A stretch of 64,000 bases of DNA from Acidimicrobiia bacterium (GTDB taxonomy: Bacteria > Actinomycetota > Acidimicrobiia > IMCC26256 > PALSA-610). The stretch is taken from the NCBI GenBank assembly GCA_036271555.1, contig DATBAK010000019.1, positions 1 through 64,000 on the forward strand, given 5' to 3'. Positions 1 to 64,000 of the stretch are shown here, piece after piece; position 1 is the stretch's first letter; each line of letters starts with the position of its first letter. The notes beneath the pieces are model-generated. The model was not told where the DNA came from. It did not search any database and saw only the letters and a program-made list of their open reading frames with translations. A program made the position numbers and the translations under genes.

Positions 1-228
1 GAGCGTGCGCATCTCCGCGAGCGTCGGCACCGGCACGCCGACCTTGCCGACCTCGCCGTGCGCCATCACCGCGTCGGAGTCGTACCCGGTCTGCGTCGGC
101 AGATCGAACGCGACTGACAACCCCGTCTGCCCCCGCGAGAGGTTCGTGCGGTACAGCTCGTTGGACGCCCGGGCGGAAGAGTGCCCGGAGTACGTCCGCA
201 TCACCCAGGGGCGGTCACGTTCGGCCAC
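1..228 (-). CDS. Acyl-CoA mutase large subunit (methylmalonyl/ethylmalonyl-CoA mutase family), N-terminal part only
   Basis: The first 76 residues are visible; the gene runs off the left edge. Residues 7-50 carry family landmarks of B12-dependent acyl-CoA mutases, including RTYSGHSSA, NLSRGQTGLSVAFDLP and TQTGYDSD, which build the substrate channel of the TIM barrel. The closest match by eye is the MeaA/ethylmalonyl-CoA mutase type rather than a classical two-subunit methylmalonyl-CoA mutase. The GTG start at 228 lies 9 nt after the stop of the upstream dehydrogenase, in the same frame, so the two are probably co-transcribed and translationally coupled. The exact substrate cannot be decided from this fragment. 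Confidence 0.85.
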   Translation of the reverse strand, partial: MAERDRPWVMRTYSGHSSARASNELYRTNLSRGQTGLSVAFDLPTQTGYDSDAVMAHGEVGKVGVPVPTLAEMRTL

Positions 229-237
229 GGGGGAAGC

Positions 238-1092
238 CTAGGACCGATAGTCGTAGAACCCCTGACGCGACTTCCGGCCCAGGCGCTCGGCGCTCACCAT
301 GCGGCTGAGCAGCGGAGCGGGCGCGTAGTTCGGGTCACGGAACTCGGCGTACAACGCCTCGAGGATGGCGAGGCTCGTGTCGAGCCCGACGAGGTCGAGC
401 AGCGCGAGCGGGCCCATCGGGAAGTTGCAGCCGCCCTTCATCGCGGCGTCGATGCCGTCGCGAGTCGCGACGCCGGCGTCGAGCATCCTCACCGCGTTGT
501 TCAGGTACGGGAAGAGCAGCGCGTTCACGATGAACCCGGCCTGGTCGCGCACCTGCACCGCGTTCTTGCCGCACGACTCCGCGAACGCGGTCGCGGCGGC
601 GATCGTGTCGTCGGCGGTCGTGATCGCACGCACGATCTCGACGAGCGCCATCGCCGGCGCGGGGTTGAAGAAGTGGACGCCGCACACCTTCTCGGGACGA
701 CCGGTCTCCATCGCGAGCTCGACGACCGGCAACGTCGACGTGTTCGTCGCGAGGATCGTGCGCTCCGCGCAGATGCGGTCGAGCTCGTTGAAGAGGTGCT
801 TCTTGACCGGGAGGTCCTCGACGATCGACTCGATCACGAGGTCGCACTCGGCGAGCTCCGCGAGGTCGGTGACGCCGCGCACGAGACCGACGATCTTGTC
901 GCGCTCGACCGCCTCGAGCCGCCCCTTGTCGACCTGGCGCGCCAGAGACTTCTCGAGCCCGCCGAGCAGCTTGTCGGCACCGGACTCGGTGCGACTCCGC
1001 ACGATGACCTCGTAGCCGGCCTTGCCGCACACTTCGGCGAGGCCGGAACCCATGATCCCGGAGCCGACGATTCCCACCCGCTTCACAGTCAT
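238..1092 (-). CDS. 3-hydroxyacyl-CoA (3-hydroxybutyryl-CoA) dehydrogenase
   Basis: A 284-residue NAD(P)-dependent dehydrogenase of the single-domain Hbd/FadB2/PaaH type, which interconverts 3-hydroxyacyl-CoA and 3-ketoacyl-CoA. The Rossmann motif GSGIMGSG lies at residues 10-17. NTSTLPV and the catalytic-region HFFNPAPAM follow, and the C-terminal helical domain holds NFPMGPLALLD. The length is normal for the family. The start is the ATG directly before VKRVGIVG; in-frame codons upstream (to 1194) give a sequence with no family similarity. It sits just upstream of an acyl-CoA mutase, which suggests butyryl/ethylmalonyl-CoA or beta-oxidation metabolism (inference). Confidence 0.93.
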   Translation of the reverse strand: MTVKRVGIVGSGIMGSGLAEVCGKAGYEVIVRSRTESGADKLLGGLEKSLARQVDKGRLEAVERDKIVGLVRGVTDLAELAECDLVIESIVEDLPVKKHLFNELDRICAERTILATNTSTLPVVELAMETGRPEKVCGVHFFNPAPAMALVEIVRAITTADDTIAAATAFAESCGKNAVQVRDQAGFIVNALLFPYLNNAVRMLDAGVATRDGIDAAMKGGCNFPMGPLALLDLVGLDTSLAILEALYAEFRDPNYAPAPLLSRMVSAERLGRKSRQGFYDYRS

Positions 1093-1153
1093 GGCGGCGC
1101 AGGTTACCGGCGAGTAGTCGCGGGCCACCAGAGCGCCGTGGTCCTCACGCGTC

Positions 1154-1867
1154 ATGATGAGCGCCATGACGCAGAACCGGAGGCCGCGCGGCACGCTCGC
1201 CCTGCTCGGCGGCGGTGAGTGGCAGCCCGGCTGCCGGCCGATCGACGAGCAGCTGCTCGAGACGAGCGGGACGAAGGAGGTCGTGGTCCTGCCGACCGCG
1301 GCGGCCTACGAGCGCCCCGACAAGGTCGTCGAGCGGGCCACGCACTGGTTCGAGGAGCTGGGCGCGATCGTGCGCCCGGTCATGGTCCTCAACCGGCGCG
1401 ACGCCGAGGACGACGCCAACGTGAAGGCCGTGAAGGGCGCGGCCTTCGTCTATCTCTCCGACGGCTCGCCGTTGCACCTCCGCTCGGTGCTCAAGGAGTC
1501 GTCGCTGCTCGCGGTGATCGTCGCCGCGTACCGCAACGGCGGCGTGCTCGCGGCCTCGGGCGCGGGCGCGACCGTGCTCGGCGACCCGATGGTCGACCCC
1601 CGCGGCGGCGCGTACACCGTCGGGCTCGGCGTGGTCTCGAACCTCGCGGTCTTCCCGTACCACGGCACCGCGGCGGACCATCTCCGGAAGCGTTCGATCG
1701 AGCTGCTCGCCGACCACGCAGTGCTCGCGGGCGTCGACGAGCACACCGCGTTGATCCGTCCGCCCGACGCGCCGTGGCGCGCGGTCGGCGCCGGCGACGT
1801 CACCGTCTACTCAGACGGTGCGACGCAACGCCATCACGACTCCGAGATCGTGACCTTGTCGATGTAG
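1154..1867 (+). CDS. S51 peptidase/cyanophycinase-like protein lacking the usual nucleophile
   Basis: A 237-residue protein of the class-I glutamine-amidotransferase-like fold used by peptidase E and cyanophycinase. GTLALLGGGEW at residues 13-23 and the strand-helix core around residues 96-142 match this group. The nucleophile elbow, normally G-[TS]-S-A-G-A, reads A-S-G-A-G-A (residues 134-139), so the catalytic serine position is Gly136. It may therefore be a non-hydrolytic homologue. Three in-frame ATGs (1154, 1157, 1166) compete as start and none has a strong ribosome-binding site. The 3' end overlaps the convergent cyclophilin gene by 34 bp. Confidence 0.75.
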   Translation: MMSAMTQNRRPRGTLALLGGGEWQPGCRPIDEQLLETSGTKEVVVLPTAAAYERPDKVVERATHWFEELGAIVRPVMVLNRRDAEDDANVKAVKGAAFVYLSDGSPLHLRSVLKESSLLAVIVAAYRNGGVLAASGAGATVLGDPMVDPRGGAYTVGLGVVSNLAVFPYHGTAADHLRKRSIELLADHAVLAGVDEHTALIRPPDAPWRAVGAGDVTVYSDGATQRHHDSEIVTLSM

Positions 1868-2625
1868 AGCGGCTGCGTGGGCGGACCGTCGCCCGACGAG
1901 GGCGCGAACGTCTCCATCTTCTGGACGACGGAAAGGCTCTTCGCGTCCATCTGCCCGAGGGCCGAGTACTTGTACGGCGGTCCGCCGAGCGTCTTCGCGC
2001 CGTTCGCGCTGGCCACGAGGAAGAACTGCGAGCCCGTGGTGCCCGAGCCCGCGTTCGCCATCGCGACCGAGCCCGCCGTGTAACCGGTCTTCGGCGGCTC
2101 GTCGGGCAGTGAGTAGCCGGGACCGCCGGAGCCGTCGCCCTTCGGGTCGCCGCCCTGCACGACGAAGTCGGGCACGATGCGGTGGAACTTCAAGCCGTCG
2201 AAGAAGTGGGCCCGAGCGAGGAAGACGAAGCTGTTCACCGTCTTCGGCGCGTCCTTCGGGTCGAGCGTCATCGTGATCGTGCCGCAGCTCGTCGTCATCG
2301 TCGCGGTGTACGTCTTCGTGGCGTCGATCGTCATCGCCGGCGCCTTCGAGTACGTCTTCGTCGAGCCGCGTGGGGGCGCGGTGTGCGAGCAGCTCGCGGT
2401 CTTGGTCGCGGTCGTCGTGACCGTCGTCGAGGTCGCCGCCGCCTTCTTCTTCGACTTGTGCCCGGTCGCGATGATGATGCCGAACACGACGACGATGACG
2501 GCGGCGACGATCACACCGCGGATCAGCCCCGAACGTTGCTTGCGCCGCTTGGCCTCCGCCGCCCGCGTGGCCTGGCCCTGGAGCCGGTTCTCCCGCTTGC
2601 GCGCCCGCCGATCCGCTTTGCTCAT
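1834..2625 (-). CDS. Membrane-anchored peptidyl-prolyl cis-trans isomerase (cyclophilin type)
   Basis: A 263-residue protein. A basic cytoplasmic N-terminus (residues 1-33, many Arg/Lys) is followed by one membrane helix at about residues 34-53 and a Thr/Ala/Lys-rich linker to about residue 100. A C-terminal cyclophilin domain contains FHRIVPDFVVQGGDP, the canonical active-site strand, and GSQFFL. The topology places the isomerase domain outside the membrane, where it would assist folding of exported proteins. Cyclophilins with this layout are common in actinobacteria. It is convergent with, and slightly overlaps, the S51-like gene. Confidence 0.93.
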   Translation of the reverse strand: MSKADRRARKRENRLQGQATRAAEAKRRKQRSGLIRGVIVAAVIVVVFGIIIATGHKSKKKAAATSTTVTTTATKTASCSHTAPPRGSTKTYSKAPAMTIDATKTYTATMTTSCGTITMTLDPKDAPKTVNSFVFLARAHFFDGLKFHRIVPDFVVQGGDPKGDGSGGPGYSLPDEPPKTGYTAGSVAMANAGSGTTGSQFFLVASANGAKTLGGPPYKYSALGQMDAKSLSVVQKMETFAPSSGDGPPTQPLYIDKVTISES

Positions 2626-2678
2626 GGAGCCGGGAGTTTAGGGAGTCAATTGCTTCGGGGAGCGCTCGGGGCGGCGAG

Positions 2679-2692
2679 TACCGTGGACCGCC

Positions 2693-2695
<3 letters not shown>
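2679..2695 (+). promoter_or_regulatory. -10 box and leaderless start of lysC
   Basis: TACCGT (2679-2684) matches the actinobacterial TANNNT -10 pattern and ends 8 nt before the GTG start of lysC. Transcription would begin at or next to the start codon. There is no Shine-Dalgarno sequence before the GTG, which supports a leaderless mRNA. Confidence 0.5.
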
Positions 2696-3909
<1,214 letters not shown>

Positions 3910-3913
<4 letters not shown>

Positions 3914-4947
3914 AGGCCATGACCGTCGGTGTGGTCGGCGCGACGGGACTCGTCGGCCAGGAGATGCTGCGCATCCTCGAGGAGCGCGCGTTCCCGGTCG
4001 CCGAGCTGCGCGCGTACGCGTCGGAGCGGTCGCGCGGACGCAAGCTCGCGTTCCGCGACGGCGAGGTCGAGTGCGAGGTGCTCGCCGACGGCTGCTTCGA
4101 CGGCGTCGACCTCGTGATCGTCGACGTCGACGACCCGCTCGCGCTCGAGTGGGCGCCGAAGGCCGCGGCCGCGGGCGCGACGGTCATCGACAACTCGGCC
4201 GCGTTCCGCATGGACCCCGACATCCCGCTCGTCGTGTCCGAGGTGAATCCCGACGACCTCTCGTCGCTGCCGAAGGGCATCGCGTCGTGCCCGAACTGCA
4301 CGACGATGGTGCTCGTCACCGCGCTCGCGCCGCTGCACCGGCTCGCGCGCATCGACCGGCTCGTCGTGTCGACGTACCAGTCGGTGTCGGGCGCGGGACA
4401 GCCCGGCATGCGCGAGCTCGACGAGCAGTGGACGAAGTTCGCGGGCGACGCCGACACGTTGCGGCGCGCCGGTGCGAACGGGGCCGGTGCGCGCCCCGGC
4501 GACGTGTGGGACCGCCCGATCGCCGGCAACGTGATCCCGCTCGCGGGCTCGCTGAGGGAGCAGGGCTACACGTCGGAGGAGTGGAAGCTCGTCCGGGAGA
4601 CGCGCAAGATCCTGCACGACGACGCGATCCGCGTGAGCGTGACGTGCGTGCGCGTGCCCGTCTACGTCGGCCACGCGATGACCGCGAACATCTCGTTCTC
4701 GCGACCGGTGACGCGCGCCGAAGCCGCGGACGCGCTGCGCGACGCGCCGGGCGTCACGCTCGTCGACGACGGCAACGGCTACCCGACCGCGCTCGAAGGC
4801 GCGGGCATCGACCCGGTGCTCGTCGGCCGCCTGCGCGACGACCCGTCGGAGCCGGGCGCGATCAACCTCTGGGTGACCGGCGACAACCTGCGCAAGGGCG
4901 CCGCGTTGAACGCCGTACAGATGGCCGAGGTGCTCCTCAGCCGCTAG
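3910..4947 (+). CDS. asd: Aspartate-semialdehyde dehydrogenase
   Basis: A 345-residue NADPH-dependent enzyme that reduces aspartyl phosphate to aspartate semialdehyde. The Rossmann motif [13 protein letters not shown] is at residues 7-19. The active-site cysteine is Cys130 in SCPNCTTM, and [13 protein letters not shown] follows. The GTG at 3910 overlaps the lysC stop by 4 nt; ATG 3919 is an alternative start that removes three residues. The tight overlap with lysC implies coupled translation. The gene ends 1 nt before the stop codon of the convergent pilin gene. Confidence 0.97.
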
Positions 4948-4948
4948 C

Positions 4949-5140
4949 TCAGCTCAGGTTGGAGTTCGCGCTCGAGAACTGCTTCGAGATCGTCTTGCCG
5001 AGCACCTTCACCGCGACGATGACGATGACCGCGATGAACGCGATGAGCAGGATGTACTCGACGAGGTTCGCGCCGCGTTCGCCCTGACCGGCTTCCCGCC
5101 AGCGGACGCCGACCCAAGCACGCCAATACGTGAGATCCAT
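4949..5140 (-). CDS. Flp-family type IVb pilin
   Basis: A 63-residue small pilin precursor. The prepilin peptidase site is G23-A24 followed by ANLVEY, with the conserved Glu at mature position 5. A single hydrophobic segment (about residues 29-49) and a short polar tail with Lys/Ser/Asn follow. The ATG at 5140 is preferred over upstream in-frame codons because GAGGGG lies about 10 nt before it and the resulting length is typical for Flp pilins. No tad/cpa assembly genes are next to it, so it would depend on machinery encoded elsewhere. Confidence 0.85.
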   Translation of the reverse strand: MDLTYWRAWVGVRWREAGQGERGANLVEYILLIAFIAVIVIVAVKVLGKTISKQFSSANSNLS

Positions 5141-5265
5141 CTTCCGAGCTACCCCTCGAATCGCTGTCAGATTCGCCCCCCGTATGCTCGACACGAGGGC
5201 ACCGGTACCCTCCATCGGCACAACTCGGCGACTGTGAAGTGACGCGTATACATCCGAGGAGCAGC

Positions 5266-7338
5266 GTGCCCGTGAGCAGCCCCGTGGCCCGTCGCCGAGG
5301 GCCGGTCACCCCCATCGAGCTGGCGGAGGCCGCGGTGCTCGCCGACCTGGCCCTCGGCCTGGTCGTGCTGGGCTGGCTCCTGCCGCTCGGGAGCGCGCTG
5401 TTCGCCGCCGCGTGCGTGCCCCTCGTCGTGCTCGGCGTCCGCCAGCGGCCGCGGGTCCTGTTCGTCGGCGTCGGCGCCGCCGCCGCGCTCGGGTTCCTCG
5501 TCGGCGGGACCGGAGTGGTCACCAACCTCGCGGGCTGCCTCGCGGTGAGCGGCATGGTCGCGGTCGGGATCCGGCGGCGTTGGGGCCCGCTGCGGGCCGC
5601 GGGCGCGTCGCTGCTGTTCCTCTGGCCGCCCGCCGCGCTCGTGACCGACGGCCTGCTCGTCGTCTTCGGCCGGTTGCGCAGGCTGTCGCTCGACCAGCTC
5701 CGCAACCTCTGGAACGCGCTGCATCACCTCCTCGTGCGCGTGCACCTACCCGCCGTCGCGCGCGCCGGCGACCGCGCGGTGCGGTGGGGGATCACGCACT
5801 GGTGGGTGCTCGTGCCCGCGTTCGAGCTCTTCGCGATCGGCCTCGCGTCGTTGTTCGTGTACGGCATCGCGTTGCGCGTCGTCGGGCGACTCGCCGACGG
5901 CCCGCCGCGCGTCGTGCTCGACGGCGCGACGGATTCGGAGCCACCGGGACCCGTGCCCGTCGCGTTCGACCACGTCGCGTTCCGCTATCCCGGAGCGACG
6001 GTCGACGCGCTGCACGACGTCACGACGGAGATCGCGGCGCACCGGTACGTCGCGGTCACCGGCGCGAACGGCGCGGGGAAGTCGACGCTCGTGCGCCTGC
6101 TCGCGGGCGCGCCTCCGACCGCGGGCGCGATCCACCGACCGGGCGCGGTCGCGCTCGGTCGCGCCGGCGGCACCGCGATCGTGTTCCAGCGCCCCGAGAG
6201 TCAGGTGCTCGGTGTGCGCGTGCGCGACGACGTCGTGTGGGGAATGCAGTCGGGCGCGACGCGACCCGACGTCGGCGCGCTGCTCGACTCCGTCGGCCTC
6301 GGCGGCCTCGGGGACCGCGACACCGACAGCCTCTCGGGCGGTCAGCTCCAGCGACTCGCGATCGCGGCCGCGCTGGCGCGCCGGCCCGCGTTGCTCGTGT
6401 CCGACGAGTCGACCGCGATGCTCGATCCCGCGGGTCGCGACCGACTTCTCGGGTTGTTGCGCGCGCTGCCGGACGGCGACGGTCCGACCGTCGTGCACGC
6501 GACGCACCGCGCCGGTGAGATCGCGGCCGCCGACGCGGTCGTCGCGCTCGGCGGCGGCCCGACCGCCCCGACCGTCCCGACCGCCCTCGCACCCCCGCCC
6601 GTGCTCGTCGACGGTCGGTTGCCCCGTCACCTCGGTCCGCCCGGCGCGCTCGTCGACCTCCGCGGCGTCGGGTACGTCTATTCGGAAGGCACGCCCTGGG
6701 CGCACCGGGCGTTGCGCGGCATCGACCTCACGCTCGGCTCGTCCGACGCGATGCTCGTCGTCGGCGGCAACGGCTCGGGCAAGACCACGCTCGCGTGGTT
6801 GCTCGCGGGACTGCTCACGCCGACCGAGGGCGAGGCGCTCCTCGCGGGCGATCCGATCGTCGACCAGGTCGGGCGGGTGGGCCTCGGCTTCCAGCACGCG
6901 CGCCTGCAGTTGCTCCACCAGTCGGTCGCGGGCGAGCTCGGCACCGCGATCCGCAACGGTGGTCGCGCCGAGATCGTCGACGCGCTCGCGCTCGTCGGGC
7001 TGCCGCCCGCGTTCGCTTCGCGCGCGATCGACGACCTCAGCGGCGGGCAGCAACGCCGCGTTGCGCTCGCGCGCCTGCTCGTGACCGACACGCCGTTGCT
7101 CGTGCTCGACGAGCCGCTCGCGGGTCTCGACGACGCCGCGCGCGCCGAGCTCGTCGCGGTACTCGCCGCGCTGCGCGCGTCGCGTCCGATCTCGCTCGTC
7201 ATCGTGTCGCACGACCTCACCGAGCTTGCGCCGGTCGTCGACCGCGTCGTCGCGTTGCGCGACGGCGAGATCGTGATCTCCGAGCCCGCGACCGACGTCG
7301 ACGCGGTGCGCGCGTTCCTCGCGACGGAGGACGCCTGA
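5266..7338 (+). CDS. ECF transporter fusion: membrane domain plus two ABC ATPase domains
   Basis: About 690 residues. The N-terminal ~200 residues form several membrane helices resembling an S-component/DUF2232-type domain. Two ATPase modules follow. The first has Walker A GANGAGKST, signature LSGGQLQR and Walker B LLVSDE. The second has Walker A GGNGSGKTT, signature LSGGQQRR and Walker B LLVLDEP. It thus combines the substrate-binding membrane part and both EcfA ATPases of an energy-coupling-factor importer for a vitamin or metal (substrate unknown). GTG 5266 is preferred because GAGGAG ends 4 nt before it; GTG 5239 and GTG 5272 are alternatives. The stop overlaps ecfT (TGATG). Confidence 0.85.
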   Translation: MPVSSPVARRRGPVTPIELAEAAVLADLALGLVVLGWLLPLGSALFAAACVPLVVLGVRQRPRVLFVGVGAAAALGFLVGGTGVVTNLAGCLAVSGMVAVGIRRRWGPLRAAGASLLFLWPPAALVTDGLLVVFGRLRRLSLDQLRNLWNALHHLLVRVHLPAVARAGDRAVRWGITHWWVLVPAFELFAIGLASLFVYGIALRVVGRLADGPPRVVLDGATDSEPPGPVPVAFDHVAFRYPGATVDALHDVTTEIAAHRYVAVTGANGAGKSTLVRLLAGAPPTAGAIHRPGAVALGRAGGTAIVFQRPESQVLGVRVRDDVVWGMQSGATRPDVGALLDSVGLGGLGDRDTDSLSGGQLQRLAIAAALARRPALLVSDESTAMLDPAGRDRLLGLLRALPDGDGPTVVHATHRAGEIAAADAVVALGGGPTAPTVPTALAPPPVLVDGRLPRHLGPPGALVDLRGVGYVYSEGTPWAHRALRGIDLTLGSSDAMLVVGGNGSGKTTLAWLLAGLLTPTEGEALLAGDPIVDQVGRVGLGFQHARLQLLHQSVAGELGTAIRNGGRAEIVDALALVGLPPAFASRAIDDLSGGQQRRVALARLLVTDTPLLVLDEPLAGLDDAARAELVAVLAALRASRPISLVIVSHDLTELAPVVDRVVALRDGEIVISEPATDVDAVRAFLATEDA

Positions 7339-8135
7339 TGGCGGCGTCGCAGACGCGCCGACGCGACACGGAGCTTCGGCCGCTGCGCTACATCCCGGGC
7401 GACACGCCGGTGCATCGACTCTGGGCGGGCACGAAGATCCTCGCCGTCGGCGCGGTGAGCATCGCGCTGTCGCTGCAGCCGTCGTGGCGCGCGCTCGCGC
7501 TCGTCGGCGCGCTCGTCGTCGCCGCGATCGCGGTCGCGCGGATCCCGCGCCGCGCGGTGCCGCGCATCCCGTCGTGGATTCTCATGGTCCTCGTGGTCGG
7601 CGGGGTCGTCGACGTGATGTGGGGACCGTCGCCGCGCTGGGACATCGCCGGCATCTCGATCAGCAAGGAAGCCCTCGATCAGTGGGCCCGGTTGCTGCTC
7701 GTCGGCATCGAGCTGCTCGCGCTCGCGGCCGTCGTCGCGTGGACGAGCCGGCTCGGCGATCTTGCGCCCGCGCTCGGCAAGCTCCTGAAGCCGTTGCGGT
7801 TCCTGCGCGTGCCGGTCGACGAGGTCGTCGTCGCGGTCGCACTGTGCGTGCGGTGCTTCCCGCTGCTCGCGGAGGAGCTGCGGGTGCTGCTCGCGGCGCG
7901 ACGCCTCCGTCCCGAGCTGCACGATCCCGGTTTCCGCGCGTCGCTGCGCGAGCCCGTCGACCTCCTCGTCGCCGCGACGACGGTGTGTCTGCGCCGCAGC
8001 CGCGAGCTCGCCGACGCCATCGAAGCGCGCGGCGGCTTCGGCGTCGTCAGCGAAGATGAGAGCCGCCCGCGCGCCCGCGATCTCGTGGTGCTGATCGCGG
8101 TCGCGGCGGCCGTGTCGTTCGTCTTCTTTCCGTGA
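7338..8135 (+). CDS. ecfT: ECF transporter transmembrane component EcfT
   Basis: A 265-residue polytopic protein of the EcfT/CbiQ family, the scaffold that couples the ATPases to the S-component. It starts with a polar N-terminus and the conserved-looking PLRYIPGDTPVHRL, followed by membrane segments. The coupling-helix region near residues 180-235 contains AARRL and ADAIEARGGFG, which resembles the Ala-Arg-Gly type motifs that contact EcfA. The ATG overlaps the stop of the preceding ATPase fusion by 1 nt, so together they make a full ECF transporter. Confidence 0.88.
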   Translation: MAASQTRRRDTELRPLRYIPGDTPVHRLWAGTKILAVGAVSIALSLQPSWRALALVGALVVAAIAVARIPRRAVPRIPSWILMVLVVGGVVDVMWGPSPRWDIAGISISKEALDQWARLLLVGIELLALAAVVAWTSRLGDLAPALGKLLKPLRFLRVPVDEVVVAVALCVRCFPLLAEELRVLLAARRLRPELHDPGFRASLREPVDLLVAATTVCLRRSRELADAIEARGGFGVVSEDESRPRARDLVVLIAVAAAVSFVFFP

Positions 8136-8143
8136 CCCGGCAC

Positions 8144-8161
8144 TACGATCCCCCCTCGATG
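8144..8161 (+). promoter_or_regulatory. -10 box and leaderless start of the DegT aminotransferase gene
   Basis: TACGAT (8144-8149) is a near-consensus actinobacterial -10 box, 9 nt before ATG 8159, and no Shine-Dalgarno precedes that ATG. This favours ATG 8159 over the upstream in-frame GTG at 8132, which overlaps the ecfT stop. Read-through from ecfT could still allow initiation at the GTG. Confidence 0.5.
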
Positions 8162-9316
8162 AACGAGCACCAGCGGCCTGTTCCCGCGGCCCGTCTGGTG
8201 TTCCCGGACGAGGACCGCGCGGAGATCCACGCGCTCATCGAAGCGTCGCTCACGTCGGGTTCGCTCACCCTTGGCCCGCACACGCAGCAATTCGAGGCCG
8301 AGTTCGCGCGCCGCCACGACGCGCCGTTCGCGATCGCAGTGAGCTCGGGGACCGCGGCGATCGAGATCGTGCTGCGCCATCTCGATGTCGACGGCGCCGA
8401 GGTGGTCGTGCCCGCGAACACGTTCTTCGCGACCGCGGCCGCGGTGGTGCACGCCGGGGGTCGTGTGCGCCTCGCCGATGTCGACGCGTCGACGCTCGCG
8501 CTCTCGGCCGCGACCGTCGAAGCCGCGCTCACACCCGACACCGCGGGCGTCGTGATGGTGCACATCGGCGGCGTGATCAGCCCCGAGGTCGTTGCGATCC
8601 GCGACCTCTGCGCCCGCCGCGGCCTGTTCTTCGTGGAGGACGCCGCGCACGCGCACGGCGCCGCGTTCGACGGGGTCGCCGCGGGCCGGTTCGGTGTCGC
8701 CGGCGCGTTCTCCTTCTATCCGACGAAGGTGATCACCGCGGCCGAAGGCGGCATGATCGTCACGGCCGACGAACGACTGCGTGACGACGCGGTCGTGTAT
8801 CGCGACCAGGGCAAGGCCGGCTTCCTCGGCGGCGACCACGTGCGGATGGGTGCGGCCTGGCGCATGAGCGAGCTCCACGCGGCCGTCGGCCTCGTGCAGC
8901 AGCGCCGGCTCGACGAGTTCATCGCGGCCCGACGCGCCGCGGCGGCGCGCTACGACGCCGCGCTCGCCGACCTCGACGGCATCGCGGCGCTCCCGATCCC
9001 GTCCGAATGCGCCCCGAACTACTACAAATACGTGGCAATGCTGGATCACGGGGTGAACCGCGACGCGCTGAAGCGCCGGCTTCGCGAGGCGCACGGCGTG
9101 TCGTTGAGCGGTGAGGTCTACGCCGCGCCGCTGCACCGGCACCCGGTGTTCCACGACCTCGCGCGCGACGGCTTCCCCGTCGCCGAGGACGTCTGCGCGC
9201 GTCAGGTGTGCCTGCCCGTCCACTCCGACATGACCGCGACCGAGGCGGACCGCGTCGTCGACGCGCTGCGGTCCGTGCTCCCGTCGTCGCGTCTCGAAGT
9301 GGAGTCCGTGCGATGA
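8159..9316 (+). CDS. DegT/DnrJ/EryC1/StrS-family PLP aminotransferase
   Basis: A 385-residue fold-type-I aminotransferase of the sugar-aminotransferase family, which usually aminates nucleotide-linked keto sugars. Visible motifs are SSGTAAIEI near residues 62-70, VPANTFFATA, the PLP-binding Asp in VEDAAHAHGA (about residue 161) and the Schiff-base lysine in SFYPTKVITAAEGG (about Lys190). The start is ATG 8159, chosen from the -10 box; GTG 8132 would add nine residues. It overlaps the downstream epimerase (ATGA), indicating a two-gene sugar-modification operon. Confidence 0.9.
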   Translation: MNEHQRPVPAARLVFPDEDRAEIHALIEASLTSGSLTLGPHTQQFEAEFARRHDAPFAIAVSSGTAAIEIVLRHLDVDGAEVVVPANTFFATAAAVVHAGGRVRLADVDASTLALSAATVEAALTPDTAGVVMVHIGGVISPEVVAIRDLCARRGLFFVEDAAHAHGAAFDGVAAGRFGVAGAFSFYPTKVITAAEGGMIVTADERLRDDAVVYRDQGKAGFLGGDHVRMGAAWRMSELHAAVGLVQQRRLDEFIAARRAAAARYDAALADLDGIAALPIPSECAPNYYKYVAMLDHGVNRDALKRRLREAHGVSLSGEVYAAPLHRHPVFHDLARDGFPVAEDVCARQVCLPVHSDMTATEADRVVDALRSVLPSSRLEVESVR

Positions 9317-10215
9317 AGCTCGCAGTCACGGGCGGCTCGGGCTTCATCGGATCGCACGTCGTCGACAAGCTCTCCGACGCCGGTCACACCGTCGTCGTCA
9401 TCGACTCGCGCGCGCCCGCACGGCCGGACGTCGAGCACGCGCCGGTCGACCTGCGCGATCTCGACGCGCTCGTCGCCGCGACGCAGGGCTGCGACGCGAT
9501 CTTCCATCTCGCCGCCGTCGCGAACGTCAACGACGTGTACGCGAACCCGGTCGACGGTGTCGACGTCAACGTCACCGGCACCGCGCGCGTGCTCGAAGCC
9601 GGTCGCCGCAACGCGGTCGAGCGCGTGTTCTTCGCGAGCACGGTGTGGGTGTACGGCTCCGCGGTCGGCGACTCCGACCTGCGCGAGGACGCACTCTTCG
9701 ACACGCAGTTGCCCGCGCACCTCTACACCGCGTCGAAGATCGCGAGCGAGCTCGTGATCCGCAGCTTCGAGGAGCTGTACGGCGTGCCGTTCACGATCCT
9801 CCGCTACGGCGTGCCGTTCGGGCCCCGCATGCGCGACGAGCTCGTCATCCCGCGTTTCGTGCGCATGGCGCTCGCGGACGAGCCGATCACGATCGACGGC
9901 GACGGGCTCCAGTACCGCAACTACATCTACGTCGAGGATCTCGCCGACGCACACGTGCTCGCGCTCGACGATCTCGGGCGCAACGAGGTCTTCAACCTCG
10001 AGGGTCCGGCGCCGATCAGCCTGCGCGATCTCATCGCCACGCTCGAGGCCGTGCTCGGCCGCGAGATCGCGGTGCAGTACGGACCCGCGCGTCCCGGCGA
10101 CTTCCGCGGCCGCCCCGTGTCGGGTCGCAAGGCCGACAAGCTCCTCGACTGGAAGCCCCGCACCTCCTTCGAGGAAGGCCTCCGCCGCTACGTGGAGTGG
10201 TTCACGGCCGGTTGA
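9313..10215 (+). CDS. NAD-dependent epimerase/dehydratase (extended SDR)
   Basis: A 300-residue extended short-chain dehydrogenase acting on a nucleotide sugar. The NAD-binding GGSGFIGSH is at residues 7-15, the catalytic Tyr/Lys pair is in YTASK, and DLADAHVLALDD is typical of UDP-glucose 4-epimerase-like proteins. It overlaps the aminotransferase by 4 nt, so the two probably work on the same sugar. The 3' end overlaps the convergent membrane-protein gene by 14 bp. The exact substrate and product cannot be read from sequence. Confidence 0.9.
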   Translation: MKLAVTGGSGFIGSHVVDKLSDAGHTVVVIDSRAPARPDVEHAPVDLRDLDALVAATQGCDAIFHLAAVANVNDVYANPVDGVDVNVTGTARVLEAGRRNAVERVFFASTVWVYGSAVGDSDLREDALFDTQLPAHLYTASKIASELVIRSFEELYGVPFTILRYGVPFGPRMRDELVIPRFVRMALADEPITIDGDGLQYRNYIYVEDLADAHVLALDDLGRNEVFNLEGPAPISLRDLIATLEAVLGREIAVQYGPARPGDFRGRPVSGRKADKLLDWKPRTSFEEGLRRYVEWFTAG

Positions 10216-11410
10216 TTCCGTACACGTCGTAACGGTTGGCGGAAGCGATGTGGGTGACGGTGACGTGTTGCGGAGCGCAGAGGGCCTGATCGAGCGCGAG
10301 CTCGCGCAGCAGCTTTCCTTCGTTCTTGTGGAAGCCCGAGTCGTAGTGCGTGTAGACGACGACGCGGTCGACTCGACGCGCGCGCAGGAACGCGCAGTAC
10401 TCACCCGCGCTCGGCCACGTGCGCCGCACGATGCTCTCCGGGAAGAACTCGGAGTCGAGCCGCGCGCCGTGCTCGATGAGCAGGTACATGCCCATGCGGC
10501 GATCGGTCGTGCTCAGCACGCGGTACTCGAGCCCGGGTCGGTACGCGGCGGAGCGGATGAACGGCACGAGCGACGTCTCCGGGCTCTTGTGCAGGTCGCG
10601 CCACGCGGTGCGCGTGTCGAGCTGGCTCGCGAGCACGAGGCTCGTCGCGAGCATCGCCGCGAGCAGCGCGGGTGCCATCCATGGACGGACGCCGCGGCGG
10701 CGCAGCCACACGAGACCCATCGGCACGAGCACGACGAGCAGGCGCGGCGCCACCGTCTCGACGAAGTTGACGACCTTCACGCCCGTCGACGAGTCCGCGT
10801 ACGCGGGCGTGAGGAACACGAGCGCGACCGCGGGTGCGGCGATGACGAGCGAGGCCGCGTACGCCACCAACAACTTCCGTCGCTCGGGTTCGCAACGCAG
10901 CCAGAGCGCGACGACGATCGCGAGGATCGGGAGCACGACCGCCGCGTGCGTCGCCTGCCCGGCGCCCGCGAGCACGATCGCCCATCCGGTGTGCCCGCCG
11001 CGCCAGCACGCGATCGCCGCGAACCCGAACGCCATCGCCCACACGAACGGCAGCTGCCCGAGCACCGGCGCGACGATGAGGAACGGGTTCGCGAGCACGA
11101 GCGCGATCCACCACCAACCGCGGCGAAGTTCCGGGAAGGCCCAGAACGTCGTTCCGATCAGCCCGATCGATCCGACCACGAGCCACAGCGTGACGACCCA
11201 GTCGCCGAGCCACGGCCGCAGCAGCGCGGCGGTCACCCAGGGGAGGAACGCGTACGGGAACGCGAGTCCCTGACCGTGCCCGATGATCGCCATGTGGTAC
11301 GGAATGCCGTGCGTTCGCACCATCACGCGGCTCACGAACCAGACGTGCGCGTAGTTGCTGATCGTGTCGCTCGACACGAAGATGCGATGGCTCAGGATCG
11401 TGCCGAGCAC
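10202..11410 (-). CDS. Polytopic membrane protein of unknown function
   Basis: About 402 residues with many membrane helices and a hydrophilic C-terminal domain of about 110 residues. It resembles multi-spanning sugar-transfer or oligosaccharide-handling proteins, but I recognise no diagnostic motif. The start is uncertain. GTG 11410 lies inside the first hydrophobic stretch, while the open frame continues to 11689 across the divergent deacetylase gene with low-complexity, non-protein-like sequence. The neighbourhood (epimerase, deacetylase, GT2) suggests an envelope polysaccharide role (inference). Confidence 0.7.
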   Translation of the reverse strand: MLGTILSHRIFVSSDTISNYAHVWFVSRVMVRTHGIPYHMAIIGHGQGLAFPYAFLPWVTAALLRPWLGDWVVTLWLVVGSIGLIGTTFWAFPELRRGWWWIALVLANPFLIVAPVLGQLPFVWAMAFGFAAIACWRGGHTGWAIVLAGAGQATHAAVVLPILAIVVALWLRCEPERRKLLVAYAASLVIAAPAVALVFLTPAYADSSTGVKVVNFVETVAPRLLVVLVPMGLVWLRRRGVRPWMAPALLAAMLATSLVLASQLDTRTAWRDLHKSPETSLVPFIRSAAYRPGLEYRVLSTTDRRMGMYLLIEHGARLDSEFFPESIVRRTWPSAGEYCAFLRARRVDRVVVYTHYDSGFHKNEGKLLRELALDQALCAPQHVTVTHIASANRYDVYGINRP

Positions 11411-11458
11411 GACGAGCCATGCGATCGCGAGCGCGATCGCGGCGACGGCGCCTGATCG

Positions 11459-12418
11459 ATGACCGCGCTCGCGATCGCTCTCGGCCTCGTCGCCGCGTTC
11501 GTCGCGAGACGCGTTGCTCGCGGTCGTGGACGTGTCGCCATGGTGCTCGCCATGTGCGCGGGTGCGTTGGCGCTCTGGCTCTTCACCCAGACTCACGAGG
11601 ACGACCTCCGGGCGTACCTGGCGGTCGTGCTCGGACTCGCCGTCGGCATCGTGCTCGCAGGTTCGACGCGCGAGCCCGAAGCACGCCACCGCCGCGCGAC
11701 CGCCTTGGTCGCGCTCACGGTCGTCGCGGCGCTCGTCGTCGGTGGCTGGATCGGCTCGAACTCACCGACCGAGACGTGGCTCGGCCCGATCGTGAGCCAT
11801 GGCCCGCGCGATCGGTCCGAGGTCGCGCTCACGTTCGACGACGGACCGAACGTGCACGAGACGCTCGTTGTCGCGCACATCCTCGACTCGTTCGGCGTGA
11901 AGGGCACGTTCTTCACCGTCGGCAAGGCCCTCGCCGCGCGCCCCGACATCTCACGCGCGCTCCTGCGCGACGGCCAACTGCTCGGCGACCACTCCTACCA
12001 TCACGACCAGTGGCGCTGGCTCGACCCTCGCTACCCCGAGCTCGAGCGCGCGCAGGCCGGGTTCGAGAAGGAGCTCGGTGTCTGCCCGACCTTCTACCGC
12101 CCACCGCACGGCGAGCACACGCCGTTCATGTCGTGGGTGCTGGCGCGGAAGCACATGAAGATGATCGGGTGGGACACGTCGGCGGCCGACTGGGCGACGA
12201 AGAACCCGCACACGGTCGCGCGCCGCATCCTCGAACGCGTGCGGCCGGGTTCGATCGTCGTGTTGCACGACGGTCTCGACGGCGACCTCACCGCGGACCG
12301 CTCGGTCCTGACCGCCGCGCTGCCGATCATCCTGCGGGGGCTGCGCGCGAAGCACCTGCGAGTCGTGCGGCTCGATCGGATGCTCGGGGTCGCCGGGTAC
12401 GGCGCGTCGCACTGTTGA
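11459..12418 (+). CDS. Membrane-anchored polysaccharide deacetylase (NodB domain)
   Basis: A 319-residue carbohydrate esterase family 4 protein. Three hydrophobic segments occupy residues 1-100, followed by a NodB domain. Motif 1 is TFDDGP (125-130) with the catalytic base and metal Asp. Motif 2 is H178-S-Y-H-H182, the metal-binding histidines. FYRPPHGEHT is motif 3 and VVLHDG supplies the late catalytic His. It would remove N- or O-acetyl groups from a cell-wall or secreted glycan outside the membrane. It is divergent from the membrane-protein gene and convergent with the GT2 gene. Confidence 0.93.
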   Translation: MTALAIALGLVAAFVARRVARGRGRVAMVLAMCAGALALWLFTQTHEDDLRAYLAVVLGLAVGIVLAGSTREPEARHRRATALVALTVVAALVVGGWIGSNSPTETWLGPIVSHGPRDRSEVALTFDDGPNVHETLVVAHILDSFGVKGTFFTVGKALAARPDISRALLRDGQLLGDHSYHHDQWRWLDPRYPELERAQAGFEKELGVCPTFYRPPHGEHTPFMSWVLARKHMKMIGWDTSAADWATKNPHTVARRILERVRPGSIVVLHDGLDGDLTADRSVLTAALPIILRGLRAKHLRVVRLDRMLGVAGYGASHC

Positions 12419-12425
12419 TCGCCCG

Positions 12426-13211
12426 TCAGGCCGCGTGCGGGCCACGACGACGACGGCCCACGCGCACCCGCACCGCCGCGACGACCGCCATCACGAGGTC
12501 GACACCCACGTCGTAGAAGCTCGTGCGCGAGCGGTAGATCGGCACTGGCACGACGACGTCGTTGCGGACCGCGTACCCGAGCCGGCACAGCACGACCGCG
12601 ACCTCGATCGTCTCGCTGTACTTGTAGCCGCGGTAGTAGTCGAGCGCGTCGGCGAGCGCGCCGAGACGGAAGATGCGGTAGCCGGACTCGACGTCGTACA
12701 GCCGCCGGCCCGCGCACAGCGTCGCCCACGCGCTCATCACCCAGTTCCCGGCGCGCTTGTACGCGGGATAGCCGGAGAGGTCGCGGCGCGCGATCAGCGC
12801 GTCGAGCCCGGTCTCGATGGCCACGCGCTCGAGCACGTCGAGTGCGGTGAGGTCGTGCTGCCCGTCGGCGTCGACCGTGAACACGAGGTCGCGAGCGTCG
12901 AGGTCGCCGTCGCCGAGCCGCGTCCGCAGATCGGAGAACGCGAGGTAGTACGCAGCCGACATCCCACGGTTGTGCGCGAAGCCGAGCCGGCGCGCGCCGT
13001 CGTGCCCGGGCAGCCACGCGTCGATCACCGCGGCGGTGCCGTCGGTCGAGCCGTCGTCGACGACGATCAGCTCGTCGACGTGCGGATACAGCGTCTCGAG
13101 CACGGCCCTGACCGTGGCCTCCTCGTTGTACGCGGGGACGACCGCGATGCGGCGCGGGCGCGTCGCGCGCGCGTCGACCGAATGCGTGCGGCCCGCCGGC
13201 TCTTCCGTCAC
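12426..13211 (-). CDS. Family 2 glycosyltransferase
   Basis: A 261-residue GT-A fold transferase. The nucleotide-binding start is AVVPAYNEEATV (residues 23-34), followed by VVDDGSTDGT, and the metal-binding DADGQHD is near residues 114-120. There is no long C-terminal membrane domain, though the tail is hydrophobic then very basic. It resembles dolichol/polyprenyl-phosphate sugar synthases and soluble GT2 enzymes. The GTG start at 13211 is preceded by CAGACT, a possible -10 box, 6 nt upstream. It is divergent from the M15 gene with only 38 bp between them. Confidence 0.9.
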   Translation of the reverse strand: MTEEPAGRTHSVDARATRPRRIAVVPAYNEEATVRAVLETLYPHVDELIVVDDGSTDGTAAVIDAWLPGHDGARRLGFAHNRGMSAAYYLAFSDLRTRLGDGDLDARDLVFTVDADGQHDLTALDVLERVAIETGLDALIARRDLSGYPAYKRAGNWVMSAWATLCAGRRLYDVESGYRIFRLGALADALDYYRGYKYSETIEVAVVLCRLGYAVRNDVVVPVPIYRSRTSFYDVGVDLVMAVVAAVRVRVGRRRRGPHAA

Positions 13212-13249
13212 GGCGCCAGTCTGTCCGAACCACTCGCGATACTGGCTGC

Positions 13250-14560
13250 ATGAGCGCGCGCCGAATCACCGCCCCGGTTCTCACGATTCTCATCTCGGCC
13301 TTGATGGTCGGCGCCGCGATCTCGCCCGCGGCCGCCACGAACGCGGTGCAGCCCGCGAACCGGCCGACGCCGATCGCGGAGCAGCAGAACGGTCTCGTGG
13401 CTCCGAGCGCGCTGGTCACGATCGAGGGCGACTGCCGACTCGCGCGCGCGGCCGCGCCGAGCTTCGTGCACCTGCTCGCGGCGGCGCGCGCCGCGGGCGT
13501 GAACCTCGGCACCGACTCGTGCTACCGGCCGCTCTCGGACCAGATCTCGGTACGCGGCCAGGCGTGCACCAACGGCAACTGCGCGTGCGCGGCGACGATC
13601 AGCCCCACCGCGACCGTCGGCACGTCGTTCCACGGATGGGGCAAGGCGGTCGACCTCACCGTCGACGGCCACTCGTTGACCGACCCGTTCTCGACCGCGG
13701 AGGCGTGGCTGAACGCGCACGCCGCGACCTACGGCTGGAACCATCCTGCGTTCGCGCGGCTGGGCACCGCGTGCCCCGAGGCCTGGCACTGGGAGTGGGT
13801 CGGCGACGGGGGCGAGCTGCACGGCACGCCGATCGTCGCGAACGTGATGGGCGGCGCGGGTGCGAACGGCGCGCTGGCGACGATCACCGGGCTCGGCGCC
13901 GTGCACTGGGTCTCGGGCCCGCTCGCGACGTCCGCGCCCTCGCAGCCCGAGCTCTCACCCCTGGCGTGGGTCGTGGTCGGCGGCGCGGCCACACCGACGG
14001 GCGCGGGACTCTGGCGCGTCGCCGCCGACGGCGGCGTGTTCTCGTCCGGCGACGCGCACTTCTACGGCTCCACGGGCGCGCTGCACCTCAACCGGCCGAT
14101 CGTCGGGATGGCCTCGACCGCGAGCGGCCACGGCTACTGGCTGGTCGCGTCCGACGGTGGGATCTTCAGCTTCGGCGACGCGGCCTTCCGCGGGTCGACC
14201 GGCGCGCTGCGGTTGTTCCGTGGCGTGGTCGGGATGGCCTCGACGCCGGGTGGTCACGGCTACTGGTTGGTCGCGTCCGACGGCGGGATCTTCAGCTTCG
14301 GCGACGCCCGCTTCCAGGGCTCGACCGGCGCGATCCGCCTCAACGCACCGATCGTGGGGATGGCGGCGACGCCGAGCGGCCACGGCTACTGGCTGGCGGC
14401 GTCCGACGGTGGGATCTTCAGCTTCGGCGACGCCGGCTTCCACGGCTCCGACGGTGCCGACCCGAGCTCGTCGCCGGTCGCCGGGATCGTCGCCGCCCCA
14501 TCCGGCAACGGCTACCAGTTGATCCACGCGAACGGCGCAGTCGACAGCTTCGGCTCCTGA
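13250..14560 (+). CDS. Secreted M15-type D,D-carboxypeptidase with C-terminal FSFGDA repeats
   Basis: A 436-residue exported protein. A signal peptide covers about residues 1-29 (cleavage near AAA/AT). A VanY/DacB-like M15 zinc peptidase domain follows, with HGWGKAVDL (His and Asp zinc ligands) and WHWEW (third ligand). From about residue 243 there are four or more repeats of about 43 residues built on GYWLVASDGG-IFSFGDA, then STGA and PIVGMA, which look like beta-propeller blades. The enzyme part would trim peptidoglycan stem peptides and the repeats may bind wall or carbohydrate. GATACT 6 nt before the ATG is a candidate -10 box. Confidence 0.88.
   Translation: MSARRITAPVLTILISALMVGAAISPAAATNAVQPANRPTPIAEQQNGLVAPSALVTIEGDCRLARAAAPSFVHLLAAARAAGVNLGTDSCYRPLSDQISVRGQACTNGNCACAATISPTATVGTSFHGWGKAVDLTVDGHSLTDPFSTAEAWLNAHAATYGWNHPAFARLGTACPEAWHWEWVGDGGELHGTPIVANVMGGAGANGALATITGLGAVHWVSGPLATSAPSQPELSPLAWVVVGGAATPTGAGLWRVAADGGVFSSGDAHFYGSTGALHLNRPIVGMASTASGHGYWLVASDGGIFSFGDAAFRGSTGALRLFRGVVGMASTPGGHGYWLVASDGGIFSFGDARFQGSTGAIRLNAPIVGMAATPSGHGYWLAASDGGIFSFGDAGFHGSDGADPSSSPVAGIVAAPSGNGYQLIHANGAVDSFGS
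14041..14538 (+). repeat. Tandem intragenic repeats of about 126-129 bp (propeller-like blades)
   Basis: DNA encoding DGGIFSFGDA followed by GSTGA recurs at about 14150, 14276 and 14402, a period of about 126 bp, with diverged copies at both ends. Nucleotide identity between the central copies is high, for example the shared GTCGGGATGGCCTC, so they are recent or homogenised duplications. Confidence 0.85.
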
Positions 14561-14649
14561 CCGGATCGGGCCGGACTCGTTCCCGCAGGTCAGAGCCGTC
14601 GGCGGAAGCGTCCGGAGCGGCGAGCGGCGGCGGAGGCGACCAGAAAAAG

Positions 14650-14690
14650 TTGTAACTCTGGACTTGTAACGCGATTCGCGTTTCACTATC
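14650..14690 (+). promoter_or_regulatory. AT-rich promoter/operator region before the winged-helix gene
   Basis: TTGTAAC occurs twice (14650-14656 and 14664-14670) with a 14-bp period and is followed by the inverted repeat CGCGATTCGCG (14670-14680). This is one of the few AT-rich patches here and lies 16-46 bp before the GTG of a DNA-binding protein, so it is a plausible promoter with an autoregulatory operator. Confidence 0.4.
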
Positions 14691-14695
14691 TGGCG

Positions 14696-15007
14696 GTGCC
14701 CACCGTCTCGCTCGAGGAGCGCTCGAAGCTGCTGTTCGGCAACCGGCACCGGTTGCGGATCGGCGACTGCATCGCTTCCAAGACGCTGGTCACCGCACGC
14801 GAGATCGCCTCGCAACTCCACCTCGCCGACAGCGTCGTGCGCGCCGAGCTGCTCCGGCTCGCCGGTGCGGGCCTGCTCCACTCGCTCCCGTCGGTGCAGA
14901 AGGAGCGCTTCTACGAGATGGTCGTCGACCCCTTCTGGGACTACTGCCGTGAAGAGGTCGCCCGCTTCGGCAACCAACCGGTGCGAGGTGCGGAGCACCA
15001 GGCCTGA
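14696..15007 (+). CDS. Small winged helix-turn-helix protein
   Basis: A 103-residue protein. Residues 30-70 (TLVTAREIASQLHLADSVVR, then a wing ending HSLPSVQK) read as a MarR/ArsR-like winged helix with recognition helix around LADSVVRAEL. No cysteine cluster for metal sensing and no ligand domain is visible. It is probably a small transcription regulator of unknown target. The GTG start follows an AT-rich region with direct repeats that may be its operator. It is convergent with the sedolisin gene. Confidence 0.65.
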   Translation: MPTVSLEERSKLLFGNRHRLRIGDCIASKTLVTAREIASQLHLADSVVRAELLRLAGAGLLHSLPSVQKERFYEMVVDPFWDYCREEVARFGNQPVRGAEHQA

Positions 15008-15018
15008 CGGTCGGCCGC

Positions 15019-15037
15019 CGAAGGAGCGACCCCTTCG
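15019..15037. terminator. Hairpin between convergent genes
   Basis: CGAAGG (15019-15024) pairs with CCTTCG (15032-15037) over a 7-nt loop, flanked by a wider CGGTCG/CGACCG pairing (15008-15013 with 15036-15041). It lies in the 49-bp gap between convergent stop codons. There is no T-tract, as is usual at this GC content. Confidence 0.35.
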
Positions 15038-15056
15038 ACCGGCGGGTGGGGCCGAA

Positions 15057-16709
15057 CTACCCGATGATCGACACCGCGGCGCCGACGTCGGGCGTGCCGA
15101 CGCCGGTCGCGAAGTCGTAGCCCGGGGTCGCCGGGTACGGGCCGGTGTCGCCGAGGAGGATGTCGTGGAACGCCGCGGTGCCGCTCGCGGCGTAGAGCTT
15201 CGGACCCGCGAAGCCGAGGCCGTTGCCGGCCGCCGACTGGAGCCGGGCCCACACGCCGAGCATGAGCGGTGACGACAGGCTGGTGCCGCCGACACCCTCG
15301 GCCGTGCCGTTCACGTAGACGTTCGCGCCGCTGTTCGGGTCGGCGTCGAGCGCGACGTCGGGAACCGCGCGGCCGCACGCGATGCCGACGAGTCCGCACA
15401 CCGTGCCGAGCGGCGGGAGCACGCCGGTCTGGAACGACGCGGGCGACTCGAACAGGCTCGGGCCGCCGCCGCCGGCGAGCCACGCGATCTCCGCGTCGTA
15501 CGAACCGTCGGAGTTCGTGAGCAGCGTGGTGCCGCCGACCGAGATCACCCACGGGGACGACGCCGGGTAGCTCACGTCGGGCGCGCCCGCGGGCACGCCG
15601 TTCTCCGCGACGCCGACCGGGCAGAAGCCGCCGGTGTCGCCGGACGACGTGAAGACGGTCTGACCCTGCGCCGCGGCCTCCATGAAGATGTTGTCGTCGG
15701 CGAGCATCGAACCGCTGAGCGACGCCGCGAACTCGCACTCACCGAACGACGCGCTCGCGGCCTGGACGCTGCCGTCGGCCGCGAACTGGTTGAACTGCGC
15801 GGTGAGGCTCGCGTCGTCCATCGACGCGGCGTCGTAGATCGTGAGCGACGACACCGTGCCCGCCATTCCGGTCGAGTACTGCGTGTCCATGTCCCACTCG
15901 TCGAGACCGCTCGTGTCGGTGCTGCCCGGGCCGGAGATCGTCACCGGCACCGGCGCGAGACCGTTCGCGGTCTCCTCGGTGCGCAGGTCGGTCACGACAC
16001 CGGAGACGTCGCCCTCCGCGAAGACCCCGACCTTCGTGGCGCTCCCGGTCGGCGCCGACGCGGCGTCGTACGCGTTCCAGAAGCCCTGCGGGTTGTACGT
16101 GCACGGGTAGCCGACGCCGCTGACCGCGCAGCTCGCGGGGTCGGACTGCGTGACGGTCGGCGAAGCCTTCATCACGTTCGCGTTCGTGAGTCCGAGCACC
16201 GCGCCGACGGTGCCGGCGAGGCTCGCGGGCACCTGCGCGCCGGACGTGTTCGCGAACACCACATGGCCGTGCTGGCTGAACGACCGGATCGGCGTGTTGA
16301 ACGCGGCCGCGGCCTGAGAGGCGGTGCCGCTCGCAGTGACGAGCAGGCGGTTCGACGCGACCGCGACGTTCGTGAAGCCCTTGCTCGTGAGGTACGACGC
16401 GACCGCCTGGGCCTGGGCCGCCGACGGCGCGTAGCTCGCGGTGAACTGCGCGGGCGTGAGCACGTGACCGGAGCGGATCGAGCGCGTCAGCGCCGACTGG
16501 TTGTGGAGGTTCAACGCGAGCGCGACCCGGAGGGGCGTCGACGCGGCAGTGGTGCCGAGGTTGGTGGCGTCGACGAGCGTCTCGGCCTTCGTGGCGGTGG
16601 CGGCCCATGAGGCTGCGCCCGCCGGAGTGGGTACGAGCGCCAGGCTGCCGACGAGCGCGGCGGCGACGGCACTCGCGCCGAGCGTCGCGAGGACGCGGGT
16701 GCGAATCAT
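15057..16709 (-). CDS. Secreted sedolisin (S53, pro-kumamolisin type) serine-carboxyl peptidase
   Basis: A 550-residue exported protease. The signal peptide covers residues 1-32 (cleavage near AGAA). A pro-kumamolisin activation domain occupies about residues 50-190, followed by the S53 catalytic domain. The catalytic Glu271 and Asp275 are in DEWDMD, the oxyanion Asp358 is in SSGDTGG, and the nucleophile Ser477 is in GGTSLSSP. A calcium-site-like DPNSGAN precedes it. Family members work at acidic pH and self-activate. Upstream, GGGGGAG provides a ribosome site and a perfect 16-bp palindrome (16736-16751) lies in the leader. No regulator is adjacent except the convergent small HTH protein. Confidence 0.93.
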   Translation of the reverse strand: MIRTRVLATLGASAVAAALVGSLALVPTPAGAASWAATATKAETLVDATNLGTTAASTPLRVALALNLHNQSALTRSIRSGHVLTPAQFTASYAPSAAQAQAVASYLTSKGFTNVAVASNRLLVTASGTASQAAAAFNTPIRSFSQHGHVVFANTSGAQVPASLAGTVGAVLGLTNANVMKASPTVTQSDPASCAVSGVGYPCTYNPQGFWNAYDAASAPTGSATKVGVFAEGDVSGVVTDLRTEETANGLAPVPVTISGPGSTDTSGLDEWDMDTQYSTGMAGTVSSLTIYDAASMDDASLTAQFNQFAADGSVQAASASFGECEFAASLSGSMLADDNIFMEAAAQGQTVFTSSGDTGGFCPVGVAENGVPAGAPDVSYPASSPWVISVGGTTLLTNSDGSYDAEIAWLAGGGGPSLFESPASFQTGVLPPLGTVCGLVGIACGRAVPDVALDADPNSGANVYVNGTAEGVGGTSLSSPLMLGVWARLQSAAGNGLGFAGPKLYAASGTAAFHDILLGDTGPYPATPGYDFATGVGTPDVGAAVSIIG

Positions 16710-16810
16710 TCTGTGGTGAAGCTCCCCCGGGAGGGCTCGGCGCGCGCCGAGCGGGTTTGACGGGCGGCGCGTTACCCGCGCGCGTGGTCACCCAAACGGG
16801 GGAGGCGCGG

Positions 16811-17716
16811 TCAGCTCGACGCGCGCTCGAAGGGTTGCGCGAGCGCGGCGGGCTGGCGTCGCCGCACGCTGAAGACGGCCATGACGACGAGCGGCAGCAC
16901 GTACGGCGCGACGACGAGCAGCTGGGGGTTGAGCGTGTACCCGATCGCGGGAAGCGCGAGGCGCAGCGCGTCGGCGCCGCCGAAGAGGAAGCAGCCGGCG
17001 ATCGTGCCCCGCAGGGTCCAGCCGCCGAAGATGACGGCCGCGATCACGATGTAGCCCCGACCCGCGGTCATGTTCGTGGTGAACGTGCCGACCTCGCCCA
17101 CCGCGAGGAACGCGCCGCCGAGTCCCGACAGCGCGCCGCACCAGAGCAGTGCCTGCCGGCGCCGGCGGTCGACGTCGATGCCGCTGACGTCGGCGGCCGC
17201 GGGGTTCTCGCCGACCGCACGCAGCTCGAGGCCGAAGCGTCGGCGCTGCATCACCCACCACACGAACGGCACGAGCGCGTAGAGCGCGAACGCGGGCCAG
17301 CGCTCGGAGAACAGCGGCCGTCCGACGAAGGGAACGTGCGAGAGCACGGGGATCGTGAGGATGCCGGCCTGGTGCGCGTGCATCGCGAGCGTGTCGGCGA
17401 GGTAGCTCGTCACGCCGAGGGCGAGGACGTTCAGGGTGATCGCGACCACGAACGGGTTCGCGCGCGCGCGGTGACTCATGGTCCCTTGGATCGCGCCGAC
17501 GACGACGCCGACCGCGATGCCCCACAGGAGTCCCGCGCCCGCGTTGTGCATCACCGAGGAGCCGATCGCGCCCGCGTACGCGCCCGACAGCATCATCGCC
17601 TCGACCGACAGATTGAGCGTGCCGGCGCGTTCGGCGACGTACTCGCCGCACGCCGCGAACGCGAGCGGCACGCTCAACCGCACGGTGCTCGACAGGATCG
17701 TCGTGACGTCGCTCAC
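16811..17716 (-). CDS. BMP-type ABC importer, permease 2
   Basis: A 301-residue polytopic permease of the BPD_transp_2 family (YufQ/RbsC-like). Hydrophobic helices run throughout; NLSVEAMML near the N-terminus and the coupling-loop region LRAVGENPAAADVSGIDV are typical. The GTG at 17716 begins SDVTTILSSTVRL. The open frame extends upstream to 17902 only through repetitive DNA that translates to duplicated VGDPKGSRRRS stretches, so that extension is not real. It is the last gene of the importer operon. Confidence 0.92.
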   Translation of the reverse strand: MSDVTTILSSTVRLSVPLAFAACGEYVAERAGTLNLSVEAMMLSGAYAGAIGSSVMHNAGAGLLWGIAVGVVVGAIQGTMSHRARANPFVVAITLNVLALGVTSYLADTLAMHAHQAGILTIPVLSHVPFVGRPLFSERWPAFALYALVPFVWWVMQRRRFGLELRAVGENPAAADVSGIDVDRRRRQALLWCGALSGLGGAFLAVGEVGTFTTNMTAGRGYIVIAAVIFGGWTLRGTIAGCFLFGGADALRLALPAIGYTLNPQLLVVAPYVLPLVVMAVFSVRRRQPAALAQPFERASS

Positions 17717-17834
17717 GGTGCTTTCTCGCTTGCTCCTTCGCCGGCTCCCCTTCGGGTCGCCGACGACGGTGCTTTCTCGCTCGCTCCTTCGCCGGCTCCC
17801 CTTCGGGTCGCCGACTCGTACGCTCGCTGGCGAG
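17716..17834 (+). repeat. Two tandem copies of a 48-bp intergenic element (51-bp period)
   Basis: Copy 1 (17716-17763) and copy 2 (17767-17814) differ at one position, and copy 2 continues to 17834. In reverse complement the element contains GGGGAGCCGGCGAAGGAGC, so it supplies a Shine-Dalgarno sequence to the permease gene that follows on the minus strand. A related copy is found at 61883-61939 in the opposite orientation, before another ABC transporter gene. Confidence 0.85.
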
Positions 17835-17903
17835 GCTCGACGCTCGCTCCGCTCGCGCCTGCGGCCGCGTGTGAGTGAGCTCGTCGTGAGGCTTCGACAC
17901 ACA

Positions 17904-18980
17904 TCACGCTGTGGCCTCGACGCGGGCGGCTCGCCGGCGCGTCAACGCGCTCGGCAGCACGACGCCGAGCACGACGAGGGCCTGCACGACGGGGACGAGA
18001 TCGCTCGGGATCCCGACCGTCGACAGGAAGCCGCCGCCCGCGTCGAGCGCGCCGAACAGCAGCGCCGTCGCGACCGCGGCGCCGACGTCGTTGCGCGCGA
18101 CGAGCGCGACGAGCAGTCCGGTCCATCCGACGTTGTTCGAGAACGCGGGCGTCAGCCGGAAGGCGGTACCGGTGAGCATCACGCCGCCCGCGAGTCCCGC
18201 GCACGCGCCCGACAACACGATCGCGGCCGCGCCGACCACCGCCGCGCTGATGCCCGCGCGGCGCGCCGCGACCGGGTTGTGGCCGAGGATGCGGAGCCGG
18301 AAGCCCCACCGCGTGCGCGCCAGCGCGACCGCGAGCACGACCGCGAGACCGAGCGCGAGCAGGAAGCCCGCGCCGACGTTCGCATTCGGGTAGTGACCGA
18401 GTCGGGGCAGGCGCACGCCCGAGGGCAGCGGCGCCGACTCGGCCTGCCGTTGTGCCGCCGGTCCGTGCTCCTGGACGAGCCACCGGCTGTTGACGGCGTA
18501 CGCGAGCAACTGGCCCGCGACGAACACGAGCAGCAGCGAGCCGATGACGATGTCGATGCCGCGCCAGTAGCGGAGCAGCGCGGCGATGCCCGCCCACAGC
18601 GCGCCGCCGAGCGCGGCGGCCGCGAGCGCGGCGACGAGCACGAGCGGGCCCGGTCCGCCGACGCGGATCGCGACCATCGCGCCCGCGAGCGCGCCGACCG
18701 CGAGCTGACCTTCCTGACCGATGTTGAACTCGCCCGCGCGCACGGTGACGATCGTTCCGAGCGCGACGATCAGCAACGGCGCGGACGCGTCGAGCGTGGC
18801 CCCGAACGAGCCCCAGCCGTTGACGCTGCCGTCGTAGAGCGACGACACCACGCTTCCAGACGGACCGTGTGTGAGTGCCACGAGCAGCGCGGACAGCGCC
18901 AGCGCGACCGCGATCGCGACCGTGAGCAACGTCGTGGTGGTGAGCGCGGATCCGATTCGCGCGCGTGCGCCTTCGATCAC
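17904..18980 (-). CDS. BMP-type ABC importer, permease 1
   Basis: A 358-residue polytopic permease (YufP-like). GEFNIGQEGQLAVGALAGA is the conserved early motif of this family, and LRILGHNPVAARRAGIS is the cytoplasmic coupling loop. A long periplasmic-type loop (about residues 165-195) separates helices. It overlaps the ATPase stop by 4 nt and precedes permease 2, separated by the 187-bp repeat-containing gap. Together they form the heterodimeric channel of the importer. Confidence 0.93.
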   Translation of the reverse strand: MIEGARARIGSALTTTTLLTVAIAVALALSALLVALTHGPSGSVVSSLYDGSVNGWGSFGATLDASAPLLIVALGTIVTVRAGEFNIGQEGQLAVGALAGAMVAIRVGGPGPLVLVAALAAAALGGALWAGIAALLRYWRGIDIVIGSLLLVFVAGQLLAYAVNSRWLVQEHGPAAQRQAESAPLPSGVRLPRLGHYPNANVGAGFLLALGLAVVLAVALARTRWGFRLRILGHNPVAARRAGISAAVVGAAAIVLSGACAGLAGGVMLTGTAFRLTPAFSNNVGWTGLLVALVARNDVGAAVATALLFGALDAGGGFLSTVGIPSDLVPVVQALVVLGVVLPSALTRRRAARVEATA

Positions 18981-20518
18981 GCGTCGCTCGTGGTGAGCGC
19001 GCGGGTCGCGCGACCACCGATCATGTGGCCGAGCGTCTCGGCGTCGAGCGCGGCGCGGTCGAGCTCCCCGGTGTTGCGGCCGCGGTGGATCGCGACGACA
19101 CGATCGGCCAGCGCGGCGAGCTCGTCGAGCTCCGTGGAGATGAGCAGCACCGCGATCCCGCGCGCGGCCGCGGCGCGCAGCCGCCGCGCGACGTACTCGA
19201 CCGCGCGGATGTCGAGACCCCGCGTCGGTTGCGCGGCGACGAGCACCGACGGGTCCCGTGACAGCTCACGTGCGAGCACGACGCGTTGCTGGTTGCCGCC
19301 CGACAGCGAGGCGAACGGCACGTCGACCGACGGCACCGAGATCTCGAACTCCGCGAGCAGCCGCTCGGCGCGTGCCCGCAGACGGGAACGGTTCACGAAG
19401 CGACCGGTGCACACTTCGTCGAGCGCGCCGATCGCGAGGTTCTCCGCGACCGAGAGCTCGGGGATCGACGCGTCGGCGCGGTCCTCGGGGACGACGGCCA
19501 CGCCCGCGGCGGCGAACGCGCCCGCGCGCCCGCACACGACCGCGTGCCCACAGACGTCGACCGTGCCTGCCGTCGCGTGCAACAGGCTCGACAAGAGGTC
19601 GGCGAGCACGGTTTGGCCGTTGCCCTCGCTGCCCGCGAGCCCGACGATCTCGCCGCCGCGCACCGCGAGGTCGAATGCTTCGAGTCGGGTGCGGCCGTCG
19701 CGGCCGCGCGCGCTCAGGCCGTGCAGCGCGAGCGCGACCGCGGCGGTCGGCGGTGCGTGTTCCTCGCGCGCGAGCGCGACCGGCACTGCAGCCGGCCCGA
19801 CCATCTCGCGCGCGAGCTCACCCGCGTCGGTGTCGACGGTCGCGGCGTGCGCGACGACCGCGCCGTCGCGCATGACCGTGACGCGATCGGTCGCGCGCAG
19901 CACCTCGTCGAGCTTGTGGCTGATGAGGATGACGGCGCGCTGCTCCTCCTGCACGACGGTGCGCAGCACGCGGAAGAGCTCGAGCGACTCCGCGGTCGTG
20001 AGCACCGCGGTCGGCTCGTCGAGGATGAAGACGTCCGGCTCGCGCAGCAGTCCCTTCACGATCTCGACCCGTTGCCGCTCGCCGAGGGTCAACTCGTCGA
20101 CACGCGCGCGCGCGTCGACGTCGAGGCCGTAGCGCGCCGCGGTCTCCTCGACGCGCCGGATCGTGGCGCGCGCGTCGACGCGCCCGCGCTCGCCGAGGGT
20201 GACGTTCTCCCACACCGTGAGCGCGCCGATGAGGCTGAAGTGCTGGTGCACCATCGCGATCCCGAGGCGCGCGGCCTCGTGCGGGTCGTGCACCGCGACC
20301 GGCCGACCGTCGACGAGGACCTCGCCCGCGTCGGGCCGGGTCAGGCCGAGCAGGACGTTCATGAGCGTGGTCTTGCCCGCGCCGTTCTGGCCGAGGACGC
20401 CGTGGATCTCGCCGCGGTGCACCGCGAGGTCGACACCCGCGCACGCGACGACCGGCCCGAACCGCTTCGTGATCGAGCGGGCCTCGATGGCCGGCGCGGC
20501 GGCGCTCACGGCGTTCAT
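18977..20518 (-). CDS. BMP-type ABC importer, double ATPase
   Basis: A 513-residue protein with two ABC domains, the YufO/RbsA-like arrangement. Domain 1 has Walker A GQNGAGKTT, the Q-loop region MVHQHFSL, signature LTLGERQRVEI and Walker B VFILDEPTAVL. Domain 2 (from about residue 265) has a degenerate Walker A, GSEGNGQT, and signature LSGGNQQR. The first site should hydrolyse ATP; the second is probably a weak or regulatory site, as is usual in this family. It starts 4 bp after the lipoprotein gene and overlaps the next permease. Confidence 0.95.
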   Translation of the reverse strand: MNAVSAAAPAIEARSITKRFGPVVACAGVDLAVHRGEIHGVLGQNGAGKTTLMNVLLGLTRPDAGEVLVDGRPVAVHDPHEAARLGIAMVHQHFSLIGALTVWENVTLGERGRVDARATIRRVEETAARYGLDVDARARVDELTLGERQRVEIVKGLLREPDVFILDEPTAVLTTAESLELFRVLRTVVQEEQRAVILISHKLDEVLRATDRVTVMRDGAVVAHAATVDTDAGELAREMVGPAAVPVALAREEHAPPTAAVALALHGLSARGRDGRTRLEAFDLAVRGGEIVGLAGSEGNGQTVLADLLSSLLHATAGTVDVCGHAVVCGRAGAFAAAGVAVVPEDRADASIPELSVAENLAIGALDEVCTGRFVNRSRLRARAERLLAEFEISVPSVDVPFASLSGGNQQRVVLARELSRDPSVLVAAQPTRGLDIRAVEYVARRLRAAAARGIAVLLISTELDELAALADRVVAIHRGRNTGELDRAALDAETLGHMIGGRATRALTTSDA

Positions 20519-20522
20519 CGAT

Positions 20523-21659
20523 CTACGACTGCGGCACGTAGCCGTTGTAGTCGTCGAGTCCCGTGACCTTGCCGGTGTCGATCGTGCCGTTGCCGATGTC
20601 GCGGATCGTCTTCGCGAGCACTGCGGCCTGGTCGCCGGCCGGCTTGCAGATCTTCACCGTCGGCGCCGCGTCGACGCCCATGTGGAACGTCAGCGACGTG
20701 CCCACTGCGAGCGTGCCCTTCGAGAACGCCTGCAGCGCGCCGGCGAAGTAGTCGCCGGGGCTGAAGATCACCGAGATCGCGAACGGCGGGTTCGTCGACG
20801 CGCAGTTGTCGGTGCCGGGTGTGAGCACCGGGATGTGATCCTTCGCGGCCTGCGTCGCGACGGCGAACGTCGCGCCCCCGAGGTACGGGTACACGAGGCC
20901 GACGCCCTGGCTCTTCATCGCGGTGTACGCCTCGACTGCGAGATCGGACTTGTCGAAGTCGCCCGTGTAGGTCGACACCACCTTCGCGCTCGGAACCTGC
21001 GTCTTGATGCCGACCGTCCAGGCCTTCGCGAAGTTCGTCGTGAACGGCGCCTCCGTACCGCTGAGGAAGCCCGCCTTCGTGATGCCCTTCGCCTTCATGA
21101 GCAGACCCGCGGCGACGCCCGACGCGTAGCCCGACTGGCTCTCGATGTCGGTCGTCTGGGCGAAGTACTTCGTCTGCACGACGCCCTGCCCGCCCGCGAC
21201 GTACCAGACCGTGTTCTTGCACTCGGGTTCCGACGCGACCGGGATCGCGTCCTTCAGATTGCTCGCCGCGATCGCGACCATGTCGACGTGTTGACGGCAC
21301 AGGTTCCGCGCATCCTGCGCGGCGTCGGCGAGCGGCACCTGGTCGACGGTGCGCACCGTCCATCCCTCGCGCTTCGCGAACGCGTCCGCCTCGTCGACGA
21401 AGCTCTCGTAGTAGCCGTGGTCGTGCGTGTCGCCGGGGCTGAGGATCGCGAGCACGACCTTGCCGTCGTGGTTCACGTCGGGCTCACCGGAAGCGAGGTA
21501 GCCGCCGCCCTTCACCGGGCACCAGCTCCACGGGCCGTTGTCCTTGGCGCAGGTGCGGCCGTCCGTCGAGCTCGACGACTTGCTCGAGCACGCACCGAGC
21601 GCGAGCGCGGCGACGGTCACGATCACGACCGGGGCGATCGATCGGGCTCTCATGCGCAC
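20523..21659 (-). CDS. BMP-family substrate-binding lipoprotein
   Basis: A 378-residue exported lipoprotein. A basic N-terminus and hydrophobic core end in the lipobox LGAC, with Cys24 the lipidated residue. A periplasmic-binding fold of the BMP/PnrA type follows (VVLAILSPGDTHDHGYYESF, IPVLTPGTDNC, SVIFSPGDYFAGA). Family members bind purine nucleosides or related compounds in known cases; the substrate here is not established. It lies between its regulator (24 bp upstream) and the ATPase gene. ATG 21653 is an alternative start. Confidence 0.93.
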   Translation of the reverse strand: MRMRARSIAPVVIVTVAALALGACSSKSSSSTDGRTCAKDNGPWSWCPVKGGGYLASGEPDVNHDGKVVLAILSPGDTHDHGYYESFVDEADAFAKREGWTVRTVDQVPLADAAQDARNLCRQHVDMVAIAASNLKDAIPVASEPECKNTVWYVAGGQGVVQTKYFAQTTDIESQSGYASGVAAGLLMKAKGITKAGFLSGTEAPFTTNFAKAWTVGIKTQVPSAKVVSTYTGDFDKSDLAVEAYTAMKSQGVGLVYPYLGGATFAVATQAAKDHIPVLTPGTDNCASTNPPFAISVIFSPGDYFAGALQAFSKGTLAVGTSLTFHMGVDAAPTVKICKPAGDQAAVLAKTIRDIGNGTIDTGKVTGLDDYNGYVPQS

Positions 21660-21683
21660 GCGCTCCGTTCTCGGTTCGGCGGG

Positions 21684-22418
21684 TCAGACGACCCGGGCGA
21701 TCAGCTGCTGCTCGACCTGCGCGAGGTTGCGCTCGATCGCGGTGACCGCGTGGTCCTCGCGACCGTCGGCGATCGCGTCGGCGAGGTCGTTGTAGGTCCT
21801 CGCAGATTCGAAGATGACCTGCTTCACGAGCCATACGTTCGAGCTCGCGTCGAGCAGGGTGTCGAGCGCGGACGCGTCGAACTGCGCGTCGAGCACCTTG
21901 CCGTAGAGCTCGGCGAGCGTCGCGTTGCCGCAGGCCTGCGCGAGCGCGACGTGCAGTGCACGCGCGCCGCGGCGGAAGTCGTTCACCGTCATCTCGGGCG
22001 TGAGCCGGCGCGCGATCGCACGGATGTGCGCGCGGTCGTCGGCGGACGCGCGCGTGGCGGCGAGGCGCGCGATCGGGATCTCGACGACCCGCCGCACCTC
22101 GACGAGCTCCTCGAGGTAGCGCTTCAGGTCGGCCTGCCCCGCGTGCGGGCCCGGGCCGAGCGCGGTGCCGGGCAAGTGCTCGGCCACGAACGTGCGGTTC
22201 GCCCGCTTGGTGATGACGCCGAGCGAGGCGAGACCGTGGAGCGCCTCGCGCACCGAGGTGCGTGCGACGCCGAACTCCTCGCAGAGCGACCGCTCCGAAG
22301 GCAACCGACTCCCGGGGGGCAGCTCGCCGCTGCGGATGCTCTCGAGCAACGCGTCGCGGATGCCCTCCGACACCGTCTGGCGCTCGATGGGCTCGAACCG
22401 GGGGCGGACGTCGGGCAC
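21684..22418 (-). CDS. GntR-family (FadR subfamily) transcription regulator
   Basis: A 244-residue regulator. The N-terminal winged helix contains GSRLPSERSLCEEFGVARTS and VREALHGLASLGVI (residues 36-70), the classical GntR recognition signature. The C-terminal all-helical FCD ligand domain follows, with the potential metal-binding pattern around EVRRVVEIPIA, HVALAQACGN and YNDLADAI. The GTG start at 22418 has AGGAG 8 nt upstream. It is the first gene of the importer operon, and a TGGTNNNACCA palindrome lies 41-51 bp before the start, so autorepression and control of the importer by its ligand are likely. Confidence 0.93.
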   Translation of the reverse strand: MPDVRPRFEPIERQTVSEGIRDALLESIRSGELPPGSRLPSERSLCEEFGVARTSVREALHGLASLGVITKRANRTFVAEHLPGTALGPGPHAGQADLKRYLEELVEVRRVVEIPIARLAATRASADDRAHIRAIARRLTPEMTVNDFRRGARALHVALAQACGNATLAELYGKVLDAQFDASALDTLLDASSNVWLVKQVIFESARTYNDLADAIADGREDHAVTAIERNLAQVEQQLIARVV

Positions 22419-22442
22419 GGGCGGGCTCCTGCGGCGGGGTCT

Positions 22443-22477
22443 TCGTCTGTTGGACCGATGGTCAGACCAACAGACGA
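22443..22477. promoter_or_regulatory. Nested palindromic operator upstream of the gntR-importer operon
   Basis: TGGTCAGACCA (22459-22469) exactly fits the GntR/FadR consensus TGGTNNNACCA. It is nested in a larger inverted repeat with 11-bp perfect arms, TCGTCTGTTGG (22443-22453) and CCAACAGACGA (22467-22477). The position just ahead of the operon fits a repressor site overlapping or next to the promoter. Confidence 0.75.
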
Positions 22478-22522
22478 GAAGGATAGCCCCCCAACTCCGC
22501 TGCGTTCAACCCCGAGTGCCGA

Positions 22523-22541
22523 GCCCGCGAGCGAAGCGGGC
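22523..22541 (-). terminator. Possible terminator hairpin after ribF
   Basis: GCCCGC (22523-22528) pairs with GCGGGC (22536-22541) over a 7-nt loop, about 66 bp beyond the ribF stop and before the divergent region of the gntR promoter. No T-tract follows, so this is a weak call. Confidence 0.25.
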
Positions 22542-22606
22542 AGGGCGACCTCGGCCGCTCCGATCGCGCGTCCCGAAGTGGCGAGCGCAGCCAGCGCGAC
22601 CAGGAC

Positions 22607-23575
22607 TTATTGGCCCGCGGGGCGAGCGGCGAGGAGGGCGCGGGAGTGCTCGACGTCGAGCACCAGCTGGTGCTTCAGCGCGTCGATGCCGTCGAAGCGG
22701 ACCTCGCCCCGCAGCCGCGCCGCGATGCGGACGCGCGCCTGCTCGCCGTAGAGGTCGCCGTCGAAATCGATGAGGTGGGCCTCGACGAGGAGGAGACCGG
22801 TCTCCTCGTAGAAGGTCGGGCGGCGCCCGATGTTGACCGCCGCCATGTGGGGCGCGGGATCGCCACTCGTCCCGGGCCGCAGGTACCAGCCGGCGTAGAC
22901 ACCGTCGATCGGCAGGAGGATGTCGCCCGGTACCGCGACGTTCGCGGTGGGGAACCCGATCGTCCGCCCGCGGTGGTCGCCGTGCTCGACGATCCCGTGG
23001 ATCTCGGGCAGTCGTCCGAGCAGGCGGGCCGCGAGCTCGACGTCGCCCGACGCGAGCGCGATCCGCGCGCGCGTGGAGCTGATCGGTCCGTCGAGCCCGG
23101 GCAGCCCGACGAGGTTCATGCCCTCAACCTTGAAGCCGGTCTCGGCACCGAGCTGCTCGAGGAGCGCGACGTCGCCCTTGCGGCGGTGGCCGAAGTGGAA
23201 GTCGGAACCGACGACGACGACCCGCGCGTGCAGCTGGTCGACGAGAACCTCGCGCACGAACTCCTCGGAGCCCTCGAGCGAGCGCTCGCCGTCGAAGTGG
23301 ACGACGAACAGGTAGTCGATGCCGGTCGCGCCGAGCAGCTCGAGCTTCTGCGTCTGGTCGACGAGCAGCGGGGGCGCCGACGCGGGGCGTACCACGGTCG
23401 CGGGATGGCGGTCGGTCGTGACGAGCACGCTCGGGCAGCCGAGCTCGGCGCCGAGCCTGCGGGTCTCGTCGATGAGCGCGGTGTGTCCGACGTGGACGCC
23501 GTCGAACGCGCCGATCGTGACCGCGGTGCCGCTCGCGAAGTCGGGCAGCGGGCCGGTGTCGTGGAGCACCTGCAC
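22607..23575 (-). CDS. ribF: Bifunctional riboflavin kinase / FAD synthetase
   Basis: A 322-residue RibF. The N-terminal FMN adenylyltransferase domain begins TIGAFDGVHVGHTALI (residues 21-36), with VGSDFHFGHRRKGD and the SSTRAR motif. The C-terminal riboflavin kinase domain has HGDHRGRTIGFPTAN and GVYAGWY, with the usual ending. It makes FMN and FAD in the cytoplasm. The common neighbours truB, rbfA and rpsO are absent; instead a divergent glycosyltransferase lies upstream. The length and motif order are normal. Confidence 0.96.
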   Translation of the reverse strand: MQVLHDTGPLPDFASGTAVTIGAFDGVHVGHTALIDETRRLGAELGCPSVLVTTDRHPATVVRPASAPPLLVDQTQKLELLGATGIDYLFVVHFDGERSLEGSEEFVREVLVDQLHARVVVVGSDFHFGHRRKGDVALLEQLGAETGFKVEGMNLVGLPGLDGPISSTRARIALASGDVELAARLLGRLPEIHGIVEHGDHRGRTIGFPTANVAVPGDILLPIDGVYAGWYLRPGTSGDPAPHMAAVNIGRRPTFYEETGLLLVEAHLIDFDGDLYGEQARVRIAARLRGEVRFDGIDALKHQLVLDVEHSRALLAARPAGQ

Positions 23576-23762
23576 GCGCCGGACGCTATGTCATCTGGTC
23601 GCGCTCGCTGTGCTCGCTGCTTCGTGACGCAGGCTGGGAGCGATCGAGGGCGCCCTGCTCGCTCCGCCCGGGGGCTTCAGCCGCTTGCACTTGCTTTCCT
23701 TCTCGGGCAACTCTCAGGGTCCGTGGAGCGCGGGTTCAGCCCTACGGTGGATTCTCGTCATC

Positions 23763-24968
23763 GTGAACCCGACCCCTGCGCTCCTCGACGACTCCCTGCT
23801 CGCGGCCGCCGCCGGCGCGCGCGCGACCGCGGTCGAGATCGTGGTGCCGGTCTACAACGAGGCGGGCGAGCTCGCACCGTCGATCGAGCGGCTGCACGCG
23901 TACCTCTCGCGCGACTTTCCGCTGTCGTGGCAGGTGACGATCGCCGACAACGCGAGCACCGACGACACGTGGGCGATCGCGTGCGAGCTCGCATGCCGGC
24001 TGCGCGGTGTACGCGCGGTGCACGTCGACCGCAAGGGTCGCGGCCGCGCGCTACGCGAGGTGTGGTCGGCGAGCACGGCGCGCGTCGTCGCGTACATGGA
24101 CGTCGACCTGTCGACCCGGCTCGACGCGCTCCTGCCGCTCGTCGCGCCGCTGTTGTCCGGCCACAGCGACATCGCGATCGGCACCCGACTCGCACGCGGC
24201 TCCCGCGTCGTGCGGGGCCCGAAGCGCGAGGCGATCTCGCGCACCTACAACCTGCTGCTGCGTACGACGATGCGCAGCGGTTTCTCCGACGCGCAGTGCG
24301 GGTTCAAGGCCGTCCGCGCCGACGTCGCGCGCGAGCTGCTCCCGATGGTCGAGGACCAGGAGTGGTTCTTCGACACGGAGCTCCTCCTCCTCGCCGAGCA
24401 CAACGGGCTGCGCATCCACGAGATACCTGTCGACTGGGTCGACGACGCCGACTCGCGTGTCGACGTCGTCGGGACCGCGACCGCCGACCTGCGCGGCATT
24501 TGGCGCGTCGCGCGCTCGTTTGCCGGTGGTCACGGATCACTCGCGCGAACGAGTGCCTCGGACCAGACCGAGTCGTTCGACGATGCGCTCGGCAGCCAGC
24601 TCGTGCGCTTCGCGTCGATCGGCGCAGTCAGCACCGTCGTGTTCGGCGCGCTGCTCGTGCTCTTGTGGAGCCCCCTCGGCGCGTACGGCGCCGACGTGGT
24701 CGCGCTCGTGTTGTGCTCGCTCGCGAACACCGCGGCCAACCGGCGACTCACGTTTGCGTTGCGCGGACGCGCGAGTCGCGTTCGTCACTACGTCGCGGGC
24801 CTCTCGCTCGCCGCGCTCCCGCTCGTGCTCAACCTCGTCACGCTCGCGGCGTTGCGTGTCGCCGGTGTCGCGACGCTGACCCACGCGCTCGTGTGGCTCA
24901 CGGTCGCGAACGCGCTCGCCACGATCGTTCGCTTCGTGCTGCTTCGCCGCTGGGTATTCCGCTCTTGA
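23763..24968 (+). CDS. GT2 polyprenyl-phosphate sugar synthase fused to a GtrA domain
   Basis: A 401-residue fusion. The N-terminal DPM1/GtrB-like GT2 domain has VVPVYNEAGEL, TIADNASTDDT and the metal motif MDVDLST, plus DAQCGFKA and WFFDTELL. The C-terminal ~120 residues form a four-helix GtrA-like membrane domain (LVRFASIGAVSTVVFGALL, ANTAANRRLTF). Such enzymes transfer a sugar to polyprenyl phosphate and help move it across the membrane. GTG 23763 is preferred; TACGGT (23743-23748) 14 nt before it is a likely -10 box. It overlaps the next gtrA-like gene. Confidence 0.9.
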   Translation: MNPTPALLDDSLLAAAAGARATAVEIVVPVYNEAGELAPSIERLHAYLSRDFPLSWQVTIADNASTDDTWAIACELACRLRGVRAVHVDRKGRGRALREVWSASTARVVAYMDVDLSTRLDALLPLVAPLLSGHSDIAIGTRLARGSRVVRGPKREAISRTYNLLLRTTMRSGFSDAQCGFKAVRADVARELLPMVEDQEWFFDTELLLLAEHNGLRIHEIPVDWVDDADSRVDVVGTATADLRGIWRVARSFAGGHGSLARTSASDQTESFDDALGSQLVRFASIGAVSTVVFGALLVLLWSPLGAYGADVVALVLCSLANTAANRRLTFALRGRASRVRHYVAGLSLAALPLVLNLVTLAALRVAGVATLTHALVWLTVANALATIVRFVLLRRWVFRS

Positions 24969-25510
24969 TGACGGCGCGCGATCTCCGAGTCACGGGACCG
25001 CGGGTGCCGTCGCCGTCGCCGTCGCCGCTGCAGGTTCGGCTGCGCCGGCTGCTGCGCTACGGCGCGGTATCGGTCGTCTCGACGACCGTGAGCCTCTCGG
25101 TGCTCGGACTCCTCGTGTCGACACGCGCGCTCGCGCCGGGATGGGCGAACGTCGTTGCGACCGCGTGCGGCACGGTGCCGTCGTTTGAGCTCAACCGCCG
25201 GTGGGTGTGGCGGCGTTCGGGCCGGCGCTCGATCGTCGCCGAGGTCGGTCCGTTCTGCGCGCTCACGTTCGCCGGCCTCGCGCTGTCGACGGTTGCGGTC
25301 GCGTGCGCAGGTGCGTTCGCGACGAGCTCGGGCCTCTCGGACGCGATGCGCACGCTGGTCATCGAGCTCGCGAACCTGGCCGCGTGGGGCTCGATCTGGC
25401 TCGCGCAATTCGTCGTGCTCGACCGCATCCTGTTCGCAGATCGCACACCACGGACTCCCGGTGCCGGCTCGGCCCGCTCCCAGGATCGTCCGGCAGAGTC
25501 GCAGCCATGA
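24968..25510 (+). CDS. GtrA-family membrane protein
   Basis: A 180-residue protein with four predicted membrane helices. LRYGAVSVVSTTVSLSVLG (about residues 30-48) and the conserved FELNRRWVW match the GtrA/DPMS_2 family, implicated in flipping or positioning polyprenyl-phosphate sugars. The first ~25 residues are a Pro/Ser-rich cytoplasmic extension. Start and stop overlap both neighbours by 1 and 4 nt. It is a second GtrA unit beside the fused one, so the operon has two. Confidence 0.9.
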   Translation: MTARDLRVTGPRVPSPSPSPLQVRLRRLLRYGAVSVVSTTVSLSVLGLLVSTRALAPGWANVVATACGTVPSFELNRRWVWRRSGRRSIVAEVGPFCALTFAGLALSTVAVACAGAFATSSGLSDAMRTLVIELANLAAWGSIWLAQFVVLDRILFADRTPRTPGAGSARSQDRPAESQP

Positions 25511-27621
25511 CGACGACGTTGCCGCCCGAAGACGTGATGACGCTCGACCTCGCGACGCGCAAGGCCGACGTCGAGGCCGCGCCGCCCGAGCCGCCGCCGT
25601 CGCAACCGAACCCGATCGCACGCTTCTGGCGCGGTCGTCCCGACGATCCGCGTTGGGTGCGCCCCGCGCTGCTCGCGCTGCTCGTCGGTACCGGTCTCCT
25701 CTATCTCTGGGACCTCGGCGCGTCGGGTTGGGCGAACGCCTTCTACTCGGCCGCCGTGCAGGCGGGCACGAAGAGCTGGAAGGCCGCGTTCTTCGGCTCG
25801 TCCGACGCGTCGAACTTCATCACCGTCGACAAACCGCCCGCGGCGCTGTGGGTGATGGAGATCTCGGCGCGCCTCTTCGGTGTGAACGCGTGGAGCGTGC
25901 TCGTGCCCCAGGCGCTCGAGGGCGTCGCCGCGGTCGGGTTGCTCTACGCGACCGTCCGGCGCTGGTTCTCACCCGCGGCCGGGCTGATCGCGGGCGCGGT
26001 CATGGCGACGACACCCGTCGCGGTGTTGATGTTCCGCTTCAACAATCCCGACGCACTCCTCGTGCTGCTGCTCGTCGGCGCGGCGTACGCGATGGTGCGC
26101 GCGCACGAAGACGGCCGCACGCGCTGGATCCTGCTCGCGTGCGCGCTCGTCGGCACCGGCTTCATCACGAAGATGATGCAGGCGTTCATCGTGATGCCGG
26201 TCTTCGCGCTGGTCTATCTGTGCTTCGGCCCGCTGGACCTGTGGCGACGCGTGCGCCAGCTCGCGTGGGGCGCGCTCGCGCTGCTCGTGGCGTCGGGCTG
26301 GTGGGTCGCGATCGTCGCCCTGTGGCCCGCGTCGAGCCGGCCGTACATCGGCGGCTCGCAGGACAACAGCATCCTCAACCTGATCTTCGGTTACAACGGC
26401 TTCGGCCGCATCACGGGGAACGAGACCGGCAGCGTCGGCGGCGGCCCCGCGAGCGGTACCAATCGTTGGGGTCCGACGGGCTGGAACCGACTCTGGCAGT
26501 CCGATTGGGGCGGGCAGGTCGCGTGGCTCGTGCCCGCGGCCCTGATCCTGCTCGCCGCGGGACTCGTCGTCACCGCCCGTCGTTCGCGCACCGATCGCAC
26601 GCGCGTCGCGTTCCTCATCTGGGGCGGTTGGCTCGTGCTCACCGCCGCGGTGTTCAGCTTCGCGAGCGGCATCATCCATCCCTACTACTCGGTCGCGCTC
26701 GCGCCCGCGGTCGGCGCGCTCGTCGGCATGGGCGCGGTCACGCTGTGGCGCACGCGCGAGTCGTGGTTCTCGCGCGGCACGCTCGCGGTCGCGCTCGCGA
26801 CGACGAGCATCGTCTCGTACCAGCTGCTCGAACGCAGCGCGACCTGGCATCCGGCGCTGCGCGGCGTGGTGTTGTGGGTCGGCCTGCCCGTCGCCGCCGG
26901 CATCTTCTTCGCGCCGGCGTTCGCGAAGCAGCTCGGCGTCGTGCTCGCGATCGCGGGTCTCGCGATCGCGTTGGCCGGTCCCGTCGCGTACGCGCTCGAT
27001 ACCGCGGCGACGCCGCACTCGGGCGCGATTCCGGCCGCGGGACCGACGGTGCGCGGCGGACAGTTCGGCGGCGGTCGCTTCGGCGGCCGGCCCGGCTTCG
27101 GGGGCGCGCCCTTCGGAACCAACCGTGGCACCCTCCCCGGCCTCGGTGGGAACGGCGGCGCGCTCCCGGGATTCGGAAACGGCAACGGCGTCCCGTTCGG
27201 AAACGGGAATGGGAATGGCAACCCGTTCGGCCGGGCCTTCGGCAACAACGGCGGCGGCGGCGGGTTCCTCAACGCGACGACGCCGTCGAGCGCGCTCGTG
27301 CAGGCGCTGCAGACGAACGCGTCGCGCTACCGCTGGGCCGCGGCGACCGTGAACTCCAACTCCGCGGCCGGCTACCAGCTCGCGAGCGGTGAGGCGGTGA
27401 TGGCGATCGGCGGCTTCAACGGCACCGACCCCGCACCGTCGCTCGCGCAGTTCGAGCAGTACGTGCGCGAGGGCAAGATCCACTACTACATCGCGGGCGG
27501 CATCGAAGGCACCTTCAACGACACCGCGTCGCAGATCACGCAGTGGGTCGAGCAGCACTTCACGCAGACGACCATCGGTGGCACGAGCGTCTACGACCTC
27601 ACGAGCGGCACCGCGACCTGA
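25507..27621 (+). CDS. GT39/ArnT-like membrane glycosyltransferase with Gly/Asn/Phe-rich linker
   Basis: A 704-residue polytopic protein. The N-terminal half is of the PMT_2 family, with FYSAAVQAGTKSWKAAFFGS and DKPPAALW near residues 78-120, the region of the catalytic acidic loop, and HPYYSVALAPA further on. Residues of about 515-595 are a low-complexity linker rich in Gly, Asn, Phe, Arg and Pro. It leads to a soluble C-terminal domain of about 110 residues (TPSSALVQAL, GYQLASGEAVMAIGGFNG, HYYIAGG). It would use the polyprenyl-phosphate sugar made by the preceding genes to glycosylate a target outside the cell. It overlaps gtrA by 4 nt. Confidence 0.9.
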   Translation: MTTTLPPEDVMTLDLATRKADVEAAPPEPPPSQPNPIARFWRGRPDDPRWVRPALLALLVGTGLLYLWDLGASGWANAFYSAAVQAGTKSWKAAFFGSSDASNFITVDKPPAALWVMEISARLFGVNAWSVLVPQALEGVAAVGLLYATVRRWFSPAAGLIAGAVMATTPVAVLMFRFNNPDALLVLLLVGAAYAMVRAHEDGRTRWILLACALVGTGFITKMMQAFIVMPVFALVYLCFGPLDLWRRVRQLAWGALALLVASGWWVAIVALWPASSRPYIGGSQDNSILNLIFGYNGFGRITGNETGSVGGGPASGTNRWGPTGWNRLWQSDWGGQVAWLVPAALILLAAGLVVTARRSRTDRTRVAFLIWGGWLVLTAAVFSFASGIIHPYYSVALAPAVGALVGMGAVTLWRTRESWFSRGTLAVALATTSIVSYQLLERSATWHPALRGVVLWVGLPVAAGIFFAPAFAKQLGVVLAIAGLAIALAGPVAYALDTAATPHSGAIPAAGPTVRGGQFGGGRFGGRPGFGGAPFGTNRGTLPGLGGNGGALPGFGNGNGVPFGNGNGNGNPFGRAFGNNGGGGGFLNATTPSSALVQALQTNASRYRWAAATVNSNSAAGYQLASGEAVMAIGGFNGTDPAPSLAQFEQYVREGKIHYYIAGGIEGTFNDTASQITQWVEQHFTQTTIGGTSVYDLTSGTAT

Positions 27622-27633
27622 GCGCGTGAACGC

Positions 27634-28680
27634 TTACGCGATGACTTTGTAGCGGCCGATCATGCCGCCCATCATGTGCATCGCGACGTGGCAGTGGTAC
27701 AGCCAGTCGCCGGGGTTGTCCTCGATGTAGTCGAACGTGACGGTCGACGCGGGGCCGAGGAGCAGCGAGTCGTCGTACCGGCCCTCGTACTCCCAGCGGT
27801 GACCGTGCACGTGGAACACGTGGAAGTTGTCGCCGAGCGTCGCGACGCGCCAGCGCACGCGCTCGCCGACGCGCGCGGTGAACGTCGGTGTGTTGTCGAT
27901 GAAGGCGCGACCGTTGACGCAGTTGAACTGCTGCGAGAGCGCGGGCACGTAGATGTCGTGCAGGAACACGACGTTCTCGCGGTCGGCCGCGGGCGCCTTT
28001 GGATCTTCGACGACGATGACGCCGAACATGCCGAGCGTCGCCGACGCTTCGGGCATCGGCGGCGTGCCGTGGAAGATCGACTCCGGCTTCGAGTGGTCGT
28101 GGTACGGCCACGTGCCGACCGACGACCGCAGCACCTTCCACGTGTACGTGTACCTGTCGCCGAACGCGACCGCGGTTCCCGGTTTCTTCGGATCGGTCGC
28201 GAGCCACGCGCCGTCGGAGGCCGGGTCGTAGAAGACGCCGTGCGGGTGCAGGCTGTGCGCGTACTTGAAGTGCGAGTCGTTGTTGCGGAAGTGCACCTTC
28301 ACGGTGTCGCCGACGTTGAGCCGCAGCGTCGGTCCGGGGATGCCGTCGTTCGCGCCGATGTCGTCGCTCGCAGGGAGGGGCGCGCCGAAGTTCGGCGAGT
28401 ACGCGCGGAAGCCGAGCGCCCAGTACGACGTCTGGTCCTTCGTGTACGTCGTGCCCATCATCCCGTCGACGCCGTTCGGCACGAGGTTGCGGCGGAACGA
28501 GTCGGCCTGGATCCAGACTTCGCGCGTCTTGCCCGGTGCCGCGGTGAACGGCGCGGGCGCGTCGGCCGCGCTCGCGCGCGAGTCGGTCAGACCCTCGACG
28601 AGCGCGCTGCCGCCGACCGTGCCGAGCAGCCCGCTGACGGCCGCGCCGCGTAGGAACTTCCGCCGATCGATCTCACCCAT
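27634..28680 (-). CDS. Tat-exported two-domain multicopper oxidase
   Basis: A 348-residue protein with a twin-arginine signal (DRRKFLRGAAVSG, residues 5-17). The copper ligands are visible as HPHG, YHDH, HVFHVHGH and YHCHVAMHMMGGM, in two cupredoxin domains, the layout of small laccases and nitrite-reductase-like oxidases. It would oxidise a phenolic or metal substrate, or act on nitrogen oxides, outside the membrane; which one is not decidable. It follows a small cupredoxin gene by 34 bp on the same strand, a likely electron donor or acceptor. Confidence 0.92.
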   Translation of the reverse strand: MGEIDRRKFLRGAAVSGLLGTVGGSALVEGLTDSRASAADAPAPFTAAPGKTREVWIQADSFRRNLVPNGVDGMMGTTYTKDQTSYWALGFRAYSPNFGAPLPASDDIGANDGIPGPTLRLNVGDTVKVHFRNNDSHFKYAHSLHPHGVFYDPASDGAWLATDPKKPGTAVAFGDRYTYTWKVLRSSVGTWPYHDHSKPESIFHGTPPMPEASATLGMFGVIVVEDPKAPAADRENVVFLHDIYVPALSQQFNCVNGRAFIDNTPTFTARVGERVRWRVATLGDNFHVFHVHGHRWEYEGRYDDSLLLGPASTVTFDYIEDNPGDWLYHCHVAMHMMGGMIGRYKVIA

Positions 28681-28714
28681 CGCCGTCGCCCTCGGCTTGC
28701 GTGCCGTACGTGCG

Positions 28715-29086
28715 TCAGCCGCTGACGACGACCTTGCCGGTCATGTCGGGATGGATCTGGCAGTGGTACGCGTAGGTGCCCGGGGTCACGAACTTGTGGC
28801 TCCAGGTCTGGCCGGTCCCCAGCGCGCGCTTGATGCCGAAGTCGGCGAACTGGATGTTGTGGCCCGTGGAGTCGAGATTCGTCCACGTGACCTTCGTCTT
28901 GGTCGTGATCTTCAGCGTGTGCGGCTTGAAGAGGAAGCTCTGGATCTTCACGCTCGCCGTCTTCACTGCCGGTGCCTTCGGCGCGGCCGCGGCCGTGCCC
29001 ACTCCCGCGCCGGCGAGCACCAGCGCGGCGGACGCGAGCGCGCCCGTGCCGAACGCCAACCGTCGAAGTCCGCGTCGATCCGCCAT
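28715..29086 (-). CDS. Secreted single-domain cupredoxin (plastocyanin/amicyanin-like)
   Basis: A 123-residue protein. A signal peptide covers residues 1-35 (ending TAAAAP). A blue-copper domain follows with ligands His76 in GHNIQF and Cys109, His112 and Met115 in YHCQIHPDMTGK. It is a small electron carrier outside the membrane and lies directly upstream of the multicopper oxidase. The ATG at 29086 is chosen because the signal peptide begins there; the open frame extends much further without family similarity. Confidence 0.92.
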   Translation of the reverse strand: MADRRGLRRLAFGTGALASAALVLAGAGVGTAAAAPKAPAVKTASVKIQSFLFKPHTLKITTKTKVTWTNLDSTGHNIQFADFGIKRALGTGQTWSHKFVTPGTYAYHCQIHPDMTGKVVVSG

Positions 29087-29135
29087 GCCCTTGAGCCCTC
29101 CCGTGTCGTCCACCCCATCCCCGCCGAACGGCGCC

Positions 29136-29164
29136 ATCGTAGGGTCGCGCCCGCGCGCGCACAA
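29136..29164 (-). promoter_or_regulatory. Promoter of the cupredoxin-multicopper oxidase operon
   Basis: On the minus strand TTGTGC (29164-29159) and TACGAT (29141-29136) form -35 and -10 boxes with a 17-bp spacer, about 50 bp before the cupredoxin ATG. The spacing and -10 box are close to a housekeeping sigma-factor consensus. Confidence 0.6.
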
Positions 29165-29226
29165 GGTGGTCATTTCGTCGCGTTCCGCTGTATTCGGTGC
29201 GATCCGGAGCCTCGAAACGGGGCGAT

Positions 29227-30438
29227 TCAGCGGATGCGCAGCGGCACCGCGCGCGGGCCGCGCACCTGACCCGCGGACCACGTGACCGCGGCCGGATCCG
29301 TGAGCTCGAAGTCGGGATAGCGCGCGAGCCACTCCTCGAGCGCGACCCGCAGCTCCATGCGCGCGAGGTTCGATCCGATGCAACGGTGGATGCCGAGCCC
29401 GAACGCGGCGTGACGGTTCTCGGCGCGGTCGAGCACGACCTGATCGGCGTCGACGAAGGCTTCGGGATCGCGGTTCGCCGCGGGGAACGGCAGCAGCACC
29501 CAATCGCCGGCGCGGAAGCGGCGGCCCTCGAAGTCGAAGTCCTCGGCGACGAGGCGCGCCATCGTCACCGGCGCGTACGCCCGCAGCAGCTCTTCCACCG
29601 CGGTCGTCATGAGCGCGGGCTCGGCCGCGAGCCGGCGCCGATCTTCCGGGTGTTGTGCGAGGTGCCAGAGCGCCGCGCCGATCGCGGACCACGTCGTGTC
29701 GATGCCCGCGATCATCAGCAGCACCATCGTGCCGCGCACGTGGTCGGGGTGCAGGCGCTCGCCGTCGAGCTCCGCCTCGAGCAGGAACGTGGTGAGGTCG
29801 TCGCGCGGCTCTCGGAGATGCTCCTCGATGCGCGCGTCGATGTACTCGTCGATCTCGCTGTCGTCGAGGTTCGCCTCGCGCGCCTCGGCGCTCAGGTCGA
29901 CGTCCTCGATCACGGCGTGGATGAAGCGGCGGAAGCGGTCGGCGTCCTCCTGCGGGAAGCCGAGCATCTTGACGATCACGCGCGGCGGGATCTGCTGCGC
30001 GTAGTCGAGCGCGGCGTCGAGCTCGTTCCGTCCGCTCGTCGCGTCGAGCAGCTCGCGGCAGAGCGCACGCGTGAACGGCTCGTAGGCGGCGATCGCCTTC
30101 GGCCCGAACGCGGGCAGGAGCATGCGCCGCGCCATCGAATGGAACGGCGGGTCGGACGTGATCGGCGGCGCGATGCCGATCGGCGCGGGCAGGTCGTGCT
30201 CGTCGGGGCGGAGCTCGCTCACGATGACGGAGCGCGACGTGAAGTGTTCAGTGTCGTACGCGATCGCGGCGATGTCGTCGCGGCGGACCGGTAGCCACGC
30301 GCCGCCGTAGCGATCGGTGTGCGCGACGGGACACTTCCCGCGGAGCTCGTCCCAGATCGGATACGGGTCGGTGCGCCAGCGCGGATCGGTGTGGTCGAAG
30401 TCGGTCGTCCAGTCGGTGACCGCGGGCCGCTCGCTCAT
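29227..30438 (-). CDS. Cytochrome P450
   Basis: A 403-residue class-I bacterial P450. The I-helix oxygen-activation motif AGIDTT is at 244-249, the K-helix ExxR is EELLR (282-286), and the heme-binding loop FGLGIHRCIG holds the axial Cys353. It would hydroxylate or otherwise oxidise a small lipophilic substrate. The start overlaps the stop of the ferredoxin gene (ATGA), so its redox partner is co-translated. The pair is controlled by the divergent TetR protein. Confidence 0.96.
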   Translation of the reverse strand: MSERPAVTDWTTDFDHTDPRWRTDPYPIWDELRGKCPVAHTDRYGGAWLPVRRDDIAAIAYDTEHFTSRSVIVSELRPDEHDLPAPIGIAPPITSDPPFHSMARRMLLPAFGPKAIAAYEPFTRALCRELLDATSGRNELDAALDYAQQIPPRVIVKMLGFPQEDADRFRRFIHAVIEDVDLSAEAREANLDDSEIDEYIDARIEEHLREPRDDLTTFLLEAELDGERLHPDHVRGTMVLLMIAGIDTTWSAIGAALWHLAQHPEDRRRLAAEPALMTTAVEELLRAYAPVTMARLVAEDFDFEGRRFRAGDWVLLPFPAANRDPEAFVDADQVVLDRAENRHAAFGLGIHRCIGSNLARMELRVALEEWLARYPDFELTDPAAVTWSAGQVRGPRAVPLRIR

Positions 30439-30635
30439 GACGACTCCTCGACCGAGATCGCGTACTCGGGGCAGTTCGCGACCGCGAGCCGCGCCTGCGC
30501 TTCGAGCGCGGGCGGCACCGTGCCGTCGCCGAGCTCGTGGGCGAAGCCGAGGTCGTCGACGTCGAACAGCTCCGGCGCGATCGCGTAGCAGCGGTTGTGG
30601 CCCTGGCACTTGTCCGAATCCACGTGCACTCGCAT
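30435..30635 (-). CDS. [3Fe-4S] ferredoxin, P450 partner
   Basis: A 66-residue ferredoxin with cysteines Cys10, Cys16 and Cys55 in C-x5-C ... C-P, the three-cysteine pattern of [3Fe-4S] ferredoxins that donate electrons to actinobacterial P450s. It overlaps the P450 start by 4 nt. The ATG at 30635 lies 6 nt after a TAAGGT -10 box, so the message is probably leaderless. No ferredoxin reductase is adjacent. Confidence 0.94.
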   Translation of the reverse strand: MRVHVDSDKCQGHNRCYAIAPELFDVDDLGFAHELGDGTVPPALEAQARLAVANCPEYAISVEESS

Positions 30636-30641
30636 CCGCCC

Positions 30642-30671
30642 ACCTTATTTTGTTGACCGACGGTCGGTCAA
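30642..30671 (-). promoter_or_regulatory. Ferredoxin-P450 promoter overlapping a 19-bp TetR operator
   Basis: TTGACCGACGGTCGGTCAA (30653-30671) is a perfect palindrome around a central base. On the minus strand its first six bases act as the -35 box TTGACC, followed after 18 bp by the -10 box TAAGGT (30647-30642). A repressor bound there would block this promoter. For the divergent tetR, TAGGGT (30681-30686) is the -10 box. Confidence 0.8.
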
Positions 30672-30694
30672 TGAAAAGGGTAGGGTTCCGGCGC

Positions 30695-31333
30695 GTGGGA
30701 CGCAGGGAGCAGGCGCAGCAGTCGCGGGCCGCGCTCGTCGACGCGGCCCGGAGCTGTTTCACCGAGTCCGGCTACGAGGGCACGACCGTCGCCGCGATCC
30801 TCGATCGCGCGGGCATGGCCCGCGGCGCGCTCTACCACTACTTCCCCGACGGCAAGCGCGAGATCTTCACCGCGGTGTTCGAGCAGGCCGACGACGCGTT
30901 TCACGAACGCCGGGACGCGCTGCTCGAGATCGCGTCGCCGCTCGCGCGCATCCGCAACGGGATGCGCGTGTTCCTCGAGCTCTGCACGCGCGACGACTTC
31001 GCGAGGATCGTGCTCATCGACGCGCCGAAGATCGTGCCCGGCCAGGGCGACCTCGGCAGCACCTACGAGTTGCTGCGCGAGCAGCTCGCGATGGCGATCG
31101 CGGCCGGTGAGATCGAGCCGTGCGACCCCGAGGTGACCGCGATCGCGCTCCACGGCGCGGCCCGGCGTGCGGGCGAGTACGTCGTCGCGTCGAAGCAGCG
31201 TCGCCGCGCGTCAGCGCGCGCGATCCGATCGATGGAGCTGATGATCGACGGCCTCGCGGCGGTCGAAACGCGAGCGAGGACTCCCCGCAGGAGCGGGCGG
31301 GTCGCCGTGCGGCCCGCCCGACGTGTCGACTGA
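30695..31333 (+). CDS. TetR-family transcription regulator
   Basis: A 212-residue regulator. The N-terminal helix-turn-helix (residues 8-52) contains FTESGYEGTTVAAILDRAG and ALYHYFPDGKREIF, the standard TetR signature. The ligand domain that follows has no recognisable sub-family motif. GTG 30695 is preferred: it lies 8 nt after the -10 box TAGGGT and gives a leaderless message. ATG 30671 would start inside the operator, upstream of the transcription start. It is divergent from the ferredoxin-P450 pair, which it most likely represses together with itself. Confidence 0.9.
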   Translation: MGRREQAQQSRAALVDAARSCFTESGYEGTTVAAILDRAGMARGALYHYFPDGKREIFTAVFEQADDAFHERRDALLEIASPLARIRNGMRVFLELCTRDDFARIVLIDAPKIVPGQGDLGSTYELLREQLAMAIAAGEIEPCDPEVTAIALHGAARRAGEYVVASKQRRRASARAIRSMELMIDGLAAVETRARTPRRSGRVAVRPARRVD

Positions 31334-31369
31334 GCTGTCAGGAGCGGCGAGCGTGAGCGAGCGCGACCG

Positions 31370-31564
31370 TCAAGCGTCGCGATGGTGCGGCGAGTTCCCG
31401 CGGCGGGACGGGTGCCAGTGCGAGGTCGCGACCCGCTGATCCTCCGGGATCAGGTAGTCCCCGACGAAGGCGGTGAGGTCGCGCTCGGGCTCTTGCTCGG
31501 ACGCGCTCGCGTCGCGGCGGCGCCGCCCGAACCGTCTGCGTCCATCCCGCGCCGCGCGTGCCAT
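31370..31564 (-). CDS. Small hypothetical protein (64 aa)
   Basis: An ATG with a strong ribosome site (GGGGAGG about 9 nt upstream) opens a 64-residue frame. The N-terminal third is very basic (RRRFGRRRR), the middle acidic (SASEQEPERD), and the end His/Arg-rich. I recognise no family. The ribosome site and convergent placement after tetR support a real gene. The hairpin at 31638-31675 lies just upstream of it. Confidence 0.4.
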   Translation of the reverse strand: MARAARDGRRRFGRRRRDASASEQEPERDLTAFVGDYLIPEDQRVATSHWHPSRRGNSPHHRDA

Positions 31565-31637
31565 CGTCGAAGCCTCCCCTCCCCGGAAGGATCGGCGCGC
31601 GCTCCCGGCGGCTTGAGCCAACTCGACGCGCTCGCGA

Positions 31638-31675
31638 GAGCAGGCAGGCGGCCTCGCGGCGGCACCTGCCTGCTC
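31638..31675. terminator. Strong 11-bp stem hairpin
   Basis: GAGCAGGCAGG (31638-31648) is perfectly repeated in inverse at 31665-31675 (CCTGCCTGCTC) with a 16-nt loop. It lies between the stop of the small ORF at 31705 and the start of the one at 31564, so it may terminate or attenuate minus-strand transcription. There is no T-tract. Confidence 0.5.
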
Positions 31676-31704
31676 TTCGGGGGAAATCGTGTGGGTCGCC
31701 CGGG

Positions 31705-31866
31705 TCAGCCCGTGCCGGCGATCCTCCGGGTGGCGTGGAAGCCGGCGGGCCCGCCGCCGAGCGGAGGCGGATGCGCCCTCGGTGCGACCGAGGCGTAGGA
31801 GCCCGACGCGGCGGTGGCGTTCGTGGAGTCGGTCGCGGCGAGGAAGACTGTTCGGGCTGGAGTCAT
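31705..31866 (-). CDS. Possible small protein (53 aa)
   Basis: An ATG preceded by GAAAGGA (8 nt) opens a 53-residue frame that starts MTPARTVFLAATDSTN and has a Pro/Gly-rich second half. No family is recognised. The ribosome site is good, and a stable hairpin follows the stop by 30 nt. Coding status is uncertain; it could be a leader peptide or an antigen-like small protein. Confidence 0.3.
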   Translation of the reverse strand: MTPARTVFLAATDSTNATAASGSYASVAPRAHPPPLGGGPAGFHATRRIAGTG

Positions 31867-31976
31867 CGTGGGTCCTTTCGGGTCGGGCCCGATCCGCTCG
31901 GGTCACACACCACGATGGGGCACGCGCCCGCCGACGAGCCCCGAGCCGCCTCCGAGTTCGCCGGGAGTGGCGTCGC

Positions 31977-31992
31977 TAGCGTTCGTGACATG
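31977..31992 (+). promoter_or_regulatory. -10 box and leaderless start of the secreted hairpin-glycosidase-like gene
   Basis: TAGCGT (31977-31982) is followed by 7 nt and then ATG 31990, with no Shine-Dalgarno sequence. This is the same -10/start spacing seen at several other genes in the window. Confidence 0.5.
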
Positions 31993-33183
31993 CGCAGCTT
32001 CGTCGTCGCGCTGGGCGCCGCGATCGCGCTCACGGTCTCGCCGGCCGTCGCGCACGCGGCAAGCGCGCGACCACAGGGCTCGAGCACCGCGTCGGCGTAC
32101 GACTTCCTCGATCTGATGATGGACAAATACGCGAGCGGGCACGTGCTCCGTCTCGTGCAGAGCTTCCAGCCGCAACCGGCGCTCGACTACACCGCGTCGG
32201 TCACGTACGACGACGCACTCGTGATCGACGCGTACCTCGCGCGCGGCCGACCGGGCGACGTGCGCCGCGCGACGGTCATCGGCGACGCGCTGCTGTTCGT
32301 TCAGACCAACGACGTCGAGCAGGACGGCCGGCTGCGCGCCGCGTACGCGCCCACTCCGCTGCGGAGCCCGGCGCGGATCAAGGTCGTGAACGCGACGACC
32401 ACCGTCGGCAGTCTCGCGTGGGCCGGGATGGCGCTCACCCGGTTGCGCGCCCGCACCGGGAACGACGCGTATCTCGACGGCGCGCTCGCGATCGGCAATT
32501 GGATCCAGGACCACGCGGCCGACACACGCGGTGCCGGCGGGTACACGGGCGGGGCGCGGGCGGACGGCACGAGTATCCAGTGGAAGTCGACGGAGCACAA
32601 CATCGACGCGTACGCGTTGTTCGAGATGCTCGCGAGCGCGACCGGTGACCCCATCTGGTCGACCCGAGCGAACGCGGCGCTCACGTTCGTGCAGTCGATG
32701 TGGGAACCGACGCACGGACGGTTCTTCACCGGCACCGAGGACGACGGTGTGACCGTCAACGACACCCTGCGGCCGGAAGACGTCAACAGCTGGTCGTACC
32801 TCGCGCTCCAAGCGCCCGAATACGAGCACGCGCTCGATTGGGATCGCGTGCACCTGGCGGCGAAGGCCGACGGCTTCGACGGTGTCTCGTTCTGTCAGGG
32901 TGATCGCAGTGGCGTGTGGTTCGAGGGGACGGCGCACCTCGCGCTCGCATTCGCGCTCCGGGGATCGACGGCCGATGCCGCGCACGCACAGCGCTATCTC
33001 GCGACCATCCGGCGCGCGCAGGTGTCGGGGCTCAACGCCGACGGTCGCGGGATCATCGCCGCGTCGAAGGACGGTCTCGGCGACTGCGGGGGCGACGGCT
33101 ACGACGCGTCGCTGCACACCGGCGCGACCGCGTGGTACCTGCTCGCGGCGCGCGGCGTGAACCCCTTCATTGCGGCACTCTGA
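31990..33183 (+). CDS. Secreted alpha/alpha-toroid (six-hairpin glycosidase-like) protein
   Basis: A 397-residue exported protein. The signal peptide covers residues 1-24 (cleavage after AHAA). The mature part has repeated helical hairpins with Trp, Asn and aromatic patches (VTYDDALVIDAYLARG, WKSTEHNIDAYALFEML, DVNSWSYLALQAPEY, YDASLHTGATAWYLLAA), typical of alpha/alpha-barrel glycan-active enzymes. WKSTEHNIDAYA places a Glu and Asp in the likely cleft. The substrate is unknown. It ends 29 bp before the molybdoenzyme gene. Confidence 0.7.
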   Translation: MRSFVVALGAAIALTVSPAVAHAASARPQGSSTASAYDFLDLMMDKYASGHVLRLVQSFQPQPALDYTASVTYDDALVIDAYLARGRPGDVRRATVIGDALLFVQTNDVEQDGRLRAAYAPTPLRSPARIKVVNATTTVGSLAWAGMALTRLRARTGNDAYLDGALAIGNWIQDHAADTRGAGGYTGGARADGTSIQWKSTEHNIDAYALFEMLASATGDPIWSTRANAALTFVQSMWEPTHGRFFTGTEDDGVTVNDTLRPEDVNSWSYLALQAPEYEHALDWDRVHLAAKADGFDGVSFCQGDRSGVWFEGTAHLALAFALRGSTADAAHAQRYLATIRRAQVSGLNADGRGIIAASKDGLGDCGGDGYDASLHTGATAWYLLAARGVNPFIAAL

Positions 33184-33212
33184 TCTGCAAGTCTGTCGGG
33201 CAGGAGGTGCGT

Positions 33213-33824
33213 ATGGCTCACTTCACGCGAGGGTTCGCCAAGCGCGAGTCGCGCGTTCGCGCCGATTGGCTCCCGCCCGGTCAGTACGACGTCGGCGATG
33301 CGTGGCCCGTGCTCACCGCCGAACCGACGCCCCACCTCTCGACCGCCACGTGGACGTTCGCAATCGACGGTCTGGTCGATCACCCGCGCACGTGGACGTG
33401 GGACGAGATGCAGGCGCTCCCGAAGTCGACGTATCGCGGTGACATCCACTGCGTCACGACGTGGTCGAAGCACGACACCGAGTTCGAGGGCGTGTCGGTC
33501 GACGCGTTGCTCGACGCGGTGGGCGTCGGCGCGACGGCCACGCACGTGCTCGCGTCGAGTCACACCAGCTACACGACGAACCTGCCGCTCGACGACGTGC
33601 GGAACGGTCGGGCGTGGGTCGCGTTCTCGTTCGGCGGCGCGCCGATCGCGCCCGAGCACGGTGGTCCCGCGCGTCTGCTCGTGCCGCACCTCTACTTCTG
33701 GAAGAGCGCGAAGTGGGTCGCCGGCCTGCGCCTGCTCGACCACGACGAGGCCGGTTTCTGGGAGCAGAACGGCTATCACAACCACGGCGATCCCTGGCGC
33801 GAGGAGCGCTACTGGGGTGACTGA
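33213..33824 (+). CDS. YedY/sulfite-oxidase-like molybdopterin protein
   Basis: A 203-residue oxidoreductase with only the Moco-binding SUOX fold. The molybdenum-ligand cysteine is Cys80 in IHCVTTWSK. The C-terminal HLYFWKSAKWVAGL and WEQNGYHNHGDPW are conserved in this short soluble family. There is no heme domain and no obvious signal peptide, so it is probably cytoplasmic. CAGGAGG lies 6 nt before the ATG. It overlaps the downstream flavin reductase gene by 8 nt, its likely redox partner. Confidence 0.93.
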   Translation: MAHFTRGFAKRESRVRADWLPPGQYDVGDAWPVLTAEPTPHLSTATWTFAIDGLVDHPRTWTWDEMQALPKSTYRGDIHCVTTWSKHDTEFEGVSVDALLDAVGVGATATHVLASSHTSYTTNLPLDDVRNGRAWVAFSFGGAPIAPEHGGPARLLVPHLYFWKSAKWVAGLRLLDHDEAGFWEQNGYHNHGDPWREERYWGD

Positions 33825-34542
33825 CACGACCGCACCGCGCCGCGCGACCGCGTGGCAGACGGCGCGCGTCGTCGCGATCCGCACCGAGACTCCGAGCGCG
33901 AAGACCTTCACGCTCGCGCTCGAACGTCCGGCGGAACGCAGCGCCGGCCAGCACTTCCTCCTGCGGTTGACCGCGCCCGACGGCTACACCGCGACCCGCT
34001 CGTACTCGGTCGCGAACGATCCGCAGCACACCGACCAGATCGACCTCACGGTCGAACGGCTCGTCGACGGCGAGGTGTCGACGTTCCTGCACGACGAAGT
34101 CGTCGTCGGCGACGAGATCGAGGTGCGGGGACCGATCGGCGAGTGGTTCGTGTGGGACGGCGACGGTCGCGCGCTGCTGCTCGGCGGGGGATCGGGCGTC
34201 GTGCCGCTGGCCGCCATGGTGCGGCAGGCGCGTCGCACCCAGGTCGGCGGCGAGTCGCGCGTGCACCTCGTGCTCTCGGTGCGCTCCGCCGCGGAGCTGT
34301 ACTACGCCGACGAGCTCCCTGGTCGCGACGTGACGATCGTCTACACGCGCGCCGCGCCGCCGGACTTCGCACGACCGCCGGGTCGCCTCGCCACCGGGGA
34401 TCTGCCGCGCGACTTCCTCGCCGACATCACGACGTACGTGTGCGGCTCGCCCGGTTTCTGCGACGCCGCCACCGATCTCGCGATCGCGTGCGGCATCCCC
34501 GTCGAGCGCATTCGCGTCGAGCGCTTCGGCCCGACCGGCTGA
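33817..34542 (+). CDS. FAD/NAD(P)-binding ferredoxin-reductase-type oxidoreductase
   Basis: A 241-residue FNR-fold protein. The FAD-binding RSYSVAN is near residues 67-73 and the NAD(P)-binding GGGSGVVPLAAM at about 126-137, with the family's C-terminal CGSPGFCDAATDLA. No [2Fe-2S] domain is fused. It probably shuttles electrons between NAD(P)H and the overlapping molybdoenzyme. The GTG start is within the last codons of that gene (8-nt overlap). Confidence 0.93.
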   Translation: MTDTTAPRRATAWQTARVVAIRTETPSAKTFTLALERPAERSAGQHFLLRLTAPDGYTATRSYSVANDPQHTDQIDLTVERLVDGEVSTFLHDEVVVGDEIEVRGPIGEWFVWDGDGRALLLGGGSGVVPLAAMVRQARRTQVGGESRVHLVLSVRSAAELYYADELPGRDVTIVYTRAAPPDFARPPGRLATGDLPRDFLADITTYVCGSPGFCDAATDLAIACGIPVERIRVERFGPTG

Positions 34543-34552
34543 GCGGGTCGCG

Positions 34553-35431
34553 TCACTCGAAGTAGTGGCCCTGCTCGAGGTCTTCGACGAGTCCCGGACG
34601 CGTCGGCTGCCAGCCCAACTGCGCGTAGGTCTGCTCGCTCGAAGCCGCGGTGTCGATTGCAACGAACGTGCCGAGCCACCCGAAGTGCTCGGCGGCGTCC
34701 TCGGGCGCGATCGACGCAGTGGGAACGCCGACGTGACGCCCGATGATCTCCGCGATCTCGCGCAGCGGGACGCCTTCGTCGGCGGTCGCGGCGAATACCG
34801 AGCCCGCGGCCGCGCGCTCGACGGTGAGGCGGAACAGGTGCGCGGCGTCGAAGCGGTCGACGGCCGACCAACGGTTCGAGCCGTCACCGACGAAGCCGGA
34901 CACTCCCTTCTCGCGCGCGATGCCGACAAGCGTCGCGATGAAGCCGTGGTCGCCGGCACCGTGCACCGTCGGCGGCAGGCCGACGACGACCGAACGGACG
35001 CCGTGCTCCGCGAGCTGCACCGTTCGGCGACCCGCGGCGCTGCGGGGAAAACGGGCCTCGAGCTCGGGGTGCTTCCCCGCGGCGAGCGCGACGAAGCCGA
35101 CGCCCGACGCGATCACGAACGGTCGGTCGGAGCCTTCGAGCGCGGTGCCCATGGCTTCGATCGCCTCGAGGTCGATGCGCAGTGACGCGTCGTAGCGGCT
35201 GAAGTCGTGCACGAACGCGAGATGCACGACGCCGTCGGACGCGGCGGCTGCGGCGCGGAGGCCGTCGAGGTCGTCGAGATCGCCGCGGTGCACGCCGGCG
35301 CCGAGCGTCGTGATCGCGGCGGCCGACGCGTCGGAACGTGCGAGCCCGACGACCTCGTGACCGGCCTCGAGCAGCTCGGGAACGACCGCCGAGCCGATGA
35401 AGCCGGACGCGCCGGTGACGAAGACGCGCAT
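34553..35431 (-). CDS. SDR-family NAD-dependent epimerase/reductase
   Basis: A 292-residue atypical/extended SDR. The cofactor motif is GASGFIGSAV at residues 7-16, with FVIASGVGF and a C-terminal QLGWQPTRPGL. The active-site Tyr-x3-Lys pattern is not obvious (GKHPELEARF is in the expected place), so catalysis may differ from classical members. GGAGG sits 7 nt before the ATG. It is divergent from a TetR gene, with two TGTCAG-type palindromes between them. Confidence 0.88.
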   Translation of the reverse strand: MRVFVTGASGFIGSAVVPELLEAGHEVVGLARSDASAAAITTLGAGVHRGDLDDLDGLRAAAAASDGVVHLAFVHDFSRYDASLRIDLEAIEAMGTALEGSDRPFVIASGVGFVALAAGKHPELEARFPRSAAGRRTVQLAEHGVRSVVVGLPPTVHGAGDHGFIATLVGIAREKGVSGFVGDGSNRWSAVDRFDAAHLFRLTVERAAAGSVFAATADEGVPLREIAEIIGRHVGVPTASIAPEDAAEHFGWLGTFVAIDTAASSEQTYAQLGWQPTRPGLVEDLEQGHYFE

Positions 35432-35449
35432 GGAGCACCTCCAGAAGCG

Positions 35450-35466
35450 ATGTCAGATACTGACAT
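35450..35466. promoter_or_regulatory. TetR operator, site 1
   Basis: ATGTCAGATACTGACAT is a perfect palindrome with a 3-bp centre, 19 bp before the SDR start. It is positioned to cover the SDR promoter. Confidence 0.75.
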
Positions 35467-35477
35467 CACGGTAGCAC

Positions 35478-35498
35478 TGATGTCAGGATCTGTCATCA
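35478..35498. promoter_or_regulatory. TetR operator, site 2
   Basis: TGATGTCAG, a 3-bp centre, then CTGTCATCA: a palindrome with one mismatch that shares the TGTCAG half-site with site 1. It ends 2 bp before the tetR -10 box TAGGAT (35501-35506). Confidence 0.7.
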
Positions 35499-35500
35499 CC

Positions 35501-35515
35501 TAGGATTCGTCGGTG
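35501..35515 (+). promoter_or_regulatory. -10 box and leaderless start of tetR (second regulator)
   Basis: TAGGAT (35501-35506) followed by 6 nt and the GTG start at 35513. The absence of a ribosome site supports a leaderless transcript. Confidence 0.6.
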
Positions 35516-36076
35516 ACCCGCTGGCAGCCCGACGCGCAGGGCCGGCTCGAGCAGGCCGCCCTCGACCTCTACGTCGAACAGGGCTACGAGAACACGACGG
35601 TCGCCGAGATCGCCGCACGCGCCGGGCTCACCGAGCGGACGTTCTTCCGGTACTTCAGCGACAAGCGCGAAGTGCTGTTCTCGGGAACGACCGCATTCCA
35701 GGACCTGATCGTCGACGCGATCGTCGACGCGCCGGTCGCGGCGTCGCCGATCGACGCGGTGACCCGCGCGTTCGACGCGCTCGCGACGTTCTTCCAGACG
35801 CGCCGCGACGTCGTGCAGCGACGGCAGGCGATCATCGCCGCGAACGCCGAGCTGCGCGAGCGCGAGCTGATCAAGCTGTCGTCGACTGCCGCGGCCATGG
35901 CGGGGGCGCTGCGCAGCCGGGGCGTCAGGGAGCCCGCCGCGAGCCTCACCGCCGAAGCGGGGATGGCGGCCTTTCGCGTCGCGTTCGAACGCTGGGCGAA
36001 GGATCCGAAGCGCCGCAGCCTCTCGCGCCTCGTGCACGAGTCCCTCGACACGTTGCGGACCGTCACTGCCGGCTAG
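35513..36076 (+). CDS. TetR-family transcription regulator
   Basis: A 187-residue regulator. The helix-turn-helix has YVEQGYENTTVAEIAARAG and TERTFFRYFSDKREVLF (residues 20-57). The C-terminal part (MftR-like, GMAAFRVAFERWAKDPKRRS) resembles the TetR_C subgroup common in actinobacteria. It is divergent from the SDR gene and most likely represses both through the two palindromes between them. The downstream methyltransferase gene has its own -10 box. Confidence 0.92.
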   Translation: MTRWQPDAQGRLEQAALDLYVEQGYENTTVAEIAARAGLTERTFFRYFSDKREVLFSGTTAFQDLIVDAIVDAPVAASPIDAVTRAFDALATFFQTRRDVVQRRQAIIAANAELRERELIKLSSTAAAMAGALRSRGVREPAASLTAEAGMAAFRVAFERWAKDPKRRSLSRLVHESLDTLRTVTAG

Positions 36077-36081
36077 CTTGC

Positions 36082-36097
36082 TAGCATCGGTGCGATG
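36082..36097 (+). promoter_or_regulatory. -10 box and leaderless start of the methyltransferase gene
   Basis: TAGCAT (36082-36087), 7 nt, then ATG 36095. A second TAGC lies just upstream in GGCTAGCTTGCTAGCATCGG. Confidence 0.55.
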
Positions 36098-36952
36098 TCG
36101 AACGGTGTGAATCCCGCAACACCCGACAGCACGGCGGTGCGGACGGCGCTGTGGCGCGCGCTGCACGTGCTGGTCGACGCACCGCCGCACGTCATGATCG
36201 ACGAGGTCGGTCTGCAGATCGCCGCGCCCGGTGACGACTGGATGGCGCGCCCCGACATGGGCGACTGGACCGGCCCCTTCCGTGCCGGGATGGTCGCGCG
36301 CGGCCGGTTCGTCGAGGATCTCGTCGACGACTGCTCGCAGCGCGGAGTCACGCAGTACGTGCTGCTCGGCGCCGGCGTCGACACCTACGCGCAACGGCGC
36401 CCGTCCGGCGCGTCACCGCTGCACGTCTACGAGATCGATCGACCCGGGGCGCAGCAGTGGAAGCGCGAGCGCCTGGCCGCACTCGAGTACGCGGTTCCGG
36501 AGTGGCTGCACTTCGTGCCGGTCGACTTCGAGTCGGGCGCGTCGTGGTGGGACGAAATCGTCGCGGCGGGCTTCGACGCACACCTGCCCGCGGTCGTCGC
36601 GTCGACGGGTGTATCGATGTACCTCACGAAGGCGGCCACGATGGCAACGTTGCGTCAGGTCGCGCAGCTGCCGGCGGGCTCGACGCTCGCGATGACGTTC
36701 TTGCTGCCGACCGGCCTCGTCGACGCGCAGGACCGCGTCGCGTACGAGGCCGCGCAGCAGGGCGCGCAACGTTCGGGCACGCCGTTCGTGAGCTTCTACG
36801 AGCCCGACGAGGTGCTTGCGCTGGCGCGCGACGCCGGCTTCGAGCACGCGGAGCACGTGTCGTCGAGCGTGCTCGCCACGCGTTACTTCTCCGAGCGCGT
36901 CGACGGTCTCCGGCCGTCGACGGGTGAAGACTTTCTGATCGCCACGACCTGA
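36095..36952 (+). CDS. Class I SAM-dependent methyltransferase (LCMT/TIGR00027-like)
   Basis: A 285-residue methyltransferase of the leucine-carboxyl-methyltransferase-like group abundant in actinobacteria. ARGRFVEDLVDDC leads into the SAM-binding YVLLGAGVDTYAQRRP (about residues 89-104) and the acidic VYEIDRPGAQQWKRERL. FVPVDFESG supplies the adenine-binding region and VASTGVSMYLT the motif IV equivalent. The natural substrate is unknown. It follows tetR by 18 bp but has its own -10 box. Confidence 0.92.
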   Translation: MSNGVNPATPDSTAVRTALWRALHVLVDAPPHVMIDEVGLQIAAPGDDWMARPDMGDWTGPFRAGMVARGRFVEDLVDDCSQRGVTQYVLLGAGVDTYAQRRPSGASPLHVYEIDRPGAQQWKRERLAALEYAVPEWLHFVPVDFESGASWWDEIVAAGFDAHLPAVVASTGVSMYLTKAATMATLRQVAQLPAGSTLAMTFLLPTGLVDAQDRVAYEAAQQGAQRSGTPFVSFYEPDEVLALARDAGFEHAEHVSSSVLATRYFSERVDGLRPSTGEDFLIATT

Positions 36953-36968
36953 CACGCGCGGCGTCGCG

Positions 36969-37210
36969 TCACGGGACGAAGCGTTCGACGACGCCGGTCG
37001 CACCGCTCACGCCCCCGCTCGTGTTGCCGAGGACGTACAGCTCGCCGCGAGCGTCGCGTCCGAAGCCGAGCAGGAACAGCGGCAGGTCGCCGTTCTTCGT
37101 CCTCGGTACACGAAGCCGCCCACGTCGACCTCGCCGTTGACCGTGCCGTTCGGACCCGTGTGGTCGTACTCCGCGATCGGGTCGAGGGTGGCGACGCGCG
37201 CGCGCGATGC
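36969..37210 (-). pseudogene. C-terminal remnant of a PQQ-dependent sugar dehydrogenase-like gene
   Basis: Only the last ~80 codons remain. One frame reads TLDPIAEYDHTGPNG and GEVDVGGFVYRG. After a frame change near 37105-37110 the next frame reads KNGDLPLFLLGFGRDARG and ELYVLGNTSGG, ending ERFVP and a stop. This is the final blade and tail of soluble-glucose-dehydrogenase-like propellers. No start codon or upstream domain is present; to the right the similarity ends abruptly near 37210 before the LppY gene. It is a deletion remnant with at least one frameshift. Confidence 0.7.
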
Positions 37211-37253
37211 AGAGAGAAGAAGTACTCCTGTGCCGGAGGGAGGGACGGTCGCG

Positions 37254-38240
37254 CTAATGGAGCTCGACGTTCATCAGGTCGAGGCCCTGACGGACCTTGC
37301 GGGCGAGTTCGAGCGCGTCGCCGGTCGCGATGTGGTGGGAAAAGTAGAGCTGCGGCTGCTCGGCCGTCTCCTGGTTGTAGAGACAGTGGATCTCGAAGCC
37401 GTTCGCGCGCATGCGACGACAGACGGCGTCGACCTCGGAGGCGATCATCCCGAAGTCCGGCGCGCACGCCGCGTGTTGGGACCCGCCACCGGGAAGCGGC
37501 TCGAACGAGATGCCCGTCATGACGTTCAGGAAGGGGTTGATGCAGACGCCGTCGAGCACGAGGCGCTCGCGTCGGGGGACGTCGACCGTCACGGTCCCCT
37601 CCGCACCGACCGTCGCGTCGCCGCCGATGATCTCGCCGATGCGCTTCGCGTCGAGTGGCGTCGTGGGATGCGCGGGCGAGTGTTGGGGAAGCGGCGTCGC
37701 CGATGTCGCGATCGCCGCGTGAATGCCGCGTGCGATGTCGATCGGGTCCCCGACCGCACGTGTGTGGATGAACCACACCATCGGGTCGAGATCGAAGTAG
37801 TGCTGATGCTCGGCTTGGAACACGAGGCCATGCGCGAGCAGCGCGTCGATGAACGGGTTGAGCTCGTGCGAGAGCAACGCGGTGTCGCCGTTCATGATGG
37901 CGCGGCCGTGACCGAGCGACTGGAAGAAGAACGTGCCGTTGACCTCGAACGCCGGCTTGAACGGGATGCCGTGCGGTCCGGTGACGTGCAGGTCGTCGCG
38001 CTCGTACTCGAACTGCAGCAGGCCGTTGCTCCATGTGCCGTCGGTCCTCAGGATCGCTTCGAGCCGGTCCTTCGGCAGCGCCGACGGGCTCGTCGGCACC
38101 GCCGGCGCGGCGTAGGCCGACGGAGTCGCGCCGTCCGCAATCGCGGGCAGCCGCGTGAGTGCGGCGCCCGCCGCGGCCGCGCCCGCGAGCCCGAGGGCCC
38201 GTCGCCGGGTGAATGTCTGGTCGGACAGTGGTCCGTTCAT
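37254..38240 (-). CDS. Secreted DUF1259 (LppY/LpqO-type) protein
   Basis: A 328-residue protein. A Tat-like signal (TRRRALGLAGAAAAG, residues 11-25) is followed by an Ala-rich export region. The mature part has two DUF1259 halves (GTWSNGLLQFEYERDDLHV, FFFQSLGHGRAIMNGD, and later EIHCLYNQETAEQPQLYFSHH). Mycobacterial relatives are the lipoproteins LppY and LpqO, whose function is unknown. GAGGTG lies just before ATG 38240; an in-frame TTG at 38255 is less likely. Confidence 0.85.
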   Translation of the reverse strand: MNGPLSDQTFTRRRALGLAGAAAAGAALTRLPAIADGATPSAYAAPAVPTSPSALPKDRLEAILRTDGTWSNGLLQFEYERDDLHVTGPHGIPFKPAFEVNGTFFFQSLGHGRAIMNGDTALLSHELNPFIDALLAHGLVFQAEHQHYFDLDPMVWFIHTRAVGDPIDIARGIHAAIATSATPLPQHSPAHPTTPLDAKRIGEIIGGDATVGAEGTVTVDVPRRERLVLDGVCINPFLNVMTGISFEPLPGGGSQHAACAPDFGMIASEVDAVCRRMRANGFEIHCLYNQETAEQPQLYFSHHIATGDALELARKVRQGLDLMNVELH

Positions 38241-38421
38241 TGGAGCACCTCGCAATTCGGGGACGGGAGGCCGCTACCCGCCGAGGAGGGCGACATTCCA
38301 ATGCGCGAAAAGTTCGCGAGTTGATGCGCGCGCGTGACGCGTGCTCGGCGCACGTTTCACCCCGGAGGTCAGGGGTAATCGCGAAGCAACCTCGCCCAAC
38401 TCGACTCTCCGGAGGCGCATC

Positions 38422-38850
38422 ATGGTCTCGGCGTTGCCGAACGACTCCGCAGACACCGCAACGAAGTCGACGGCCGAGCTCACGTCACAACTCGCGCATC
38501 AGGTCGCGGAGTTGGTGCACGACGAGTTCGCGCTGGTCCAGTCGGAGATGACCGAGAAGGGCAAGCAGGCTGGGCGCGGCGCAGGGATGCTGGGCGGCGC
38601 CGCGCTGTTCGGGCTCGCCGCGCTCGTGTGCCTCACCGGCTGCGTCGTCGCGGCGATCGCACTCGCGCTGCCGGTATGGGCCGCCGCGCTCATCGTCGGT
38701 GCGGCGTACTTGTTGCTCGCCGGTATCACCGCGCTTGCAGGCCGCAAGGACCTGGAACGCGCGGCGCCACCCGTCCCGAGCGAGTCGATCGACCACGCGA
38801 AGGAGGACGTCGGATGGATCAAGACCGAAGTGACATCGAGAGCGCAATAG
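38422..38850 (+). CDS. Phage-holin-family (holin-X/DUF1469-like) membrane protein
   Basis: A 142-residue protein. An N-terminal amphipathic helix (STAELTSQLAHQVAELVHDE) contains the conserved ELVHDEFAL. Two membrane helices (about residues 62-84 and 87-109) follow, then a short basic tail. Actinobacterial chromosomes often carry this gene followed by DUF3618 and DUF4235, as here; no lytic phage role is implied. GGAGG is 6 nt before the ATG. It overlaps the next gene by 37 nt. Confidence 0.88.
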   Translation: MVSALPNDSADTATKSTAELTSQLAHQVAELVHDEFALVQSEMTEKGKQAGRGAGMLGGAALFGLAALVCLTGCVVAAIALALPVWAAALIVGAAYLLLAGITALAGRKDLERAAPPVPSESIDHAKEDVGWIKTEVTSRAQ

Positions 38851-39098
38851 GTCGCGACCGCGCGCAGATCGCGGAGACGCTCGAGGCGCTCGAGCGCAAG
38901 GCCGACGTCAGGGCGCGCGTGAGCGACAAGGTCGGCGAGGTCCGCTCGCGCGTCAAGGAGCACGCACCCTCGGGCGTGCAGGACTCGGCGCAGGCCACGG
39001 CGCGCATGATCCGCGAGCGGCCGAGCACCTTCGTCGCGCTCGGCCTCATCGTCATCGGCGTCGTGGTCGGACGCGTGCGGACGCGAGGGCACTCGTGA
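38814..39098 (+). CDS. DUF3618 family protein
   Basis: A 94-residue protein with an N-terminal helix (SDIESAIGRDRAQIAETLEA, then LERKADV) that is the DUF3618 signature. A charged linker and one C-terminal membrane helix (about residues 72-87) follow. AGGAGG is about 7 nt before the ATG, inside the end of the holin-like gene. The function is unknown; co-occurrence with the holin-like gene suggests an envelope stress or membrane role (inference). Confidence 0.9.
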   Translation: MDQDRSDIESAIGRDRAQIAETLEALERKADVRARVSDKVGEVRSRVKEHAPSGVQDSAQATARMIRERPSTFVALGLIVIGVVVGRVRTRGHS

Positions 39099-39252
39099 TC
39101 CGAGCGCTCACCGCGCCCCTCCGCCTGCTCGCGAGCGATCGTGGGGCGAGGTGCTCGCGGCGGCCGCGCTGCACGGTGTCGTCTTCGGCGTCGTGAAGGC
39201 GGCGGTCGATCGCGCCGCGGCACGCGACATCGACCGCGCGACGGCGACATAG
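39097..39252 (+). pseudogene. DUF4235 C-terminal remnant
   Basis: The frame from 39097 to the TAG at 39250 reads RERSWGEVLAAAALHGVV, then FGVVKAAVDRAAAR, the conserved C-terminal half of DUF4235 proteins, which normally follow holin-like and DUF3618 genes. The N-terminal membrane helix is missing and no start codon lies in this frame near the DUF3618 stop. The GTG at 39095, overlapping that stop, opens a different frame and ends early. It is most simply a truncated gene. Confidence 0.6.
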
Positions 39253-39791
39253 CGCCGTCCGAGACTCATTTCGGAGCGAGGTCGGGAGCGCGTCCCGCAG
39301 GAGACCGCCGCGCCGGAGATTTCTCCGATCACCGGCAAGGGTCGGCCACGCGAGCAAACTCGTCGAGCGACCGGGCTGCGTGCTCGAGACCTTCATCCTC
39401 GAGGACGGCGATGCATCGGACGACGTCGACCGAGAGTGCAGCGCCGACACGAGATCTATGACAGGACCTTCGCAGTGGCGCCCACGACGATGCAGAACGA
39501 GTTGCCGGATCATCGGTCGAACAACTCGGACCGTGCGGAGCGCCATGAGACCGCTCGGAGACGGCAAGCGTGATCGTCCTGTCGAGCGCGGCCGCATGGT
39601 CCTGCGCGCCGTCGCGCAGGCGCGCGCCGGCATGTGCGCGCGGCGAGCCGTACGAGCTTCAAGGAGCGGTGGTCGCTCCGCTGAGCGAGCGACACGCGCG
39701 GTGAACAAGGGATAGACACCTCTTCCTCGATCGCCATGTGCCGCGGACGGTTGTTTCCCGTCCTGCACGCAGGGGGTAGCGCGGATCCTCG
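39253..39791. other. 539-bp stretch without a supportable gene
   Basis: Base composition is slightly less GC-biased than flanking genes. Open frames on both strands give no recognisable motif and no good ribosome site. Together with the adjacent DUF4235 remnant this looks like decaying or recombined DNA. Confidence 0.5.
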
Positions 39792-39878
39792 ATGGAGTTC
39801 GTCTTGCTTGCAGTCGTGATCTGTGTGATCGCCGGAGTGCTCTTCGCCGCGCGGCGACGCGGTCGGACACGCGCGTGA
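39792..39878 (+). CDS. 28-residue single-helix membrane peptide
   Basis: ATG GAG TTC opens a 28-codon frame. It encodes a hydrophobic helix (FVLLAVVICVIAGVLFA) followed by a basic tail ending RRRGRTRA, which would place the tail in the cytoplasm. The stop overlaps the GTG start of the lipoprotein gene (GTGA), typical of coupled genes. No family is known to me. Confidence 0.45.
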   Translation: MEFVLLAVVICVIAGVLFAARRRGRTRA

Positions 39879-40129
39879 GGCGCGCACGCGTGCTCGTGGT
39901 CGCGCTCGTCGCGTCGTGTGCGATCGTCGCGGGCTGCTCGAGCTCATCATCGAAGTCGCCCGAGTCGACCTTCTCGTCGACGCCGTCGTCCACCGCGTTC
40001 GGCTCTCCGACGACGTCGCTGCCGATGACCGGATCGACCACGACGCCACCGGCCGGTCCCACAACGACCGTGTTCAAGCAGCCGACCGCGACCACGACGG
40101 GCATGCAGCCGACCCCGCCGACGTCTTGA
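39875..40129 (+). CDS. Small Ser/Thr/Pro-rich lipoprotein
   Basis: An 84-residue protein. A basic start and hydrophobic core end in the lipobox VAGC, with the lipidated Cys near residue 21. About 60 residues of Ser, Thr and Pro follow with no folded domain visible. It is probably a surface-exposed tether or glycosylation-prone lipoprotein. The GTG overlaps the stop of the 28-residue membrane peptide. Confidence 0.6.
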   Translation: MRRARVLVVALVASCAIVAGCSSSSSKSPESTFSSTPSSTAFGSPTTSLPMTGSTTTPPAGPTTTVFKQPTATTTGMQPTPPTS

Positions 40130-40144
40130 ACGGCGTCACGATCG

Positions 40145-40498
40145 TCAGGCCGCATCCTCGGCGGGAATGAGGCAGAACTCGTTGCCCTCGGGGTCGGCCA
40201 TCACCACGAAGCCGCCGTCGTAATCCGGGAGCTCGGCGCCTCCGAGCTCGACCACGTGCGTGCGCGTCCGCGGCAGATCCGCGACCCGCAGGTCGACGTG
40301 CACGCGGTTCTTGCTCGTCTTCGCGCCGGCGACCCGCTGGAAGCCGAACCCGAGTCCGGACGGCGCTCGCGCGAACACGTACTGATCGCGGCGCCTCCGA
40401 CCTTCGAGTCCGAGCAGCTCCTGCCAGAACGTCGCGACGCGATCCTCGTCGACGCAGTCGAAGATCACCCAGCCGACTTCGGCGGGTGCATCGCTCAC
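40145..40498 (-). CDS. VOC (glyoxalase/bleomycin-resistance fold) protein
   Basis: A 117-residue single-unit VOC protein (GWVIFDCVDEDRVATFWQEL, VHVDLRVADL, DPEGNEFCLIP). The paired beta-alpha-beta-beta-beta units and the final Glu in the DPEGNEFC motif fit the family, though one unit lacks a clear metal His. The substrate is unknown. The GTG at 40498 overlaps the stop of the upstream GT9 gene, so it is translated after it. Confidence 0.88.
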   Translation of the reverse strand: MSDAPAEVGWVIFDCVDEDRVATFWQELLGLEGRRRRDQYVFARAPSGLGFGFQRVAGAKTSKNRVHVDLRVADLPRTRTHVVELGGAELPDYDGGFVVMADPEGNEFCLIPAEDAA

Positions 40499-41496
40499 GA
40501 CGCGCTGCGTCGCATCAGGTCGGCGCCCGCGTGCCAGGGCCGGCACGGAAGCTGCGCCAGCGCCGAGCACACGTCGTCGACCGTGAGCTCGAGCAGCCCG
40601 GGATCGCAGTGCATGCCGTGCGGGTCGCCGCGGTGTCCGGTCCACAGCGAGACGTGCTGCGGGCGGTCCGCGGGCGGTCCCCAGCACGCGGGCGACGTCG
40701 GTCCGAACAGGACGACCGACGGCGTGCCGGTCGCGGTCGCGAGGTGCGCGATACCGCTGTCGCCGCAGACGACGCGACCCGCGCGGCCGATGAGTGCGAC
40801 GAGCTCGCGCAACGGCAGCGTGCCGGCTAGCACCGCGTCGCGCGAGACACCGCCGTCGATCGCGACACGTCGAGCCGCACGCAGCTCGCTCTTCGTGCCC
40901 GTGATGAGGACGCGCCGTCCGAGCGCGCGCTCGGCGCGGCAGACGGCGGCGAAGCGATCCGGCGGCCAGCGCCGCGCGGGCGAGGCCGCACCCGGATGCA
41001 CGATCGTCACGTCGTCACCGCCGAGGCGACGATCGTCCAGCGGAACCTTGATGCCGAGGCGCGTGGGATCGGCGGCGATGCCGACGTTGTCGAGCAGCCG
41101 GCACCAGCGGTGGACCTCGTGCTCGTCGCGTTGCCACGGCGGACCGTTGTCGAACGCGCCGGGACTCGCGAACGCGACGAGCGCGCGCGGGTGCAGCGCG
41201 AGCAGTGCGCGATGGCTCTGCGGTCCCGAGCCGTGCAGGTTCACGGCGACATCGAGGTCCTCGATGTCGGGTAGCTGTGAGCGCCCCGCGACGTCGAGGA
41301 GCTCGTAGCCGCCGATGAGCTCGACGAGCGGCGCGTAGCTCGCCGACGTCGCGAGGTAACGGCGATGCTTCGGGAACGCATCGCGCAGCGCGTGCAGCGC
41401 GGGCACGGCGGTCAAGAGATCGCCGAGTCCCGCGGCGCGAAGCGCGACGAGCGCGGGCGGACGTCCCGAAAACGGATCGGTGGGTCCCGACGACAT
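40495..41496 (-). CDS. Family 9 glycosyltransferase (heptosyltransferase-like)
   Basis: A 333-residue GT-B transferase. The N-terminal half begins LVALRAAGLGDLLTAVPAL. The donor-binding half has VTIVHPGAASPARRWPPDRFA, followed by VCGDSGIAHLATATGTPSVVLFGPT, the classic GT9 signature. In actinobacteria such proteins transfer a sugar in envelope or secondary metabolism rather than LPS. ATG 41496 starts the family similarity; the open frame continues upstream without it. It is co-translated with the VOC gene. Confidence 0.93.
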   Translation of the reverse strand: MSSGPTDPFSGRPPALVALRAAGLGDLLTAVPALHALRDAFPKHRRYLATSASYAPLVELIGGYELLDVAGRSQLPDIEDLDVAVNLHGSGPQSHRALLALHPRALVAFASPGAFDNGPPWQRDEHEVHRWCRLLDNVGIAADPTRLGIKVPLDDRRLGGDDVTIVHPGAASPARRWPPDRFAAVCRAERALGRRVLITGTKSELRAARRVAIDGGVSRDAVLAGTLPLRELVALIGRAGRVVCGDSGIAHLATATGTPSVVLFGPTSPACWGPPADRPQHVSLWTGHRGDPHGMHCDPGLLELTVDDVCSALAQLPCRPWHAGADLMRRSAS

Positions 41497-41686
41497 CGTG
41501 CTGGCTCCGGTCGATCGGTGAGGAGCCGCGCTGTCGGACTCGGGCCCTCCGTACCCGTGAGCTGCCGGAACAATCCTCGCGCTGTTCGCGGCTGCGGCGA
41601 CTCGGCCAGCGCGTGTGTGTATCGGCTGAACGGTCGCGCCGCCGTGACGGCGTTGGTCGCACGCGGCGTTGGGTAGCGAGGGCGAC

Positions 41687-41830
41687 ATGATCGTTCGATT
41701 GTTCGGAGCGCTCTGCGGAGCGTGGACACTGCACGAGGCGTTTGCGTCGGATCTGCTGGACGACGCGTCGGAGACGCTCGATCGAGTCTTTGGCGCGCTG
41801 CTCGACCGCGACCTGTCCGTCCCGCGCTGA
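41687..41830 (+). CDS. Possible 47-residue protein
   Basis: ATG with GAGGG 6 nt upstream opens a 47-codon frame, MIVRLFGALCGAWTLHEAF, followed by an acidic segment with two DD pairs and an end LSVPR. The composition is protein-like but no family is recognised. It lies in the short gap between the divergent GT9 gene and a convergent basic protein gene. Confidence 0.35.
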   Translation: MIVRLFGALCGAWTLHEAFASDLLDDASETLDRVFGALLDRDLSVPR

Positions 41831-41833
41831 CGG

Positions 41834-42124
41834 TCAGCGCTTCTTCGTCGACTTCTTCGCGGCGCGCTTCTTGGCCGTGCTCTTCTTCACGGTCTTCTTG
41901 GTCGCCTTCTTCGCGGCGGCGCGTCCGCCCTTGCGGCCCGCGGCCTTGTGCTGCGCCGTCGTGCCGCCCTGGCGGGCGTCGCCGCCCGAGCCCGACTTCT
42001 TGCCACCGCGCTTCGAAGCGCCGGGTGAGTTGGCGATCTTCGCGGCGCGCGACTTCGACATGCCCTTGTCCTTCAGGGCTTCGTACTGCTTCTCGTTCTT
42101 GACGTTCGCCCTCTTCGTCGGCAT
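41834..42124 (-). CDS. Lys/Ala-rich basic protein with histone-H1-like tail
   Basis: A 96-residue protein. The N-terminal domain (KRANVKNEKQYEALKDKGMS, with KSRAAKIANSPGASKRGGKK) resembles a small conserved actinobacterial domain of unknown function. The C-terminal ~35 residues are Lys/Ala/Thr repeats (KKATKKTVKKSTAKK), like histone H1 or HupB tails, so nucleic-acid binding is plausible. AGGAGAG lies 5 nt before ATG 42124. Confidence 0.8.
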   Translation of the reverse strand: MPTKRANVKNEKQYEALKDKGMSKSRAAKIANSPGASKRGGKKSGSGGDARQGGTTAQHKAAGRKGGRAAAKKATKKTVKKSTAKKRAAKKSTKKR

Positions 42125-42180
42125 CTCATCTCTCCTCGTCACGGACACGTGGCGCGCGCTCTACCCCTTGGCCCGTCGTG

Positions 42181-43152
42181 TCAACACCGGCGCCCCGGGG
42201 CGAACCGGGCGCGCAGTGCGGTCGGTCGCGACGCGGCGCGCCGGATGCGGGAACCGCGGTAGGCGGTGCCGCCGCGACACACACGCTGCAGCACGGCGAG
42301 CCACACGGTGATCGCGCGTTCGCCGACCCACAGGGGCGCGGCGAGCACCGCGACGGCCGGGTAGTCGCGCTTCCCACCCGCGCGGCGGCGCCCGATCTCC
42401 GCGGCCACGACGCTCGCGAGCAGCACGCGCATCGCGATCCGCCGGCCGCCCACGAGCAGGAGCGGCAGGAGACACAGCTGCACCGCCAGGCGCGCGGGGC
42501 GCGCGAGCTCGTCGTAGGCCTGTCGCACGCGCTGGCCGCGGAACTGCCCGGCCGGCGGCGGCAGCCGCCCGACCACGACGTCGAGCGCGACGTGCTCGCG
42601 GCCCCCGCCCGCGACGACCGTCCGAACGAGCTCGAGATTCTCGAACATCACGTCGCCGTCGTAGCCGCCGAGGGCGAGGAGGAAGTCGCGTCGCACGCCG
42701 AGGGTTCCGGGCCAGTCACCGCCGGTCAGGCGGGCCAGCAGCGTCCGCCCCGTGTCCCACCATGCGTGCCACGGCCATTGCGTGAACACGTTCTGCGGAC
42801 GCACGACGTCGGCACCGTCGAGGAGCCGTGCGACCCGTTCGAGCGCGGGCCGGTCGTAGCGCACGTCGTCGTCGGCGATGACGACGCGATCGTGCGCGCA
42901 CTCGGTCAGGCCGGTGAGTACGCCGCCGACCTTGCCGTTGGGTGTCGCGCGCGCAGGATCAACGGGGATGTGGCGTGCGCAACCGCTCCACCACTCGTGA
43001 TGCGTCGCGAAGGTCTGCGACTCGGATCCGTCGACGATGACGACGTCGACGTGCGCGCCGAGCCATTCGAGATACGGCGTGAGCTCGCGCGCCGGCGCGT
43101 CGGCGCGGACGGGCAACACGTACGAAAGCGCGAGCGGCTCGGGCGCGGCCAC
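42181..43152 (-). CDS. Glycosyltransferase (GT2-type) with C-terminal membrane segments
   Basis: A 323-residue protein. Its N-terminal region (LSYVLPVRADAPARELTPY, VDVVIVDGSES, VVIADDDVRYD) is a GT-A domain with a DDD metal motif; GGYDGDVMFENLEL lies in the acceptor region. Hydrophobic segments near residues 235-300 suggest membrane association. The GTG at 43152 lies 7 nt after TAGATC, a candidate -10 box, giving a leaderless start. It is divergent from the iron-enzyme gene with 84 bp between them. Confidence 0.8.
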   Translation of the reverse strand: MAAPEPLALSYVLPVRADAPARELTPYLEWLGAHVDVVIVDGSESQTFATHHEWWSGCARHIPVDPARATPNGKVGGVLTGLTECAHDRVVIADDDVRYDRPALERVARLLDGADVVRPQNVFTQWPWHAWWDTGRTLLARLTGGDWPGTLGVRRDFLLALGGYDGDVMFENLELVRTVVAGGGREHVALDVVVGRLPPPAGQFRGQRVRQAYDELARPARLAVQLCLLPLLLVGGRRIAMRVLLASVVAAEIGRRRAGGKRDYPAVAVLAAPLWVGERAITVWLAVLQRVCRGGTAYRGSRIRRAASRPTALRARFAPGRRC

Positions 43153-43236
43153 GCGGCGCGATCTACCCGCGCGGGGGACCCTGAAACGGCCGTTGCCTCG
43201 GTTGCGGCGGAGCCGCACTGGGTACCGCCGTCGACC

Positions 43237-44280
43237 ATGCAGGTGACTCGCGGTGCGGGACCGCCCCTTCCGGAGCCCCGGGGGCCGGTGAGCGTGTCGC
43301 TGCTGCGCGCGTTGCGCGATCCTTGCGAGGAGCACCTCGCTGCGCTCGATCGCGTGGCGTTCGCCGACGACGCGCTCGACGGCGAGGACCAGCCGCTCGC
43401 GCTCTACTGCGCGTACGAGCTTCGGTACCGAGGCTTTGCGGGGGTCTCGGATGAGCTCGAGTGGCATCCCGCGCTGCTCGCGCTGACGGCCCGACTCGAA
43501 GGCGCGTTTCTCTCGCGGTTGCGGGCAGGGGTCGACGAGCGTTTCGGACGCGCCCCGACCGAGCCACGCGCGGTCTTCGACGCGCTGCGGCGGTTGGCGA
43601 GCTCCGACGGTCCGTCGGTCTCGGCGTTCATGGCCGAGCGCGGCACGCTCGACCAGATGCGCGAGTTCGCCGTGCATCGCGCGCCGTATCAGCTCAAGGA
43701 AGCGGACCCACACACGTGGGTGATCCCGCGCCTCTCCGGCACCGCCAAGGCGGCCGTGATCGAGATCCAGGCCGACGAGTACGGCAACGGACGACGGACG
43801 TCGATGCACGCGGAGCTCTTCGCGGACACGATGCGTGCGCTCGGACTCGACGCGCGCTACGGCGCGCTGCTCGACCTCGTGCCCGGCGCGACGCTCTCGA
43901 CCGTCAACCTCGTCTCGTACTTCGGTCTGCACCGGCGTTGGCGGGGCGCGCTCGTCGGCCACCTCGCGCTGTTCGAGATGTGCTCGGTCGTCCCGATGGG
44001 CCGGTACGTGGCCGCGTTGGAGCGACTACGCGTGCCCGAAGGCGCGCCCTTCTACACCGCGCACGTCGAGGCCGACGAGTGGCATCAACACGTTGCGCTC
44101 GAACGGATGGCCGGCGGTCTGATCCACGACGAGCCCGAGCTCGCCGCCGACGTCGCCTTCGGTGCGCGCGCCGTCGCGTTGCTCGAAGACGACCTCGCCC
44201 GCCGCCTGTTGGGCGCGTGGGCCGAGGGTCGCACCTCGCTGCGCGCGCCGCTCGCGGCGTCGCTTCGTCTCGCGAGCTGA
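43237..44280 (+). CDS. Iron-containing redox enzyme (haem-oxygenase-like fold)
   Basis: A 347-residue protein of the iron-containing redox enzyme family (PF14518-type, CADD-like). EIQADEYGNGR at about residues 180-190, MHAELFADTMR at about 192-202, and FYTAHVEADEWHQHVAL at about 270-286 supply Glu and His residues in the positions expected for a di-iron site on a haem-oxygenase-like helical fold. Known relatives carry out oxidative reactions on amino- or fatty-acid substrates; the substrate here is unknown. ATG 43237 starts the plausible N-terminus. Confidence 0.8.
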   Translation: MQVTRGAGPPLPEPRGPVSVSLLRALRDPCEEHLAALDRVAFADDALDGEDQPLALYCAYELRYRGFAGVSDELEWHPALLALTARLEGAFLSRLRAGVDERFGRAPTEPRAVFDALRRLASSDGPSVSAFMAERGTLDQMREFAVHRAPYQLKEADPHTWVIPRLSGTAKAAVIEIQADEYGNGRRTSMHAELFADTMRALGLDARYGALLDLVPGATLSTVNLVSYFGLHRRWRGALVGHLALFEMCSVVPMGRYVAALERLRVPEGAPFYTAHVEADEWHQHVALERMAGGLIHDEPELAADVAFGARAVALLEDDLARRLLGAWAEGRTSLRAPLAASLRLAS

Positions 44281-44317
44281 CCCGGCGAGCGATCCCGCAC
44301 GATGAGAGACTCCCGAC

Positions 44318-45532
44318 GTGAGCGTCCTCGACACGCTGCGGTCGGTCATCCGGTTCGAGCCGATCGAGACAGACCCCGTCGCGCGGCGCCTGCGGCGAGC
44401 CGCGTCGGTCGCGGATCTTCGCCGCATCGCGAAGCGTCGACTTCCAGGTGGTGTCTTCGACTACATCGACGGCGCCGCGGAGGACGAGCGCACGCTGCAC
44501 GCGAACGAGCGCGCGTTCGCAGAGACGACGTTCCGTCCGCGGGTGCTGCGCGGGGTCACGAACGTCAAGCTCGAGTCGAAGATCCTCGGCGCGCCGCTCG
44601 CGTACCCACTCGCGCTCGCACCGACGGGCTTCACGCGCATCGCCGATCCGCAGGGTGAGCTCGCGGTCGCGCGCGCGGCCGCGCGCGCGGGACTGCCGTA
44701 CACGCTGTCGACATTGAGCACGCGCTCGATCGAAGAGGTGCGCGCGGTCAGCGACGGCCGGCTCTGGTTCCAGGTCTACGTGTGGCGCGATCGCGGCCTC
44801 GTGAAGGAGATGATCGAACGGGCCGCGGCCGCGCGCTACGAGGCGCTCGTGCTCACTGTCGACAGCGCGGTGCTCGGCCGGCGCGAGCGCGACGTGCGCC
44901 GCGGCTTCTCGCTGCCACCCGCGATCGGACCGCGCACGATCATCGACGGCGCGCTGCACCCGGCCTGGACGTGGGCGTTCGTGCGCAGCGAGCCGATCCG
45001 ATTCGCGAACGTGGTCGGGCGCGACGTCGGCGACGGCGCGTCGCCGGTGACCCTCTCCGACTACATCAACACGCAGTTCGATCCCGAGCTCTCGTGGCGC
45101 GATGTCGAGTGGCTGCGCTCGGTGTGGAGCGGGCCCATCGTGATCAAGGGCATCCAGACCGTCGACGACGCGCGCCTCGCAGCCGACGCGGGTGTGCAGG
45201 CGATCGCGCTCTCGAACCACGGCGGTCGTCAGCTCGACGGTGCACCGGCCGCGCTGTCGCTCGTCGCGCCGGTCGCGGACGCGGTCGGTGGGCGGATCGA
45301 GATCATCTGCGACGGCGGCGTCCGGCGCGGCAGCGACATCGTGAAGGCGCTGGCCGCGGGGGCCGACGCGTGCATGGCCGGCCGCGCGTACCTCTACGCG
45401 CTGGGCGCGGCCGGCGAGCGCGGCGTCGAGCGGATGCTCGAGTGGTTCCGGGCCGACCTCGTCCGCACGATGATGCTCGTCGGCGCCGACGACGTCGCCG
45501 GGCTCGACCGATCGGTGCTCGACCTGCGCTGA
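44318..45532 (+). CDS. FMN-dependent alpha-hydroxy-acid dehydrogenase/oxidase
   Basis: A 404-residue TIM-barrel flavoenzyme (lactate dehydrogenase LldD/MftD/glycolate oxidase family). FDYIDGAAEDERTL, APTGFTRIADPQGE, the FMN and substrate motif SNHGGRQLDG with catalytic His, and CDGGVRRGSDIVKALAAGAD are all in order. It would oxidise an L-2-hydroxy acid such as lactate, passing electrons to quinone or oxygen. A mycofactocin-type MftD role is possible but no other mft gene is visible. The GTG start is 6 nt after GAGACT, a weak -10 box. Confidence 0.93.
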   Translation: MSVLDTLRSVIRFEPIETDPVARRLRRAASVADLRRIAKRRLPGGVFDYIDGAAEDERTLHANERAFAETTFRPRVLRGVTNVKLESKILGAPLAYPLALAPTGFTRIADPQGELAVARAAARAGLPYTLSTLSTRSIEEVRAVSDGRLWFQVYVWRDRGLVKEMIERAAAARYEALVLTVDSAVLGRRERDVRRGFSLPPAIGPRTIIDGALHPAWTWAFVRSEPIRFANVVGRDVGDGASPVTLSDYINTQFDPELSWRDVEWLRSVWSGPIVIKGIQTVDDARLAADAGVQAIALSNHGGRQLDGAPAALSLVAPVADAVGGRIEIICDGGVRRGSDIVKALAAGADACMAGRAYLYALGAAGERGVERMLEWFRADLVRTMMLVGADDVAGLDRSVLDLR

Positions 45533-45590
45533 GTCGAGGCGCGACCGCGCTCCTCCGGCCGCGCCGTTGCGTCGGTCCCGGCCGCGGTCG

Positions 45591-45606
45591 TACGGTGCGC
45601 CGCGTG
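45591..45606 (+). promoter_or_regulatory. -10 box and leaderless start of the large secreted protein gene
   Basis: TACGGT (45591-45596), 7 nt, then GTG 45604; no ribosome site. The start of the signal-peptide-like segment fits this codon. Confidence 0.5.
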
Positions 45607-48063
45607 GGCCGGGGCGGGTCAGGGGTGGCAAGAGGAGCGCGCGCGGCGTTCGTCGCCGTGGTCGTCTGCGGTTCGACGCTGCCGGGTGGCTCGGCGACGG
45701 CGCGCACGCGCGTCGGCGCGCCGCAACGGCCGGCGCACCGGGCTGGCATCCTCCGTCCGGCGGTCGCGAACCCGGGCCGCGTGCAGCAGATCGCGGGGCA
45801 GGCGGGGTACGCGTTCGACACCGGCACGACGGTGACGGTGAGTACGACGGTCACGGTCCCGACACTGCAGTGCGGCCTCGTGCCGGTGGCCGAGCGATCG
45901 TCGCAACCGGGCCTGCAGCAGACGCTCGAGGTCGGCGGCCAGTACGTGATGGTCGAGTCGTTCTGCGCGCCGAGCAGCGGCGGCGGCTACTCGCAGTTCA
46001 ACCTCATGAACGCGCTGCTGAACGGCCAGCCGTACGACCCGCACGGATTCCTCGGCACGCTTCCCGGTACGCAGATCCAGCTCTCGGAGTCCGTGGACCC
46101 GAGCGCGTTGACCGCGACGATCAGCTCGCCCAGCCAGGGCTTCACGAAGACGATCGTCGTGAACGGTTCCTGGGGTGGCAGCGCGTTCGTCGGCGCGATC
46201 GACTACTCCGAGAGCGCGAACGGCGGCGTGCCTCCGTACAACCCGGTTCCTTTCGCGTCGACGGACGTGAACGGCGGTCCGCTCGGTGCGTACGTCGCGA
46301 CGCATCCGAGGTCGGTGCGGCAGAGCTCGGTGTGGGGCCTGGTCATGCAGGACGAGACGTCGGATGTCGGCTCCGGCGACGCGTTCACGATCACGAACTC
46401 GAACCTCACGTTGCCGACCGTGTCGGTGTCGACGAAGGGCCCGGTCGCGCGTCCGACGAGCGGCACCGCGACGATCGTGTTCACGGTCGCGTTGTCGTCC
46501 GCGCAATCGGATCCCGCGTACCTCGACGACGTCACGCAGGACGGCACCGCGATCGCGGGCACCGACTACGACGCGACGAGCGGCACGCTCGCCTTCCCCG
46601 CGGGGACGACGAGTCGGAAGGTTGTTGTCACCGTGCTCCCGGGCGAGCCGACGACGGATGCGGAGCTCGACTTCCTGCTCGAGCTCTCGAACCCGAGCTA
46701 CGCGTACGTTCCGCAGGGCACCGCGGGCGGCGGCCGCATCCTGACCGGTCCCGCCGTGAGCGCGGTGACCCCGTCGCAGTCGGATGTCGGCCGATTCGCT
46801 CCGACGTGGACGATCACCGGATCCGGGTTCACCGGTGCGACCGCGGTCGGCTTCTACTCGGGCAGCGATCGTCTGTTCCACGAGAACCCGAGCAACTTCT
46901 CGGTCAACGCGGACGGTACGCAGATCGCGACGCACGCAACGCAGGAAGCAGGGCTCGAGAACCTCCTCCACGAGGAGTTCGGCGATCAGAGCAGTTACGC
47001 ACTCGACGTGCGCGTCAGCGTCGGCGACGCGACCTCGGTCGCGACGCCCGCGGACGTGATCACGCTGAACGGTCCGATGATCACGGGCGCGCGACCGGGA
47101 AGCGTCGACCTCAGCGTGCACCCCGGCCCGGCCTTCACACTGAACGGGAGCGGCTTCACCGGCGCGACGTCGGTCGGCTTCTACACGGGTACGACGCGTC
47201 ACTTCCATATCGTCGCGAGTCATCTCACCGTCAACGCCGACGGCACGAAGATCACCACCGCCAACATCGACCCGACCGCCATCGCGCAGATCCTTCAGGA
47301 AGATCTCGGTGATCCGCCGTGGGTGCTCGACGTGCGCGCCTCGACCGGCGCGATCACGAGCAACGCACAGACCATCACGGTCGGAACCGGACCGGTCGTG
47401 AGCAGCGTGACGCCGGCCGAGTCGGATGTCGGCCGGCTCGCGCCGACGTGGACGATCACCGGTTCGCGGTTCACGGGTGCGTCCGCGGTCGGGTTCTATT
47501 CGGGCTCACAGCGGCTGTTCCATCTGGACCCGAGCAAGTTCGCGGTCAGCGCCGACGGCACGCAGATCACGACGCACGCGACCGAGGAAGCGGGCATCGA
47601 GAACATCCTGCACGAGGAGTTCGGCGATCAGAGCCGCTACACACTCGACGTGCGCGTCACCGTCGACGGATTCGTGTCCGCGGCGGGTCCGACCGACGTG
47701 ATCACGCTCGACGGTCCGCAGCTCGTGCGGGCGCGCCCGGCCTCGGTGAACCTCGCGCATCACCCGGGGCCGATCTTCACGCTGACGGGAAGCGGCTTGA
47801 CCGGTGCGACGTCGATCGGGTTCTTCACCGGGTCGATGCGTCACTTCCGCTTCACCGGCACGGTCCTCGAGGTGAGCCCGGACGGCACGCGGCTCACCAC
47901 GAGCAACACGAACGCGAGCCGGATGGCGCAGATCCTGCAGGAGGACCTCGGTGACGCGCCGTGGGTGCTCGACGTGCGCGTCTCCACCGGCGCGATCACG
48001 AGCAATGCCGAGACGATCACCTTCACGAACGGCTCCGCCGCCGGGCCGCAGCAGCGCTTCTAG
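45604..48063 (+). CDS. Large secreted protein with Calx-beta-like domain and ABAB tandem domains
   Basis: An 819-residue exported protein. A basic N-terminus and hydrophobic segment (AAFVAVVVCGSTLPG) form a signal peptide. An N-terminal domain of about 220 residues with no known family follows. A Calx-beta-like segment (VSVSTKGPVARPTSGTATIV, DYDATSGTLAFPAGTTSRKV) comes next. From about residue 385 there are four ~106-residue domains in the order A-B-A-B. A units have SDVGR-APTWTITGS-FTGA and LHEEFGDQS; B units have ARP-SV and QILQEDLGD-PWVLDVR. The IPT/TIG-like sandwich pattern (GSGFTGATSVGFYTG) suggests surface adhesion or glycan binding. There is no sorting signal at the C-terminus. Confidence 0.8.
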   Translation: MGRGGSGVARGARAAFVAVVVCGSTLPGGSATARTRVGAPQRPAHRAGILRPAVANPGRVQQIAGQAGYAFDTGTTVTVSTTVTVPTLQCGLVPVAERSSQPGLQQTLEVGGQYVMVESFCAPSSGGGYSQFNLMNALLNGQPYDPHGFLGTLPGTQIQLSESVDPSALTATISSPSQGFTKTIVVNGSWGGSAFVGAIDYSESANGGVPPYNPVPFASTDVNGGPLGAYVATHPRSVRQSSVWGLVMQDETSDVGSGDAFTITNSNLTLPTVSVSTKGPVARPTSGTATIVFTVALSSAQSDPAYLDDVTQDGTAIAGTDYDATSGTLAFPAGTTSRKVVVTVLPGEPTTDAELDFLLELSNPSYAYVPQGTAGGGRILTGPAVSAVTPSQSDVGRFAPTWTITGSGFTGATAVGFYSGSDRLFHENPSNFSVNADGTQIATHATQEAGLENLLHEEFGDQSSYALDVRVSVGDATSVATPADVITLNGPMITGARPGSVDLSVHPGPAFTLNGSGFTGATSVGFYTGTTRHFHIVASHLTVNADGTKITTANIDPTAIAQILQEDLGDPPWVLDVRASTGAITSNAQTITVGTGPVVSSVTPAESDVGRLAPTWTITGSRFTGASAVGFYSGSQRLFHLDPSKFAVSADGTQITTHATEEAGIENILHEEFGDQSRYTLDVRVTVDGFVSAAGPTDVITLDGPQLVRARPASVNLAHHPGPIFTLTGSGLTGATSIGFFTGSMRHFRFTGTVLEVSPDGTRLTTSNTNASRMAQILQEDLGDAPWVLDVRVSTGAITSNAETITFTNGSAAGPQQRF
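46757..48030 (+). repeat. Tandem duplication of a ~636-bp two-domain unit
   Basis: Unit 1 (about 46757-47392) and unit 2 (about 47393-48030) encode the A-B domain pairs of the secreted protein. Nucleotide identity is high over long blocks, such as CACGAGGAGTTCGGCGATCA in both A parts. The two domains inside a unit are more diverged than the same domain between units, so the pair was duplicated as a whole. Confidence 0.85.
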
Positions 48064-48179
48064 GTAGACCGCCCCGAGTCGCGCCCGCGAGTCGTCGGCT
48101 CGCGTAGCCTGGAGCCGGTTCCGTCACATTCAGGGTGCGCCGGGAAGTCTGGTCGGCACGAGCCGGTGGAGGCGTCCCG

Positions 48180-48845
48180 ATGAGCCGCGACGGATTGCAC
48201 GACGACGGAATGCATCACGACGGAATGCACCGTCCCCACGTGAATGCCGCGCTGCGAGTCTCGCTCGTGAGCGTGGCGTGGACCGTGTGCGCGAGCGCGG
48301 CGTCGATCGTCGTCGGCATCCGCAGCAGTACCGCGGTGCTCGTCGCGTTCGGTGCGATCGGCATCGTCGACGCGATCGGGTCGATCGCGCTGTGCCTCCA
48401 TTTCCGGCGCGGCCTGCGTGACGACGCACTGTCGAGCACATCGGAGCGCGCGGCGCACCTCGTCGTGCTCGTCGGTCTGTTCTCGGTGGGTCTCGGCGCG
48501 ATCGCGGTCGGCGCGGTGCGGCTCGCAATGGGCCGCGCCGGTGAAGCGTCCAACGTCGGTGTCGTGCTCGCGGCGGTCTCGTTGGTCGCGCTGAGCGTGT
48601 TGTCCGCCCGCAAGGTTCAGGTCGCGCGCCGCGTCGGCAGCGCCGCGTTGCGCTCGGACGGCCATCTCTCTGGAATCGGTGCGATGCAAGCCGCCGTCAC
48701 GCTGGCGGGCACCGTCGCCACGCGCGCGTTGGGTTGGACATGGGCCGACTCGGTCGCGACGACCGTGATCGGCTGCGTCGCCGTCGCGCTCGCGATCGCG
48801 ACCTGGCGCGTCGAACGCCGGGCGACGCTCACCGGCCACCCGTAG
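48180..48845 (+). CDS. Cation-diffusion-facilitator-like membrane protein
   Basis: A 221-residue protein with a short His-rich N-terminus (DGLHDDGMHHDGMHRPH) and about six membrane helices. SDGHLSGIGAMQAAVTLAG and ADSVATTVIGCVAVALAI correspond to the CDF core, with Asp residues in the metal position, but the C-terminal cytoplasmic domain is missing. It resembles TMEM163-type cation efflux proteins. The His-rich start may bind zinc. ATG 48180 has GGAGG 8 nt upstream; GTG 48135 would add 15 residues. Confidence 0.72.
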   Translation: MSRDGLHDDGMHHDGMHRPHVNAALRVSLVSVAWTVCASAASIVVGIRSSTAVLVAFGAIGIVDAIGSIALCLHFRRGLRDDALSSTSERAAHLVVLVGLFSVGLGAIAVGAVRLAMGRAGEASNVGVVLAAVSLVALSVLSARKVQVARRVGSAALRSDGHLSGIGAMQAAVTLAGTVATRALGWTWADSVATTVIGCVAVALAIATWRVERRATLTGHP

Positions 48846-48990
48846 GGCGCGCCGACGCCCACGGCACCGCCCGCGTAGCGCGCGACGATTGCGGCCGGGA
48901 CTCGTCGGGTTCTGATCACGACGCGCACCTCCGCGCCGCGACCGTGGGTGGCTGACGCCACCGGTGGAAGGGCCCGAAGGCCTGGCGCGC

Positions 48991-50178
48991 TTACGAAGCC
49001 GAACGGGTGCGGCGCGGATTGCGGGAGCGGCGACGACCGGATCGCGGGTTCGCCGGACGCGCGGCCCGCTCGTTGTGTGCTCGCGACTTGTCCGCTTCTG
49101 ACGGCGCGAACTGCGCCCGGAGCGCTCGGCCCTCCGCGCGCTGCTCGCGAGTGACGAGGCTCACGACGGTGCCCGTGGCGCCGGCGCGGCCGGTGCGTCC
49201 CGAACGGTGCACGTACGTCTTCGCGTCGGCGGGCAGATCGAAGTGGACGACGCAGGCCACGTCGTCGACGTGGACGCCGCGCGCGGCGACATCGGTCGCG
49301 ACGATCGCGCTGAGACGCGCGGCCTTGAATCGCGCGAGCGTCTGATCACGCTTGTTCTGCGACAGACCGCCGTGGATGGCCGCGGCCTCGATGCCGGCGG
49401 CGCGCAGCTGCTTCGAGATGCGGTCGGCACGGTGACGGGTGCGGCAGAAGACGATCGTGGGGCCTTCGGCGCGGATCAGCTCTGCGGTGTGATCGACGAG
49501 CGCGCCCGGCTCCAGGTCGACGAAGCGGTGCTCGAGCTTCTGCTCCTGGCCCGCCGCCGCCGCGACGGTGTGCCGGCGCGGGTCGCGCTGGTAACCCGTG
49601 GTCAACGCCGAGATGTCGCCGTCGAGGGTCGCCGAGAACAGCAGGGTCTGGCGCGTCGAGGGCGTGCGGTCGATCAGCTTCCGCACGACGGGAAGGAACC
49701 CCATGTCGGCCATGCGGTCGGCCTCGTCGATGACGACGATCTCGATCTGGTCGAGCACGACGGCCGCGCGGTCGACGAGGTCCTGCAGCCGGCCGGGGCA
49801 CGCGACGAGGATCTCGACGCCGCGGCGCAGCGCGCGCAGCTGCTGCTCGTAGCCCACGCCGCCGTACACGGCGAGCACGCGCTTGCGACGCGTGGTGGCG
49901 AGCGGGGCCAACTCCGCGCTGATCTGCGCGGCGAGCTCACGCGTCGGCGCGAGCACGAGTGCGCGCGGCCGCTTGGGCGCGGCGCGACCGACGCGCGCGA
50001 CGAGCGGGATACCGAACGCCAGGGTCTTGCCCGATCCGGTCGGAGCCTCGACGCAGAGGTCGTGGCCGGCGAGGCCGTCGGCGATCGTGGCGGTCTGGAC
50101 GGGGAACGGGGCGGTGATGCCGCGCGCTTCGAGCGCGACGACGAGTTCGGCGGAGACGCCGAGTTCTGAGAACGACAA
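48991..50178 (-). CDS. DEAD-box RNA helicase
   Basis: A 395-residue ATP-dependent RNA helicase (RhlE/CshA-like). All core motifs are present: the Q motif [12 protein letters not shown], Walker A APTGSGKT, motif Ia PTRELA, motif II DEAD, motif III SAT, and motifs V and [14 protein letters not shown] and [10 protein letters not shown]. The C-terminal tail is Arg-rich ([12 protein letters not shown]), probably for RNA binding. TTG 50178 is the likely start, since AGAGGA is 8 nt upstream and no ATG or GTG is available before the Q motif. It would act in RNA remodelling or cold adaptation. Confidence 0.93.
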
Positions 50179-50508
50179 GAGAGAATCCTCTGATAGTTGC
50201 GAACGCTGGTGACGATCGACGCAGCGTTTCGAGCAACGAGGACCGAGTGTGGGAAGACTCCCACGAAGCGTGTCGCTCAGGAGCGACCCGCCATGGTAAC
50301 CGCTCCGCGTGGCGAAGCCGGGCCTCGGCGGCCCCGAGGCGGCAGATCCGGAGAAACGGGGTTGGTCGTTCAGTCCGCGCGAGCGGCCCACGAAGGCCTG
50401 CCGGTCACGTCCGCTCGATGCGCGCCGTGCCCTCTCGACTTCGTCGTCGCTGCGACTGATGACCGCCAGCTTCCATGAGGAGCGCAGAGCGAGCAATCTG
50501 GGCGGCGT
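50179..50508. other. 330-bp region between the helicase and the YdeI-like gene
   Basis: No gene is supported. The open frames lack motifs and ribosome sites. The length upstream of a helicase start would allow a long structured 5' leader, as is known for other DEAD-box helicase genes, but I identify no riboswitch or thermosensor element. Confidence 0.4.
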
Positions 50509-51111
50509 ATGGCAGGACTTGATGTTCCGACCTTGATCGTTTCGGACGCGGCCGCGTTTCGCGCCTGGCTTGACGCGCATTGCGACCGTTCCGACGGTGT
50601 TTGGTTGGTCCTCGCCAAGAAAGGCATGACTGACCCGACCAGCCTGACCTATGCCGCGGCTCTGGAAGAAGCGCTATGCCAGGGATGGATCGACGGCCAG
50701 AAGCGAAGCCGCGACGCCGCGACGTTCGCGCAGCGGTTCACTCCCAGGCGCCGCACGAGTCAGTGGTCGAAGCGCAATCTCCGCATATCCGAGGAACTGA
50801 TCGCGGCGGGCCGGATGCGGCCGTCCGGGCTCGCTGAGATCGACCAAGCCAAGGCCGATGGCCGCTGGGCCGCCGCGTATTCGGGACAGGCAGAGGCATC
50901 GGTTCCGGCCGATCTCGCGGCCGCATTGGCGGCCAACTCTGCTGCGCAGAAGATGTTCGCCGACCTGAGCGGGGCCAACCGATACGCGGTGTTGTACCGC
51001 ATCGAAACCGCGAAGCGTGCCGAGACTCGCTCTCGTCGGGTCGATCAATTCGTAGAGATGCTGGCTCGTGGCGAAACGATCCATCCCCAGCAACGCGCCC
51101 GACCGGTATAG
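50509..51111 (+). CDS. YdeI/OmpD-associated family protein
   Basis: A 200-residue protein. The N-terminal domain (AAFRAWLDAHCDRSDGVWLVLAKK, broken as WLDAHCDRSDGVW and LVLAKKG) and SLTYAAALEEALCQGWIDGQ with SQWSKRN are the family signature, and the C-terminal helical part ends with QFVEMLARGE. The function of the family is unclear, with stress or metal tolerance proposed. Codon choice is less GC-biased than its neighbours (many GCT, CTA, GAA and AAG forms), which suggests recent transfer. Confidence 0.85.
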   Translation: MAGLDVPTLIVSDAAAFRAWLDAHCDRSDGVWLVLAKKGMTDPTSLTYAAALEEALCQGWIDGQKRSRDAATFAQRFTPRRRTSQWSKRNLRISEELIAAGRMRPSGLAEIDQAKADGRWAAAYSGQAEASVPADLAAALAANSAAQKMFADLSGANRYAVLYRIETAKRAETRSRRVDQFVEMLARGETIHPQQRARPV

Positions 51112-51435
51112 CCCGGTCGTCACCTACAGATCTGCCGATCGGCCCGCGCGCAGAGCGGTGGCGGATCGGGCGTTGTGAGCGCGTGGCCGACTGCCACGGC
51201 GTTCCGAGGAGTGGGCCTGACGCGGGCAAGCCCACGACATCGATCGGAAGCAGCTGCGGGAAAGCAGCGGGTCTCGCGGCGCGATCTGCAATACGGAGCT
51301 CACTCAACTCGACGGCCTGGAGGCGAGTCGGCGACGAGACTCGCATTCGCCGTCGCGCCGGTCCCGCGGGGTCGGCGCCTGAGCGCGATCGACGCCGGAG
51401 CACCGGCGCAGCGTGTCACCTGCAGCAATGTTGGT
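51112..51435. other. 324-bp region before tRNA-Pro without a supportable gene
   Basis: Open frames here (for example from 51175) run into the tRNA and have no protein motif. I searched it by eye for a tRNA-Sec and found none. Confidence 0.45.
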
Positions 51436-51513
51436 TGGTCGGGGCGCCGGGATTTGAACCCGGGACCTCAGCGTCCCGAACGCTGCGCGCTAACCAAGCT
51501 GCGCTACGCCCCG
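51436..51513 (-). tRNA. tRNA-Pro (anticodon CGG), CCA encoded
   Basis: A 78-nt tRNA on the minus strand. The 7-bp acceptor stem is CGGGGCG / CGCCCCG, the anticodon stem CAGCG / CGCTG encloses TTCGGGA with anticodon CGG, and the T arm CCGGG-TTCAAAT-CCCGG is perfect. The discriminator A is followed by an encoded CCA (51438-51436). It reads CCG proline codons, which are frequent at this GC content. Confidence 0.97.
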
Positions 51514-51556
51514 TGGGAGAGATGAGTGTAGTGGTCGAGCCTGCGAAGGCCTCCGG

Positions 51557-52327
51557 TCAATCAGCCGTGTCCGGGGGTGCCGCGGCGAGCGCGGCGAGAA
51601 CGGTCTCCGCGAGCTCGGGGCGGCACACGAGCAGGTCGGGGAGATACGGATCGGGCTGGTTGTAGACGAGGGGCGAGCCGTCGAGTCGCGACACGTGCAG
51701 CCCCGCGGCCGCGGCGACGCCGACCGGCGCGGCCGAGTCCCACTCGTACTGTCCGCCGCCATGCGCGTAGACGTCGGCTTCGCCGCGCACGACCGCCATC
51801 GTCTTGGCGCCCGCCGAGCCCATCGGCACGAGCTCGGCCGTCATCGTCGACGCGAGGAACTCGGTCACCTTCGGTGGCCGCGTGCGGCTGACGACGAGGC
51901 GGACTGCGCCGGCGTGCGCCGGCGCGAGCGAGGGCGGGTTCGCGGTCGACAGCACCTCGCCCAGCGCGGGCAACGCGACCGCGGCCGCGACCGGCGTGCC
52001 CGCGACGACGAGCGCGACGTGCACGGCCCAGTCGGGTCGTCCGAACTCCGCGAACTCGCGCGTGCCGTCGAGCGGGTCGACGATCCAGACGCGCTCGGCC
52101 GCGAGTCGGATCGGGTCGTCCTTCGACTCCTCCGACAACACCGCGTCGTCGGGTCGCTCACGCGCGAGCTCGGCGAGGATCAGCTCGTTGCTCGTGAGGT
52201 CGCCGCGGCTGCGCGTCGTCTTGTCGTCGACGCCTTCTGACTGCGCGGTCGCGCGCACCTCGAGCAGCAGCTCGCCGGCCCGCTGCGCGATCGCGGCGGC
52301 CAGCTCGTCGTCGGAGAGGGCGGTCAC
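51557..52327 (-). CDS. cysQ: 3'(2'),5'-bisphosphate nucleotidase, CysQ-type inositol-phosphatase family
   Basis: A 256-residue Mg-dependent phosphatase. The metal motifs are LSEES (about residues 64-68), WIVDPLDGTREF (about 81-92) and the C-terminal YEWDSAAPVGVAAAAGL. It is likely to hydrolyse 3'-phosphoadenosine 5'-phosphate, the by-product of sulfate assimilation, or an inositol phosphate. The GTG start overlaps the stop of the receiver-domain gene (GTGA), so the two are co-translated. Confidence 0.92.
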   Translation of the reverse strand: MTALSDDELAAAIAQRAGELLLEVRATAQSEGVDDKTTRSRGDLTSNELILAELARERPDDAVLSEESKDDPIRLAAERVWIVDPLDGTREFAEFGRPDWAVHVALVVAGTPVAAAVALPALGEVLSTANPPSLAPAHAGAVRLVVSRTRPPKVTEFLASTMTAELVPMGSAGAKTMAVVRGEADVYAHGGGQYEWDSAAPVGVAAAAGLHVSRLDGSPLVYNQPDPYLPDLLVCRPELAETVLAALAAAPPDTAD

Positions 52328-52749
52328 GCGTCGGCCGCGGCGTCGGCGGCTTCGCGCTCTTCACTCGCGATGCGCTCGGCCCGCTCCGCGAGCAGTCGCT
52401 TCGCCGTCCGCCGGAGCGTGCCCGCGTCGACCGGCTTCACGAGCACGGCCTCCACGTCGGCGCGCGTCGCGAGGAAGCGGTCGGCCTCGCGGTCGAGCAG
52501 CAACAGGAGCGTGCTGTGCGGGAGCCGCCACGCCGACTCCTCGTTGCGCAGGTCGATCGCGACGGCGATCCCGCCCATGTTGGCGATCTGGAGGTCGAGC
52601 ACCACGAGGTCGGGGTCGTGCTCGAGCACCGCGCCCTTGACCTCCTGGCCGCGCGTGACCTCGACCACTTCCTGGCCCGGCCCGACGAAGGCGGTGCGCA
52701 CCTGGTTGCGCACCCACTCGGCTTCGGCGGCGACGAGGATCGTGGTCAC
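52324..52749 (-). CDS. Atypical response-regulator receiver protein
   Basis: A 141-residue single-domain protein of CheY fold. The phosphoacceptor aspartate in LVVLDLQI and the lysine in VLVKPVD are in place. The acidic pair that normally follows ILVVDDD is replaced by AAEAE, and the Ser/Thr switch is replaced by LLLLLD. Phosphorylation may thus be impaired. There is no output domain. TAACGT 8 nt before the GTG is a candidate -10 box. It is the first gene of a pair with cysQ and lies 11 bp after the ATPase gene. Confidence 0.8.
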   Translation of the reverse strand: MTTILVAAEAEWVRNQVRTAFVGPGQEVVEVTRGQEVKGAVLEHDPDLVVLDLQIANMGGIAVAIDLRNEESAWRLPHSTLLLLLDREADRFLATRADVEAVLVKPVDAGTLRRTAKRLLAERAERIASEEREAADAAADA

Positions 52750-52760
52750 GGCCGGGGACG

Positions 52761-53891
52761 TTACTCGCCGAAGATCTCGGCGCCGATCTCGGAGAGGGCG
52801 TCGAGGTCGTGCACGTCGTGGGCGAGGAACGGCACGTACGCGACCGCGGCGTCGCCGACCCACTCCTCGAGGTCGGCGAGGTGCGAGCGCTCTCGCGCCG
52901 CGATCTCGTTGAAGTCGGCGAGGTTGTCGTAGAGCGCGGCGAGGCGTACGCCCGCGTCGCCGTCGACGGTGCGTAGCTCGCCCGCACGCAGCCGCAAACC
53001 CTCGGCGAGCTCGTCGCCGAACGCGGGATGCACGCGGTTGACGATCAGGGCCGCGATCGACCGATCCTCCGACGCGAGCCGGCGCGCGAAGTACGACGCC
53101 TCGTCGATCGCGTCGCGACGCGGCGAAGTGACGAGCACGAACGCGGCACCGCCGTCGGCGAGGAGCGCGCGCACGCGGGTCGCGCGGTCGCGAAACCCGG
53201 CTTCCATGCCCTCGAACGCTCGGAAGAACGCGACGATGTCGTCGACGACCTCGGTACCGACGACGCGCGAGATCGTGCGCAGGAACGTCTGCACCGCGAC
53301 GCTGGCGACGCGCAGATACGCGCGCGTCGGCATCATCAAGAGACGGAAGATGCGGTTGTCGAGCATGCGCAACAGCCGGTCGGGCGCGTCGAGGAAGTCG
53401 AGCGCGTGTCGCGTCGGCGGCGTGTCGACGACGATGAGCTCGAAGCCACCGTCGTCGTGCAGCTCGTACAGCTTCTCCATCGCCATGTACTCCTGCGTGC
53501 CCGAGAGCGCGCCCGAGACGTTGCGGTAGAAGCCGTTGTCGAGGATCCGCTGCGCCTGTTCCTCACCGCCCGCGTACCGCGTGACGAGACGGTCGAACGT
53601 CGTCTTGGTGTCGAGCATGAGCGCGGAGAGACGACCGCCGCGCGGCGCCGCGCCCGACGGATCCCACATCGCGCGCGGCACCTCCGACGGCGAGTCCGAG
53701 AGCTCGTCGAGTCCCAACGCGTTCGCGAGCCGCTTCGCCGGATCGATCGTGACGACGACCGCGTCGCGCCCTCGACGTGCGGCCGCCTGCGCGATCACCG
53801 CCGCGGTCGTGGTCTTGCCGACACCGCCGCTGCCGCAGCAGATGATGATCGAGTCCTTCTCGATCAGCTGAGCGAGCGCCGGGTTCGTCAC
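52761..53891 (-). CDS. Get3/ArsA-like ATPase, second of a pair (BagB-like)
   Basis: A 376-residue deviant-Walker ATPase of the ArsA/Get3 family. The P-loop is CGSGGVGKTTTA at about residues 19-30; the signature lysine of KGGVGKT, which reaches across the dimer, is replaced by Ser. Switch I/II (VVTIDPAKRLANALG and LIVVDTPPTRHALDFLDAP) are intact. The gene overlaps its partner upstream by 4 nt. Position and order match the mycobacterial pair Rv3679-Rv3680 next to whiB4, which forms a Get3-like complex. Confidence 0.9.
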   Translation of the reverse strand: MTNPALAQLIEKDSIIICCGSGGVGKTTTAAVIAQAAARRGRDAVVVTIDPAKRLANALGLDELSDSPSEVPRAMWDPSGAAPRGGRLSALMLDTKTTFDRLVTRYAGGEEQAQRILDNGFYRNVSGALSGTQEYMAMEKLYELHDDGGFELIVVDTPPTRHALDFLDAPDRLLRMLDNRIFRLLMMPTRAYLRVASVAVQTFLRTISRVVGTEVVDDIVAFFRAFEGMEAGFRDRATRVRALLADGGAAFVLVTSPRRDAIDEASYFARRLASEDRSIAALIVNRVHPAFGDELAEGLRLRAGELRTVDGDAGVRLAALYDNLADFNEIAARERSHLADLEEWVGDAAVAYVPFLAHDVHDLDALSEIGAEIFGE

Positions 53892-54859
53892 GACCCAACT
53901 GCGGAGGGTTCGGGCAGCAGCTCGATCTGCGCGGTCAACGCGTCGGCGAGGTGATGGATCTCGCGGCGGCCGAGCTCGGAGTGGAACAGGAACGGCAACC
54001 GCAGCTGGGGCAACGGCAACCGGTCCGCGAGGCGCGCCGCCTGCTCCTGCTGGATCGCGTACCGCGCGGCGCGAAACTCGGCCGCGTGCGCGAGGTCTTC
54101 GGCTTCGCGCGGCGACACGAACCGGTCGATCGTCGTCGCGTCGGCCGCGATCGCGTCGGGAGCCGCCGCCGCGAGCGCGTACTCGGGCGCGTCGTAGCAC
54201 CCGTTCACCACCACCGGTCCGAGTGCGACGCCGGCGCGGTCCTCGATCGCGAACGCGGTGTCGACGAGCTCGTTGACGGGCGTCTCTTCCGGAATCGTCA
54301 CGAGGATCACCTGGCAGCGCAGCGGATCCGACAGCAGCTCGATGACGTCCTGCGCCTGCTTGCGCACCGGACCGACACGCACCGCGTCGACGAGACCGCG
54401 CGCCGAGAGCAGGAACGAGATCGCGTGCCCGGCCGCGGGCGCGTCGAGCACGATGAGATCCGCGGTGCGGTCCTGCTCGATGCTCTTCACCTTGCCGAGC
54501 ACGAGGATGTCCTTCATCCCGGGCACCGCGGTCGCGACCACGTCGAGCGCGCCCGACGCCGCGAGGCGTTTCGAGATGCGCTTCATGCCGTGGCTCACGA
54601 GGTAGTCGAGGAGCGCGGCGTCCGGCGTGAGCGTGCGGGCGATGATGCCGTCGTCGAGGTGCGCTTCGTCGTAGGTGAGCGCGGGGCGATCGAAGGCGGA
54701 CGCGAGCCCCGATTTGCCCTCGACTTCCACGATGAGCACGCTCATGCCCGTGCGGGCCGCGGCCACCGCGAGTGCGGCGGTCACGGTGGTCTTTCCGACT
54801 CCACCCTTGCCCGCCACGATCACGACGCGCGACGTGGAGCAGAAACGGGCCGGCTCCAT
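53888..54859 (-). CDS. Get3/ArsA-like ATPase, first of a pair (BagA-like)
   Basis: A 323-residue ATPase with an intact deviant Walker A, AGKGGVGKTT (residues 13-22), including the signature lysine. Switch regions are EVEGKSGLASAF and DLIVLDAPAAGHAISFLLS. It probably forms a heterodimer with the second ATPase, each supplying half a site. ATG 54859 is preferred over 54868: TAGCAT (54872-54867) is a -10 box that ends 7 nt before 54859 and overlaps 54868. It is divergent from the NfeD gene. Confidence 0.9.
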   Translation of the reverse strand: MEPARFCSTSRVVIVAGKGGVGKTTVTAALAVAAARTGMSVLIVEVEGKSGLASAFDRPALTYDEAHLDDGIIARTLTPDAALLDYLVSHGMKRISKRLAASGALDVVATAVPGMKDILVLGKVKSIEQDRTADLIVLDAPAAGHAISFLLSARGLVDAVRVGPVRKQAQDVIELLSDPLRCQVILVTIPEETPVNELVDTAFAIEDRAGVALGPVVVNGCYDAPEYALAAAAPDAIAADATTIDRFVSPREAEDLAHAAEFRAARYAIQQEQAARLADRLPLPQLRLPFLFHSELGRREIHHLADALTAQIELLPEPSAVGS

Positions 54860-54866
54860 CCCCTGC

Positions 54867-54876
54867 ATGCTACGGG
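54867..54876. promoter_or_regulatory. Overlapping divergent -10 boxes of the ATPase pair and nfeD
   Basis: On the minus strand TAGCAT (54872-54867) serves ATG 54859, with 7 nt between. On the plus strand TACGGG (54871-54876) serves ATG 54884, also with 7 nt between. The two boxes share two bases, so the two promoters cannot be opened at the same time. Confidence 0.5.
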
Positions 54877-54883
54877 AGTGACG

Positions 54884-56254
54884 ATGCGACCCTTCCACCA
54901 ACGTCGGCGCTGGTGGATGGGGGTGTGCGCCGCCGTCGCGCTCGCTGCGCCGCTGCTCGGCGCGTTCGCCGGAGCCGCCCGCGCGGCGACACCCGCGTCG
55001 CTCCCCGGCATCGACGTCGTGCAGGTGCAAGGGCTCGTCGATCCGCCGAACGCGAGCCTGATTCGCGGCGCGATCGACCGCGCCGAGCACCGCCACTCGA
55101 CGCTGCTCGTGTTCCAACTCGACTCCAGCGGCGCGGTCGACGTCGACGTCGCCGCGCTCGCGAAGCGCATTCACGAGGCGACCGTGCCGATCGCGGTGTG
55201 GATCGGGCCGACCGGCTCGACCGCGCGCGGTGGCGCCGCGGTGCTCGCGGAGTCGGCCGCGGTGCTGTCGATCACACCCGGATCACACGTCGGTCCTGCG
55301 ACGCCGGTGCGCCTCGATCATCCCGGCGACGAGATCGCGCCGTCGGTCGACGCGTGGATCGCGGCGAACGTGCCGTCGTCGCGCCAGAGCGCGACGAAGC
55401 GGCTCTTCGACGGCGCGCGTCTGAACGCCGACGACGCGGGCGCGTCGCACACCGTCGACCGCGTCGACAACGTGCTCGGCGACCTCGTCGTCGGCCTCGA
55501 CAACAAGACCGTGCAGACCGCGGCCGGCGCGCGCCGCCTCTCGACCGCGACCGTCATCGGCACCGGGCGCGGCCGGCGCAAGCAGCCGAACCAGGACGTC
55601 CGCTTCTCCAAGCTCGGACTCGGCGATCAGCTGCTGCACACACTCGACGGCCCGTGGGTCGCGTACATGCTGTTCGTCGCGGGCCTCGCGCTGCTGGTGT
55701 TCGAGTTCTACACGGCGTCGATCGGGCTCGCGGGGCTCGTCGGCGCGCTCGCGCTCGTCGGCGGCCTCACCGGCTTCTCGCACCTCCCGGTGCAGTGGTG
55801 GGCGGTCGGTCTCCTCATGTTCGGCATCTTCGGGTTCACCGTCGATGTGCAGGCGGGCACGCTCGGTGTGTGGACGGGCATCGGTGCCGCCGGGCTCGTC
55901 GCGGGCTCGCTCACGCTCTACGGCGGCTCGTCGCGCCTCGACCCGACGTGGTGGTCGATCGTGATCGTGTGCGGGTTGACGGCCACCTTCATGGTCGGCG
56001 GCATGACCGCGATGATCCGATCGCGTTTCGCGACGCCGACGGTGGGGCGCGAGGGGCTCGTGGGCGAGATGGGCACCGCGGAGGTGGCGGTCGATCCCGA
56101 TGGTGTCGTCCGACTACGTGGCGCGCGATGGCGCGCGCGCACGAATCGCGCGACACCGATCCCGGCGGGCGATGCGATCCGTGTCGTGGCCATCGACGGC
56201 CTCGTGCTCGAAGTGGAACCCGAGAGCGGCGGCGCGCGCGAAATCCATACCTGA
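54884..56254 (+). CDS. NfeD-family protein with ClpP-like domain
   Basis: A 456-residue membrane protein. A signal or anchor helix (about residues 12-34) is followed by a ClpP/SppA-like domain (LLVFQLDSSGAVDVDVAALA, VPIAVWIGPTGSTARGGAAV, and ITPGSHVGPATPV). Four hydrophobic helices and a C-terminal OB-fold NfeD domain (EGLVGEMGTAEVAVDPDG, RGARWRARTNRATPIPAGD) follow. In the GPTGSTARGGAAV motif the catalytic serine position reads STARG, so check catalysis. Relatives act with stomatins in membrane quality control. No stomatin gene follows. Confidence 0.9.
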   Translation: MRPFHQRRRWWMGVCAAVALAAPLLGAFAGAARAATPASLPGIDVVQVQGLVDPPNASLIRGAIDRAEHRHSTLLVFQLDSSGAVDVDVAALAKRIHEATVPIAVWIGPTGSTARGGAAVLAESAAVLSITPGSHVGPATPVRLDHPGDEIAPSVDAWIAANVPSSRQSATKRLFDGARLNADDAGASHTVDRVDNVLGDLVVGLDNKTVQTAAGARRLSTATVIGTGRGRRKQPNQDVRFSKLGLGDQLLHTLDGPWVAYMLFVAGLALLVFEFYTASIGLAGLVGALALVGGLTGFSHLPVQWWAVGLLMFGIFGFTVDVQAGTLGVWTGIGAAGLVAGSLTLYGGSSRLDPTWWSIVIVCGLTATFMVGGMTAMIRSRFATPTVGREGLVGEMGTAEVAVDPDGVVRLRGARWRARTNRATPIPAGDAIRVVAIDGLVLEVEPESGGAREIHT

Positions 56255-56320
56255 CCCTTGTCGGGGAGAAGCAACGGGCAGTACCTTCCGCCGCGTTGCC
56301 CACTCCGAGGGGGGAAAGGG

Positions 56321-56587
56321 ATGCTGGCAACCGGGACGGTCGCTGACATTTGGCAGGTCAAAGCCGCCTGCCGGGGTCCTGAGTCGCGCGTCTTCTTTCC
56401 GCCGACATGGCCGGAGCGACGCGAGGAACGGGACGCGCGCGAGAACCGCGCCAAGGCGATCTGCAACGCGTGTGCCGTGCGCGTGGCGTGCCTCGAGTAC
56501 GCGCTGCAGATCCGCGAGCCGCACGGCATCTGGGGCGGTCTCACCGAGAACGAGCGCCGCGCGGTGCTCGATCGTCGCTCGGGGTAG
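56321..56587 (+). CDS. WhiB-family Fe-S transcription factor
   Basis: An 88-residue protein with four cluster cysteines, Cys17, Cys48, Cys51 and Cys57 (C-x30-C-x2-C-x5-C). The conserved turn GIWGGLTENERR is at about residues 69-80. The basic tail is short. ATG 56321 has a strong ribosome site (GGGGGGAAAGGG). Its place beside the Get3-like pair suggests a WhiB4-like, redox-sensing regulator, in line with the mycobacterial whiB4 locus; this is inference from synteny. Confidence 0.94.
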   Translation: MLATGTVADIWQVKAACRGPESRVFFPPTWPERREERDARENRAKAICNACAVRVACLEYALQIREPHGIWGGLTENERRAVLDRRSG

Positions 56588-56606
56588 CGCCGCGCGAACC
56601 GACCCG

Positions 56607-56621
56607 TAAGCTCGGGCCATG
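56607..56621 (+). promoter_or_regulatory. -10 box and leaderless start of the DUF3467 gene
   Basis: TAAGCT (56607-56612), 6 nt, then ATG 56619. There is no ribosome site in the gap. Confidence 0.5.
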
Positions 56622-56948
56622 TCATCCGAACCGCAGGTCCGCTTCGAGATGTCGATCTCGGAGAACGAGGTCGTCGGCGTCTATTCGAACTTCCTCGGCG
56701 TGTGGCACACACCACACGAGTTCACGCTCGACTTCGCGGTCACGCAGCCCGCGATGCCGGGTACCGACGAGGACGGGAACGCGGTGACGCGGGTTCCGTG
56801 CCAGGTTGTCGCACGCGTGCGGGTTCCACCGACCGTCCTGTTCGATTTCCTGCGGACGATCAACGAGAACCTCTCGAACTACGAGTCGAGCTTCGGTTCG
56901 ATCCAGCGGCCGGACACGGGCGGCATCGTCTACCCGCCCGACGAGTAG
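56619..56948 (+). CDS. DUF3467 domain protein
   Basis: A 109-residue cytoplasmic protein (FEMSISENEVVGVYSNFLGV, PHEFTLDFAV, ARVRVPPTVLFDFLRTINEN). This is the DUF3467 pattern of a small beta-rich domain of unknown function found in many bacteria. The ATG lies 6 nt after a -10 box. The 3' end overlaps the convergent selB gene by 19 bp. Confidence 0.93.
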   Translation: MSSEPQVRFEMSISENEVVGVYSNFLGVWHTPHEFTLDFAVTQPAMPGTDEDGNAVTRVPCQVVARVRVPPTVLFDFLRTINENLSNYESSFGSIQRPDTGGIVYPPDE

Positions 56949-58729
56949 TTCGCCGCCCGCGGACCGGCGATGCGCTCGTCGCCGCGTCGACGGGTGATGC
57001 CTTCGGAATCGAGCCGCGTCGCGATCGGCACGACAAACTTGCGAGTCGAGCCGAGCAGATCGCGCACATCGGACAGCTTGAGCGCCGGCCGCGTGTCGAG
57101 CGCGCGGCTCACGCGCCGGCGCGCCTCCTCGACCGCTTCCGCGGCGAAGTAGATCCCGTCGAGCGCCACGACCGCGCCGTCCTTCACGAGCACGCGCACC
57201 ACGTCGGCGCCGACGCCTACCTCTGCCGGCGACGGCGGCGCGAACGGCGCGGCGCGCAATGCGTCGAGAAACCGCTGCGCGTCCGCCGGCAGTGTCGATG
57301 CGGCGCCGGTCGACACCACGTCGCGCTCCACGCGTAGCCGTTCGTCGGTCGCGAGCACCGCGCGCAGGCGGGGAACGTCGAGATCGAGGCGCGACGCGAG
57401 CACCGCGAGATCGATGCCGCGCTCGACGGGGTGGTCGCGCTCGTGGCGCTCGGTCACCGCGACGGCGCGCGCGAGCAGCGCGTCTCGAGTGTCGGTCGCG
57501 ACCGTCCACACGCCGACGACCGCCGCGTGGCCCCCGGCGACGACCGCGTCGAGCATTGTCTGCGCGCCGGCGAGATCCGTGCCTGCGAGCGCGTCGACGT
57601 CGTTGGCGCGCGCCCACGGCCGCGCCGCGAGCACACGTTCACCGAGCGGTCGGTCGAGGCGCGCGGGCGCGTCCGCGGCGCGTCGAGTCGGCGCGACGTC
57701 GAGCACGGTCGCGCCCGCGACGGTCGTGCGTCGAGCCGACGATCGCAGCACGAGCCGGTCGCCCGGCGCGAGAGGGAGGTGCGTGCCGGCGAGGCGGACG
57801 CGCACGAAGCGCGGATCGTCGAGCGCGCGCACGTGCGCGGGATGCACACCCGAGCCGACGTGCGCCTGGAGCACACCGCGCGTCACCGGCTCCTCGCCCG
57901 GCACCATCGTGAGCTCCGCGTCGAACGCGGTCACCGGCAACCACTGGCCGGGCACGACGAGCGCGTCGCCGCGCGCGACGTCGCCCCGCTCGATGCCCGC
58001 GAGGTTCACGGCGACGCGTGCGCCCGGCTCCGCGCGTGTCAGCCGGTCGTGGTGCGACTCGATACCGCGCACCCGCGCCCGCCGACCCGACGGCTCGACC
58101 ACGACCTCGTCGTCGACCGCGAGCGATCCGCCGCCGAGCGTCCCCGTGACGACCGTTCCCGCGCCGCGCGCCGCGAACGAACGGTCGACCCAAAGTCGCG
58201 GACGACCACGATCGGCCGCCGCGGGCGCGGCCGCGAGCACGCGCGTGAGCGTGGCCTTCACGTCGTCGAGACCACGACCCGACACCGCGTCGGCCACGAC
58301 CACGGGCCAGTCGCCGAGCGGCCGGTGCTCGAAGCGGTCCGCGAGCTCCAGCTGCGCGAGCTCGAGCGTGTCGGTGTCGACGAGGTCGGCCTTCGTGACG
58401 ACGACGAGCCCGTGCCCGACGCCGAGCAGCTCGAGGATGCGCGCGTGCTCTTCGGTCTGCGGCTTCCAACCCTCGTTGGCGGCGACGACGAGCATCGCGA
58501 CCTCGACCGCGCCGACCCCGGCGAGCATGTTCTTGATGAAGCGGATGTGACCGGGCACGTCGACGAAGCCGACGACGTCGCCGCCGAGCTCTGTGAACGC
58601 GAAGCCGAGGTCGATCGTCAGCCCGCGCGCCTTCTCCTCCGGGAAGCGATCCGGATCGGTGCCGGTGAGCGCGAGCACGAGCGTCGACTTGCCGTGATCG
58701 ACATGACCCGCGGTCGCGACGACGCGCAT
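56930..58729 (-). CDS. selB: Selenocysteine-specific translation elongation factor SelB
   Basis: A 599-residue GTPase that delivers Sec-tRNA to UGA codons. G1 is AGHVDHGKST (residues 7-16), G3 is DVPGH, G4 is TKAD, and SGRG follows. The GTPase and domain 2-3 region end near residue 340. C-terminal winged-helix domains, which bind the SECIS RNA, begin after residue 400 (HPVERGIDLAVLASRLDLDV, KLSDVRDLLGSTRKFVVPI). The start is 4 bp after the selA stop, so selA-selB form an operon. Confidence 0.96.
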   Translation of the reverse strand: MRVVATAGHVDHGKSTLVLALTGTDPDRFPEEKARGLTIDLGFAFTELGGDVVGFVDVPGHIRFIKNMLAGVGAVEVAMLVVAANEGWKPQTEEHARILELLGVGHGLVVVTKADLVDTDTLELAQLELADRFEHRPLGDWPVVVADAVSGRGLDDVKATLTRVLAAAPAAADRGRPRLWVDRSFAARGAGTVVTGTLGGGSLAVDDEVVVEPSGRRARVRGIESHHDRLTRAEPGARVAVNLAGIERGDVARGDALVVPGQWLPVTAFDAELTMVPGEEPVTRGVLQAHVGSGVHPAHVRALDDPRFVRVRLAGTHLPLAPGDRLVLRSSARRTTVAGATVLDVAPTRRAADAPARLDRPLGERVLAARPWARANDVDALAGTDLAGAQTMLDAVVAGGHAAVVGVWTVATDTRDALLARAVAVTERHERDHPVERGIDLAVLASRLDLDVPRLRAVLATDERLRVERDVVSTGAASTLPADAQRFLDALRAAPFAPPSPAEVGVGADVVRVLVKDGAVVALDGIYFAAEAVEEARRRVSRALDTRPALKLSDVRDLLGSTRKFVVPIATRLDSEGITRRRGDERIAGPRAANYSSGG

Positions 58730-58733
58730 CCGA

Positions 58734-60089
58734 TCAGCGCTCGATCAGCGAGTGCAGCGCGCGGCCCAACCGTTCGTCGTCCTCCGGATCGACGGTGCGC
58801 AGGTCGCAGACGACCGCACCGTCGCGTCCGATCGCCACGATGCGCTCGACGCGCAGGCACGCGAGCGCGGCGTCGACGTCGAGCACCTCGAGCGCAACGC
58901 CGGCCGACGGGATCGTGCGGCCGGGTACCGAGCCCCCGCCCGCCGCGGCCTCCGTGTCGACCACCGTCGCTTCCGGCATCCTGTTCGCGATCGCGCGTGC
59001 GCGGTCACGCAATGCTGCGACCGGTGTCGCGGCCATGCGCCACAGCGGCACTTCCGCGCCGTCGTCGCGGAGGTACGCGAGCGCGACCGCTTCGAGCGCC
59101 GCGAGCGTCACCTTGTCGGGCCGCAGCGCGCGTGCCAGCGGGTGCTGCGCAAGCTGCGCGACGACCGCCGCCCGGCCGACGATCACACCCGCCTGCGGAC
59201 CGCCGAGCAGCTTGTCGCCCGAGAACGTGACGAGTTGCGCGCCCGCGGCGAGGCACTGGCGCACGCCGGGCTCGTCGCCCAGCCACTTCGGTGGCGACGC
59301 GAGCCAGGGCGTGCGCGTGTCGAGCAAACCCGAACCCGCGTCGACGACGACCGCAGGACCGAGCGTCGCGAGCTCGGCGACCGGCGTCGCCTCGGTGAAG
59401 CCGACCATGCGGTAGTTCGACGCGTGCACCTTCAACACGAGCGCGGTGTCGTCGGTGATCGCGCGTTCGTAGTCGGCGCGGCGCGTGCGGTTCGTCGTGC
59501 CGACCTCGACGAGGCGCGCGCCGGTCTCCGCGAGGATCTCGGGCACGCGGAAGCCGCCGCCGATCTCGACGAGCTCGCCGCGCGACACGATCACGTCACG
59601 ACCGCGCGCGAGCGCCGCGAGCACGAGCAGCACCGCGGCCGCGTTGTTGTTGACGACGAGCCCGGCTTCCGCTCCGCACGCGAGCGCGAGCAACGCGGCC
59701 GCGTGGTCCTGGCGCGAGCCGCGCCGGCCGGTATCGAGCCCGTACTCGAGGTTCGTGTAGCCCGCGGCCGCGCGCATGGCCTCGATCGCGTCGGCGCCGA
59801 GTGGGGCGCGCCCGAGGTTCGTGTGCAGCAACACGCCGGTCGCGTTCACGACCGGCCCGAGGAGGCCGGCGCGCCGGGACGCGAGGCGATCGGCGGCGGC
59901 GCGCACGACGGCGTCGAACACGGCCGTCGCGTCGTCGGCGCCGTTGCGCCCGAGCCCTTCGCCGGCGTGCTTCACCGCCTGGCGGGCGCACTCGACGACG
60001 ACCGGATGCGGCAGGCCGGCGGTCGAACCGCCGGCGGCGAGCGCCGCGAGCACCTGCTCGACGCTCGGCAACGACCGCCGCGGGTCCAT
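58734..60089 (-). CDS. selA: L-seryl-tRNA(Sec) selenium transferase
   Basis: A 451-residue PLP enzyme that converts Ser-tRNA(Sec) to Sec-tRNA(Sec) using selenophosphate. The N-terminal tRNA-binding part has DPRRSLPSVEQVLAALAAGG, the central part is VVNATGVLLHTNLGRAPLG, and the PLP-lysine motif is FSGDKLLGGPQAG. The ATG at 60089 starts at the conserved N-terminus; the open frame runs further without similarity. It is followed by selB with a 4-bp gap and is divergent from the NUDIX gene. Confidence 0.96.
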   Translation of the reverse strand: MDPRRSLPSVEQVLAALAAGGSTAGLPHPVVVECARQAVKHAGEGLGRNGADDATAVFDAVVRAAADRLASRRAGLLGPVVNATGVLLHTNLGRAPLGADAIEAMRAAAGYTNLEYGLDTGRRGSRQDHAAALLALACGAEAGLVVNNNAAAVLLVLAALARGRDVIVSRGELVEIGGGFRVPEILAETGARLVEVGTTNRTRRADYERAITDDTALVLKVHASNYRMVGFTEATPVAELATLGPAVVVDAGSGLLDTRTPWLASPPKWLGDEPGVRQCLAAGAQLVTFSGDKLLGGPQAGVIVGRAAVVAQLAQHPLARALRPDKVTLAALEAVALAYLRDDGAEVPLWRMAATPVAALRDRARAIANRMPEATVVDTEAAAGGGSVPGRTIPSAGVALEVLDVDAALACLRVERIVAIGRDGAVVCDLRTVDPEDDERLGRALHSLIER

Positions 60090-60131
60090 CGGCGGAGCGT
60101 AGGGGCGGGAAGGATCACCGGCCCACCCACG

Positions 60132-60146
60132 TAGACTTGCTCCGTG
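60132..60146 (+). promoter_or_regulatory. -10 box and leaderless start of the NUDIX gene
   Basis: TAGACT (60132-60137), 6 nt, then GTG 60144. This is the clearest leaderless arrangement in the window. Confidence 0.65.
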
Positions 60147-61004
60147 ACTCCCGTGCGCGAGGCGGCGACGCTCATCTTGGTCGCCGACCGCCCTGACCTG
60201 CATGTCTTCATGCTCCGGCGCAACCCGCGGTCGGTGTTCGGCCCTGGCGCATCGGTCTTCCCGGGCGGCGCGATCGATCCCGCCGACCGCGACGCGGCCT
60301 TGACACAGCGGGTCGTCGGGCTCGACGACCGCGCCGCGAGCGCCCGGCTCGGTGTCCCCGCCGCCGGCCTTCGGATCTGGGTCGCGGCGCTGCGGGAGAC
60401 GCTCGAGGAAGCCGGGATCGTCCTCGCCCCGAGTCCGCCCGATGCCGTCGCGCTCGAAGGCGCCCGGATCGCGCTCAACACGGGCGAGCGCGGATTCGCC
60501 GACCTGCTGCGCGCGCACGAACTGACCCTCGACGCCGGCGACGTCCACCTCTTCTCCCACTGGCTCACGCCCGAGGGCGCGCCCCGTCGCTACGACACGT
60601 GGTTCCTCGTCGCGCCCGCGCCCGCGGGACAAGAGGGCAGTCACGACGACGGCGAGCTCGTGCACTCCCAGTGGGTCCGGCCCGCCGACGCGATCGCGGG
60701 TCACGAGCGCGGCGATCTCGAGCTCATCTTCCCGACCTACCGCACGCTGCGCGTGCTCGAGACGTTCGGCACGGCGACCGCGTTGCTCGACGCAGTGCGA
60801 GCGGCGAACGCCGACGCGACGCAGCCTCCCCTCGTCGTCGCCGACGCGTCGGGTCAACGGGTCGCGCTGAACGACGAGGAACGCGCCACCGCCACGCGCG
60901 GCTGGCGCGCGCTGACCTCGCAGCCTCATGTCGATCTCGCGGCGATGGACGCCGACTACCGACCCGGGCCCGCGAGCCTCGCCGGTCGACGAGGTGTCGC
61001 CTGA
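60144..61004 (+). CDS. NUDIX hydrolase with interrupted NUDIX box (NUDT19/RP2p-like)
   Basis: A 286-residue hydrolase. FPGGAIDPADRDAALTQR begins the NUDIX box, which is broken by a ~45-residue insertion before LRETLEEAGI supplies the catalytic Glu residues. This interrupted form is characteristic of the NUDT19/RP2p subfamily, which cleaves CoA derivatives. Here the exact substrate is unknown. It overlaps the MBL-fold gene by 1 nt, so they form an operon. Confidence 0.88.
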   Translation: MTPVREAATLILVADRPDLHVFMLRRNPRSVFGPGASVFPGGAIDPADRDAALTQRVVGLDDRAASARLGVPAAGLRIWVAALRETLEEAGIVLAPSPPDAVALEGARIALNTGERGFADLLRAHELTLDAGDVHLFSHWLTPEGAPRRYDTWFLVAPAPAGQEGSHDDGELVHSQWVRPADAIAGHERGDLELIFPTYRTLRVLETFGTATALLDAVRAANADATQPPLVVADASGQRVALNDEERATATRGWRALTSQPHVDLAAMDADYRPGPASLAGRRGVA

Positions 61005-61843
61005 TGGCCGACATGACACCCGGAGTCGCGAGCGCGCTCTCGCCGTTGGTGCGGCGCGTCGTCGCACCCAATCCCGGTCTGATGACCGGCCCCGGAACGA
61101 ACACGTATCTCGTCGGCATCGACGAGGTTGCCGTGATCGACCCGGGACCCGACGAGAAGACGCACGTCGATGCCATCATCGGCGCGTCGATGGCCGAGCG
61201 CGTGCGCTGGGTGCTGCTCACGCACACGCACCCCGACCACTGGCCCGCGGCCGTCACCATCGCGAAGAAGACGGGCGCGCAGATCGCGGGGTTCGGCAAG
61301 TTCCCGAAGGCCGACGGGGTGACCCTGAAGCTCGACCGCGTGCTGAACGACGGCGATGTCGTCGAGGGCACGGAGTTCGGTCTCGAGGTGCTGCACACGC
61401 CGGGGCACGCGCCGAACCACCTGTGCTTCCTCCTCGAAGAGGAGCGCGTGCTCTTCACCGGCGACCACGTGCTCGACGGCACCACGACCGTCGTGAGCCC
61501 GCAGCGCGGCGGCGACATGGCGCAGTACCTCGCGTCGCTCGACCGGTTGCGCAAGCTGCGCCGCATCGCGCGCATCTGTCCCGCGCACGGTGACGTGATC
61601 GAGGAACCGCAGGCGCGTCTCGACGAGTACATGAAGCACCGCCGCCTGCGCGAGCGCCAGATCCTGAAGCTGCTCGGTGAGGGACCGACGAAGGTCACCG
61701 ACATCGTCGGCCGCCTCTACACCGATACGCCCGAGGGCCTGCTCGACATGGCCGGCCGCCAGGTCCACGCCCATCTCATCAAGCTGAAGAACGAGGGCAA
61801 GGTGGAGGGCACCGGCGTGCGCTCCGCGTGGAAGCTCGCGTAG
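61004..61843 (+). CDS. MBL-fold metallo-hydrolase (LACTB2-like)
   Basis: A 279-residue metallo-hydrolase. The N-terminal NPGLMTGPGTNTYLVG leads to the metal motif THTHPDHW (HxHxDH), HTPGHAPNHLCF and TGDHVLDG. The C-terminal 85 residues are a winged-helix-like domain (LRERQILKLLGEGPTKVTDIV, then GRQVHAHLIKLKNEGKV) common in LACTB2/RNase-like members. It may act on RNA or another phosphodiester. The ATG overlaps the NUDIX stop. Confidence 0.92.
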   Translation: MADMTPGVASALSPLVRRVVAPNPGLMTGPGTNTYLVGIDEVAVIDPGPDEKTHVDAIIGASMAERVRWVLLTHTHPDHWPAAVTIAKKTGAQIAGFGKFPKADGVTLKLDRVLNDGDVVEGTEFGLEVLHTPGHAPNHLCFLLEEERVLFTGDHVLDGTTTVVSPQRGGDMAQYLASLDRLRKLRRIARICPAHGDVIEEPQARLDEYMKHRRLRERQILKLLGEGPTKVTDIVGRLYTDTPEGLLDMAGRQVHAHLIKLKNEGKVEGTGVRSAWKLA

Positions 61844-61882
61844 AAAGAGCGGCCGAAGGCGAGCGCGGAGCCAGCGTCGCGG

Positions 61883-61939
61883 CTCGCCGGCGAGCGTGCG
61901 AGTCGGCGACCCGGAGGGGAGCCGGCGAAGGAGCGAGCG
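61883..61939 (+). repeat. Third copy of the dispersed 57-bp intergenic element
   Basis: Here the sequence runs CTCGCCGGCGAGCGTGCGAG ... GGAGGGGAGCCGGCGAAGG, then AGCGAGCG. Compared with the reverse complement of 17778-17834 it differs at about three positions over 57 bp. It ends just before ATG 61941 and supplies its Shine-Dalgarno sequence (GAAGGAG). Confidence 0.85.
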
Positions 61940-61940
61940 C

Positions 61941-62831
61941 ATGAGCGCAGTCGTCGTCGACGACCTGCACAAGTCCTACGGCGAGGTCGAGGCCGTGCGC
62001 GGCGTCAGCTTCGAGATCGCCGAGGGCGAGGTGTTCGCGCTGCTCGGCCCGAACGGCGCGGGCAAGACGACGATCGTCGAGATCCTCGAAGGATTCCGCG
62101 AGCGTTCGCGCGGCTCGGTGCGCGTGCTCGGCTCCGATCCCGCCGACGGCGGGCGCGAGTGGCGTGAGCGCGTCGGCATCGTGTTGCAGACGTGCGGCAT
62201 CGATCCGTTCTTCAGCGTGACCGAGACGCTCCGCTCGACCGCGCGCGTGTACCCGCACCCGCGTCCCGTCGACGAGGTGATCGAGCTCGTCGGACTCACC
62301 GAGCAGGCAGGCACGCGTGTGATGCGACTCTCGGGCGGTCAGCAGCGCCGCCTCGACCTCGCGCTCGCGCTCGTCGGCGATCCCGACATCGTCTTCCTCG
62401 ACGAGCCGACGACCGGCTTCGACCCGTCGGCGCGCCGCGCGTCGTGGGATCTCATCGAAGGCTTGTGCCGGCTCGGCAAGACCGTGCTGCTCACGACGCA
62501 CTACATGGAGGAGGCGCAGCGGCTCGCCGATCGCATCGTCGTGATCTCGCAGGGCGCGATCGTCGCCGACGGCACGCCCGAGACGATCGGCGGACGCGAC
62601 TCCGCCGCGACCGTCGTGCGGTTCGTTCTGCCCGCGGGCGCGGTGCTCGGCGACCTTCCGATCGCGGGCGCCATGCTCGACGACGACGGTCTCGTGTCGA
62701 TCCGCACCGACGGTCCGACGCGCGTGCTGCACGAGCTCACGGCGTGGGCGCTCGCGCGCGGCGGCGAGCTCGCGAGCCTCGAGGTGCAACGTCCCTCGCT
62801 CGAAGACGTCTACCTGGACCTCACCCGATGA
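61941..62831 (+). CDS. ABC-2 type exporter ATPase
   Basis: A 296-residue ATPase. Walker A is GPNGAGKTT (about residues 36-44), the Q-loop is VLQTCGIDP, signature LSGGQQRR, Walker B VFLDEPTTGFDP, and the H-loop TTHYMEEA. The C-terminal ~70 residues are typical of drug or polysaccharide exporters (DrrA-like). ATG 61941 has GAAGGAG 8 nt upstream inside the dispersed repeat. It overlaps the permease gene (ATGA). Confidence 0.95.
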   Translation: MSAVVVDDLHKSYGEVEAVRGVSFEIAEGEVFALLGPNGAGKTTIVEILEGFRERSRGSVRVLGSDPADGGREWRERVGIVLQTCGIDPFFSVTETLRSTARVYPHPRPVDEVIELVGLTEQAGTRVMRLSGGQQRRLDLALALVGDPDIVFLDEPTTGFDPSARRASWDLIEGLCRLGKTVLLTTHYMEEAQRLADRIVVISQGAIVADGTPETIGGRDSAATVVRFVLPAGAVLGDLPIAGAMLDDDGLVSIRTDGPTRVLHELTAWALARGGELASLEVQRPSLEDVYLDLTR

Positions 62832-63595
62832 GCGACGCCGCCCTGCTCGGCGACCAGTTCGTCGAGGAGCAGAAGCGCTTCTGGCGCAACCCGACGAGCG
62901 CGGTCTTCACCGCGCTGTTCCCGGTGATGTTCCTCGTGATCTTCGCGGCGTTGAACTCGAACAACCGGATCAAGGAGCTGCACGACATCCGCTTCGCGCA
63001 GTACTACGTGCCGTCGATCGTCGCGTTCACGATCTTCTCGGCGTGCTTCGTGAACCTCGCGATCGCGACGACGTTCCGGCGCGAGATGGGTCTGCTGAAG
63101 CGGGTTCGTTCGACGCCGCTGCCGCCCGCGATCTTCATCGGCGGTGTCATCCTCAGCGCGTTGTTCGTCGGCGCGTTCCTGTCGGTGCTCGTCACGCTCG
63201 TCGGCGTCGTGTTCTACGGCGTGCACTTCTACGCGGCGCGACTGCTCGCCCTCGTCGTGACGTTCGCGATCTCGTCGGCGTCGTGCTGCGCGCTCGGTCT
63301 CGGCATCACGACGTTCCTGCCGAACGCCGACGCCGCGCCCGCGGTCGTCAACTTCATCTACTTCCCGATCGTGTTCATCTCGGGAACCTTCTATCCGATC
63401 GACTCCGGCTCGGCGCTCGCGAAGATCGCGAACGTGTTCCCGGTGCGCCACGTGATCCTCGCGGTCTTCGCGGGCTTCGATCCGGTGCGTAGCGGCGCCG
63501 GATTCGAGTGGAACCACCTCGTCGTGATCGCGGTGTGGGGACTCGCGGGCCTCTTCGTCGCGGTGCGACGGTTCCGTTGGGAGCCGTCGAAGTAG
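62828..63595 (+). CDS. ABC-2 type exporter permease
   Basis: A 255-residue membrane protein with six hydrophobic segments. ALFPVMFLVIFAALNS, MGLLKRVRSTPLPP and FISGTFYPIDSG are ABC-2 membrane family landmarks (DrrB-like). With the ATPase it makes a complete heterodimer-type exporter. The substrate is unknown. It ends 8 bp before the convergent Mrp gene. Confidence 0.93.
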   Translation: MSDAALLGDQFVEEQKRFWRNPTSAVFTALFPVMFLVIFAALNSNNRIKELHDIRFAQYYVPSIVAFTIFSACFVNLAIATTFRREMGLLKRVRSTPLPPAIFIGGVILSALFVGAFLSVLVTLVGVVFYGVHFYAARLLALVVTFAISSASCCALGLGITTFLPNADAAPAVVNFIYFPIVFISGTFYPIDSGSALAKIANVFPVRHVILAVFAGFDPVRSGAGFEWNHLVVIAVWGLAGLFVAVRRFRWEPSK

Positions 63596-63603
63596 TCGCG
63601 CGG

Positions 63604-64000
63604 CTAGGAAGCGCGCGTCGCCGACGCGGCCTTCGAGGCGAGCTCGAGGATGCGCGCGGTGCAGCCCGCCATCTCCACCGGCGGGAGCAGCTCGTCGACG
63701 ATGCGGCGCGCGATGCGGCGGAACTCGGTCGCGGCGGGCCCGTCGGGCACCGCGAGCACCGCGGGTCGGCCCTCGTCGCCGCCGGTCGACACCGCGGGCT
63801 CGATCGGGATCTCGCCGATGAGCGGCGCGCCCGTGAGGGCGGCGAGACGCTTGCCTCCACCGCTGCCGAAGATCGCGAAGTGCTGGCCGTCCGGCGTCAC
63901 GAGCTCCGACATGTTCTCGACGACACCGAGCACCTTGAGATAGCTGCGGCGCGCCATGTCGGCGACACGCGCCGCAACCTTCTGCGCGTTCTTCGCCGGT
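63604..64000 (-). CDS. Mrp/ApbC-type P-loop ATPase, C-terminal part
   Basis: The visible 132 residues continue beyond the right edge. VLGVVENMSELVTPDGQHFA, then IFGSGGGKRLAA, PLIGEIPIEPAVSTGGDEGR and PAVLAVPDGPA are the conserved C-terminal half of Mrp-family Fe-S cluster carriers. The N-terminal Walker A is outside the window. The visible GSGGG matches the variable Mrp segment, in which other members carry a cysteine pair; none is seen in this fragment. Confidence 0.9.
   Translation of the reverse strand, partial: PAKNAQKVAARVADMARRSYLKVLGVVENMSELVTPDGQHFAIFGSGGGKRLAALTGAPLIGEIPIEPAVSTGGDEGRPAVLAVPDGPAATEFRRIARRIVDELLPPVEMAGCTARILELASKAASATRAS

Follow-up and report, generated by a model that had tools for sequence, protein, structure and literature searches.

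A gene in an Acidimicrobiia draft assembly ends in four similar domains in the order A1-B1-A2-B2, behind some 381 residues of other sequence, and raises the question of what these domains are and what a protein assembled from them would do. We analysed the gene in its window, by which we mean the whole 64,000-nucleotide stretch of DNA, and compared its parts with known families, modelled structures and other genomes.

The gene and its product

The gene encodes 819 amino acids on the forward strand (Table 1). The true start could be the GTG at 45604 or another GTG in the same frame, at 45625, with which the signal peptide is tidier. Third-position GC is 0.90, as expected of a real gene in a GC-rich genome. 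Searches of its own genome confined the A/B domains to this single gene copy. Hydrophobicity is highest at residues ~7-29, and past the N-terminus no 19-residue stretch resembling a membrane helix was seen in the whole protein. Judged from its N-terminal sequence only, the protein is likely to be secreted. At the C-terminus, where a tail of about ten residues follows B2, we found no LPXTG motif, transmembrane segment or other recognised anchor, so the protein may lie unattached in the matrix or be retained there by non-covalent contacts.

The neighbouring genes give no functional link: upstream lies an FMN-dependent dehydrogenase, downstream a membrane-like protein without an assignment and a DEAD-box helicase. 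Downstream, window 48135-48845 encodes a hydrophobic protein of 236 residues that is rich in His and Asp at its N-terminus (DGLHDDGMHHDGMH); it has no Pfam match and is possibly a membrane metal transporter.

Table 1. Features of the gene, in window coordinates
Feature	Coordinates	Strand	Basis and remarks
Whole gene	45604..48063	+	open frame of 819 codons plus TAG stop; start GTG 45604 or GTG 45625
Probable Sec-type signal peptide, residues 1-33, ...AAFVAVVVCGSTLPGGSATA/RT	45604..45702	+	cleavage site inferred
N-terminal domain, residues 57-266	45772..46401	+	no database family; weak full-length resemblance to G1 glutamic peptidases; Cys 90, Cys 121
Calx-beta domain, residues ~270-370	46411..46713	+	PF03160, 38.7 bits against a cut-off of 27
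Domain A1, residues 382-489	46747..47070	+	AlphaFold2 pLDDT 86.7, pTM 0.80; repeat alignment
First insertion in A1, ~7 residues, FHENPSN	46876..46896	+	comparison with 17 TIG domains; shared by A1, B1, A2 and B2
Second insertion in A1, LENLLHEEFGDQSSY, helix	46954..46998	+	modelled helix; absent from TIG domains
Domain B1, residues 490-595	47071..47388	+	repeat alignment, identities
Second insertion in B1, IAQILQEDLGDPPW	47281..47322	+	alignment with 17 TIG domains
Domain A2, residues 596-703	47389..47712	+	repeat alignment, identities
Second insertion in A2, IENILHEEFGDQSRY	47596..47640	+	alignment with 17 TIG domains
Domain B2, residues 704-809, then ~10-residue tail	47713..48030	+	repeat alignment, identities
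Second insertion in B2, MAQILQEDLGDAPW	47923..47964	+	alignment with 17 TIG domains

Duplication history of the repeats

With domain borders set at the GP......P starts, A1 and A2 are 74.1% identical and B1 and B2 63.2%, whereas A and B domains share 38.5-43.8%. All domain pairs, including A versus B, score 24-61 standard deviations above shuffles, so their likeness is not due to chance. Both the A-B-A-B arrangement and the greater distance between A and B than within either type, as put forward in the preliminary description, are thus borne out. The GSGFTGA signature that it regarded as common to all four domains is exact in A1 and B1, but reads GSRFTGA in A2 and GSGLTGA in B2.

At the DNA level we found three direct repeats, at 46744/47386 (283 nt, 83%), 47053/47695 (154 nt, 74%) and 47230/47872 (149 nt, 80%). 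Because all three are spaced by 642 nt, the unit that was copied measures 642 bp (214 codons) and not about 636 bp, as had been estimated. The two units have a DNA identity of 0.755 in fixed register. The dN and dS values are 0.18 and 0.49 for A1/A2, and 0.29 and 0.57 for B1/B2; the similar dS in both pairs, with dN below dS, fits one duplication of the pair followed by purifying selection on the protein. On these sequence comparisons, one domain was duplicated to give A and B, and the A-B pair was copied later.

Modelling and profile comparison place the A and B domains near IPT/TIG

The Pfam TIG family (PF01833) gives a sub-threshold match in two of the four domains, with A1 reaching 15 bits against a cut-off of 20.9. 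The AlphaFold2 model of A1, computed from an alignment of four rows (A1 and the other three copies), is confident (pLDDT 86.7, pTM 0.80) and shows an Ig-like sandwich in which a long strand comes after a helix at model residues 70-78. A single-sequence model of the whole protein reached a pLDDT of 33 and was left unused.

Among the chains that we compared as single-domain folds with VIA-align 2, the best match of the A1 model was the first domain of BuSGBP-B (7k44, residues 7-100; Z 9.9), followed by residues 497-582 of cyclodextrin glycosyltransferase (CGTase; Z up to 9.6), BACOVA_02650 (Z 9.6), NFAT/Rel C-terminal domains (Z 7-8) and plexin IPT (Z 7.1). Several of these top matches belong to domains classified as IPT/TIG-type, and the IPT-type matches span Z 7-9.9 over 84-95 aligned residues. 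Since scores of Z 7-8 are common between unrelated sandwiches, we place weight on the matches above Z 9 and on sequence. With Foldseek, the A1 model had no match in the PDB below E 0.001; against predicted viral structures it had one, to a glycine-rich-domain phage protein (E 5.8e-4), and the next was a phage protein with an IPT domain.

Profile comparison agrees with the fold. By hhalign, the four A/B domains align with 17 TIG domains, 15 from the same genome and two from class relatives, over columns 2-103 with a probability of 94.6% and an E-value of 7e-8 for this single pair. The scores below the Pfam cut-off, taken together with the significant profile-profile match, lead us to file the A/B domains, on sequence and model, as a divergent variant of the IPT/TIG-type Ig-like domain and not as members of Pfam TIG. 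They share with PF01833 the Ig-like sandwich, the P......P start, the TITGSGFTGAT.V.F core and the DV.V...G..S end; however, A/B domains are about 107 residues long and IPT/TIG domains about 84. Elsewhere in the same genome, a 4467-residue open frame at the start of a contig (L021, contig C82, 1498-3810) carries nine or more ordinary TIG domains, one after another.

Two insertions distinguish the A and B domains

The two gaps in the hhalign alignment correspond to two insertions that are found in all four A/B domains and are absent from the 17 ordinary TIG domains. The first, of about 7 residues, follows the third strand. The second, of 14-15 residues, lies before the DV.V (LDVR) strand, at a place taken up by a short loop in ordinary TIG domains, and coincides with the modelled helix. 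Both insertions include residues that do not vary among the four copies (R, F, L, E, G, D). The segments LHEEFGDQS and QILQEDLGD, which had been singled out as unlike usual IPT domains, are indeed so: the gaps and the modelled helix together point to a helical insertion in an IPT/TIG-type domain.

To what extent these domains form a sub-family of their own, as the preliminary description suggested, depends on the distribution of the insertions. A domain carrying the two insertions was looked for and not found in 58 genomes from the order, 395 from the class and two sets of 396 and 239 from the phylum (the samples overlap, and no genus mate is among them). Degenerate peptide patterns recovered no A/B relative from 84,980 species and viral contigs, and a whole-protein pattern search of the 84,980 species genomes likewise recovered none. 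Translated searches of plasmids and phages gave no such domain either; in the viral, phage and plasmid collections together no relative of the A/B or N-terminal domains appeared, and phage matches fell on the Calx-beta region alone. Within these limits, which are those of sampling and of the pattern filter, a separate sub-family is what the searches support.

The single match of the A/B alignment search in the 84,980 species (L016) is out of frame in an xseA-like frame, and another (L017) has a stop inside an arginine-rich frame; both are chance matches. Two proteins from class relatives (L018, L019) proved to be ordinary TIG proteins that lack the insertions. In the literature on SGBP-B IPT domains and on proteins combining IPT and Calx-beta domains, we found no description of the A/B domain.

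A Calx-beta domain precedes the repeats

The preliminary description stated that the ~220 N-terminal residues match nothing known. Of the ~381 residues before the repeats, about 100 form a Calx-beta domain, which does match a known family, whereas about 210 are without a database family, as stated, though with a weak likeness to G1 peptidases. Searched alone, the Calx-beta region reached 43 bits in Pfam, with residues 293-366 matching positions 26-99 of the 119 in PF03160, and it was matched by sequence to NCX1 (E 1.9e-7). The NCX1 segment IIDDDIFEED aligns with VLPGEPTTDA here, so that the acidic triplet DDD is replaced by PGE while other acids are partly kept. Calcium binding is therefore not to be assumed from this sequence.

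Matches of the whole protein in its own genome, outside its own gene, fall on the Calx-beta region. On other contigs, about ten more open frames have matches to this part, some of them several in succession; large Calx-beta proteins abound in the genome.

The N-terminal domain weakly resembles G1 peptidases

Residues 57-266 had no match in Pfam or the PDB at E-values up to 10, and no convincing match in genome, plasmid or viral sequences; four candidates (L036-L039) were chance matches, two of them in frames with stops. The Pfam HMM of the G1 peptidases, or eqolisins (PF01828), does not detect the domain. We built a profile from 17 G1 domains of the phylum, a family picked by eye. Against it the segment reached 7.1 bits, more than any of 200 control segments or of 300 shuffles. 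When the number of shuffles was raised to 5000, one of them came up to this value; the reversed sequence scored 0.2. By hhalign at low stringency the alignment is collinear over 176 columns and scores above 300 controls, with a probability of 8%; the global mode gave no useful alignment. The mature protein has just two cysteines (90 and 121), 30 residues apart; the spacing is 29-31 in four G1 proteins that have a pair at this place.

A G1-like fold for this domain has, on these sequence comparisons, about an even chance. The competing explanation is that the domain has an unrelated fold, and that its likeness to G1 peptidases is a coincidence between β-rich proteins; the rest of the architecture would then stand as described. 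The empty Pfam and PDB searches, the low hhalign probability and the choice of the family by eye all speak for it, and it falls just short of an even chance; the score above all sampled controls and the end-to-end alignment argue against it. Three G1 glutamic peptidase domains above the Pfam cut-off are encoded in the same genome (L042, L047, L050), one of which (L047) lies inside an open frame of 899 residues, where several hundred residues precede it.

A proposed stalk and its alternatives

Of the functions considered, we find most likely, although we would give the full proposal about an even chance, that of a modular β-sandwich protein, secreted or on the cell surface, in which the Calx-beta domain and the A-B-A-B domains form a stalk behind an N-terminal binding head. 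The protein would be exported by its N-terminal signal peptide. The stalk would keep the N-terminal domain, possibly a non-catalytic β-sandwich like that of G1 peptidases, off the attachment point, and this domain would serve as the head. The inserted helices would decorate each stalk domain, where they may set the packing between domains or contact partner proteins or matrix glycans.

The closest architectural comparison is with the SGBP-B proteins of Bacteroides (7k44, 5e7g), which share a string of extracellular Ig-like domains, here presumed to be extracellular, and which match the A domain structurally at Z 9.6-9.9, a comparison of single-domain folds alone. In contrast to these proteins, the present one comes from a different phylum, carries the inserted helices, and has neither a polysaccharide-utilisation locus nearby nor a known C-terminal glycan-binding domain. 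IPT-type domains in SGBP-B proteins and CGTases are mostly spacers and not binding sites, which favours a stalk over a series of repeated binding sites. Against the proposal, bacterial IPT and Calx-beta domains are found in enzymes too and not in adhesins alone, and the likeness of the proposed head to G1 peptidases is a low score against a family picked by eye.

The A/B domains could themselves be ligand-binding modules for glycans, similar to CBMs and multiplied for avidity, with the N-terminal domain in a secondary role. The presence of four copies, whose insertions share residues that never vary, would suit such modules, and several of the fold matches sit in glycan-binding or glycan-processing proteins. 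However, tryptophan is rare (0.7% of the protein), the alignment displays no aromatic platform common to the four copies, and the spacer role of the related domains points the other way; we consider this reading unlikely.

Less probable still, and doubtful in our view, is that the N-terminal domain is an active, divergent G1-like peptidase or another hydrolase, with the Calx-beta and A-B-A-B domains as targeting accessories of the kind found in many secreted enzymes. The profile score, the collinear alignment, the cysteine spacing and the true G1 domains in the genome could all be read in this way. Against it, the columns of the catalytic Gln and Glu hold other residues in both the MAFFT and the hhalign alignments, each of them weak, and the NWSGY and SAEWxxEAP motifs are lost. 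All described members of the family strictly conserve the Gln/Glu dyad (PMC3009609). On this sequence, activity as a G1 peptidase is unlikely.

Assignment of the A/B domain to the HpiC1-like cyclases (PF22825; cut-off 27 bits, with 28.3 as the sum for the whole protein) or to the cyanases (17.5-18 bits for C-terminal models at ILHEEFGDQS) is highly improbable, and we reject it, as A1 alone scores 19 bits over positions 28-95 of 174, some 70 of them matched, so that the total is inflated by the repeats, the cyanase scores lie far below their cut-offs (17.5 versus 25, 18 versus 113) over one helix-turn-strand, and the fold matches point to IPT/TIG. A search of the genome for HpiC1-like proteins found no match at E 0.001. 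The helix-turn-strand at ILHEEFGDQS (46954-46998 and 47596-47640) resembles the cyanase C-terminal motif, a likeness that we take as chance or convergence.

Significance

The protein is a diverged form of an already known type of surface protein, with a helix-bearing IPT/TIG domain, and not a new system. What sets it apart is a conserved helical insertion, always in the same position, in a widespread extracellular building block, copied in pairs within a lineage-restricted orphan protein. It is also an annotation trap: over window 46747-48030, two summed repeats lift the protein above the HpiC1-like cut-off, and it could be miscalled a cyclase. Should the N-terminal domain turn out to have a protease fold that lacks the catalytic pair, it would illustrate the reuse of a secreted enzyme fold in binding. 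A more ambitious reading, which we regard as a long shot, combines a new IPT/TIG sub-family, in which the helix is a functional interface that locks domains together or recognises a partner, with a head derived from a G1 peptidase that lacks the catalytic pair. If true, a secreted binding protein would have been made from a retired protease and a duplicated, helix-bearing stalk.
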